Assembly (NCBI GenBank): GCA_030153605.1
Contig: JASKLO010000012.1
Location: 1-39,872, forward strand
DNA length: 39,872 nt
Reading direction: 5' to 3'
Source: Thermosipho sp. (in: thermotogales)
GTDB lineage: Bacteria; Thermotogota; Thermotogae; Thermotogales; Fervidobacteriaceae
A program made the position numbers and the translations under genes. The notes beneath the pieces were generated by a model. The model saw only the letters and a list, made by a program, of their open reading frames with translations. It searched no databases and was not told the origin of the DNA. Shown here one piece after another: positions 1 to 39,872 of the stretch (positions within the stretch are counted from its first letter, which is position 1; each line of letters starts with the position of its first letter).

Positions 1-489
1 TTTACTTCAAGTAAATCTGAATTTGAAAGAAACGTTTTTGAGTTTATAAATCATCCTTATTTAAAAAAACTTCACATCGTTGGAAGGCTTGACAAAGATG
101 TTGAAGGTCTTTTAATTATAACAAATGACGGAGAATTTACCCACAAAATAATTTCGCCTAAATCAAAAATAGAAAAAGAATATATAGTGGAAGTTGAGGG
201 AATTTTAAAAAAAGAGATGATTGAACTAGCAGAGAAAGGAATAGAGTTAAAAAATGGTACAAAATTTGCTCCGGCTAAAATTAAGTTAATAAATGAAGGA
301 GTAATATCAATAGTAATTACTGAAGGAAAATTTCACGAAGTAAAGTTGATCACATCGTTTATTGGTTTAAAATACAAAAAGATAAAAAGGATAAGAATTG
401 GAAAATTAAAATTGAGTGATTTTAATTTATTGCCCGGAGAATGGGTAGAGGTTTCCTTTGAAAAAATCAGATTGGCAATGGAAAATTAA
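1..489 (+). CDS. 16S rRNA pseudouridine synthase, RsuA/RluE family (5'-truncated by window edge)
   Basis: The frame is open from base 1 to the TAA at 487-489, so the gene enters from the left and only its last 162 residues are visible. The diagnostic catalytic motif of the RsuA/RluB/E/F pseudouridine synthases is present as GRLDKDVEGLLIITNDGEF (bases about 82-138), with the catalytic Asp in RLD. It is followed by the family's KEY(I/V)V strand (IEKEYIVEVEG) and the EGKFHEVK motif near bases 325-348. The GTG at 187 could be read as a start but would lose the catalytic loop, so it is an internal Val. The N-terminal S4 RNA-binding domain would lie outside the window. These enzymes isomerise a uridine in rRNA; which site is modified cannot be told from this fragment. 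Confidence 0.88.
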   Translation, partial: FTSSKSEFERNVFEFINHPYLKKLHIVGRLDKDVEGLLIITNDGEFTHKIISPKSKIEKEYIVEVEGILKKEMIELAEKGIELKNGTKFAPAKIKLINEGVISIVITEGKFHEVKLITSFIGLKYKKIKRIRIGKLKLSDFNLLPGEWVEVSFEKIRLAMEN

Positions 490-562
490 AATTAGTATCA
501 ATTTTAATTATTAAAGAGTAATAACAGAGCGTTACAGAATTTTTCGTTTTGTTACAAAATAT

Positions 563-568
563 TATAAT
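563..568 (+). promoter_or_regulatory. Probable -10 element of the glpX promoter with flanking GTTACA direct repeats
   Basis: A perfect TATAAT lies at 563-568, 33 bases before the TTG start of glpX. No good -35 hexamer lies 16-18 bases upstream (540-545 is TTTTTC). Two copies of GTTACA, at 531-536 and 551-556, are spaced exactly 20 bases apart (two helical turns) and flank the -35 zone, which could be an activator or repressor site. Regulator unknown. Confidence 0.4.
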
Positions 569-601
569 TTGATTGTCATACGAATTTGGGGGGTGAGGAA
601 A

Positions 602-1630
602 TTGGGTAAAGTACTAAAAGAAATAACATTGGAAATGGTTAGAGTAACAGAGGCAGCTGCATTAATGGCTAGTAGATATTTGGGTAGGGGAGAAAAGGAA
701 ATTGTTGATAAAGTTGCCAGTGATGCAATGAGAGGTATGCTTGATTATATCGACATGCAAGGTGTTGTAGTGATTGGTGAAGGCGAAAAAGATAAGGCGC
801 CAATGCTTTATATAGGCGAAAAAGTAGGAAATTGGGAAGAGGGAACTCCTGAGCTTGATATTGCTGTTGACCCGATTGACGGAACAAGGTTAGTTGCATA
901 TGGCCTTCCAAACGCAATAAGTGTAATTGCTGCAACAGATAGAGGTGCTATAGAATATCTTCCTACTTTTTATTCATACAAATTAGCTGTTGGTCCTGAA
1001 CTTGCTGGGAAATTGGATATAAATGCTTCTATTAGAGAAAACTTAAGAGTAGCAGCTGCCATTTTAAATATAGATATTTCAGAATTAACTGTTGTAATAT
1101 TGAATAGAGATAGACATAGAGAGATTATTGAAGAAGTAAGACGAGTTGGTGCAAGAATAAAATTGATAACTGATGGTGATATTGCCGCTGCAATTGCAAC
1201 TGCTCTTCCTGAGAGCTATGTTAATATTTATTTGGGGATCGGGGGTTCTCCCGAAGCTATTTTGGCAGCCGCAGCGTTAAAGTCTTTGGGAGGAGAAATT
1301 CAACTAAAATTGTGGCCAATAGATGAAAAAGAAAGAAATTTAATATCTGAAAAGGGTTATGATGCAAATAAAGTATATAAAACTGATGATTTAATAAAAA
1401 GTGATAATGTCATTTTTGCAGCAACCGGTGTAACAGATGGTGATTTACTAAAGGGTGTTAAATATTCAAGAAATATTGCTATTACAGAATCTATTGTAAT
1501 GCGTTCAAAAACAAAAACTTTAAGAAGAATAATTTCGCACCATAATTTAAAATATAAAACAATACCTTTAAAAAGTGAAGGGGAAGTTAGATTTTTAAAC
1601 GGTAAGAAAATGGATCAGCAAGAAGAATAA
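602..1630 (+). CDS. glpX: Fructose-1,6-bisphosphatase class II (GlpX type)
   Basis: Hydrolyses fructose 1,6-bisphosphate to fructose 6-phosphate in gluconeogenesis, in the cytoplasm. The 342-residue protein starts with the GlpX hallmark (LEMVRVTEAAAL, residues about 10-21). It carries the metal and phosphate motifs GEGEKD (59-64) and DPIDGT (90-95), and later GIGGSPE. An upstream in-frame TTG at 569 exists, but the GGGGGGTGAGG ribosome-binding site at 587-598 points to the TTG at 602, which also gives the usual GlpX N-terminus. The gene stands alone: it has its own -10 element and is followed by a 13-bp perfect hairpin terminator. Confidence 0.93.
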   Translation: MGKVLKEITLEMVRVTEAAALMASRYLGRGEKEIVDKVASDAMRGMLDYIDMQGVVVIGEGEKDKAPMLYIGEKVGNWEEGTPELDIAVDPIDGTRLVAYGLPNAISVIAATDRGAIEYLPTFYSYKLAVGPELAGKLDINASIRENLRVAAAILNIDISELTVVILNRDRHREIIEEVRRVGARIKLITDGDIAAAIATALPESYVNIYLGIGGSPEAILAAAALKSLGGEIQLKLWPIDEKERNLISEKGYDANKVYKTDDLIKSDNVIFAATGVTDGDLLKGVKYSRNIAITESIVMRSKTKTLRRIISHHNLKYKTIPLKSEGEVRFLNGKKMDQQEE

Positions 1631-1676
1631 GCTAGAGTTATAAATATATTAACTGTAAAAAGTTCTGTTTGTATTT

Positions 1677-1712
1677 AAAGTGTCATACTTAATATAGTAT
1701 GACACTTTTTTA
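1677..1712 (+). terminator. Rho-independent terminator after glpX
   Basis: AAAGTGTCATACT at 1677-1689 is perfectly complementary to AGTATGACACTTT at 1696-1708 (13 bp, loop TAATAT), and the 3' arm runs into a T-rich tract. It isolates glpX from the phosphate operon. The A/T ends of the stem would let it work in the opposite direction too, but no minus-strand gene enters here. Confidence 0.9.
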
Positions 1713-1730
1713 TTATTTTATCTTTCTTTC

Positions 1731-1768
1731 CTTAATTTTAGAACCGCTTTTCTTAATATTTCTTAATA
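1731..1768 (+). promoter_or_regulatory. Candidate Pho box (PhoP-type direct repeats) upstream of pstS
   Basis: TTAATA occurs at 1753-1758 and again at 1763-1768, each within TCTTAATA, separated by 4 bases. A related TTAATT lies at 1732-1737, 21 bases upstream and so in helical phase. This fits the PhoP half-site consensus known from Bacillus, TT(A/C/T)A(C/T)A repeated with 4-6 base spacing. It sits in front of pstSCAB-phoU and its own OmpR-type regulator. The assignment is inferred from position and pattern. In such A+T-rich DNA the hexamer is common, so the spacing and location carry the weight. Confidence 0.45.
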
Positions 1769-1807
1769 AAACAAAAAAAATTGAAAAAGATTTTATTAGA
1801 TAATAAA

Positions 1808-1826
1808 CCTGGAATCTAAAACCAGG
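1808..1826 (+). promoter_or_regulatory. Small hairpin overlapping the pstS ribosome-binding site
   Basis: CCTGG (1808-1812) can pair with CCAGG (1822-1826) across a 9-base loop. The 3' arm covers the first bases of the AGGAGGTG ribosome-binding site (1824-1831) that serves the GTG start at 1838. Five GC-rich pairs in A+T-rich surroundings are notable, but could be chance. Confidence 0.3.
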
Positions 1827-1837
1827 AGGTGTTATTT

Positions 1838-2659
1838 GTGAAGAAAGTATTATTATTACTCATTGTTTTTATAACTTCTTTCGGAATTTCAAGTACGTTA
1901 GTTATTAAAGGATCAAACACGGTTTTTCCAATTGCACAATTGTGGATTGAAGAGTTTAAAAAGATTCATCCTGATGTTGAGGTTACATTAGAAGGAGCAG
2001 GATCTTCCACAGGAATAGCTGCTTTATTTAACGGAACTACAGATATAGCAAATGCGAGTAGATGGTTGAAAAATGAAGAAATTCAAAAAATGCACGAAGT
2101 GGGAAAATATTTTATTCCTATTGTAATTGGATACGATGGAATAGCAATTATTGTAAACAAAAATCTAAATATAGAGCAAATCTCAATTGAAACACTTTCA
2201 AAAATTTATACAGGGAAAATAAGATACTGGAATCAAGTGGATCCAAATTTACCTAAAAAACAAATTTTAGTTTATTCGAGGAACACAGCATCGGGAACAT
2301 ATGAAACTTTTGAAAAGAAAGTTTTAAATGAGGAAAATATGGCCCCATGGGTAAGAATGGTTGAAAGTACTCAATTTGAAATTCAAACGATTGAACAAAA
2401 TCCATATGCTATTGCATATGTGGGAGTCGGCTATGTAACAGAAAAAGTAAAAGTATTAAAAATTGATGGTATTTTACCAACAAAAGAAAATATTTTAACA
2501 GGTAAATACCCAATTTCAAGGCCGTTATTTATGTTCATTGATGCTACTAATGGATATCCTGAGAGCGGTTTAATAAAAAATTATATAACCTTTGGGCTCT
2601 CAAAAAGAGGGCAAGAATTAGTTGAAAAAGCTGGTTATGTAGCAGCTTACGGATTTTAA
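1838..2659 (+). CDS. pstS: Phosphate ABC transporter, phosphate-binding protein PstS
   Basis: Extracytoplasmic receptor that delivers inorganic phosphate to PstCA. The mature part opens with the PstS signature (VIKGSNTVFPIAQLW), followed by the phosphate-binding loops GAGSSTGIAAL and SRNTASGTYETF. A Sec signal peptide (MKK, hydrophobic LLLLIVFIT, cut near FGISS) occupies about residues 1-19; no lipobox Cys is seen. At 273 residues it is the compact Firmicutes/Thermotoga type rather than the longer E. coli type. The GTG at 1838 is chosen over the GTG at 1829 because the AGGAGGTG ribosome-binding site (1824-1831) would overlap the latter. It is the first gene of pstSCAB-phoU-regulator-kinase. 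Confidence 0.94.
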   Translation: MKKVLLLLIVFITSFGISSTLVIKGSNTVFPIAQLWIEEFKKIHPDVEVTLEGAGSSTGIAALFNGTTDIANASRWLKNEEIQKMHEVGKYFIPIVIGYDGIAIIVNKNLNIEQISIETLSKIYTGKIRYWNQVDPNLPKKQILVYSRNTASGTYETFEKKVLNEENMAPWVRMVESTQFEIQTIEQNPYAIAYVGVGYVTEKVKVLKIDGILPTKENILTGKYPISRPLFMFIDATNGYPESGLIKNYITFGLSKRGQELVEKAGYVAAYGF

Positions 2660-2673
2660 GGGAGGAATACTAA

Positions 2674-3537
2674 TTGCTAAGAAATATAAAATACTTTTTT
2701 CAAATGTTATTAATATTTATTTTTGCGCTTACTTCCATAGTAGCGCTCTTTTTTCTAATATTTTTTATTCTTAAGGAATCTTTTCCTGCAATTAAAGAAC
2801 TTGGGAAAGAACCATTTACAAATATTTACTGGTATCCAACAAGTAGAAAACCAGAGTTTGGAATGCTAGCAATGATTATAGATTCACTTCTTTTGACTGG
2901 TTTTTCTGCGACATTTGTTATCCCAATTGGTTATTTTATTTCGTTTTATTTACATACTTATTCCAATCCTAAAGAAAAAAAATATATAAAATCGATCATT
3001 GAAATTTTGTCTGGAGTTCCTTCAGTGATTATTGGAATGTTTATACTTATATATATTTCACCTCTACTTTTAAAATTAGAAATTTGGTCGACTGAGAACT
3101 TCTTATTAGCAAGCATCGGGCTTATGATTTTATCATTACCATATACTATTTCATTGATGACCGAATCTTTGGACTCAGTTGATAAATCCTTAGAAGAAAG
3201 TTCATTGGCACTTGGAGTTAATAAATATAAAACTACGTTGAAAGTAACTACAAAAGCGGCGATTTCAGGAATTTTAAATTCTATAATACTCACGATTAAT
3301 AGAATTATAGGTGAAACCATGGTTGTATTACTCGTTGCTGGAGGTGCAGCAATGATCCCTTCAAGTATATTTGATCCGGTAAAACCACTAACGGCTGCAA
3401 TTGCTAGTGAAATGGGTGAAGTTGAGCTTGGAAGTCTTCATTACCATGCGCTTTTTCTTGCGGGGCTTATATTACTTTTCATTTCAATGGTACTTACTGT
3501 ATTATCAAAAAGATTTACTAGAAGGTGGAAAAGATGA
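2674..3537 (+). CDS. pstC: Phosphate ABC transporter permease PstC
   Basis: Inner-membrane permease subunit (287 residues) of the high-affinity phosphate transporter. It shows about six hydrophobic helices. The binding-protein-dependent transport signature lies in the ESSLALGVNKYKTTLKVT / AISGILNSIILTINRIIGET region, including the EAA-like loop that contacts PstB. It begins at a TTG (2674) 8 bases after GGAGG at 2661-2665, and pstS ends 14 bases upstream. It ends in a 4-base ATGA overlap with pstA, implying translational coupling. PstC is separated from PstA by operon order and by its longer periplasmic loop after helix 1. Confidence 0.92.
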   Translation: MLRNIKYFFQMLLIFIFALTSIVALFFLIFFILKESFPAIKELGKEPFTNIYWYPTSRKPEFGMLAMIIDSLLLTGFSATFVIPIGYFISFYLHTYSNPKEKKYIKSIIEILSGVPSVIIGMFILIYISPLLLKLEIWSTENFLLASIGLMILSLPYTISLMTESLDSVDKSLEESSLALGVNKYKTTLKVTTKAAISGILNSIILTINRIIGETMVVLLVAGGAAMIPSSIFDPVKPLTAAIASEMGEVELGSLHYHALFLAGLILLFISMVLTVLSKRFTRRWKR

Positions 3538-4355
3538 AAAAAGATAGGAGCATTTCTATTTTGTTAAGAATTTTGTCGTATTCAATATCTAGTCTTATTT
3601 TTGTCTTTTTAGTTATAGTAATATTCGATGGTGCAAAATATTTTTCTACTGAATTTTTCACCTCATATCCGACTGATGGTATGAAAAGCGGAGGGATTTT
3701 TCCAGCTATTCTTGGAAGTTTTTACATGATTCTTTTAAGTTTAATTTTTTCCGTTCCACTTGGAATTATCACAGGAGTATTTCTTGCGGAATTTTCGGAG
3801 AATAAACTTTCTAAAATAATTGATATGTCTATTACTTCGCTTAGCGGTATACCTTCAATTGTTTTTGGACTTTTTGGACTTTCATTGTTTAGCATAACTT
3901 TCGGATTTGGAACATCATTGATTGCTGGAGCTCTTACTCTTTCACTTATGACTCTTCCTGTTATTTCATCAGCAACAGCCGAGGCAATACGGGCACTTCC
4001 AATTGAATTAAAAGAATCAGCATATGCTCTTGGATTAAAAAGGAACGAAGTAATTTTTAAGGTAATTTTACCTGCGGCAAGAAAGAGAATTATAACAGCA
4101 TCTTTAATAGGGTTTGGAAGATCAATTGGTGAAACAGCGCCGATTCTTTTGACTGGTGCTGTTTTCTATTCAACATCACTTCCCAAAAATATTTTTTCAC
4201 CTGTAATGACACTTCCAACGCATATTTATTATCTCGTTGCAGCATATGGAGAGAGTGCAAAATGGATGGCTAAAGGGACTGCTAGTTTTTTAATGATATT
4301 TGTACTTGCTATATATTTAATTACTTTTTTAGTTGGAGGTAGAAGAAATGGATAA
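3534..4355 (+). CDS. pstA: Phosphate ABC transporter permease PstA
   Basis: Second membrane permease of the Pst complex, 273 residues with about six membrane segments. The conserved permease loop reads ELKESAYALGLKRNEVIFKV, followed by LPAARKRIITASLIGFGRSIGETAPILL, the PstA hallmark. The ATG at 3534 overlaps the pstC stop (ATGA) and is placed 5 bases after AAGGTGG at 3522-3528, so it is preferred to the GTG at 3525. Its 3' end overlaps the start of pstB by 8 bases. Confidence 0.92.
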   Translation: MKKDRSISILLRILSYSISSLIFVFLVIVIFDGAKYFSTEFFTSYPTDGMKSGGIFPAILGSFYMILLSLIFSVPLGIITGVFLAEFSENKLSKIIDMSITSLSGIPSIVFGLFGLSLFSITFGFGTSLIAGALTLSLMTLPVISSATAEAIRALPIELKESAYALGLKRNEVIFKVILPAARKRIITASLIGFGRSIGETAPILLTGAVFYSTSLPKNIFSPVMTLPTHIYYLVAAYGESAKWMAKGTASFLMIFVLAIYLITFLVGGRRNG

Positions 4356-5103
4356 GATAATCGAAATAAAAAATTTTAGTGCTTACTATGGAGAGAAAAA
4401 AGTTGTAAACAATATTACAGTTGATATTTACAAAAACAAAATTACGGCTATTATTGGTCCATCTGGTTGTGGGAAATCAACTCTTTTGAGGAGCATAAAT
4501 AGAATTAATGATGAAGTACTAGGTTTTAGGACTGAAGGTAATATTTATTTTGAAGGAAAAGATATTTATAGAGATATTGATGATTTGACATTGTACAGGA
4601 AAAAAGTAGGAATGGTTTTTCAAAAACCAACACCATTTCCAATGAGTATATATAATAACGTTGCGTTTGGTCCTAGAATTCATGGAATAAAAAGTAAAAG
4701 AAAACTTGACGAAATTGTTGAAAAATCATTAAAACAAGCATTTTTATGGGATGAAGTTAAAGACGAACTTTCAAAATCTGGAACAGCACTTTCAGGTGGG
4801 CAGCAACAAAGGCTATGTATAGCAAGAACATTGGCAGTTGAACCCGAAATTCTTTTGCTTGATGAACCAACTTCTGCCCTTGATCCTATTGCAACTCAAA
4901 AATTAGAGATTCTTTTGGAAAAATTATCAGAAAATTATACAATTTTACTGGTTACTCATAATATCGGACAGGCTATAAGAATATCAGATTATATAATGTT
5001 TATGTACAGAGGAGATTTAATTGAGTTTGGCGAGACATCTGAAATCGTAAAAAAACCCAAGGATCCTCTAACTGAGCAGTATTTGACTGGTAAAATAGGA
5101 TAA
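4348..5103 (+). CDS. pstB: Phosphate ABC transporter ATPase PstB
   Basis: Cytoplasmic ATPase that powers phosphate uptake. Walker A GPSGCGKST is at residues 37-45, the Q-loop is in VFQKPTPFPMS (about 90-100), the ABC signature LSGGQQQR at 148-155 and Walker B plus D-loop ILLLDEPTSALD at 168-179. FQKPTPFPMSIYNNV is typical of PstB as opposed to other ABC ATPases. It starts at the ATG at 4348, 8 bases after GGAGGT; the in-frame TTG at 4333 is upstream of that site and unlikely. It is 251 residues, the usual length. Confidence 0.95.
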   Translation: MDKIIEIKNFSAYYGEKKVVNNITVDIYKNKITAIIGPSGCGKSTLLRSINRINDEVLGFRTEGNIYFEGKDIYRDIDDLTLYRKKVGMVFQKPTPFPMSIYNNVAFGPRIHGIKSKRKLDEIVEKSLKQAFLWDEVKDELSKSGTALSGGQQQRLCIARTLAVEPEILLLDEPTSALDPIATQKLEILLEKLSENYTILLVTHNIGQAIRISDYIMFMYRGDLIEFGETSEIVKKPKDPLTEQYLTGKIG

Positions 5104-5117
5104 AAGGAGGACATTGT

Positions 5118-5795
5118 ATGGATGTATTACATTATGAAAGAGAATTTTCGTTGTTGAAAGCAGATATTTCAAAAATGCTTTCGCTTGTCTCAGATTCATT
5201 TGAAATGTCACTAAGTTCATTGGAAATTATGGATCCAAATCTTGCAAGAAAAGTCTTGTTCCTTGACGATGAAATAGATGCAATTAATAGAGAAATTGAA
5301 GAAAAAGTGTATGAGATTATTGCAAGATATAATCCAATTTCCAAGGATTTAAGGTATATAATAACTATGATAAAGTTTTCTAACAATCTAGAAAGAATAG
5401 CAGATCTTTCATGCAATATGGCTGAAAAAACAATTAATTTATATGAGAACAAACAAAATTATAGTATGCCGAAGCAAATTAAAGAAATGTTTGGAATAAC
5501 TTTAAAAATGCTCCACGATACTTTTTTGGCTTTTTCAAAGAAAGATGTAGAACTTTCTAAAAAAATATGGTTGGAGGATCAAAAATTAGATAATATAGAA
5601 GTTGAAATAAGAAATGTGATAAAGGAAGAAAAGGAATGTGATATACTAAGTGTATTGATTGCAAGAGATTTAGAAAGAATAGGAGATCATTTGACAAATT
5701 TGTGCGAAGAAATAATTTATATAGAAAGAGGAGAAGAAATCAAAAAGATTCTTGAGGGTGAAAAAGGTGAGAAAGATATTGATAGTGGAAGATGA
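5118..5795 (+). CDS. phoU: Phosphate signalling regulator PhoU
   Basis: 225-residue, all-helical protein with the two PhoU repeats. ExxYExxxRYNPISKDLR-type and NNLERIADLSCNMAE motifs occur in the first repeat, and IARDLERIGDHLTNLCEE in the second; these contain the metal-cluster residues of the family. PhoU links the occupancy of PstSCAB to the sensor kinase and represses the Pho response when phosphate is plentiful. The ATG at 5118 follows AAAGGAGG. The 3' end overlaps the response regulator gene by 29 bases, so the three signalling proteins are probably made in linked amounts. Confidence 0.92.
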   Translation: MDVLHYEREFSLLKADISKMLSLVSDSFEMSLSSLEIMDPNLARKVLFLDDEIDAINREIEEKVYEIIARYNPISKDLRYIITMIKFSNNLERIADLSCNMAEKTINLYENKQNYSMPKQIKEMFGITLKMLHDTFLAFSKKDVELSKKIWLEDQKLDNIEVEIRNVIKEEKECDILSVLIARDLERIGDHLTNLCEEIIYIERGEEIKKILEGEKGEKDIDSGR

Positions 5796-6435
5796 TGTGC
5801 CTATTAGGAAAGTTCTTGTTAAATATTTAATTTCTGAAAATTATGACGTTGATGAAGCTGGGAGTATTTTGGAAATGAGAGAAAGGCTAGATAATGAAAA
5901 ATACGATATGATTTTACTTGATATTATGCTTCCTGATGGTTTTTCAATTGATGAACTGCCTGAAATAAAAATCAATTATCCTGAAACCGGGGTAATTGTA
6001 ATTTCTGCTAGAGACACTGATATGGATAAAATATATGGAATAGAAATAGGAGCTGATGATTATATTACTAAACCATTTAATCCAAGAGAAGTAATTGCTC
6101 GAATTAAAGCTTATTTTAGAAGAACTAATAAAATAGGTGAAATTTTAAGATTTGGCAATATGGAGATATACTGTGATAATTATGTGATTAAAATTGAAGG
6201 AAAGGAAATTGAACTTACTTCAAAAGAATTTGAGATATTATGTCTTCTTGCAAAGAATAATAATAAAATATTTTCTAGAAACGAGATAATTAGGAGAGTT
6301 TGGAATGATGAGTTTATATCCGATAGAGTTGTTGATGTTCATATAAGTAATTTGAGAGATAAAATTGGAAAAGACTGGATTGTTACTGTGAGAGGTTTGG
6401 GATATAAATTTAATACGAGGGGATATGATGTTTAA
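5767..6435 (+). CDS. Response regulator, OmpR/PhoB family (probable phosphate regulator)
   Basis: 222 residues: a receiver domain (1 to about 115) followed by a winged-helix DNA-binding domain (about 125-222). Receiver residues are intact: the acidic pair in VEDD (9-10), phosphoacceptor Asp52 in LLDIMLPDG, Ser80 in VVIS and Lys102 in ITKPF. The C-terminal ELTSKEFEILCLLA and VVDVHISNLRDKIG stretches are the OmpR/PhoB recognition-helix region. The GTG at 5767 fits the GAGGGTG site at 5754-5760; the in-frame TTG at 5752 lies ahead of that site. Placement after phoU and before the kinase argues for the PhoB/PhoP role. It may act on the direct repeats upstream of pstS. Confidence 0.88.
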   Translation: MRKILIVEDDVPIRKVLVKYLISENYDVDEAGSILEMRERLDNEKYDMILLDIMLPDGFSIDELPEIKINYPETGVIVISARDTDMDKIYGIEIGADDYITKPFNPREVIARIKAYFRRTNKIGEILRFGNMEIYCDNYVIKIEGKEIELTSKEFEILCLLAKNNNKIFSRNEIIRRVWNDEFISDRVVDVHISNLRDKIGKDWIVTVRGLGYKFNTRGYDV

Positions 6436-7378
6436 TTTTGATGTTTTTGATTTATTTGATGAAGTAGTTATATTACTTGAAGGAGTAAAAATAAAAGAGA
6501 AAAATAAGATTGCAGAAAAATACGGTATTAGTGAGAACGTTGATATATTTTCAGCTTTTACTTTTGATAATATTGATAAATTAGTTGAACATATTTTTGA
6601 TGGAAAAGATTTAAGAGTTCAGACTAGGGTGTATTTCTTTCAAATTTCGAAATCGAGAGACGTAGATTTATTATATAATAATAGTTCTAAGCTTTTGATA
6701 ATTAAAGATATAACCGATGTTAAAAAATTAAAAGAAGCAAAGATAAATTTTACGACGGCAGTTTCACACGAACTTTTCAATCCACTGTCGGTTATAAAGG
6801 CAAATGTTTATCTTCTTTTGGATGGAAAGGAAAATATGGAGTTTGCACTTGAAGAAATAGAAAAATCGACAGAGAGAATAGAAAGAATAATAAAACAATT
6901 AAAAACACTTTCTATGTTAGAACTTGGCCTTTATACCCCAAGATATAATGAAATTGATATAGAAAAGGTTTTAAAAGAGGTCATAGATGAACTTAATTTG
7001 AAGATAAAGGAAAAAATGATAAGTATAGAAAAACAAATCATTCAGAAATATTTCAAAGCAGACAGCTTTTTGATTTTTACTATTCTAAAAAATTTAGTTT
7101 CGAATGCGGTGAAATATTCTCATAAAATGTCGACTGTTAAAATAAAAACATTTGAAAATAAAATAATAGTTGAAGATAATGGAATTGGTATAAAAAAAGA
7201 AGAACTTGAAAAAGTAACCGAAAGATTTTACAGAACCAAAGATGCAATAAAAATGGCTCAAGGTTCTGGTTTAGGTCTTTCTGTAGTAAAACATATTTGT
7301 TCGATTTGTGGCTATAAATTAAATATAGAATCAGACTATATGATAGGGACTAAGGTAATTGTTGATTTAAATACCTAA
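6428..7378 (+). CDS. Soluble PhoR-like sensor histidine kinase
   Basis: 316 residues. An N-terminal sensor-like region (1 to about 95) is followed by a HisKA dimerisation domain with SHELFNPLSVIKA (phospho-acceptor His114) and an ATPase domain with the N box (LKNLVSNAVKYS), G1 (VEDNGIGIKKEEL), F box (ERFYRT) and G2 (GSGLGLSVVKH). The H box has Phe where most PhoR-type kinases have Arg. No transmembrane helix is present, unlike classic PhoR, so phosphate status presumably reaches it through PhoU or PstB in the cytoplasm. The ATG at 6428 has a better distance (5 bases) from GAGGGG than the ATG at 6425. The gene overlaps the regulator by 8 bases. Confidence 0.86.
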   Translation: MFNFDVFDLFDEVVILLEGVKIKEKNKIAEKYGISENVDIFSAFTFDNIDKLVEHIFDGKDLRVQTRVYFFQISKSRDVDLLYNNSSKLLIIKDITDVKKLKEAKINFTTAVSHELFNPLSVIKANVYLLLDGKENMEFALEEIEKSTERIERIIKQLKTLSMLELGLYTPRYNEIDIEKVLKEVIDELNLKIKEKMISIEKQIIQKYFKADSFLIFTILKNLVSNAVKYSHKMSTVKIKTFENKIIVEDNGIGIKKEELEKVTERFYRTKDAIKMAQGSGLGLSVVKHICSICGYKLNIESDYMIGTKVIVDLNT

Positions 7379-7414
7379 ATTTATATTTCCGTTTATATGT
7401 AAATATTATTTAAG
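7375..7414. terminator. Weak A+T-rich inverted repeat between convergent genes
   Basis: CTAAATTTATATTT (7375-7388) and AAATATTATTTAAG (7401-7414) match as an imperfect inverted repeat (11 of 14 pairs) in the 57-base gap between the kinase gene and the convergent MFS gene. It could act as a weak bidirectional terminator, but there is no GC-rich stem. Confidence 0.25.
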
Positions 7415-7435
7415 TGAAAATCGCATTTGTGTTGA

Positions 7436-8788
7436 TTACCACCATCTTTGTATTCTTTTTTGTTTTGTAGCTACTTTTTTTAGTGTATATACATCACTAA
7501 TCCTTGCGTTTTCATAAATTCTCTGTGTAGGTCTTCTTGCTAGAATATTAAGCATGTTGAATACAAAGATTCTTGGAGAAACATATTTTTTTGTTTTTAC
7601 GCTAGCAAAAATCGGGATAGCAAGTATTCTTAAAAAACCTTCGATTAAGAAATATATTTGGAGACCAAAAATATGGTAGTTAGCTACGTAAAAATCAAAT
7701 TTGTTAAAGAACGAAGCCAAATAACCCCCAGAAAATGAACCGATAAGTCCTCCGAGACCACCAAAAAAACCATATACCGCAAAATACATTGGAGAGATTC
7801 TTTTGGCTGCTTCCATAGGAAAGATTAGCATTGAAATGTTTACTGCTGCCCACCCTATTCCAGATATTACGGCATCAAACACAAGGCCATACGGCCAATG
7901 TTGTTCGTTCATTAAAATCCAAATAAATGGAGTAATTGAGACAAATGAAATACCTAAAACCATGATGGTCTTGTTTCCTAACTTATCACTAAGTCGTCCC
8001 CAAACAAAATAAAATAACATGGAAATAAGAGTCATAGCAATTGTTGCGTAACTAATAAAAGTAAGTGGGATGTGAAGATTTTTAAGTTGATGATACGAAA
8101 AAAATGGTGCAGTTAAAAGCAGAATAAAATTCCAATACATATTTGCGATTGATAATTTCATAAAATTTTTTTCTGAAAAAACTTCTTTTAGTTCGCTTAA
8201 TGTTCCAATAGTTCTCAGTGGAGGATCATCTACAGGAATTAGGGCTAGGATTCCTAGAAAAGTAGCAATAACAGTGATTGAAATTACATATATATAATTT
8301 ACTGGAGCAGAAACGTTATCAATAATATAAGAATATAAATAAAAAACGATTAAAGTTGAAAATGAAATTACCATACTTCTAAAGCCAAAATATTTTCCAC
8401 GTTTTTCAGTAGGAATTACATCTGAAACTAAAGAAGACCAAGTATTTCCGGCGAAAGAAGAAAACGCTTGCGTGATTGCCAAAACAACAATTAAAATAAT
8501 AGCGGATGTTTTTCCGGCAAGCAATGAAATTATAACCACAATCCAAGTAAGTTTAAAAGAATTAAAAAACATTAAAAGTCTTTTTCTATGCTTGAATTTT
8601 TCAATAATTGAAGGGGTAATAATTTGAAAAAGCTGGAAAATCATTGGAAAAGAAGCAGCAACACCCAAAAGAACTTCGTTAAGTCCAAAATAAATGGCTA
8701 GAGAAGTGAAAATAACTCCCTGAGTTAAGATGAAATAAAAATTTGCAAAAATCCCTTCTAATATTAAGAATTTTTCGTTTTTTCCCAT
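7436..8788 (-). CDS. Major facilitator superfamily transporter
   Basis: 450-residue integral membrane protein with about 12 hydrophobic segments. The MFS loop motif WGRLSDKLGNKTIM lies in the middle, and a second related region (ETLIPTEKRGKYFGFRSM-like, read as DVIPTEKRGKYFGF) follows the early helices. About 45 basic residue-rich amino acids form a cytoplasmic C-terminal tail. Substrate unknown. It is the last gene of a minus-strand operon, and its start codon shares one base with the rtcB stop. It may serve the same nutrient as the ABC transporter upstream, or export a product; the sequence does not decide. Confidence 0.8.
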   Translation of the reverse strand: MGKNEKFLILEGIFANFYFILTQGVIFTSLAIYFGLNEVLLGVAASFPMIFQLFQIITPSIIEKFKHRKRLLMFFNSFKLTWIVVIISLLAGKTSAIILIVVLAITQAFSSFAGNTWSSLVSDVIPTEKRGKYFGFRSMVISFSTLIVFYLYSYIIDNVSAPVNYIYVISITVIATFLGILALIPVDDPPLRTIGTLSELKEVFSEKNFMKLSIANMYWNFILLLTAPFFSYHQLKNLHIPLTFISYATIAMTLISMLFYFVWGRLSDKLGNKTIMVLGISFVSITPFIWILMNEQHWPYGLVFDAVISGIGWAAVNISMLIFPMEAAKRISPMYFAVYGFFGGLGGLIGSFSGGYLASFFNKFDFYVANYHIFGLQIYFLIEGFLRILAIPIFASVKTKKYVSPRIFVFNMLNILARRPTQRIYENARISDVYTLKKVATKQKRIQRWW

Positions 8789-10185
8789 TATCCTTTTAAA
8801 ACCCCCAAAGGAACCATTTTTGCAACTTTTTTGGACAATTTAAGTTGGTCAGTAATTTTTATTACTTTATCAATATCTTTGTATACATCTGGAGCTTCTT
8901 CGATAATGGTCTTTTTACTTTTGCTTTTTACAATTATACCTTGTTTGTTGAGCGAAGCAAGAATATCATTTAATTTAAGTGTTTTCAATGCCTGTCTTCT
9001 TCCTAAAAGTCTCCCAGCACCATGGGCGGTAGAAGAAAATGCAATATTTTCAGATTCATCAGTTCCGACTAAAAGATATGAAGCTGTTCCCATATCACCT
9101 GGAATAATAACTGGTTGTCCAATTTCTTTATATTTACTTGGAATTTCTTTTCTGCTAGGTCCAAAAGCTCTTGTGGCTCCTTTTCTATGAACTACAAGTT
9201 TTTTAGACGTATTTTCTATAAAATGAGTTTCAAGTTTTGCGATATTGTGAGCTACATCGTAGATCAACTCAACATTAGCATTAAAAAGCCCTTTAAAAAC
9301 TTTTCTAACATAATGGGTAATGATTTGTCTATTAGAAAAAGCGTAATTTGCAGCACAATTCATTGCGGAAAAATATTTTTGACCAATATCGCTCTTAAAT
9401 GGAGCATATATTAGCTGTTTGTCTGGAAGGTAAACATTTTTGAATGCATCCCGCATAAGTATTATGTAATCTGTTGCTATTTGATGCCCAAACCCTCTAC
9501 TACCTGTATGAATCATAATAACAATTTGATTTTCAAATATTCCAAGTTTTTCAGCAATTTTTCTATCAAAAACTTGAACAACTTTTTGAATTTCTAAAAA
9601 ATGATTTCCGGCACCTAAAGTTCCCAGCTCTTCTCTTCCTCTTTCATAGGCTTTCTGGGAAATATCATTCATACTTGCAGGAGCAATTTTTCCATTGTCT
9701 TCTATAAATTCTAAGTCTTCCTTAATTCCAAAACCCATTTCTATAGCAGCTTTTGCTCCGTTTTCTACAATATTTTTAAAATCTTTTTTATTAAATTTCT
9801 TAGAAGTTGATCCAATCCCGGCCGGAACAGATTCGTATAATCTTTGGATTAATTTTTCTAAATTTTTTTCTATATCTTCAAAAAACAAATCAGTTTTTAA
9901 AAGTCTAACCCCACAATTGATATCAAATCCTACACCACCTGGGCTAATTATTCCTTCATCTGCATCAAAGGCAGCAACTCCTCCTATTGGAAAGCCATAG
10001 CCCCAATGTATATCTGGCATTCCGTATGCTGCTTTAACAATTCCAGGAAGACTCGCAACGTTCTTAAGTTGAATAATGGCTTCAGATATTTCTTTTAAGC
10101 CAGTTTCATCTATAAAAATATAGGCATCAACATTCATTTTTCCTTCTTTTGGTGTCTTAAATATGTACTCTGATATTTTTTTCAT
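8788..10185 (-). CDS. rtcB: RNA-splicing ligase RtcB (3'-phosphate RNA ligase)
   Basis: Joins RNA 2',3'-cyclic phosphate or 3'-phosphate ends to 5'-OH ends using GTP and Mn2+, in tRNA splicing or RNA repair. All family motifs are present in the 465 residues: GGVGFDINCGVR with metal ligands Asp88 and Cys91, GAGNHFLE (His195), IHTGSRGFGH (His226), DVAHN (His313), VHRKGATRA (His333) and AHGAGR, whose His388 is the guanylylated residue. The ATG follows TGAGGTGAAAGC and overlaps the ABC ATPase stop (ATGA). Neither archease nor RtcA is encoded nearby. Its position inside a transporter operon is unusual. Confidence 0.95.
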   Translation of the reverse strand: MKKISEYIFKTPKEGKMNVDAYIFIDETGLKEISEAIIQLKNVASLPGIVKAAYGMPDIHWGYGFPIGGVAAFDADEGIISPGGVGFDINCGVRLLKTDLFFEDIEKNLEKLIQRLYESVPAGIGSTSKKFNKKDFKNIVENGAKAAIEMGFGIKEDLEFIEDNGKIAPASMNDISQKAYERGREELGTLGAGNHFLEIQKVVQVFDRKIAEKLGIFENQIVIMIHTGSRGFGHQIATDYIILMRDAFKNVYLPDKQLIYAPFKSDIGQKYFSAMNCAANYAFSNRQIITHYVRKVFKGLFNANVELIYDVAHNIAKLETHFIENTSKKLVVHRKGATRAFGPSRKEIPSKYKEIGQPVIIPGDMGTASYLLVGTDESENIAFSSTAHGAGRLLGRRQALKTLKLNDILASLNKQGIIVKSKSKKTIIEEAPDVYKDIDKVIKITDQLKLSKKVAKMVPLGVLKG

Positions 10186-10853
10186 GCTTTCACCTCATGA
10201 GTCCAGAGTTCAATAATTTCTCGAGTTAGTTTTTCTTCGTTTATTTTTTCAGAAATAATATATTCTTTAATTATTTTTGAAGGTCTATTTGATAGCACTA
10301 GAATTCTGTCTCCTAACATTATTGCTTCTTTTATGTCATGAGTTACCATAATCATTGAAAAATTTCTTTTTCTCCATTCATTTAATAGATCATTGATTAT
10401 ATTCCATTTAATATGGATATCCAATGAAGCAAATGGTTCATCTAACAATAGAAGATCCGGTTCTATAACAAGGGCTCTTGAAAGATTTACTCTTTGTTTC
10501 ATTCCTCCGCTTAATTTATTTGGATAATAATCTTTAAACTCATAAATTTTCAAGGTTTTTAATATGTTTTCAATTTTTTTGTCGTTTTCTTCAACGAATT
10601 TTAGATTTTTATATATAGTTTTCCAAGGAATTATTCGAGGTTCTTGGAAAACATATCCAAGTTTCTTAAAGTTTTTAATTACAATTCCTTCAAAGCTTTC
10701 TAGGCCGGCAATAATTCTTAATAACGTGGTTTTTCCACACCCTGACGGACCTAGAAGAACTAATTTTTCCCCTTTTGAGAGCGAAAAGCTAATATTTTCG
10801 ATTACTTTCAATTTACCAAAAGATTTATTAATATTTTCTAATTTAATTACCAT
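10182..10853 (-). CDS. ABC transporter ATPase, nitrate/sulfonate/taurine-type
   Basis: 223-residue cytoplasmic ATPase with Walker A GPSGCGKTT (35-43), Q-loop VFQEPRIIPWKTI (68-80), signature LSGGMKQR (114-121) and Walker B LLLLDEPFASLD (134-145). FQEPRLLPW and LSGGMKQRV are typical of the SsuB/TauB/NrtD/ThiZ group. It pairs with the permease (11-base overlap) and the binding protein just upstream in transcription. The substrate is not evident. Confidence 0.9.
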   Translation of the reverse strand: MVIKLENINKSFGKLKVIENISFSLSKGEKLVLLGPSGCGKTTLLRIIAGLESFEGIVIKNFKKLGYVFQEPRIIPWKTIYKNLKFVEENDKKIENILKTLKIYEFKDYYPNKLSGGMKQRVNLSRALVIEPDLLLLDEPFASLDIHIKWNIINDLLNEWRKRNFSMIMVTHDIKEAIMLGDRILVLSNRPSKIIKEYIISEKINEEKLTREIIELWTHEVKA

Positions 10854-11580
10854 ATTCCCAGTCCTTAAGAAATATTTTTACAAATAACTTTGATAATCTC
10901 TCTGATAAAATTCCTAAAACTACTGCAAAAATAGTAAGAGCATAAACTTTTGGTATATCAACATATTGTCTTGCCCAAGCTATTTGAACACCAATACCAT
11001 TTTTTCCACACAAATATTCTGAAACAAATATAACCTTCCACAAGTTTCCAGAAACAACTTCTAAAGCGGTTAAAATAAAAGGGCCAACAGATCCAAGATA
11101 AAGATCTTTAAATATTTTTTTCTTACTTACGTTATAGACTTTAGCCATTTCAAGAAGGTTTTTGTCGGTATTTTTAACTCCATATGCAACTGCAAAAGTG
11201 GTATTAGGAAGAAGAGATAGAACAGTTATAGCTATTGGACCTCTGGTACCTATTCCCCATAAAAAAATTACTAAAACAAGCCATGAAATTACTGGAACAC
11301 TTTGAAAGACAGTTAAGATTGGGCGTAGGATTTCAAAACAAAAATCGCAAATTCCCATAAAAAAACCTAGTATAAAACCTATTAAGATAGTTAAAATTAG
11401 AGCAATAAATCCCTTGTAAATAGAAGAAGTCAAGGCATCCCAAAGTGTTTTAGTTTGAATGATTTCAAAAAAAACCTTTCCCACTGTTAGTGGAGATGGC
11501 AATATAAATAATGAATTAATAAAAACCGATAAAACCCACCAGATTAAGATAAAAATGAGAATACCATACAAAAATTTCAT
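10843..11580 (-). CDS. ABC transporter permease, SsuC/TauC/ThiX-type
   Basis: 245-residue membrane protein of the BPD_transp_1 family with about six helices. The N-terminal helix is followed by FILPSPLTVGKVFFEI, typical of SsuC/TauC permeases. The EAA loop reads LLEMAKVYNVSKKKIFKDLYLGSVGPFILTALE in segments, ending in the conserved Gly-Pro after the loop. Its start overlaps the binding-protein stop by 4 bases and its end overlaps the ATPase by 11 bases, indicating one transport unit. Confidence 0.88.
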   Translation of the reverse strand: MKFLYGILIFILIWWVLSVFINSLFILPSPLTVGKVFFEIIQTKTLWDALTSSIYKGFIALILTILIGFILGFFMGICDFCFEILRPILTVFQSVPVISWLVLVIFLWGIGTRGPIAITVLSLLPNTTFAVAYGVKNTDKNLLEMAKVYNVSKKKIFKDLYLGSVGPFILTALEVVSGNLWKVIFVSEYLCGKNGIGVQIAWARQYVDIPKVYALTIFAVVLGILSERLSKLFVKIFLKDWEYGN

Positions 11581-12491
11581 TTTAGATAAAATCCATCATC
11601 AGGAATTTTAGGAAGGCCTTCTGAGTATAATTCATTCATTTTCTTTAAAAACATTTCTACATCATTTTTACATTTCGAAACAGGTACATATCTAAACTCA
11701 GTTCTTTTCATTGATTCTTTTAAAATTGGTGTTGGAATTGTCAGATATTTACTAGTAATTTCTAATGCTTTATCTAGATTTTCATTTGACCAATTGATGC
11801 TATTTTCAAAAGTTTTTTCAACATCTTCTATCAAATTTTTATAATGTGCGATATCTCCAATTACAAATAAACCTGCAATTGGAATTCCATTGGCTGAACC
11901 GGAGATTTTATTCCATTCTTCTTGAAAATCAAGAACAATTTTTCCACCACTTGTTAAGCACATGGAAACAAAAGGTTCTGGTAAGGCGGCAAATTCAACT
12001 TTTCCGGCTTTAAAAAGAGCTACAACTTCTTGAGGGGGAGCGTAAGCAAATTGAACATCTTTATCAGGTTCAAGTCCGGCTAAAACCAATAAGTATCTAA
12101 GTAAAACATCGACGGTTTGTCCTCTTCCATGTGCAGAATATACAACCTTCCCTTTTAAGCTAGAAAGATCTTTAAATTCTTGATTAGAAACTAAATAAAA
12201 AACTTTCCATTCATGTATTCCAACAAGTTTAATGTCAACACCTTTTGTGTATAAATTTGCAGCGGTAGTAATAGGTAAAACCGCAAATTTTGCTTCTCCA
12301 GACACAATTCTTGCAATAGCTTCATCTGGATTTTTCCATAGATCAATATTTAGGTTAACATAACCATGTATTATATTTTCAAGCATAGGTGAGATGGGGA
12401 TAATAGTAGGTCCAAAAGGATTTATAAAAATTAATGAAAACGAAAGTATAGAAAAGAAGGTTATCAAAAGTACTATTAAACTTTTCTTCAT
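11577..12491 (-). CDS. ABC transporter substrate-binding protein, NitT/TauT family
   Basis: 304-residue exported binding protein. A signal peptide (KK then hydrophobic SLIVLLITFFSILSFS) covers about residues 1-20, with no clear lipobox. The body has the NMT1/SsuA-like features: a NPDEAIARIVSGEAKFAVLP segment, then SLKGKVVYSAHGRGQTVDV and AYAPPQEVVALFKAGKVEFAALPEP, where small domain-two loops bind ligand. Families with this fold carry sulfonates, nitrate, or thiamine precursors; nothing here picks one. First gene of the operon, preceded by AAGGAGGTGATGTC and a TATAAT promoter element. Confidence 0.85.
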   Translation of the reverse strand: MKKSLIVLLITFFSILSFSLIFINPFGPTIIPISPMLENIIHGYVNLNIDLWKNPDEAIARIVSGEAKFAVLPITTAANLYTKGVDIKLVGIHEWKVFYLVSNQEFKDLSSLKGKVVYSAHGRGQTVDVLLRYLLVLAGLEPDKDVQFAYAPPQEVVALFKAGKVEFAALPEPFVSMCLTSGGKIVLDFQEEWNKISGSANGIPIAGLFVIGDIAHYKNLIEDVEKTFENSINWSNENLDKALEITSKYLTIPTPILKESMKRTEFRYVPVSKCKNDVEMFLKKMNELYSEGLPKIPDDGFYLK

Positions 12492-12525
12492 GACATCACC
12501 TCCTTGTAGTTTTTTTCACATAATA

Positions 12526-12554
12526 ATTATACCACTTTCATTTTGAATTTTAAT
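12526..12554 (-). promoter_or_regulatory. Promoter of the minus-strand ABC transporter-rtcB operon
   Basis: On the minus strand a perfect TATAAT (complement of 12526-12531) lies 34 bases ahead of the binding-protein start. The hexamer 17 bases upstream (complement of 12549-12554) is ATTAAA, a weak -35. It is divergent from, and partly interleaved with, the tatD promoter. Confidence 0.55.
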
Positions 12555-12571
12555 GATAAAATAAATATAGA
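12543..12571 (+). promoter_or_regulatory. Promoter of the tatD-ruvA operon
   Basis: TTGAAT at 12543-12548, a 17-base spacer, and TATAGA at 12566-12571 form a credible sigma-A promoter 22 bases before the tatD start. It overlaps the -35 zone of the divergent ABC-transporter promoter, so the two could interfere. It is the only clear promoter I see for the long plus-strand run that follows. Confidence 0.55.
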
Positions 12572-12593
12572 ATAAAAAAAGGAGGAATGTATA

Positions 12594-13361
12594 ATGATGA
12601 AAGTTGTCGATACACATGCCCATTTGCAGATGAAGCATTTTGAAAATGACAGAGAGGAAATAATTGAGAGGTTTGAAAAGGATGGTATTCTTTATGTTAT
12701 TAATGTGGGGATAAATATTGAAGATAGCCAATTATCTGTAGAATTTTCAAATAAGTATAGCAAGATTTTTGCGTCAGTAGGAGTTCATCCGCATGAAAGT
12801 AAAGATACGCCAAAAGGTTATTTAGAAGTGTTAGAAAAATTGTCAAAAAATCAAAAAGTTGTAGCCATTGGTGAAATAGGGTTAGATTATTTTAGAAATT
12901 TTTCACCGAAAGAGATTCAACAAAAGGTTTTTACTGAACAACTTTTGCTAGCTAAGGAATTAGAACTCCCTGTAATTATACACATTAGAGATGCTTATGA
13001 AGATGCTTTTAATATCTTAGAGAGTTTTGGGCCATTTGAAAAAGGCGGAGTAATACATTCTTTTAGTGCCGATAGTGATTGGGCCTTAAAATTTGTAAAA
13101 TTAGGATTTTTTTTGGGTATAGGCGGGCCAGTAACTTACAAAAAAAATGAAGTATTGAGAGAAGTAGTAAGAATGGTAGGAGAAAATAATATAATTACTG
13201 AAACTGATTGCCCGTATCTTCCTCCTCAAATTTTTAGAGGAAAGAGAAACGAACCTGCTTATGTTAAATATGTTGTAGAAAAGATAAATGATATAATTGG
13301 GTATGATGTTTCAGAAATTCTTGTGAAAAATGCATCTGAATTGTTTGGGGTGAATGTATGA
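12594..13361 (+). CDS. tatD: TatD family metal-dependent deoxyribonuclease
   Basis: 255 residues with the amidohydrolase-fold TatD metal sites: DTHAHL (His8, His10), GEIGLDYFR (Glu near 92), IHIRDAYEDAF, VIHSFSAD and TETDCPYLPP. Members are 3'-5' exonucleases or hydrolases acting on damaged DNA. GGAGG at 12581-12585 sits 8 bases before the ATG at 12594. A second ATG follows directly and may be used instead. It is the first gene of a long operon and overlaps ruvA by 4 bases (ATGA), suggesting joint use in DNA repair. Confidence 0.92.
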   Translation: MMKVVDTHAHLQMKHFENDREEIIERFEKDGILYVINVGINIEDSQLSVEFSNKYSKIFASVGVHPHESKDTPKGYLEVLEKLSKNQKVVAIGEIGLDYFRNFSPKEIQQKVFTEQLLLAKELELPVIIHIRDAYEDAFNILESFGPFEKGGVIHSFSADSDWALKFVKLGFFLGIGGPVTYKKNEVLREVVRMVGENNIITETDCPYLPPQIFRGKRNEPAYVKYVVEKINDIIGYDVSEILVKNASELFGVNV

Positions 13362-13933
13362 TACATGCAATAAAAGGACGTTTGGAAAAAGTTGAAAATG
13401 GAAAATTATATGTTGAAGTGAATGGTTTAATTTTTGAGATCATTGTTGGCGAAACCAGCGAATATGAAGAAAAAACACAAAAAGAAATCAAAGTCTTTAC
13501 AAAGTTAATAGCATCTGAAGATGATTTAAGATTGTATGGTTTTTCGACAATAGAAAAACTAAAATTGTTTGAAAAATTAATTTCAGTAAATAAATTGGGA
13601 CCTAAAAGTGCTTTGAAAATTCTTGCTTCTAGTAGTGTAGAAGAGATTGTTTCTTCAATTGTAGGAGGAGATGTTAATAGACTTTCAAGATTGCCAGGAG
13701 TAGGTAATAAAACAGCCGAAAGAATTATAATGGAGTTAAAAGATTCATTAAAAGAATTTGATGTATCATTATCAGAAAAAGATAAGAAAGCTGTTGAAGC
13801 AATTGAAGCGTTGGTTACACTTGGCTTTTCAAAATCGCAAGCAATGAAAGCAGTTAAAAAGGTAGCAAATGATAACGATAGTTTGGATGACATCATCAAA
13901 AAAGCTCTAAAATTTTTAAGCAATAGAACTTAA
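13358..13933 (+). CDS. ruvA: Holliday junction branch migration protein RuvA
   Basis: 191-residue subunit that binds four-way junctions and recruits the RuvB motor. Domain I is an OB fold (MIHAIKGRLEKVENGKLYVE onward, to about residue 65). Domain II has two helix-hairpin-helix motifs, SVNKLGPKSALKIL (about 77-90) and LSRLPGVGNKTAERI (about 109-123). Domain III, the RuvB contact, starts near ALVTLGFSKSQAMKAV. Translationally coupled to tatD. ruvB is not in the window. Confidence 0.96.
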   Translation: MIHAIKGRLEKVENGKLYVEVNGLIFEIIVGETSEYEEKTQKEIKVFTKLIASEDDLRLYGFSTIEKLKLFEKLISVNKLGPKSALKILASSSVEEIVSSIVGGDVNRLSRLPGVGNKTAERIIMELKDSLKEFDVSLSEKDKKAVEAIEALVTLGFSKSQAMKAVKKVANDNDSLDDIIKKALKFLSNRT

Positions 13934-13944
13934 GGAGGGTAAAC

Positions 13945-14274
13945 ATGCTTTTATCCAAAATTGCCGAAGAAGCTTTGTTGGAGAAAGTTTTTTGGAAAGA
14001 AGATTGTGAAATACTTTACGCTTATACTGGTGATTTATTAAGTATGGTTATGAAAAATGCCAAACCAGAATCTATATGGATAACGGTTCAGAGTCATGTT
14101 AATATTATTGCTGTTGCGTCCATGGTTGGAATAAAAGCTATAATACTTTGTGAAGGAGTAAATCTTCCTGAAGATACTTTAAATAAAGCAAAGGAAGAGG
14201 GTATTTGTATACTAAGAAGTAAAGAAAATGCATTTTTAGTTTCGGGAAGATTGTATGAACTAGGGTTAAGATGA
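13945..14274 (+). CDS. DRTGG-domain protein (HPr-kinase N-domain-like)
   Basis: 109 residues forming one DRTGG-like domain, the fold also found at the N-terminus of some HPr kinases and in phosphotransacetylases. Visible features are YAYTGDLLSMVMKNAKPESIWITVQSHVNIIAVASMVGIKAIILCEG and a closing ENAFLVSGRLYELGL, described here in parts. It lacks a P-loop, so it is not itself a kinase. It has its own strong ribosome-binding site (AAGGAGGG) and overlaps the PHP gene by 4 bases. In clostridia and Thermotoga, proteins of this type lie with a PHP protein and a GHKL ATPase beside [FeFe]-hydrogenase genes; none are in view here. Function unknown. Confidence 0.7.
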   Translation: MLLSKIAEEALLEKVFWKEDCEILYAYTGDLLSMVMKNAKPESIWITVQSHVNIIAVASMVGIKAIILCEGVNLPEDTLNKAKEEGICILRSKENAFLVSGRLYELGLR

Positions 14275-14969
14275 AATGTGACTTACATGTTCACAGTTGT
14301 CTTTCTCCATGTGCAGATTTAACCATGGTTCCAAACGAGATTGTTAAACGTTCTCCTGAAATATTATCTATTTGTGATCATAATTCAGGAGAAAATGTTC
14401 AATCGTTTTTAAAGGTATTTGAAAAAAATTCAAAAATACTCATTCCCGGGATTGAAATACAATCAGTAGAGGATATTCACATTTTAGGTTATTTTGATAA
14501 TGTAGAAAAACTTATGAAAGTTTCTAAAATTATATACGAGCACTTACCAAAGATTCCATATGATCCAGAAAAATTTGGCTATCAATTAAAAGTAGATGAA
14601 AGCGACCAATTTACTTCTTTAGAAATAGCACCTTTAGGATTTCCCACCGATTTAAATATTGAGAATGTTGTTGAAATAATCTTAAAACATTCGGGTATTC
14701 CAGCCTATGCCCATATAAATAGAAAATTTGGGATACTTTACCAGCTTGGAATTTTTCCTGATTTAGATGTTCATATAGCAGAAGTTACGAGCGAAGATGA
14801 GTATCATATTGCAAAGAAAAAAAACTTAATTCCAATTTCGTCTTCGGATGCTCACTATCTTAATCAAATAGGTGAAATGTATAGTATAATTGAAGATGAA
14901 GTTAAGAACGCAAAAGAATTTCTTTCTTTTTTGATAAACGGAAAGGTGAAAACAATATGGGACTTTTAA
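14271..14969 (+). CDS. PHP-domain metal-dependent phosphoesterase
   Basis: 232 residues. Four PHP metal-binding motifs can be seen: CDLHVHSC (His6, His8), ICDHNSG (Asp36, His37), a central GIEIQSVEDIHILGYF, and SSSDAHYLNQIG near residue 200. The PHP fold hydrolyses phosphate esters with three metal ions; members include histidinol phosphatase and polymerase proofreading domains, and the substrate here is unknown. It lies between the DRTGG gene (ATGA overlap) and the GHKL ATPase gene (13-base overlap), so the three are probably coupled. Confidence 0.8.
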   Translation: MKCDLHVHSCLSPCADLTMVPNEIVKRSPEILSICDHNSGENVQSFLKVFEKNSKILIPGIEIQSVEDIHILGYFDNVEKLMKVSKIIYEHLPKIPYDPEKFGYQLKVDESDQFTSLEIAPLGFPTDLNIENVVEIILKHSGIPAYAHINRKFGILYQLGIFPDLDVHIAEVTSEDEYHIAKKKNLIPISSSDAHYLNQIGEMYSIIEDEVKNAKEFLSFLINGKVKTIWDF

Positions 14970-15493
14970 CTCTTGCAGATCATGTTCATGATATAGTGGA
15001 GAATGCTATTAAAGCAGGTGCAAGAAATGTAAAATTAACTATAAACGAAACGGAGGAATTTTTTTTATTTTGTGTTGAAGATGATGGCCCAGGAATAGAA
15101 AATGTTGAAAAAGTTTTTGATCCATTTTACACAACCAGGCCGAAAAAAATAAGAAAAGTTGGGCTTGGTTTATCTTTTTTAAAGCAAGCAACAGAAGCAA
15201 CAGGAGGTTTTGTAAAAATAAGTAGTAAAGTTGGAAAAGGCACAAAAGTTACTGCAAAATTTATTAAAAAACATATTGATTGTCAACCAGTTGGAGATTT
15301 GGTTTCTGTGTTTTTTTCTCTATTAATGAACCAGAATGTTAATTTTAGAATCATAAGATGTAGAAGCGGAAATTGTTATGATTTAGATTCTGAAACAGTT
15401 AAAAAATATCTTGGAAATATTGATTCTCCTTCAAAATTAAAAATTTTAAAAGAATTAATAAAAGAAATGGAGCAAAGCTTAAAGGAGGAATAA
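14957..15493 (+). CDS. GHKL ATPase without a phospho-acceptor domain (RsbW/histidine-kinase-like)
   Basis: 178 residues. The N-terminal ~100 residues are a complete GHKL ATP-binding module: N box HDIVENAIKAGA (11-22), G1 EDDGPGI (41-47), a DPFYTTRPKK lid and G2 VGLGLSFLKQA. No HisKA domain precedes it, so it cannot be a classical sensor kinase; anti-sigma/serine-kinase-like activity is one possibility. A C-terminal domain (about 105-178) of unknown function has cysteines in IDCQPVGDL and RCRSGNCYDL. It is the third member of the DRTGG/PHP/ATPase trio. bamA starts 2 bases after its stop. Confidence 0.78.
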   Translation: MGLLTLADHVHDIVENAIKAGARNVKLTINETEEFFLFCVEDDGPGIENVEKVFDPFYTTRPKKIRKVGLGLSFLKQATEATGGFVKISSKVGKGTKVTAKFIKKHIDCQPVGDLVSVFFSLLMNQNVNFRIIRCRSGNCYDLDSETVKKYLGNIDSPSKLKILKELIKEMEQSLKEE

Positions 15494-15495
15494 TT

Positions 15496-17742
15496 ATGAA
15501 AAAAATTTTAACGTTGATGTTATTATTTCTTTTCAGTATAATTTATTTTTCTGCCGTTTTAGATGATGTTATAATAGAAAATCTTAAAACAGTTTCTCTA
15601 GACGAGCTTAAACCTTTGTATGAAAAATATATTGGTTTTGATGTCAATGAAACAGCGGTTGATAATATTTTATCATCTATAAAAGCTACAGGTTACTTTT
15701 CAATGGTAGAGTGGACTAAAGTTGCAACTGATGATCATTTTGAACTAATAATTAAAGTTGAGGAAAACGATCCAGTTAGCAAAATAAATTTAAATATTTA
15801 TGGAGTTGAGTTAATCCCAAGAGAAACTTTGGAAGCTTCTGTTACTCTTAAAGAAGGTAAAGCATTTAGCATGTCTCAACTTAAAAATACTATTGAAAAT
15901 TTGACGGAGTTATATCAAAAGGAAAATTACATAGTTTCAAATGTTTTTTCGCAAAACAAAGACCAATCATTTGTTTATATTACAGGAAAAATCAACGGTA
16001 GCCAAGTCGATCTTAGCATTACAGAATATGCATTGTATGATTTAGAATTTACAGGAAATATTGATGGATTGGATGAAGTTTTAACTAAAATAAAAAAAGA
16101 AGTTAATTTAAAATTATACAAAAATTATTTGGAGAAAAGTAAACTTTTGAGAATTTTTGATAGTGAAAAGAATTATTATCCGAAATTTTCTGATATCCAA
16201 AATCTTTACCAGATTCTATCAAAATATGTTTATTTTTCACCTCTTTCTGATATTCAATTTGTGCCTGCAAATACTGAAAAACCTTCAAAGATATTAAAAG
16301 TTTTTGTAGTTCAAAATTTGATAGTTAAAACACCAACCTACATTGAAAAGATTTCTGTAAATTCAACATTGTATGATTTCAGCAATTTAGCTACTACCCC
16401 TGCAACTTTTACAAACTTAGATCTTTTGAATTTAGTACAAGCTGTTAAAGAACGCTATGATAAGGACGAGTATTTTATCAATATAAATCCAATACTAAAA
16501 GGAAATGAATTTATAATCGATGTAACAGAATATAAATTTGGAGAAGTAAAAATAGAGGGAAATACAAGAACAAAAAACTATACATTTGATGATTTGATAA
16601 AAGTTTCATCGGGTGATTATGCTTCAAGAAAATCTTTAAGAGAAACATATGTGGAGATTTATAAGACACAGTTTTTTGAAAATGTTGATTTTAATATAAC
16701 ACCAATTTCAACCAACGTATTAGATACTACTATAATTTTAAAGGAAAAAGAGAAAAAATTTAATTTTATGGGGGGCGGAACCTGGGCTCCACCAGAAGAA
16801 GGGAAAAAATGGTACGAAGGATTTGCTGCTCAGTTACAATTAAGTACTATTAATCCTTTCGGTTTTGGTCAGACATTTAGTTCAACTATTTCACTTGGTT
16901 TTGGTGGAAGAATTGTAAGTTTAGATTATGGCATTAGAAAACCTTTTGGTAAACCTTTTTCTATTTCTACAAGCCTAAGTTATAATTATCAACCAAATAC
17001 AGAGACTTTGACCGATGGAGCAACTGAAACAACAGTTTCAACTGATTTAACCAATTTCAATTTTGATTTTTCATTAAGCACTTTAAAAATTAATAATGTT
17101 AAATATAGTTTCGGTGGAGGAATTAATTATAAATTGGAAGATACTTTGGTTTCTACAGTGGTTAACTCATCTGAAATAAGTAGTTCTACATCTTCAATAG
17201 AATATGTTGGTGCAAATATTATGGCTGGAATTAGCTATGAAAACTTGGATGATTTGATTATTCCCTCAGAAGGCGTATATTTATTTGCTTCTATGCAAAA
17301 ATACTTTAATATTTCTGGTGATGCTCCGGTTGCTTTAAAATTTCAAGAAGAATTCTCATTACATTTTCCGATTAAAAATACTTATTTTGGATTTGCTTCA
17401 AGACTTTATGGCGCACAAATCTTCCAGCAAAGCGGTGTTGATATTACAAATTATTTAAATGGATTAAATTCGCTCAGGGGAGCAAATTTATCTGGGGATA
17501 TGGTTCTTTTATTGAATAATGATTTTAGATATATTAATAAAGAAGGACAAATACCATTTTATTTAGCTATTTTTGCAGATACAGGGTACGTAGGAAGCAG
17601 TTATGATTTTTCAAATTCTTTTGAATGGTCAAGTGGAGTTGAATTAGGTTTGAATGTACCAATGTTCGGTCTTATCCGCGTAGGTGAGGCATATTATAAT
17701 AACAATTGGAATTTTTACTTTTTAATGGGACGAACTTTTTAA
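15496..17742 (+). CDS. Outer-membrane protein assembly factor, BamA/Omp85 family
   Basis: 748 residues. A signal peptide (KK then ILTLMLLFLFSIIYFSAV) is followed by repeated POTRA-like units: VDDVIIENLKTVSLDELKPL-type in the first, and a last one with FGEVKIEGNTRTKNYTFDDLI around residue 355. A C-terminal beta-barrel of about 320 residues follows. The barrel carries the NSLRGANLSGD motif, equivalent to the conserved (V/L)RG(F/Y) loop-6 motif, and ends in an aromatic residue (GRTF), as expected for an outer-membrane barrel. It inserts barrel proteins into the outer membrane (the toga). The ATG at 15496 follows AAAGGAGGAATAATT. Confidence 0.87.
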   Translation: MKKILTLMLLFLFSIIYFSAVLDDVIIENLKTVSLDELKPLYEKYIGFDVNETAVDNILSSIKATGYFSMVEWTKVATDDHFELIIKVEENDPVSKINLNIYGVELIPRETLEASVTLKEGKAFSMSQLKNTIENLTELYQKENYIVSNVFSQNKDQSFVYITGKINGSQVDLSITEYALYDLEFTGNIDGLDEVLTKIKKEVNLKLYKNYLEKSKLLRIFDSEKNYYPKFSDIQNLYQILSKYVYFSPLSDIQFVPANTEKPSKILKVFVVQNLIVKTPTYIEKISVNSTLYDFSNLATTPATFTNLDLLNLVQAVKERYDKDEYFININPILKGNEFIIDVTEYKFGEVKIEGNTRTKNYTFDDLIKVSSGDYASRKSLRETYVEIYKTQFFENVDFNITPISTNVLDTTIILKEKEKKFNFMGGGTWAPPEEGKKWYEGFAAQLQLSTINPFGFGQTFSSTISLGFGGRIVSLDYGIRKPFGKPFSISTSLSYNYQPNTETLTDGATETTVSTDLTNFNFDFSLSTLKINNVKYSFGGGINYKLEDTLVSTVVNSSEISSSTSSIEYVGANIMAGISYENLDDLIIPSEGVYLFASMQKYFNISGDAPVALKFQEEFSLHFPIKNTYFGFASRLYGAQIFQQSGVDITNYLNGLNSLRGANLSGDMVLLLNNDFRYINKEGQIPFYLAIFADTGYVGSSYDFSNSFEWSSGVELGLNVPMFGLIRVGEAYYNNNWNFYFLMGRTF

Positions 17743-17753
17743 GGGGTGACAAA

Positions 17754-18863
17754 GTGAAAATCAAAATTGAAGAAGTTATAAAAGACGGTGAGAAAATTTA
17801 TCTAGTTTCTGAACAAAGCCCGTTTTATCCTGATTATAAAGGAGGGCAACTTGGGGACAGAGGAAGAATTGGCGAAGCAAATGTTTTAAGTGTTAAAGAT
17901 ATTAATGGGAAAATTTATCATGAAGTTGATAAGGTTTTGCAACCAGGAGAATATGAATATGTGATTGACAGTGATCATAGAAACTTTATTAAACAACATC
18001 ATACAGCCCAACATATTTTATCTGCAGCGTTTGAAAATGTTGCAGAAATTTCAACAGTGAGTTTTCGTATGGGTTTTGAATATTCCACAATTGATTTAAA
18101 TGTGCCGTTTATAACCGATGAAGTATTGAAAGAAGTTGAATTTGAAGCAAATAAAATAATTCAATCTTGTTTGGATGTTGAAGAAAAAATTGTGGAAAAA
18201 GAAGAGGTAGACAAATTCCCGTTAAGGAAAGGTTTAAGCGAAAAAGTCTCTGGAAAAGTAAGAATCATTAAGATAGACGAATATGATTACTCTGCATGTG
18301 GGGGATACCATGTAAAAAACACTGGTGAAATTGGAATTGTAAAAATTTTAAAGACAGAAAAGGTTAAAGGAAATCTTACAAGAGTTTATTTTGTTGCCGG
18401 GCTAAAAGCTCTTGAATATTTTCAAAATTATACAAAAATTTTAAGAAGTATATCAAATAAATTGACATCATCTATCTTTGAATTAGAAGAACGTGTAGAG
18501 CAACTTCTTGAAAAAGTTAAAGAGCAAAATTCTAAGTTAGAAAGCATTTCGGAATTTTTGGCAAAAGAGAAGATAAAAAATCTAGAAAAAATAAAAGAGG
18601 ACGTCTTTTATATTGAAGTTGAACCACTTACTGCAAAGTATCTTCCAAAATATTTTGATAAACTTAATTCGTTATTAATAATATATGATGGGGAAAGATA
18701 TACATTTATTTCATCTGGGAAATATAATGTTAGAGAAATAATAGAGAAGCTAAAAGAAAAATTCTCAGGAAAAGGTGGCGGTGGAAAGGATAAAGGAACA
18801 TTTGTTCCAAAAGAAAAAATTAATATTGAAAAAATTATAAAACTAATGGAGGTGTTAAAATGA
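17754..18863 (+). CDS. AlaX-type alanyl-tRNA editing protein with C-terminal DHHA1-like domain
   Basis: 369 residues related to the editing half of alanyl-tRNA synthetase. Features: the SPFYPDYKGGQLGDRG lead segment, the first zinc motif HHTAQH (His83, His87), the second zinc motif CGGYH (Cys182, His186), a coiled coil at about 235-285, and a glycine-rich GKGGGGKDKG near the C-terminus like the DHHA1/C-Ala domain. No class II synthetase catalytic motifs are present, so it should hydrolyse mischarged tRNA-Ala (Ser or Gly) in trans rather than aminoacylate. The GTG at 17754 follows AAGGGGTGA, 12 bases after the bamA stop; earlier in-frame starts lie within bamA. Confidence 0.85.
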   Translation: MKIKIEEVIKDGEKIYLVSEQSPFYPDYKGGQLGDRGRIGEANVLSVKDINGKIYHEVDKVLQPGEYEYVIDSDHRNFIKQHHTAQHILSAAFENVAEISTVSFRMGFEYSTIDLNVPFITDEVLKEVEFEANKIIQSCLDVEEKIVEKEEVDKFPLRKGLSEKVSGKVRIIKIDEYDYSACGGYHVKNTGEIGIVKILKTEKVKGNLTRVYFVAGLKALEYFQNYTKILRSISNKLTSSIFELEERVEQLLEKVKEQNSKLESISEFLAKEKIKNLEKIKEDVFYIEVEPLTAKYLPKYFDKLNSLLIIYDGERYTFISSGKYNVREIIEKLKEKFSGKGGGGKDKGTFVPKEKINIEKIIKLMEVLK

Positions 18864-20062
18864 AAAAATTGATTATATTAACAATCTTAACAGTAATTTC
18901 GATAACTATGTTTTCAAATGCTTTAAAATTTGTTCCAAAGGATTATGAGTCTATAATGTATATACCGGACTTAACTTTGTTATATAATGAAGTTAAAAAA
19001 ACAAATACCGGTGACATTTTTGCTAACCAAGTTGGATTAGAACAAATGATTAAAGGAGTTATCGAACAGCAATTAATGGTTGAAAATTATACTTTAGATG
19101 ATATTGATATTTTTAAGGAGTTATTAATCGCAATAAGTAAAGATAATATTTTGATTGTAATTGGGCCATCTAAAGATCCAAATAAAATAAAAGATATTTT
19201 TGAAAAATTTACGGGGCAAACTCTACCTGAAAATGTAAAAATAAAGGATAATTATTTTGTTATTGGTAATAATTATGGCGGAGGGGAAATTCCTCAAGAA
19301 CTTAATGATTATTTGTCAAAAGGGTATTTGGCGGTGAATTATACAGAAATCCGTGATGAAAAATATGAAGTAAAAGGATTAGGATATCTTGAATCAAAAA
19401 ACAACGCTCTTTCTTTTTATAACGAGATTATTCCTCTAAATGAAGAAACCAAGAAATTAATTAATGAAATTTCAAAAGAAAAAGGAAAAGAAATTTTAAA
19501 TGATGCAAATATTGGAGGAGATGTTTTTGCATTTGTTAATAGAAAACTTCCAGATTTTGTTATGGATTTAATAACTTCAGTGGCAACTGGTAACGAAAAC
19601 TTAGAACTTTTAAAAGAGTTTAAAGGAACAGCTTATTTTTCTGCAGATATTTCATCTTTAATTGTAGATGCATTATCTGGTGAGACTCCTTCGACTGTTC
19701 CTTACTATGGTGTTGTTTATTATGATTCTCCAACATGGGATAAGCTGGAGATTGATGTTTCAAAGTTTGAAACAATAAATGGTGAAAAATATGGTGTTGT
19801 AACAACCGATGAAGGTACTCCGGTAAGCTACATAAAATTAGAAAGTGACAAAATTATATTCTATGGTGTATCTCCTAACAAATATGTTCCTGGTAGCACT
19901 GAATTCATTAAAAATAATTTTAATAACAATTATTTAATGGGACTATTCATTAATTTAGAACCATCTATTTTCAATTTTATAGGTATTGAAACAGAAGCTT
20001 ATTTAAAAGTTTATGCTTATATTGAAGATGGTAAAATAATTCAAAGAGCAATATTTAAATAA
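18860..20062 (+). CDS. Secreted protein, DUF3352-like, paralogue of the 34317-35729 product
   Basis: 400 residues. A signal peptide (KK then LIILTILTVISITMFSNA) is followed by LKFVPKDYESIMYIPDL, the 'protein must clear x-VP-x-D' opening seen in DUF3352-type exported proteins. The rest alternates beta strands and helices with no catalytic motif that I recognise. The C-terminus (FINLEPSIFNFIGIETEAYL then YIEDGKIIQRAIF) aligns by eye with the C-terminus of the protein at 34317-35729, so the two are likely paralogues. It overlaps the AlaX-like gene by 4 bases. Function unknown; outside the inner membrane by its signal. Confidence 0.7.
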   Translation: MKKLIILTILTVISITMFSNALKFVPKDYESIMYIPDLTLLYNEVKKTNTGDIFANQVGLEQMIKGVIEQQLMVENYTLDDIDIFKELLIAISKDNILIVIGPSKDPNKIKDIFEKFTGQTLPENVKIKDNYFVIGNNYGGGEIPQELNDYLSKGYLAVNYTEIRDEKYEVKGLGYLESKNNALSFYNEIIPLNEETKKLINEISKEKGKEILNDANIGGDVFAFVNRKLPDFVMDLITSVATGNENLELLKEFKGTAYFSADISSLIVDALSGETPSTVPYYGVVYYDSPTWDKLEIDVSKFETINGEKYGVVTTDEGTPVSYIKLESDKIIFYGVSPNKYVPGSTEFIKNNFNNNYLMGLFINLEPSIFNFIGIETEAYLKVYAYIEDGKIIQRAIFK

Positions 20063-20076
20063 ATGGGGTGAAAAAA

Positions 20077-21471
20077 TTGAAGAATTTCAGAAAACTAACA
20101 ATTTCAGAAATACTTAAAGAAAAAGGTTCTTACATAAAAGAGTCTTTAGAAACCATTAAAAAAATTGATAAGGATATTAAAGCTTTTATAACCATAAATG
20201 AAAATGCTGATATACTTCCTGGGAAATTTTCGGGTGTCCCTATAGCTGTAAAAGATAATATAGTAACTAAGGGGCTTAGAACTACATGTGCTTCCAAGAT
20301 TTTGGAGAACTATATTCCTCCATATGATGCAACTGTGGTAAAAAAAATAAAGGATGCGGGTTTTACTATCATGGGCAAGACTAATTTGGATGAATTTGCA
20401 ATGGGTACTGGAACAGAATATTCATCATTTTTTGTAACTCGCAATCCATGGGATTTAACAAGAGTAGCTGGGGGGAGCAGCGGGGGATCGGCGGCCGCTG
20501 TAGCTAGTGGGCAGGTAGTTGCGGCTCTGGGAAGTGATACTGGTGGCTCAATAAGACAGCCGGCCGCTTTTTGTGGAGTTGTTGGTTTTAAACCAACATA
20601 TGGTTTAGTCTCTAGGTATGGATTGGTAGCTTTTGCCTCATCATTAGATCAAATTGGACCAATAACTAAAAATGTTGAGGACGCGGCAATATTGATGAAT
20701 GTCATTTCAGGTTATGATCCAAATGATTCAACAACAGTTGAGAAAAACATAGATTTTACTAAATTTTTAGATAAAGACTTTTCAAATGTAAAAATAGCCT
20801 TTCCTAAAGAAGTTTTTGGAGAAGGAATTGATGAAGGAGTGGCTCAAAAATTCCAAGAATTCATCTCTTTTTTAGAAAAGAAAGGTGCTAAGGTTCAAAA
20901 CATAGATTTTCCTGAATTAAAGTATGCAGTAGCCACTTACTACATTATAGCGCCAGCTGAAGTTAGTTCAAACCTTTCAAGATTTGATGGAATTAGATAT
21001 GGGAAAAGATCAGAAAAAGACGGGCTTTTGGAAACTTACTTAAATACGAGATCTGAAAATCTAGGGCCAGAAGTTATTAGAAGAATCATGATTGGTACAT
21101 TTACTTTAAGTGCTGCTTATTATGATGCGTATTTTGAAAAAGCACAAAAAGTTCGAAGGCTTATAACTAAAAAAATTGAAGAATTTTTTGATGACTTTGA
21201 TTTTATTGTTACTCCAACTTCGCCCATTACAGCATTTAAAATAGGTGAAATAAAGGACCCACTTATTTATTACTTAATGGATATTTTTACAATTCCTGCC
21301 AATCTTTCTGGAATACCTGCGATTAGTTTGCCTTTTGGATTTTCAGAAGGTTTACCAGTAGGAATGCAAATTATGGGAAAAAGATTTGATGATGCCAAAG
21401 TACTTGGTTTTGCAAGATTCATTGAGAAAGATATTCCAAAAGTCTTTCCGTTTGAGGAGGATGAAAAATGA
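20077..21471 (+). CDS. gatA: Asp-tRNA(Asn)/Glu-tRNA(Gln) amidotransferase subunit A
   Basis: 464 residues, amidase-signature family; releases ammonia from glutamine for transamidation of misacylated tRNA. The Lys-Ser-Ser triad is intact: Lys59 in VAVKDNI, Ser134 in [10 protein letters not shown] and Ser158 in [11 protein letters not shown] (spacings 75 and 24, as in characterised GatA). The TTG at 20077 sits 6 bases after GGGGTGA (20065-20071) and is preferred to the GTG at 20068 within that site. Bases 20461-20580, coding the signature, are about 61% G+C by my count, strikingly unlike the surrounding gene. It overlaps gatB by 4 bases; gatC is not adjacent. Confidence 0.95.
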
Positions 21472-22898
21472 GATTTAAACCAGTAATTGGGCTTGAAATT
21501 CACGTACAATTAAATACTAATACCAAAGCTTTTTGCTCCTGCCCTGCAGATGTTTTTGAACTAGAACCAAACTCGGCTATTTGTCCGGTTTGTACAGGAC
21601 AACCAGGAGCATTACCTGTACCTTCAAAAGAAATGTTTGAATATGGAATTTTACTTGCTGCGGCATTAAATTGCAAAATTCATGAATATTCCAGATTTGA
21701 TAGAAAAAATTATTTTTATCCAGATTTACCAAAGGGATATCAAATCACTCAATTTTTTCATCCATTGGCTACAGAAGGATATATGGAATTAAATGGAAAA
21801 AAAATAAAAATAAGAAGGATTCATCTTGAAGAAGATGCAGGTAAATTGATTCATTCTTCTGAAACGATAACTGAAGCTAAATATTCTTTTGTTGACATGA
21901 ATAGATGTGGAGTACCTCTTGCTGAAATTGTAACTGATCCTGACATTGAATCTCCTCAAGAAGCAAGGGAATTTTTGGAAAAGTTAAGGCAAATTTTGAG
22001 ATATATTGGCGTAAGTACTGGAGATATGGAGAAAGGTGCTTTGCGATGCGATGCAAATATTTCAGTTATTGATACAGAAAAAGGGATTCAAAGTAATAAG
22101 GTTGAGGTAAAGAACATGAATTCGTTTAAGTTTGTTGAAAAAGCTTTGGAGTATGAATATGAAAGAATAGTTCAAATGATGAAAGAAGGTAAAGAAGTCG
22201 AAAAAGAAACAAGAGGTTGGGATTTGAGTTCTAAAAAGACAATTTCAATGAGAAGTAAAGAAGAAGCAAATGATTACAGATACTTTCCTGAGCCAGATAT
22301 TCCACCAATAATTTTAACAAAAGAATATATTGAAGATATTAAATCAAAACTTCCAGAATTACCCGATGAAAAATTGGAACGATTTAAAAAAGAATATGGA
22401 TTAACAGATTATGAAGCAAAAATTCTTACAACCAGTGTACAGCTTGCAAATTATTTTGAAAAATGTGTAAGTGTTACAAAAAATCCAAAAGAAACATCCA
22501 ATTGGTTTTTAACAGAGTTGTTGAGATTTGTTACTTCCGAAGATGATTTTGAAAAATTAAACATCAAACCTGAGCATTTCAAAGAACTGTTTGATATGAT
22601 TAAAAAAGGTGAAATTTCAAGAAATATTGCAAAGAACGTGTTTGAAGAAACTTTCAAAACAGGAAAAGACCCAAGAAAAATTGTTGAGGAAAAAGGTTTG
22701 AAAATTGTTGGAGACGAATCGATGATTGAAGAAATTTTAAGAAAATTAATTGAACAGAATCCTGATAAGGTCCAAGCTTATAGAAACGGAAAAACCGGGT
22801 TACTTGGATTTTTTGTTGGAGGTGTTATGAAGGAAACTAAAGGGAAGGTAGATCCAAGAAAGGTAAATGAAATAGCAAGAAAACTACTTTCTGATTGA
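21468..22898 (+). CDS. gatB: Asp-tRNA(Asn)/Glu-tRNA(Gln) amidotransferase subunit B
   Basis: 476 residues, full length. The GatB N-terminal cradle is clear: [43 protein letters not shown]-type segment, then [10 protein letters not shown] and [10 protein letters not shown]. The zinc-type cysteines are in CSCPAD and CPVC. The YqeY-like tail (about 390-476) ends with [20 protein letters not shown]. It phosphorylates and amidates Asp-tRNA(Asn) or Glu-tRNA(Gln). The start overlaps the gatA stop (ATGA), fitting equimolar production. Confidence 0.97.
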
Positions 22899-22916
22899 TA
22901 AAATTGAGGTGATAAT

Positions 22917-23702
22917 ATGAAAAAATCAATTACACTTCTTATTTCTTTTATGTTGTTTATAGTTTCTTTTCCTGGAACTTTTGCGATATTTAATGATTAC
23001 TTTTTGTTGGAAAGTAATCCTATATTACTTACTGTAGGAGAAGATTCACTCGGGATTGGGTTGGTGTATTCTTCTAATTCTATTAAGTATGTAGAAACTA
23101 AAATAGGTTTTTTGAAAATCAAAAAACCATCTGAAAAGGAATTTGTAGATTTTTCGGTTATTTTGGGTACAATGTATGGGTTTTATGCTTCTGTAGGATA
23201 TGAAAACTTGAACTATCCTGTTTCTTCACAACAAATGGAATTTTTTGTGACAAATAAAATTAGTTTCATAACTTCACAAAATAAGTCATTTTATGCTTTA
23301 GGACCAATATCATTTAATTCAGAAAGTGTTTTTTTAAATCAAAATAATGAATTTGGATATACTTTTAATAGAATTTTTGGAAAATTTCAGAACCTCTCGG
23401 GTTATTTATTAAAATTAGATGATACTATTTTGGTGGGGTATTTATTTCCTTTGGATGCTTCTTTAGAACAGGGGATATTAGCAGGTGTTGGAACAGAGAG
23501 TTTTAATGAATTGTATTTAAATATAGGATTAAGAAAATTTTTTAAAGCAGGAGATTTCAGAAGTTTTGGATTTTTATATGTTTATGTTGATAAAGACGAT
23601 TTGAATAATTTAAGATATTTTGGTGGTTTAAAAATTTTAGCACCTTTGAAGGGAGATTTAATGTTCTGGGATGGCAAATTCTCTTTCAGAATTAATTGGT
23701 GA
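22917..23702 (+). CDS. Exported protein of unknown function, beta-rich
   Basis: 261 residues with a signal peptide (KK then SITLLISFMLFIVSFPGTFA) and a mature part rich in alternating hydrophobic and aromatic residues (VILGTMYGFYASVGYENL, YLNIGLRKFF, LRYFGGLKIL), ending in an aromatic residue in FSFRINW. This pattern fits a small outer-membrane beta-barrel, perhaps a BamA client, but I do not recognise a family. The ribosome-binding site TTGAGGTGATAAT precedes the ATG. Its last 32 bases overlap the radical SAM gene. Confidence 0.6.
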   Translation: MKKSITLLISFMLFIVSFPGTFAIFNDYFLLESNPILLTVGEDSLGIGLVYSSNSIKYVETKIGFLKIKKPSEKEFVDFSVILGTMYGFYASVGYENLNYPVSSQQMEFFVTNKISFITSQNKSFYALGPISFNSESVFLNQNNEFGYTFNRIFGKFQNLSGYLLKLDDTILVGYLFPLDASLEQGILAGVGTESFNELYLNIGLRKFFKAGDFRSFGFLYVYVDKDDLNNLRYFGGLKILAPLKGDLMFWDGKFSFRINW

Positions 23703-24798
23703 TTTTAACAAAATTTCGTTGTACATTCATATACCTTTCTGTAAAAAAAGATGCTATTATTGTGACTTTGTTAGTTTTACCGAAGGAAGTGTAGAAAACT
23801 ACATAAATGCTCTTTTAAGTGAAATTGATTTATACAAAGATCAATTAAAAAGAGGAGTTAGAACACTGTATATAGGTGGTGGGACTCCAAGTTTTATCAA
23901 TGAGCATTACATAAAAAAGATTTTAGAAAAACTTGATAAATATTTAAATTTAGAAGAATTTACAATAGAAGTTAATCCAGATTCATTCGACGAGTACAAA
24001 GCAAAATTTTATAAGAATCTAGGGGTAAATAGATTAAGTATTGGAATACAATCTTTTGATGAAGTTGTTTTAAAAAAATCTGGTAGAACTCATAATGCTA
24101 AAGATGCATTAAGGGCTTATGAAATTGCCTCAAAATATTTTGAAAATGTAAATGTTGATTTTATTATAGGGTTACCTGGAGAAACTTGGAGAAGTATCGA
24201 GAGCGTTGTTGATTTTATAAGAGTATATACACCAAAGCACATTTCGCTATATCTATTAGAAATTCATGAGGGAACATTGATCTCTCAGTTCTACAAAAAA
24301 CTTTCAGATGATGTATATGAAAGATACGATGCCGTTCTAAAGTTTTTAAAATCACATGGTTATGAAAGATATGAAATTTCTAATTTTGCTTTGGAAGGTA
24401 GATATAGCAAACATAATTTAATTTATTGGGCAAATTTAGATTATATAGGTCTTGGTATTTCTGCGGGTGGACACATTAAAAATTTGAGGTATAATAATGT
24501 TTCAACCTTTGAAAAATATTATACAAAGCTTAAAAATAAGGAATATCCCATAGAGTATAAATCAATTAATAAAGTTGAACGTGAAACATTAGAAAGTATC
24601 TTTATGATGTTGAGAACAAGATGGGGAATTGATCGAAAACTTATTGTAGATTTACCTAGATTCGATACGATTTTAAAAATCCTTTCATCTAAATATAGTT
24701 TTTTTGATGGGACAAAATTAAATGAAAAAGGCATGGATTTTTCAAACTTATTTTTAGGAGAGCTTTTGAAATTGTGGGAGGATTTCTATGAGAACTAG
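23671..24798 (+). CDS. hemW: HemW-like radical SAM protein (coproporphyrinogen oxidase-related)
   Basis: 375 residues. The radical SAM [4Fe-4S] motif is C24-x3-C28-x2-C31 in YIHIPFCKKRCYYCDF, the exact form found in HemW. TLYIGGGTPSF, NPDSFDEY, RLSIGIQSFD and DFIIGLPGET follow, as does the C-terminal HemN_C-like region (ESIFMMLRTRWGID). HemW is a heme chaperone and lacks coproporphyrinogen dehydrogenase activity in characterised cases. The ATG at 23671 lies within the upstream gene and has a poor ribosome-binding site; a TTG at 23719 would trim 16 residues and still keep the motif. The downstream ftsW/rodA gene overlaps by 11 bases. Confidence 0.85.
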   Translation: MANSLSELIGDFNKISLYIHIPFCKKRCYYCDFVSFTEGSVENYINALLSEIDLYKDQLKRGVRTLYIGGGTPSFINEHYIKKILEKLDKYLNLEEFTIEVNPDSFDEYKAKFYKNLGVNRLSIGIQSFDEVVLKKSGRTHNAKDALRAYEIASKYFENVNVDFIIGLPGETWRSIESVVDFIRVYTPKHISLYLLEIHEGTLISQFYKKLSDDVYERYDAVLKFLKSHGYERYEISNFALEGRYSKHNLIYWANLDYIGLGISAGGHIKNLRYNNVSTFEKYYTKLKNKEYPIEYKSINKVERETLESIFMMLRTRWGIDRKLIVDLPRFDTILKILSSKYSFFDGTKLNEKGMDFSNLFLGELLKLWEDFYEN

Positions 24799-25870
24799 CA
24801 TTGCAATATTATTTGTTACTATTCTTGTTTTGTTTACAATTGGTTCAATTGCTATATATAGTTTAGATTTTGCAAAAGAATTTTATTATTCTCAAAATTC
24901 TAATTTATTTGAAAAGTACGTCGTGAACATTATTTTGGGATCTATAGCATTTCTAACTTTTGCATTTTTTATGCCAACTGATTTGGAAAAATACTATAAT
25001 ACATTTTATATTGTTGCTATATCAGCTCTCGTTATTCCTTTATTTTTCCCCGCGATAAACGGGGCACACCGATGGTTAAGGATTGGTGGATTTAGTTTTC
25101 AACCTTCCGAGTTATCTAAAATTTTTCTGATTTTATTTTTTTCCATTTATATCAAAAAGAACAAGGAAAAAATGAATACTTTTATTACAGGAGTAGTAAA
25201 ACCATTTTTATTCTTGCTTCTTCCGCTGTTTTTAATAATAATTGAACCAGATTTGAGTACCTCTGCATTGGTTTTTCTTACTATCGTGACTTTATTGTAT
25301 TTTGGAGGGGCAAAGTTATTCCACTTATTAACAGTTTTCATTGGGTTAGGTGCAATTGGATTTTTGGCTCTTAAATTTGGATTGATACATTCATATCAAC
25401 TTGGAAGAATTAGTTCTTATTTATCGAGACAAATGCCCTGGCAACTAGAAATTGCATTGAAGGCAATTAGTAACGGTGGAATAGTTGGAACGGGACCTGC
25501 TTTAGGGAAATTTTTCTTAACAGTTCCGGCTGCTGAATCTGATTTTATTGTGGCTGTTATAGGCGAAAATTTGGGATACATTGGAATTGTTGTTTTGATT
25601 CTTAGTTACCTAATGATTGCTATTTCTCTTATAAGAGTTTCAGAAGAAGTAAACAATGAAATTCTTAGATATTTTACTTGGGGATATACTACTCTCATGC
25701 TTTTTCATGTGGTCTTTAATACAGGAGTTGTTAGTGGGATTTTTCCGATTACTGGGATACCTTTGCCTTTTGTCAGTTATGGAGGAAGTTCTCTTTTGTC
25801 GTTTTCCATCGGGCTTGGAATTATAGTTTCGGGATTCTTTAATGAATTAAATGATACAAAAAATATATAG
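24788..25870 (+). CDS. FtsW/RodA/SpoVE family peptidoglycan glycosyltransferase
   Basis: 360-residue integral membrane SEDS protein with about ten helices. Family motifs are present: INGAHRWLRIGGFSFQPSEL, EPDLSTSALVFL (with the functionally important Asp), ESDFIVAVIGENLGYIG and PFVSYGGSSLLSF near the C-terminus. SEDS proteins polymerise peptidoglycan for elongation (RodA) or septation (FtsW). No penicillin-binding protein is adjacent to say which. The ATG at 24788 follows GTGGGAGGATTTCT and overlaps the radical SAM gene by 11 bases. Confidence 0.9.
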   Translation: MRTSIAILFVTILVLFTIGSIAIYSLDFAKEFYYSQNSNLFEKYVVNIILGSIAFLTFAFFMPTDLEKYYNTFYIVAISALVIPLFFPAINGAHRWLRIGGFSFQPSELSKIFLILFFSIYIKKNKEKMNTFITGVVKPFLFLLLPLFLIIIEPDLSTSALVFLTIVTLLYFGGAKLFHLLTVFIGLGAIGFLALKFGLIHSYQLGRISSYLSRQMPWQLEIALKAISNGGIVGTGPALGKFFLTVPAAESDFIVAVIGENLGYIGIVVLILSYLMIAISLIRVSEEVNNEILRYFTWGYTTLMLFHVVFNTGVVSGIFPITGIPLPFVSYGGSSLLSFSIGLGIIVSGFFNELNDTKNI

Positions 25871-25882
25871 GGAGCTGTTATT

Positions 25883-26806
25883 GTGAGTTTTTTAGATTCT
25901 GTTGTCGAAAATGTTTCAAAAGTAATAAAAGGAAAAGAAGAGAAAATAAAAATTATTAGTTCATGTTTACTTGCCGGAGGACATGTTTTATTGGAAGATG
26001 TTCCGGGAGTTGGAAAAACTATGCTCGCAAGAGCATTAGCAAAAACCTTTGATTTAGATTTTAAAAGGGTTCAGTTTACTCCAGACCTTTTACCGACTGA
26101 TTTAACTGGGTTGTACATTTTTGAAAAAGAAAGTGGACAATTTGTTTTTAAAAAAGGCCCCTTATTTACAGAAGTTTTATTAGCTGATGAAATTAATAGA
26201 GCAACTCCAAGAACTCAATCAGCTCTTTTGGAGGCCATGGAGGAAAAACAAATTACTGTTGAAGGAAACACACATTATCTTCCAAATGTTTTTTTTACAA
26301 TTGCCACGCAAAATCCTATAGAATCCGAAGGAACTTTCCCATTGCCTGAAGCACAGCTTGATAGGTTTATGGTTAGGCTTGACATTGGATACCCAGAAAA
26401 AGATCACGAAATTGAGATGTTAATTTCTCAATTTGATCATCATCCTATTGAAGATATAGAGCCTTTGATTTCAAAGAAGGAATTGTTAAACAAAATGGAA
26501 GAAGTTAAAAAAGTTAAGGTTAGTAATTCAATTTTAGAATACATTGTTGATATTGTTAATTCAACAAGAAATCACGAAGATATAAAAGTAGGAGCTAGTC
26601 CGCGAGCTTCGATTGTTTTGATGAAGCTTTCCAAAGCGTATGCCTACCTTGAAGGAAGAGATTTTGTCATTCCAGATGATATTAAGTATCTTGCCCCCTT
26701 TGTTTTAAATCATAGGATTATTTTAACGATTGAAGCAAAAATCAAAAGGCTCAGTCCATTTGAAATTATTAGCGAAGTTTTAAATGAAGTAAAAGTGGTG
26801 AAATAG
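25883..26806 (+). CDS. MoxR family AAA+ ATPase
   Basis: 307 residues. Walker A is in EDVPGVGKTMLARALA, Walker B and sensor regions in LLADEINRATPRTQSALLEAMEE and FTIATQNPIESEGTFPLPEAQLDRF, and a C-terminal lid begins near ASPRASIVLMKLSKAYA. All are diagnostic for MoxR. These chaperone-like ATPases remodel or activate partner proteins. The next gene encodes a DUF58 protein, the usual MoxR partner with a von Willebrand A-like fold. GTG start at 25883, after GGGAG. Confidence 0.92.
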   Translation: MSFLDSVVENVSKVIKGKEEKIKIISSCLLAGGHVLLEDVPGVGKTMLARALAKTFDLDFKRVQFTPDLLPTDLTGLYIFEKESGQFVFKKGPLFTEVLLADEINRATPRTQSALLEAMEEKQITVEGNTHYLPNVFFTIATQNPIESEGTFPLPEAQLDRFMVRLDIGYPEKDHEIEMLISQFDHHPIEDIEPLISKKELLNKMEEVKKVKVSNSILEYIVDIVNSTRNHEDIKVGASPRASIVLMKLSKAYAYLEGRDFVIPDDIKYLAPFVLNHRIILTIEAKIKRLSPFEIISEVLNEVKVVK

Positions 26807-26809
26807 ATA

Positions 26810-28024
26810 ATGGAAATTCAGAATAGTCAACTAATTTTTCTTACAGTTATAGTAATATTTCTAAATTTTATTAGTATCAATGGAATTTCTTTATTTTTAC
26901 TTGCATTTATAATTTACGAATGGATAAATTTCAAAATAATTGTTAATAGAATAGAAAGTGTAAAACTGAATGCATTTTTTAAGAACAAAAGAGCTCTTAT
27001 TGACGAAAATGTAGAGTTTCGTATTGAAATTTTTGGAATAAAAAAATGCATCAATTTTTCTATATCTATACCAGAATTAGGTGTTAATAAAAGGGATAAA
27101 ATGATTTGCCCTAAATTTGCGAGAATATCATTTTTTCATTCATATCACACTCGCGGTGAAAAAATTGTTTCTAGAGTGTTTTTAAATTACCATTCTCCTT
27201 TTTTTAGGGTTATAAGGAAATTTGATGTAAATGCAAAAATATTTGTGTTACCAAATTTTGAGATGGTTAGATTTAATAAAGAGAAAATTTTGGAGTTAAT
27301 TCCAAATTTATCTAGTTATTTGAAGCTTTTGGAAGATCCCACTCATATTATGGGAATAAGAGAATATAACAACGATCCTGTTAAAAAAATACATTGGAAA
27401 CTCTCAGCTAAATATAATAAATTACTGGTCAAAAATTATGAATTTTCTTCTCAAGGAAAGCTTTTTGTAGCAGTATTTTTAAATCTTCATCCTGAAATTT
27501 TTTCTAAAAAAGCCTGGATCCCCATTCTTAAAAAATATACGGAAGATGTTATAACAGGTGTAGCGGGAATTATAAAAGAAGCAGTTGAAAAGAATATACC
27601 CACACGACTTTTATTAGACACAAAAGACGGGGTAAAAAGTATATATTCAAATGATTGGATAGATCATTTTGATCTTCTTGCACAGGCATACGGATCAACA
27701 GAAGTTTATAATTACGAAATGTATGAAAAAATAGAAAACGAGATTCAATTTAATGACACGTTGTTAATAGTTTCAATGTATCTAACAGAAAAGGATATTC
27801 CTTATATTTTAAGATTAAGAGAAAAATGTTCTAAAATTATAGTTTTAATACTTCCTTATGGCTTTAGAAGATATAGTACTAAAAAATTTAAAACATACTT
27901 TAATATTCCTCCAGATATTTTAGAAATTTACAAAAAGGCATTAATTTTAAAGGAAAATGATATCTTTGTGGAAATTTACAATGAAAATACATCTTTCCAG
28001 GAGGGCATTGAACTTGTTAATTGA
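26810..28024 (+). CDS. DUF58-domain protein (MoxR-associated)
   Basis: 404 residues. Two N-terminal hydrophobic segments (about 5-35) are followed by a beta-rich part and then the DUF58 core, marked by MGIREYNNDPVKKIHWKLSAKYNKLLVKNYE read in pieces (REYNNDPVKKIHWKLSA, LVKNYE). It begins 3 bases after the moxR stop. In other bacteria this pair works with a transmembrane transglutaminase-like protein; here the third gene is a membrane protein without that core. Likely membrane-anchored and cytoplasmic; precise role unknown. Confidence 0.85.
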   Translation: MEIQNSQLIFLTVIVIFLNFISINGISLFLLAFIIYEWINFKIIVNRIESVKLNAFFKNKRALIDENVEFRIEIFGIKKCINFSISIPELGVNKRDKMICPKFARISFFHSYHTRGEKIVSRVFLNYHSPFFRVIRKFDVNAKIFVLPNFEMVRFNKEKILELIPNLSSYLKLLEDPTHIMGIREYNNDPVKKIHWKLSAKYNKLLVKNYEFSSQGKLFVAVFLNLHPEIFSKKAWIPILKKYTEDVITGVAGIIKEAVEKNIPTRLLLDTKDGVKSIYSNDWIDHFDLLAQAYGSTEVYNYEMYEKIENEIQFNDTLLIVSMYLTEKDIPYILRLREKCSKIIVLILPYGFRRYSTKKFKTYFNIPPDILEIYKKALILKENDIFVEIYNENTSFQEGIELVN

Positions 28025-29261
28025 CACAATAGTCTTTATTTCTTTTTTTTCTTCTTTTATAAGTTTTAATTTATATTTCTTCATTTTTCTAGGTATTACT
28101 TATTTAGCATTTCGTTTTGAAAAACTAAAGTGGTTGTATTTTATCTCGTTAGTCGGTTTGTTAATTGTTTTTAAAAATCCACTACCAATTCTTCTAGTTT
28201 ATTCATATGAAAAAACCAAAAAAAAGAATTTAGAGATTTATTCATTTCTTGCATACTTTTTAACTAGTTCCTTTTTTTATAACAATTTAAAGGTCATAAT
28301 TTTTACTGTGGCGATAGTGTTATTGTTATCAATAAAGGAAAAGAAATTAGTTTATTTGATTTTAATTCCACTTCTTTTAATTCCTTCTTTTTTTAGCCCT
28401 TATCAAAATATTTCAACTTTGAGTGTGCAAAACAGCTATGATATTCAAACAAATTTAGATAACTCAACATTAACCTCTCAAGAAAATGAAACCAATTTGA
28501 ACAATCAAAGTGAAGTCAATTTCAAATTTAATCAAACAGAAGATACTAAGTTTGAGAATCTAGTTTTTACTTTGTTATTTTTTGCAGGAATATTTTCGCT
28601 TTATCTTCTTTTAAAATTTACAACTAAACCAACAATAAAAATTCTTCTTGGAGTTGTCGCAATAGTAAGCTTTTCATACCTCGTGTTTTTAATAGTATTT
28701 CCACATTTAACTAGAGATTTTTATATTCCTAATGAACAGATGGTATTTGATGAATTGTCTGCCGAGCAATTTAATAATCAAAATCTGTCTTTAGAAAAAG
28801 CCACGAGTGTGAGCACATTTACTGAAAAATCTTTTAATTTTCTAAAACTTGTTAGATTAGGTTTAGTTATATTAGTAATTGGTTTAATAATATTGTTGAT
28901 AATAGTAATCTATCTGGTTAGAAATTTAACAGAAAAGACTACAAAAGAGGAAGAAAAAAATGCCCATAATATTTGGAAAACTGAAGATACTTACGAAGAT
29001 ATTTTAAAATTAAATTCCAATGATCTTTTAAAAAGAGTGTATGTTTATATTAGGGCGAAAATATTCCCCGGATTATTTTATTTAACCCCTTATGAATTGG
29101 CGCAAAGATATAAAAAAGATAAAGAACTTTTTTATATTACAGATCTTTTCGTAAAATCAGAATATGGAAAGTTAGATATAAAATATGATTCTGAGGAATT
29201 GAAAAATATTTTAAAAATAATTCTTGAAAGATATAACCCTCAAATTTTTCAAAATCATTGA
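28014..29261 (+). CDS. Membrane protein with DUF4129-like C-terminus
   Basis: 415 residues. Several hydrophobic helices occupy about residues 3-130, a polar Asn/Gln-rich external stretch lies at about 140-180, two or three more helices follow at about 185-285, and a cytoplasmic tail contains LLKRVYVYIRAKIFPGL and YLTPYELAQRY, resembling DUF4129 of TgpA-type transglutaminase proteins. No Cys-His-Asp transglutaminase core is present. AGGAGGG at 27999-28005 places the start at TTG 28014, overlapping the DUF58 gene by 11 bases; an ATG at 27981 is ahead of that site. It is the last gene of the long plus-strand run and overlaps the pepF stop by 7 bases. Confidence 0.7.
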   Translation: MLIDTIVFISFFSSFISFNLYFFIFLGITYLAFRFEKLKWLYFISLVGLLIVFKNPLPILLVYSYEKTKKKNLEIYSFLAYFLTSSFFYNNLKVIIFTVAIVLLLSIKEKKLVYLILIPLLLIPSFFSPYQNISTLSVQNSYDIQTNLDNSTLTSQENETNLNNQSEVNFKFNQTEDTKFENLVFTLLFFAGIFSLYLLLKFTTKPTIKILLGVVAIVSFSYLVFLIVFPHLTRDFYIPNEQMVFDELSAEQFNNQNLSLEKATSVSTFTEKSFNFLKLVRLGLVILVIGLIILLIIVIYLVRNLTEKTTKEEEKNAHNIWKTEDTYEDILKLNSNDLLKRVYVYIRAKIFPGLFYLTPYELAQRYKKDKELFYITDLFVKSEYGKLDIKYDSEELKNILKIILERYNPQIFQNH

Positions 29262-30997
29262 ATAACTTCATTTAATATTTTTCTAAGAAAATCAAAAGCT
29301 TTTTGCCAGAATTTTTCATCGTTTATATTAATTCCTACATTCTCTAAAAGTTTTTCGGGCTTATCACTTCCACCACTTTCAAGAAGTTCAATGTATTTTG
29401 GTACGAAATTTTTCCCTTCCTCGAGATATTTTTCATATAAAGAAATCACAAGACAATTTGCATAATTATATGCATATACGTAAAAAGGTGTATGGAAAAT
29501 ATGAGGAATAGTGGCCCATTCGAATTTGTATTCTGGAGTTATTTTTACACTATCTCCAAACATAAGGTTTAATTCTTTTTCATAGATATCTGATAACTCA
29601 TCCCAAGTAGCCATACCTTGCTTACTAATAAGATTATGTGCTTCAATTTCAAAACGAACAAACATATTTTGTCTAAACATCGTAGCAAATATTTCTTCAA
29701 GTTTTGAGGCAATAAAAAACCTTTTTTCCTCGCCTTTTAGTTGATTTTTTAGTTTTTCGAAAACTAGGAACTCTCCAAAGACAGATGCTAACTCTGCCAT
29801 TGTTAAGGGTGTATGGTAATTTAAATAAGTTTGTTTTGAAGAAAGCGTGCCATGTAACCCATGACCGAGTTCATGGGCAAGTGTCATTACATCGTTCATA
29901 TGTCCCATAAAGTTGACTAGAACAAAGGGCTTTATCGTAGGAGTGTAGTATGAACAAAACGCTCCTCCCATTTTTCCTTTAGATATTTCAGAATGGATCC
30001 TTTTTTCTTCAAAAAAATCTTTAACGATTTCCCCTACTTTTTCATCAAATTCAAAGTAAGCATTTAGAACAATTTCTTTGGCTTCTTCAAAAGTATATTT
30101 TCTTGAATTTTTGCTTAAAGGAGCATAAATATCGGCGGGAGTTAATGTTTCATTCATTATTTCAGATTTCCATTTATAGTATTTATGAACAATTTCTACG
30201 TTGTCCACAGTTACTTCTATAAGTTTTTTAACACTTTCATCAGAAACTCTATTTTCCATATTTCGCATTGAAATTGGTTCATTATAATTTCTTAATCTCG
30301 CTTCTGTATCAAAGTCATTTACTACAATGTTGTATAGCCCATTAATAACAACTTTATCTTTTTCATATTTTTCAAATAAAGTTTTCATAGCTTTTTTTCT
30401 TAAATCACCATTTTCTGATCGTCTCAAAGATCTTACTTCACTATCTGTTAATTGTTTTATTTTTCCATCGATTTCAATTTCAAAGATATAAGAAGATGTA
30501 ATTTTTTCATAAAGTTCTGCAACAGCATCTCTTCTAGAAATACTAGTAGCTGCAAGGACTTTTTCGGCATCTTTTGAAAGAATATGATTTTTCTCCTCCA
30601 ATATTTTGTTGAAAAAATTAGAATATTCTGGAATTTTTCTAGTTAGTTCTTTAAGTTTTTCGTTTGAAAGTTTTGCAAAATCACTGTTTAAGGGTGATAA
30701 AAGTTCCAAAATCTGGGAATAATATTTGTTTGAAAGACTGTATAATTGTTGATGTTTAGGATTAGTAGTATCTTCTGCAAATAACAAACTAGAAAATTGT
30801 AGTGGTTTTGAAAGTTCATTCATAATGTTTTCAATTTCCATTAGTAGGTTTCTAATTGATTCCGGTTCAATTGACTCATTGATTTTGTTTTCATAGCTTT
30901 CAACAAGCTTTTTAGTTGTTGAAAGAATTTGTTCTAAATCATTCTTAATTACAGATTCATCTAATTCGCTGTAAAACACAGAAAGATCCCATTTCAT
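29255..30997 (-). CDS. pepF: Oligoendopeptidase F (M3 family metallopeptidase)
   Basis: 580 residues. The zinc site HELGH is at residues 375-379 in TLAHELGHGLHG, with the third-ligand Glu about 25 residues on in TMAELASVFGEF. The N-terminal helical domain (about 60-200) and the conserved FCSYYTPTIKPFVLVNF segment match PepF/M3B peptidases, which cut short peptides in the cytoplasm. The ribosome-binding site TGGAGGGG precedes the ATG. It is a single-gene unit, divergent from the gene at 31125 and convergent with the membrane-protein gene. Confidence 0.93.
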   Translation of the reverse strand: MKWDLSVFYSELDESVIKNDLEQILSTTKKLVESYENKINESIEPESIRNLLMEIENIMNELSKPLQFSSLLFAEDTTNPKHQQLYSLSNKYYSQILELLSPLNSDFAKLSNEKLKELTRKIPEYSNFFNKILEEKNHILSKDAEKVLAATSISRRDAVAELYEKITSSYIFEIEIDGKIKQLTDSEVRSLRRSENGDLRKKAMKTLFEKYEKDKVVINGLYNIVVNDFDTEARLRNYNEPISMRNMENRVSDESVKKLIEVTVDNVEIVHKYYKWKSEIMNETLTPADIYAPLSKNSRKYTFEEAKEIVLNAYFEFDEKVGEIVKDFFEEKRIHSEISKGKMGGAFCSYYTPTIKPFVLVNFMGHMNDVMTLAHELGHGLHGTLSSKQTYLNYHTPLTMAELASVFGEFLVFEKLKNQLKGEEKRFFIASKLEEIFATMFRQNMFVRFEIEAHNLISKQGMATWDELSDIYEKELNLMFGDSVKITPEYKFEWATIPHIFHTPFYVYAYNYANCLVISLYEKYLEEGKNFVPKYIELLESGGSDKPEKLLENVGININDEKFWQKAFDFLRKILNEVIQ

Positions 30998-31124
30998 ATT
31001 TTCCCCTCCATTAATTAAATTGTTCGCCTTTTTACATTAATTTTATCATTTTTATTTTAAAACTTATTATAAGTAATAAAAAATGTTAAAATAAATGTTA
31101 GAATGATTTAGAGGGGTGATTAAA

Positions 31125-32782
31125 ATTAAAGAGAAAGTAAAGAATGTTTGGTTTTTAGTGTTTACTTTAATTTTAGGTGGTTTTCTACTTTTGATAAATT
31201 ATAATCACTTCTTAATATCAATTGATCCAGTTTTATTGCTTTTGCTTTTTTTAGGTTTGTTTTTGAGCAATATAATGGATTTAAGAATTCATAATTTTAG
31301 TTTTATGACTGAATTTTTAATTATTATTCCCTTTTTATTGTTTGTTTCTCCAGAAACAATTACCATATTTAGTTCTATTTTAAAATTACTATTTTCAAAG
31401 AACAATAAAACTATCAAGTTTTCTTTTTCTTTCTTGATGCTTTCATTTGGGACTTTTTTATACCATCTAGTTCCAATTGACTATTTAAAGATCCCAGTTT
31501 TTACAGTTGGATTTTTAGCAATAAATATGGTTTTAGTTATTATTTTCTTTGAAATAAAAATTATTAAAAGAACATTATTTTCAATATTTAAAGTCTATTT
31601 GTTAATTATAACTCTTTCTTTTGTACTATCTTTTGCATACATATTACCAGAGATAAAGAAAGAATATATGCTCCTTTTATTTATAGTTTATGCTTTTATT
31701 TCTTATTTTATGTACGAATATGTTAAAGAATATAATGTCTATATTCTAGAAAAAATTGAAAATAAGAAGTTGAAGAATGTTAATGAAAATTTAGAAAAAT
31801 TAAAAGATTTTATATTTAACAACTCTTTATCGAATGAAAATTTAGAACAAAGATTAAGTGAATTAATGAAAATAGTAAGCAACATATCTGGTTTTAAAGT
31901 GGCAGTAATGAGCGTTTTTGATAGAAATTCTAATAAAGTTATTAGAATAGCTCAACATGGTTTGGATAATTCTGAGTTTGAGAAGATTAAGAAGCAAAAC
32001 CCTACAATTTCAGATATTATAAAATACTTTGATAGAAGGTTTGAAAAAACGGCATTTATTTTATTCCGCGTGGAGTAACACTCTTTGATGATAATATTGG
32101 ATATGTTATTTCAGAGAAAAGAAAAATAGATAATGAAAGTCAATGGGATCCTTTGGATTTGCTTTTGGTTCCTATTGAAGATGAGGATTCAAATATAATT
32201 GGTTATATAAGTTTAGATTTACCAGAATCTGGATTACGGCCCACATTAGACGAATTAAGCTTATTGCGTTTCCTATCGTGGGTTATATTTGAAGTTTTGA
32301 AAAAAACACCTTTATCAAGATATTGGATTACTGAAAAAGAAAAGTATTTGAAAAATATATCCTATTCTTCTTTCATTAGAGCTTGTGAAAATATTATTAG
32401 AACTTCAGAAAAAGTAGTACTTGCGTTTATAGACATAGATGAATTCGATAAAATTAATTTAGAAAAAGGGCCTGAATTTGCTGACTCAATTTCCTCTCAG
32501 TTAGAAACATATTTCTTTGAGAAGTTTAAAAACGCTATTTTTTACAAAATAAGTGGAGAAACATTTATAGTTCTATTTCAAGATGTTTCAAAATCAAGTG
32601 TACTTGTATATCTAAATGGATTGATAAAATGGATAAAAGAAAAAAACCCAGGTATTAGTTTAAGTATTGGGATTAGTTATGATTTTAATAAACAAAAAGG
32701 TATTTTTGATTTAATTTTTGAAGCCAAAAAGGCTTTAGAAGTTGCTAAAAAATCAGGTGGTGGGAGGATTCAAGCTTTATGA
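31125..32782 (+). pseudogene. Membrane protein with GAF-like and degenerate GGDEF domains, interrupted by a frameshift
   Basis: Two adjoining frames, 31125-32078 and about 32045-32782, together give a coherent protein: about six N-terminal helices, a coiled coil, a GAF-like region and a C-terminal GGDEF-fold domain. The signature reads KISGETFIVLF, with SGETF in place of GGDEF, so cyclase activity is unlikely. Reading -1 within the A6 run at 32044-32049 continues the protein smoothly as FEKNGIYFIPRGVTLFDD; one missing A is the simplest explanation. The ribosome-binding site GAGGGGTGA (31111-31119) fits an ATT start at 31125 better than the GTG at 31116, which lies inside it. The 3' end overlaps truA (ATGA). 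It may be a real lesion, a homopolymer error or slippage. Confidence 0.65.
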
Positions 32783-33513
32783 AGAGATTTGCTATAGAAT
32801 TTTCTTATGATGGAACAAATTTTTTTGGATATCAAGGTCAACCAAATGTCAGAACGGTTCAAGGCGAGTTAGAAAATGCTTTAGAAAAAATTTTTAAAGA
32901 AAGAATTTACACCCAAGCGGCAGGTAGAACAGATGCCGGGGTTCATGCAAATGGTCAGGTTGCAGCTTTTAATTGTCCTATTGATAGATTGACCTCACAA
33001 GATATAAAGAATGCTTTAAATGCTAATCTGCCGAGAGATATATATGTAAAAAAAGCTTGGGAAGTTGAAAAAAATTTTAATCCACGTTTTAATGCTAAAA
33101 AGAGAATATACCATTATTTTATAAAAACTGATGAAAGAGATGTTTTTCTTAGAAATTATGTTTGGCATTTTAATTATAAACTAAATATTGAAAAAATGAG
33201 AATTGCTGCTAGTTTTTTAGAAGGAGAGCATGATTTTAGTTCTTTTAAAAAAGGAAAAGATGAAAAAAATCCAATTAGAACTATATTTAGAATAAGAATT
33301 ATTGAATTAAAGTCAAATTTAATTTTAATACGGGTAGAAGGAATTTCTTTTTTAAGAAGTATGGTCAGGAATATTGTTGGCTCTCTTGTCAAGGTTGGTT
33401 TGGAACAATGGCCTCCAGAGAAACTAAAAGAAGTTTTAGAATTGCGTTCTAGACAAGAAGCCGCAGGTACTGCTCCACCTCACGGACTATATTTATATAA
33501 AGTATTGTTTTGA
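32779..33513 (+). CDS. truA: tRNA pseudouridine(38-40) synthase TruA
   Basis: 244 residues. Catalytic Asp52 is in the hallmark AAGRTDAGVHANGQ; FSYDGTNFFGYQGQPNVRTVQGELE precedes it and RFNAKKRIYHYFI, FLEGEHDFSSFKK and SFLRSMVRNIVGSL follow, all typical of TruA. It converts uridines 38-40 of the tRNA anticodon stem to pseudouridine. The ATG overlaps the stop of the upstream gene by 4 bases, so expression may depend on that gene's second reading frame being translated. Confidence 0.96.
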   Translation: MKRFAIEFSYDGTNFFGYQGQPNVRTVQGELENALEKIFKERIYTQAAGRTDAGVHANGQVAAFNCPIDRLTSQDIKNALNANLPRDIYVKKAWEVEKNFNPRFNAKKRIYHYFIKTDERDVFLRNYVWHFNYKLNIEKMRIAASFLEGEHDFSSFKKGKDEKNPIRTIFRIRIIELKSNLILIRVEGISFLRSMVRNIVGSLVKVGLEQWPPEKLKEVLELRSRQEAAGTAPPHGLYLYKVLF

Positions 33514-33525
33514 ATAGGTGATAAA

Positions 33526-34320
33526 ATGGGAAAGAAAAAAAGATTGGATGTAATTTTAGTTGAAAAGGGATTGGTAGAAAGCAGAGAAAAAGCCAAAAGG
33601 TTGATAATGGCAGGTAAGGTTATTGTAAATAACGAAAAAATTGATAAGCCAGGAAAAATGATAGATGAAAATGTGGATATTAGAGTAAAAGAAGGAGAAA
33701 AATATGTAAGTAGAGGCGGATATAAAATTGAAGGTGCGTGGAAGACATTTCGCTTTGAGATAAAAGATAAAGTTGTTTGCGATATAGGGGCTTCTACAGG
33801 AGGATTCACGGATTTTTTGCTTCAGAATGGCGCGAGAAAGGTTTATTGTGTAGATGTTGGATATGGGCAGTTACATTGGAAAATTAGAAATGATCCTAAA
33901 GTAGTGGTTATGGAAAGAACAAACGCGAGAGATTTGGAACTTGAAGAAAAAGTTGATTTAGTTGTCTGCGATGTTTCATTTATTTCATTAAAAAATATTT
34001 TTTCCACAATCAAAAGAATTCTCAAGCCAAAAGGTGTGGCCATAGTTTTAGTGAAACCACAATTTGAAGCCGGAAGAGAAAATGTTGGAAAAGGCGGAAT
34101 TGTAAGAACGAAAGAAGTACACAAAAAAGTTTTATATGATATAATTAAAAATGCTATTGAAATAGGGCTATGTCCAAAGAATTTGGATTTTTCGAAAATA
34201 AAAGGTACTGATGGAAATATAGAATTTTTTCTGGAATTATTTAATGAAAGTTGTAATGATGAAAATATATTTAATAAGGTAGAAGAGGTTGTAAACAAAG
34301 CATGGGAGGAATTGTCTTGA
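33526..34320 (+). CDS. TlyA family rRNA (cytidine-2'-O)-methyltransferase
   Basis: 264 residues. An S4 RNA-binding domain (1 to about 62, RLDVILVEKGLVESREKA, AGKVIVN) is followed by the junction YVSRGGYKIEGA and an FtsJ-like SAM domain with motif I VVCDIGASTGGFTDFLL and CVDVGYGQLHWKI; VKPQFEAGRENVGKGGIV is near the end. This order is the TlyA signature, known to methylate 16S and/or 23S rRNA. Thirteen bases separate it from truA, with RBS ATAGGTGATAAA. It overlaps the next gene by 4 bases. Confidence 0.92.
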   Translation: MGKKKRLDVILVEKGLVESREKAKRLIMAGKVIVNNEKIDKPGKMIDENVDIRVKEGEKYVSRGGYKIEGAWKTFRFEIKDKVVCDIGASTGGFTDFLLQNGARKVYCVDVGYGQLHWKIRNDPKVVVMERTNARDLELEEKVDLVVCDVSFISLKNIFSTIKRILKPKGVAIVLVKPQFEAGRENVGKGGIVRTKEVHKKVLYDIIKNAIEIGLCPKNLDFSKIKGTDGNIEFFLELFNESCNDENIFNKVEEVVNKAWEELS

Positions 34321-35729
34321 AAAAGCATATCATTATTATCTCTTTACTTTTATTATGGGGTTTAGCTTTGCCAAATATTTTAAATTTTGTACCATATGAT
34401 TATGATATTTTTATTAGATTTAATAATAACGGATATTGGTATAAGGAATTAAAAGAGGTTCCTTTTGCTAAGTTTATTTTAAATAATGAAGGGCTTTCTT
34501 TTGAATCATACTTTTTAAGGTATTTAGAAGATATTGATTACAAAAATGGAACTAATAAAGAAATATTTTTATCTGCACTTTCAAGTGATGTTTTATTTTT
34601 AGCAAAAGGCATAGAACTTTCAGCAGAAAATTTAATTTCTTTAGATATTAATTACTATATTGATATTTTAAAAACTTTATCAAAGGATTCAGCATTAATT
34701 TTCGAAACAAATGAATCAGAAAAAGTTGTTAAATATTTTTCAGTTTTACTAGGATATGATTTGAAAACCGAAGGAAATATATATATATTAGGTGATTCTA
34801 TATTTTCAAGGAGTTTAAATAATTATTTAATTTTGGCAGGTAGTAAAACCGCTCTTGAGTATATTGTAAATGTTTTTAATTCACCAAATCTACAATTTAA
34901 GACTAAATTTAAAGATTTATATGAGAGCTTAGCATTTGATGAAAAGACTTGGATTTCTGGTTATTCAAAAGGAGATGCGATAAAGTTAAACTTTCCTTTA
35001 GATATATATGAGGAAGATGTTTTTACTGAGTATATAAAATTTTCAGGTTTTATTGAGAATTCCGTGTTAAAAATAAGCTTTATTCAAAAGACAAATAAAG
35101 AAGAAAAACCAATAAGCTCTCCAACTGAAGATTTAATGGAAAAGGTACCGGTTTTAGGTAATTACTTTGCAGGTATAAATATAACAGATAGTTTGGATAT
35201 TATGAAAATGTTTGAGCAGTGGACGGTAACTTCGGATAGCACTAGTTTAGAAAAATTGTATGATTTAACGTCTTCAATTATAAATAATGCTACTTCCACA
35301 TTCTATATTGTCGGGGATATTGACGATTCGGCAACAAATTTGTCGGTTGCATTCTTATTTAAACTTTCTGATGGTTTAAATGAAATAGAGAATACAATAA
35401 AGAAATATTCTGGAAGATATGATGCAAATGAAGGTCAGTGGATTATTGACATCAATGATGAAAATAAAGTTTACTTTTATGAATTTGAGCAGTTTTTCGT
35501 TGTCAGCAATATTGACAAGGAGACCTATTCTAAAAAGGCTAAAATACAAAGATTGATGGATTTAGCTGCTTATAACTACTTAGATAAACAAAGGAGTTAT
35601 AATATTAAAATTTTTCTAGATCTTGGGGATTTTATACAAAAATTTTTAGGCATAAAGATTAATTCTAAATTGATTTTCTGGCAAGAAAAGGATGGATATT
35701 TTATTAAATATTATTTAGATATAATGTAA
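34317..35729 (+). CDS. Secreted protein, DUF3352-like, paralogue of the 18860-20062 product
   Basis: 470 residues with a signal peptide (KK then HIIIISLLLLWGLALPN) and then LNFVPYDYDIFIRF, matching LKFVPKDYESIMYI in the other copy. The C-terminus (FLDLGDFIQKFLGIKINSKL then EKDGYFIKYYLDI) also aligns with that protein by eye. No catalytic motif recognised; probably located beyond the cytoplasmic membrane. GGGAGGA at 34304-34310 selects the TTG at 34317 (overlapping the tlyA stop) rather than the ATG at 34302. Its last 19 bases overlap the convergent tmk gene. Confidence 0.68.
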   Translation: MKKHIIIISLLLLWGLALPNILNFVPYDYDIFIRFNNNGYWYKELKEVPFAKFILNNEGLSFESYFLRYLEDIDYKNGTNKEIFLSALSSDVLFLAKGIELSAENLISLDINYYIDILKTLSKDSALIFETNESEKVVKYFSVLLGYDLKTEGNIYILGDSIFSRSLNNYLILAGSKTALEYIVNVFNSPNLQFKTKFKDLYESLAFDEKTWISGYSKGDAIKLNFPLDIYEEDVFTEYIKFSGFIENSVLKISFIQKTNKEEKPISSPTEDLMEKVPVLGNYFAGINITDSLDIMKMFEQWTVTSDSTSLEKLYDLTSSIINNATSTFYIVGDIDDSATNLSVAFLFKLSDGLNEIENTIKKYSGRYDANEGQWIIDINDENKVYFYEFEQFFVVSNIDKETYSKKAKIQRLMDLAAYNYLDKQRSYNIKIFLDLGDFIQKFLGIKINSKLIFWQEKDGYFIKYYLDIM

Positions 35730-36319
35730 CTATCAATAATTTTCTTAATATCTGAAAAAATTTCTTCTACGCTTCTTTCACCGTTAATGATGATGAAATT
35801 TTGTCTTTTTTTAGCAATTTCCAAATAAGATTTTCTTACTTTTTCTAGAAAATCTTTTCCTTCCTTTTCTAATCTGTCTTTGTCTTTCTTGCTCAATCTT
35901 TTTAGTGCAAGTTCAACTGAAATATCGATGAAAAAAACTAGATCAGGAAAGACATTATTTGTAGCAAACTTATTAAGAAAATCGACAGTTTCAATTCCTA
36001 AATTTCTTGCACCACCCTGATATGCAACACTAGAATCGGCAAATCTATCAGCAAGCACAAAATACCCATCTTTTAAGGCCGGTTTTATTATTTCTTCAAC
36101 CAACTGAGCTCTTGAGGCTAGAAACAATAATAATTCTGACCTATCAATTATGTGCAGGTCCTTGTTAAGTAGTATTGAGCGAATTTTTTCTCCAACATCT
36201 GTTCCACCAGGTTCTCTAACTTTTATAACTTTTTTATTTAAGCCTTTTAAATAATTGAATAAGAGTTCTAATTGGGTGCTTTTTCCACATCCATCTAATC
36301 CTTCAAATGCTATAAACAT
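35711..36319 (-). CDS. tmk: Thymidylate kinase
   Basis: 202 residues. P-loop FEGLDGCGKSTQ at 5-16, the dTMP-binding EPGGT segment near 36-40, ADRFADSSVAYQGGAR with the DR(Y/F) motif near 91, and a lid region with RLEKEGKDFLEKVRKSY. Phosphorylates dTMP to dTDP. Its ribosome-binding site (complement of CCTCC at 36329-36333) begins right where the U-run of the rpsB terminator ends, so tmk depends on read-through or an unseen promoter. The 3' end overlaps the convergent secreted-protein gene by 19 bases. Confidence 0.95.
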   Translation of the reverse strand: MFIAFEGLDGCGKSTQLELLFNYLKGLNKKVIKVREPGGTDVGEKIRSILLNKDLHIIDRSELLLFLASRAQLVEEIIKPALKDGYFVLADRFADSSVAYQGGARNLGIETVDFLNKFATNNVFPDLVFFIDISVELALKRLSKKDKDRLEKEGKDFLEKVRKSYLEIAKKRQNFIIINGERSVEEIFSDIKKIIDSYIISK

Positions 36320-36332
36320 CTAAATAACCTCC

Positions 36333-36357
36333 AAAAAAGCCCCCAAATTGGGGGCTT
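36333..36357 (-). terminator. Rho-independent terminator after rpsB
   Basis: On the minus strand AAGCCCCCAA pairs with TTGGGGGCTT (36337-36357 on the plus strand) and is followed by a run of six T. The stem is GC-rich and starts within 4 bases of the rpsB stop. It lies between rpsB and tmk and abuts the tmk ribosome-binding site. Confidence 0.9.
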
Positions 36358-36360
36358 ATA

Positions 36361-37149
36361 TTAAATTTCTTCCTCTTCTTCTGAGTCTTCTATTTCAAAA
36401 AGTTCCTCTTCTTCTTTTATTTCTTTATTTTCTTTTTGTTCTTCTACTTCTTCTTGAGAGAAAGCTACTCCTTCTTTACCTTCAAGATAAGCATCTGCAA
36501 TTTTTGAGGTAATAAGCTGAATTGCTCTTATAGCATCGTCATTTCCAGGAATGATGTAATCAATTTCGTCGGGATCACAATTTGTATCAACAATACCGAC
36601 AGTTGGTATTTTTAAAAGGTTAGCTTCGTAAACAGCGTTTCTTTCCTTCTTGGGGTCTACAATATAAATTACATCAGGAATTCTATCCATGTTTTTCAAA
36701 CCGCCAAGATTTTTTCTGAGTTTCTCTAAGATTCTTTTTAATCTACTCTGTTCTTTTTTAGGAAGCTTTTCAAATTCCCCGTTAGCTTCCATTTCTTCAA
36801 GTTCAATTAGCCTATCGATTCTTTGCCTGATAGTTTTAAAGTTAGTCAATAATCCACCAAGCCATCTGTGGTTTACGTAAAATGCTCCACATCTTTCTGC
36901 TTCTTGTTTAATTACTTGTTGAGCTTGTTTTTTTGTTCCCACAAATAATATTGTTCCACCCTCTGCTGCTTTTTCTCTAACAAAGTTATAAGCCTCGTCC
37001 AATAATTTTGATGTTTTTTGCAAATCAATTATGTAAATACCTTTTCTTGCACCAAAAATGTAATCCTTCATTTTTGGGTTCCATCTATGGGTTCTATGTC
37101 CAAAATGGACCCCTGCTTCTAAAAGTTGTTTCATTGAAACTACTGGCAC
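36361..37149 (-). CDS. rpsB: Ribosomal protein S2
   Basis: 262 residues. N-terminus [26 protein letters not shown] is diagnostic (first 20 shown: [20 protein letters not shown]), followed by [33 protein letters not shown] and [25 protein letters not shown] in parts. The C-terminus is a highly acidic tail (Glu-rich, about the last 35 residues), longer than in many S2 proteins. Start: a GTG at 37149 directly after AGGAGGTGTTAAA; the open frame continues upstream to 37212 but that part is a glycine/asparagine-rich read-through of the leader. Usually followed by tsf; here tmk follows instead. Confidence 0.95.
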
Positions 37150-37178
37150 TTTAACACCTCCTATTTGGTTTGAACCTC

Positions 37179-37233
37179 CATTCCTTTCTGACCCACCGAC
37201 CTTTTTAGGCACCGAGGTGGGGATCCAGGAATG
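37179..37233 (-). ncRNA. Structured 5' leader of rpsB (candidate autoregulatory RNA)
   Basis: In the 92-base gap between rplT and rpsB, minus-strand RNA can form an outer 7-bp helix (CAUUCCU, complement of 37227-37233, with AGGAAUG, complement of 37179-37185). An internal loop of 5 and 6 bases follows, then an inner 6-bp helix (CCCACC, complement of 37216-37221, with GGUGGG, complement of 37192-37197), capped by a loop that can close a further CC/GG. The rpsB ribosome-binding site lies about 18 bases downstream. No U-run follows, so it is not a terminator. A binding site for S2 is an inference. Confidence 0.55.
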
Positions 37234-37241
37234 TGAGTTCT

Positions 37242-37598
37242 TTATTTGCTAATTGCCTCCTTGGCAATATTAACATATTCTTTAAAAGTTTCAGGATCAT
37301 TAACTGCAAGTTCCGCAAGCATTTTCCTGTTAATTGAAACGCCTGCAACCTTCAATCCGTGAATCAATTCATTGTATTTTAAACCTTCATTTCTAGCAGC
37401 AATATTTATTCTTGTAATCCAGAGTTTTCTGAAATTTCTCTTTTTAAGTTTTCTGCCTACGTATGCGTGTTTTTTTGCTTTTATGTATGCTTGTTTTGCA
37501 AGTCTGTATCTTCTGCTTAATGCACCTCTGTATCCTTTAACTGCTTTTAAAATCTTTTTTCTTTTTTTCTTGGCATTGACTGCATTTTTTACGCGCAT
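37242..37598 (-). CDS. rplT: Ribosomal protein L20
   Basis: 118 residues, highly basic. The sequence ([21 protein letters not shown], then [15 protein letters not shown] and [17 protein letters not shown]) is unmistakable L20. It binds 23S rRNA early in assembly of the large subunit and, in Bacillus and E. coli, also represses the infC-rpmI-rplT operon by binding the mRNA leader. Eighteen bases after rpmI, with ribosome-binding site GAAGGGAGGAATTT. Confidence 0.97.
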
Positions 37599-37616
37599 TT
37601 AAATTCCTCCCTTCTC

Positions 37617-37820
37617 TTATCTTTTTCCAAGTACTCTTAAAATTCTTTTTTTGTCGGCGGGTTTAACCTCAGCCTCAAGTCTCAATTTTCTAAGTGTGGA
37701 TCTTCTCTTTTTTCCGGTTTTGTGCCAAGCAAATGCTTTTCTTCTGATTATCTTGCCGGTTTTCGTGATTTTAAATCTCTTAGCGGCTGTTTTGTGTGTC
37801 TTCATCTTGTTCTTAGCCAT
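37617..37820 (-). CDS. rpmI: Ribosomal protein L35
   Basis: 67 residues: AKNKMKTHKTAAKRFKITKTG opens the protein (family signature KMKTHKTAAKRF) and HKTGKKRRSTLRKL follows. It starts at the ATG at 37820 after GAGGAGGGAAAGT; a longer reading from 37835 adds five residues that overlap this site. It lies between infC and rplT in the standard order. Confidence 0.96.
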   Translation of the reverse strand: MAKNKMKTHKTAAKRFKITKTGKIIRRKAFAWHKTGKKRRSTLRKLRLEAEVKPADKKRILRVLGKR

Positions 37821-37831
37821 ACTTTCCCTCC

Positions 37832-38341
37832 TCAATTCTTAGGTTTTAACATCATCCACATATCTCTTCCTTCAAGTTTGGGTGGTTTTTCAACAACAGC
37901 AATATCTTTTAAATCAGAAATTACTCTTTCCAATATTTCTTTACCTTTATCCGCAAAAGCTAGTTCTCTTCCTCTAAACATTATTACAACCCTGACTTTA
38001 TTCCCGTCTTCAAGAAATCTTTTTATATGCCTTACTTTTGTTTGATAATCGTGTTCGTCAATTTTTATTCTAAACTTCATTTGCTTTACTTCTATTACTT
38101 TTTGATTCTTTTTAGCTTTTTTCTCACGTTTGGCAATTTCATATTTATATTTACCGTAATCCATTATTTTAGCTACTGGTGGATTTGCATTAGGTGCCAC
38201 TAAAATGAGATCAAGCCTTTTGGAATATGCCAAATCTAGAGCTTTGTTCGTTGGCATAATTCCAATTTGCTTTCCGTTTTCATCAACAACCCTTACTTCG
38301 GGTGCTCTAATTTCCTCATTTTTAATTATTTTGTCGATAAT
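37832..38341 (-). CDS. infC: Translation initiation factor IF-3
   Basis: 169 residues when started at ATT 38341-38339. N-terminal domain: KIIKNEEIRAPEVRVVDENG onward, with GIMPTNKALDLA. Linker: KYKYEIAKREKKAKKNQK. C-terminal domain: VKQMKFRIKIDEHDY and RFLEDGNKVRVVIMFRGRE. IF-3 selects the start codon and keeps subunits apart. The ribosome-binding site GGGAGGGGAG is placed exactly for an ATT codon; no ATG, GTG or TTG lies near. An AUU start is the known device by which IF-3 limits its own synthesis in E. coli. It is preceded by an attenuator-like leader. Confidence 0.95.
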   Translation of the reverse strand: MIDKIIKNEEIRAPEVRVVDENGKQIGIMPTNKALDLAYSKRLDLILVAPNANPPVAKIMDYGKYKYEIAKREKKAKKNQKVIEVKQMKFRIKIDEHDYQTKVRHIKRFLEDGNKVRVVIMFRGRELAFADKGKEILERVISDLKDIAVVEKPPKLEGRDMWMMLKPKN

Positions 38342-38364
38342 TCTCCCCTCCCAATATAAAAAAT

Positions 38365-38386
38365 TTGGCGAGCAAGCGCCCGCCAA
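38365..38386 (-). terminator. Leader terminator upstream of infC
   Basis: Nine-pair hairpin (one G-U) with a 4-base loop followed by six T on the minus strand (complement of 38358-38363), 17 bases before the infC ribosome-binding site. It would stop transcription arriving from the tRNA promoter unless the antiterminator forms. Confidence 0.8.
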
Positions 38387-38454
38387 TATTATCTTTAAAA
38401 ATATTTATTAACCCTTTTGCCTTATGGCTGAGGGTGGGAAGCGGGCGCTTCCAC
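38365..38454 (-). promoter_or_regulatory. infC leader: terminator, antiterminator pairing and anti-antiterminator hairpin
   Basis: Three structures share the same bases in the minus-strand RNA. Hairpin A (complement of 38434-38454): GUGGAAGC/GCUUCCCAC with one bulged G and loop GCCC. Terminator (complement of 38365-38386): UUGGCGGGC/GCUCGCCAA, loop GCUU, followed by U6. Alternative pairing: AAGCGCCCGC (from hairpin A) is exactly complementary over 10 bases to GCGGGCGCUU in the terminator 5' arm and loop. A nested stem (ACCCU/AGGGU, with GCC/GGC inside; 38411-38435) lies between them. The arrangement matches attenuation control such as L20-dependent regulation of infC operons; the ligand is inferred. 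Confidence 0.65.
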
Positions 38455-38475
38455 TTTTTAAATTATTTATTAATC

Positions 38476-38551
38476 TGGTGGGCCGTGTGGGACTCGAACC
38501 CACAGCCCCCTGATTAAGAGTCAGGTGCTCTACCTGTTGAGCTAACGGCCC
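38476..38551 (-). tRNA. tRNA-Lys (anticodon CTT)
   Basis: 76 bases. Acceptor GGGCCGT pairs with ACGGCCC, discriminator A, encoded CCA. Anticodon stem CCTGA/TCAGG encloses loop CTCTTAA, giving CTT. The T loop is GGTTCGAGTCC-type. It is the third of three tRNA genes and the one nearest infC. Confidence 0.96.
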
Positions 38552-38556
38552 ATTCA

Positions 38557-38631
38557 TGGTGCCCCAGGGAGGAATCGAACCTCCATTTGCGGATTAGGAA
38601 TCCGCCGTTCTATCCGTTGAACTACTGGGGC
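38557..38631 (-). tRNA. tRNA-Arg (anticodon CCT)
   Basis: 75 bases. Acceptor GCCCCAG pairs with CTGGGGC, discriminator A, encoded CCA. Anticodon stem GCGGA/TCCGC encloses TTCCTAA, giving CCT, which reads AGG. T arm GGAGGTTCGATTCCTCC. Confidence 0.96.
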
Positions 38632-38635
38632 TCGC

Positions 38636-38710
38636 TGGCAGCCCCACGGGGAATCGAACCCCGACCTTCGGACTGAGAATCCGATGGACTAGCCGTTATC
38701 CTATGGGGCC
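38636..38710 (-). tRNA. tRNA-Glu (anticodon CTC)
   Basis: 75 bases. Acceptor GGCCCCA pairs with TGGGGCT (G1-U72 wobble), discriminator G, encoded CCA. Anticodon stem TCGGA/TCCGA encloses TTCTCAG, giving CTC, which reads GAG. T arm CGGGGTTCGATTCCCCG. It begins 16 bases after the -10 element of the promoter. Confidence 0.94.
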
Positions 38711-38725
38711 ATAACACCATATTAA

Positions 38726-38753
38726 ATGATAACATAAAAAGTTTGCTTGTCAA
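38726..38753 (-). promoter_or_regulatory. Strong sigma-A promoter of the tRNA-infC transcription unit
   Basis: On the minus strand a perfect TTGACA (complement of 38748-38753) is followed, after 16 bases, by TATCAT (complement of 38726-38731). The first tRNA base is 38710, 16 bases downstream. I see no second promoter between tRNA-Lys and infC. Confidence 0.8.
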
Positions 38754-38808
38754 CACTAGTGGCATTTAAAAATATAAAATTTATATTATTTTTTGTTTAA
38801 GGTTTTAC

Positions 38809-39783
38809 TTAAATTATTTCATGAACTTGAACAGTATTAGTTGTACCAGGTTTTCCCCAAGGAATACCTGCAGTAATAATTACCTTTTCGTGAGATTTTA
38901 CTAAACCAAGTTCTTTAGAAATTTTCATAACTTCTAAAATCATTTCGTCTGTAGTAAGAGTTGGATTAATCTTTACGGGAATAACTCCCCAAACTAAAGA
39001 TAATCTATAATAAGTGGTTTCGTATGGAGTAGGAGCAAGTATTGGTATATTTGGCCTGAATCTTGCCACATTAATAGCGGTTTTTCCTGTGCTTGTTGGT
39101 GTAATGATTAATCTTGCATTTACACTTTTTGATAACTCAAATGCAGCAAGAGAAACAGCATCTTCAGTATTTTCAACTGAATATAAATTTTTAATAATTA
39201 AGTTACTAATATTATGTTTGTGAAAATATTCTTCGGTATTGATTGCTACTTCATTCATAACTTTTACAGCTTCTAAAGGATGCTTTCCTATTGATGTTTC
39301 AGCAGATAGCATAATAGCATCTGTTCCATCCATAATTGCATTAGCTATATCTGAAACTTCAGCGCGGGTTGGAGTTTCATTATTTATCATTGTTTCTAAC
39401 ATTTGAGTAGCGGTAATAACTGGTTTGGCATATCTATTTGCAATTTTAATAATTTCTTTTTGGGCTATAGGCACCTGAGCTAAAGGAATTTCCACTCCCA
39501 AATCTCCTCTGGCAACCATTACACCATCTGCTTCCTTTACAATATCTTCAAGATTATTAAGAGCTTGAGCAGTTTCTATTTTTGCAATAATTGGTATGCC
39601 GTTACTTAAAGATTTTGCTAGTTTTACATCAGATGGTTTTCTAACAAAGGAGAGAGCTATATAATCAATGTTTTCTTCTATGGCTAGTTGAATAAACTTT
39701 TTATCTTTTTCTGTGATTGGTGAAATAGATAAATCTACACCGGGTAAATTAACCCCTCTGTGATGAGTAATCGTTCCTCCTCT
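38809..39783 (-). CDS. pyk: Pyruvate kinase, lacking its N-terminal part (truncated gene)
   Basis: The 324 codons preserved correspond to the second half of the A domain and the C domain: GGTITHHRGVNLPGV, ITEKDKKFI, YIALSFVRKPSDV, IAKIETAQALNNL, the catalytic MVARGDLGVE and PVITATQMLETMI, then TPTRAEVSDIANAI. Upstream of GGTITHH the frame meets a TGA at 39786-39784, and none of the three frames in the remaining 86 bases resembles pyruvate kinase. The missing portion includes the N-terminal half-barrel and the whole B domain, so activity is not expected. The break falls at the B-to-A domain junction. It could be a genuine deletion, or an assembly join near the window edge. A GAGGAGG precedes an in-frame ATT, but may simply encode Gly-Gly. 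Confidence 0.75.
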   Translation of the reverse strand, partial: RGGTITHHRGVNLPGVDLSISPITEKDKKFIQLAIEENIDYIALSFVRKPSDVKLAKSLSNGIPIIAKIETAQALNNLEDIVKEADGVMVARGDLGVEIPLAQVPIAQKEIIKIANRYAKPVITATQMLETMINNETPTRAEVSDIANAIMDGTDAIMLSAETSIGKHPLEAVKVMNEVAINTEEYFHKHNISNLIIKNLYSVENTEDAVSLAAFELSKSVNARLIITPTSTGKTAINVARFRPNIPILAPTPYETTYYRLSLVWGVIPVKINPTLTTDEMILEVMKISKELGLVKSHEKVIITAGIPWGKPGTTNTVQVHEII

Positions 39784-39872
39784 TCAAAGAAATATTTTTA
39801 ATTAGCCTCCTGAAATTTGTTTTTTCTTAATTTTTTGAAAATATTATTCTTTCCCTTTTATCTTTAAAAAGA

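Follow-up and report, generated by a model that had tools for sequence, protein, structure and literature searches.

In the window, by which we mean the whole 39,872-nt stretch of Thermosipho sp. DNA analysed here, a promoter-like site on the minus strand is followed in turn by three tRNA genes (tRNA-Glu, tRNA-Arg and tRNA-Lys), a structured leader, infC-rpmI-rplT and rpsB. The products of the genes 3' of the leader were confirmed as IF3, L35, L20 and S2, and rpsB (S2; 36361-37212) lies close behind rplT on the same strand. The features are as follows:

38726..38753, minus strand: promoter-like site TTGACA-16-TATCAT, 11/12 matches, with TG before the -10
38636..38710, minus strand: tRNA-Glu (CTC)
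38557..38631, minus strand: tRNA-Arg (CCT)
38476..38551, minus strand: tRNA-Lys (CTT), ending 19 nt 5' of the AAG that opens the leader
38351..38462, minus strand: putative L20 leader, matching RF00558 from end to end (model 1-127)
38434..38454, minus strand: H1 hairpin GTGGAAGC-GCCC-GCTTCCCAC, with AAG on its 5' side
38411..38435, minus strand: second stem-loop ACCCT..GCC-AUAA-GGC..AGGGT, the second helix of RF00558
38441..38450, minus strand: antiterminator 5' half, AAGCGCCCGC
38374..38383, minus strand: antiterminator 3' half, GCGGGCGCTT, the same bases forming the terminator 5' arm and loop
38358..38386, minus strand: intrinsic terminator, 9-bp stem and GCTT loop, then ATTTTTT
38345..38352, minus strand: Shine-Dalgarno-like GGGAGGGG for infC
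37832..38341, minus strand: infC (IF3), with an in-frame ATT (38341-38339) or ATC (38338-38336) start
37617..37820, minus strand: rpmI (L35)
37242..37598, minus strand: rplT (L20), whose product is the presumed ligand of the leader

The initial annotation had described a three-state attenuator at this position, and the structures it named are all present on the minus strand. The exact 10-nt pairing it proposed is a perfect 10-bp helix between 38450-38441 (AAGCGCCCGC) and 38383-38374 (GCGGGCGCTT), or 11 bp if one G-U is counted. Its upstream half covers the H1 5' arm, the loop and the first bases of the H1 3' arm, and is buried, as had been claimed, in a hairpin at 38454-38434 (GTGGAAGCGCCCGCTTCCCAC; 8 bp with one bulged C). 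The U-tailed terminator expected before the infC Shine-Dalgarno is found at 38386-38365 (TTGGCGGGCGCTTGCTCGCCAA; a 9-bp stem followed by ATTTTTT), and a small stem does lie between H1 and the terminator, at 38435-38411. Taken singly, the 10-bp match is no more than moderately unexpected. When the 139-nt leader is shuffled 1000 times with its dinucleotides preserved, 46 of the shuffles contain a helix of at least 10 bp, and since 4.6% of shuffles equal its length we rejected the match by itself as proof. That the pairing is not due to chance follows from three other observations: the whole leader gives a better fold than shuffled versions of it (z -3.05), it matches RF00558 over the full length of the model, and its relatives carry compensatory changes.

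The match to RF00558 (L20_leader) scores 47.5 bits with an E-value of 1.6e-8 (model 1-127), 11 bits under the Rfam gathering score of 58.7, which is a curation cut-off and not a mechanistic feature. A scan of Rfam at the gathering threshold returns three tRNAs only, so that the leader would be missed. The order of elements in RF00558 (AAG-flanked H1, second helix, linker, terminator) is nonetheless that of the window and of its relatives, the leader stands 5' of infC-rpmI-rplT as in the family, and the terminator stands in competition with an antiterminator fold, as indicated by the co-evolution, pairing registers and prefix folding described below. Judged by its sequence, the element matches a known family at a score below threshold and has the structural features of that family. 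The L20 leader of B. subtilis infC (Choonee et al., 2007; PMC6097659, PMC10931766) has the same helices in the same order, and the AAG-RGAAGC...GCUUCYCRCC core, the terminator and the infC gene 3' of it are shared; the Thermotogota leaders differ from this reference in falling below the Rfam cut-off and in an antiterminator register that varies by family. In B. subtilis, L20 is the ligand, binding the leader and promoting termination (PMC6097659, PMC10931766) through contacts at the H1/H2 junction (PMC6097659), and known L20 leaders mimic the L20 site on 23S rRNA (PMC7247131). By analogy, this mode of action of L20 in Bacillus most likely applies here, and homology leads us to expect that L20 binds the leader in this organism, where H1 would be both the anti-antiterminator and the L20-binding helix. 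We consider it very probable that the element in the window is a transcription attenuator of the RF00558 type that responds to L20 and forms part of a tRNA-Glu-Arg-Lys transcript.

It could be asked whether a genuine attenuator at this position answers to some signal other than L20, such as IF3, L35, an uncharged tRNA or temperature, given that infC is the first gene, that tRNA genes adjoin the leader, that leader stability varies with temperature and that L20 is here a presumed ligand. H1 and the second helix, however, match the L20 family, for which the ligand has been shown in B. subtilis (PMC6097659), rplT itself lies within the operon, and L20_leader is the sole RNA family with a credible match at the leader. 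The T-box covariance model gives no match at E-values up to 10 within 38200-38560, and the tRNA that adjoins the leader is an encoded gene. A signal other than L20 therefore seems very unlikely, and it is the L20-responsive attenuator that we follow through the relatives.

RF00558 was searched against 103 Thermotogota genomes, with Thermotoga maritima, B. subtilis and Lactococcus lactis as a control set in which all three gave a match. A match at E <= 0.01 was obtained in 77 of the 103 genomes and the gathering score of 58.7 was reached in one. Among the matches fetched, with E-values up to about 1e-4, all but two lie just 5' of infC; in 61 fetched loci (the window included) infC follows directly 3', and every one of the 61 leaders in this first set has the AAG-H1 motif. 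Thermotogota matches with E-values around 1e-3 were left out as leaders. Also set aside were L052, a match away from infC (E 1.9e-5) that proved to be a terminator region 5' of a minD-like gene, and L060, a match without infC. Recognisable leaders are also present in nearly all of 24 further infC loci, which come mainly from genomes where the match is weak or absent. The model search had suggested that family f9 lacks the leader, an idea that was rejected when its infC loci were found to hold a shortened, C-rich version behind tRNA-Lys; RF00558 is blind to these f9 leaders (L200-L206, L214) at infC. A U-tract follows the terminator stem in nearly all relatives. Two leaders of genus g20 (L006 and L010) have in addition a small hairpin-like GATCCCTAAAGGGATC between tRNA-Lys and H1. 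An L20 motif has been reported in Thermotogales, with Firmicutes as its presumed source (Sun et al., 2013; PMC3766115, in the passages available); it belongs to the same family and phylum as the leaders here, and those passages make no mention of antiterminator co-variation, tRNA linkage or a promoter.

Compensatory change among relatives had been set beforehand as the test of the proposed pairing; such changes were found, and they favour the antiterminator and bear out the reading of the leader as anti-antiterminator, antiterminator and terminator. In a swap test, the H1 of each leader was paired with its own terminator 5' arm and with permuted partners, and the duplex energies were compared. 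With one leader per genus (25), own duplexes average -19.3 kcal/mol vs -14.2 kcal/mol for swapped ones (z about -8, p < 0.001), on a test that counts genera as independent despite their shared ancestry, and with one leader per family (9) own partners again pair better than swapped ones (z about -4.5). The effect is much weaker or absent in a reversed-arm control (z -2.2 at the genus level and 0.3 at the family level). The unpaired loop bases of H1 covary with their antiterminator partners, as G-C in family f1, as A-U in f5, f10 and f11, as G-U in parts of f8, and as U-A in f6 and parts of f10. Individual leaders illustrate the exchange: GTCCGCC pairs with GGCGGAC in L049, CCATTC with GAATGG in L057, and CCACCCATAT with ATATGGGTGG in L003. 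By these pairings, the antiterminator, which lies outside the Rfam model, co-evolves with the terminator.

The part of the leader that supplies the antiterminator is itself not fixed. According to energy-based duplex predictions, the window's family uses the H1 5' arm and loop, genus g13 uses the loop and 3' arm (AGCCC-g-GCUUCCC with GGGAAGC-GGGCU, 12 bp with one bulge), f2 uses both H1 arms, and f9 uses the second helix, where CCCGCCUG pairs with CAGGCGGG and GUCAAUA with UAUUGAC. A few leaders (e.g. L046 and L047) have just 6 bp in the standard register. On these predictions, the antiterminator register has shifted between families, its role being kept while the bases change.

The possibility of a lineage-specific layout, raised in the initial annotation, found no support. 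Firmicutes leaders were sampled with the DNA pattern GAAGCGCCCGCTTCYCACC, which fixes the H1 sequence, so that the 88 distinct leaders obtained speak to conservation and not to co-variation. All share the arrangement, having the same H1 together with a terminator arm that matches it; the antiterminator between H1 and the terminator arm has at least 6 contiguous bp in 87 of the 88, and the H1/terminator-arm pairings are all better than those with shuffled arms. The same logic of anti-antiterminator, antiterminator and terminator under the control of an r-protein complex is known from the L10(L12)4 leader of B. subtilis rplJL (PMC4538822, PMC10931766), which differs in RNA, ligand and operon. 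The E. coli rpmI-rplT operator has the ligand and genes seen here (PMC10931766) but is translational, is based on a pseudoknot and does not cover infC.

The type of switch is itself known. The coupling to tRNA is the unusual part, and the initial annotation had overlooked the link to the tRNA genes. The 3' end of a tRNA-Lys(CUU) gene lies directly 5' of the leader, at 3-64 nt where measured, in 83 of 85 Thermotogota leaders, the other two standing at contig edges, whereas no tRNA was found within 300 nt 5' of the Firmicutes leaders with enough upstream sequence (0/108). Promoter scores 5' of the leading tRNA in the cluster average 10.65 out of 12 and reach at least 10 in 68 of 79 cases; over the last 90 nt before H1 the mean is 6.19 and none of the 79 reaches 10, although the comparison is uneven in that the constrained sequence of tRNA-Lys lowers the scores in that stretch. 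An unusual promoter inside the tRNA-Lys gene is possible, and in the usual case the gap is 3-25 nt, too short to accommodate a promoter that lies outside the tRNA. It seems from this arrangement that the infC operon is read from the tRNA promoter and that the L20 terminator doubles as the tRNA terminator; in the window, the tRNAs and the infC operon would both be driven from the promoter-like site at 38726..38753. Within the part of the literature covered, nothing relevant was found on tRNA-Lys in association with infC, and the passages of a T. maritima transcript map retrieved by keyword do not mention the infC leader locus.

The same gene order invites a simpler account, in which the hairpin and its U-tail merely end the tRNA operon, the 10-nt complement is coincidental and infC has a promoter of its own. 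The terminator is indeed 3' of the tRNAs, and the shuffle frequency given above shows how readily a 10-bp helix can arise. Against this, a terminator placed just 5' of the Shine-Dalgarno would silence infC if read-through were not controlled, no promoter-like site is present on this strand between tRNA-Lys and the terminator, the leader matches RF00558, and the antiterminator co-evolves with the terminator arm; we regard a terminator for the tRNAs only as extremely improbable. Rather, it is probable that throughout the Thermotogota infC-rpmI-rplT has no promoter of its own just 5' and is transcribed from the promoter of tRNA-Lys or its cluster into an L20 attenuator that also serves as terminator for the tRNAs, and r-protein synthesis would in this way be tied to stable-RNA transcription and trimmed by L20, with registers that shift while the role is kept.

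Folding of leader prefixes is consistent with such an attenuator. When the terminator 5' arm is out and the 3' arm is not, the antiterminator is ahead of H1 by 8.7 kcal/mol at 37 C and by 4.6 kcal/mol at 70 C, energies at 60-70 C being extrapolations, and once the terminator stem is complete the terminator fold is ahead by just 1-2 kcal/mol. With the antiterminator favoured in the prefixes and so small a lead for the terminator, read-through is the expected default, and a protein that kept H1 closed would therefore tip the balance towards termination. From these features we infer co-transcription, termination in the cell and the following order of events. RNA polymerase would start ahead of tRNA-Glu and transcribe the three tRNAs and then H1; the emerging GCGGGCGCUU would invade H1 to form the 10-11 bp antiterminator, allowing read-through into infC-rpmI-rplT. 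L20 in excess would bind the region of H1 and the second helix and keep H1 closed, leaving GCGGGCGCUU free, so that the terminator could form and transcription would stop 5' of the infC Shine-Dalgarno. The tRNAs would be made in both states, with L20 trimming r-protein output. An L20 leader might instead act on translation or RNA stability, as E. coli L20 represses translation (PMC10931766) and the terminator here is near the Shine-Dalgarno, yet the alternative pairing targets the terminator arm and not the Shine-Dalgarno, and the U-tract stands behind the stem in nearly all relatives, which makes control other than by termination highly improbable.

Attenuation by L20 may not be the only control at this operon. 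E. coli infC is known for non-AUG starts that are sensed by IF3. No ATG, GTG or TTG occurs at Shine-Dalgarno spacing for infC in the window; the start is likewise ATT, ATC or ATA, with no ATG, GTG or TTG at that spacing, in 77 of the 82 Thermotogota loci scored, and the other five also have an in-frame Ile codon nearby. By analogy with E. coli, there may be a second layer of control, with IF3 acting on the translation of its own gene and L20 on the whole operon.

As matters stand, the Rfam cut-off misses the L20 leader of nearly the whole phylum Thermotogota. Its leaders, with their sliding antiterminator, are a good case for riboregulator logic that is kept while the pairing drifts. If the coupling to tRNA is true, one promoter would feed both tRNAs and an r-protein operon, with an r-protein deciding at the tRNA terminator whether mRNA is made, and this would be a simple way of tying r-protein supply to stable-RNA synthesis.
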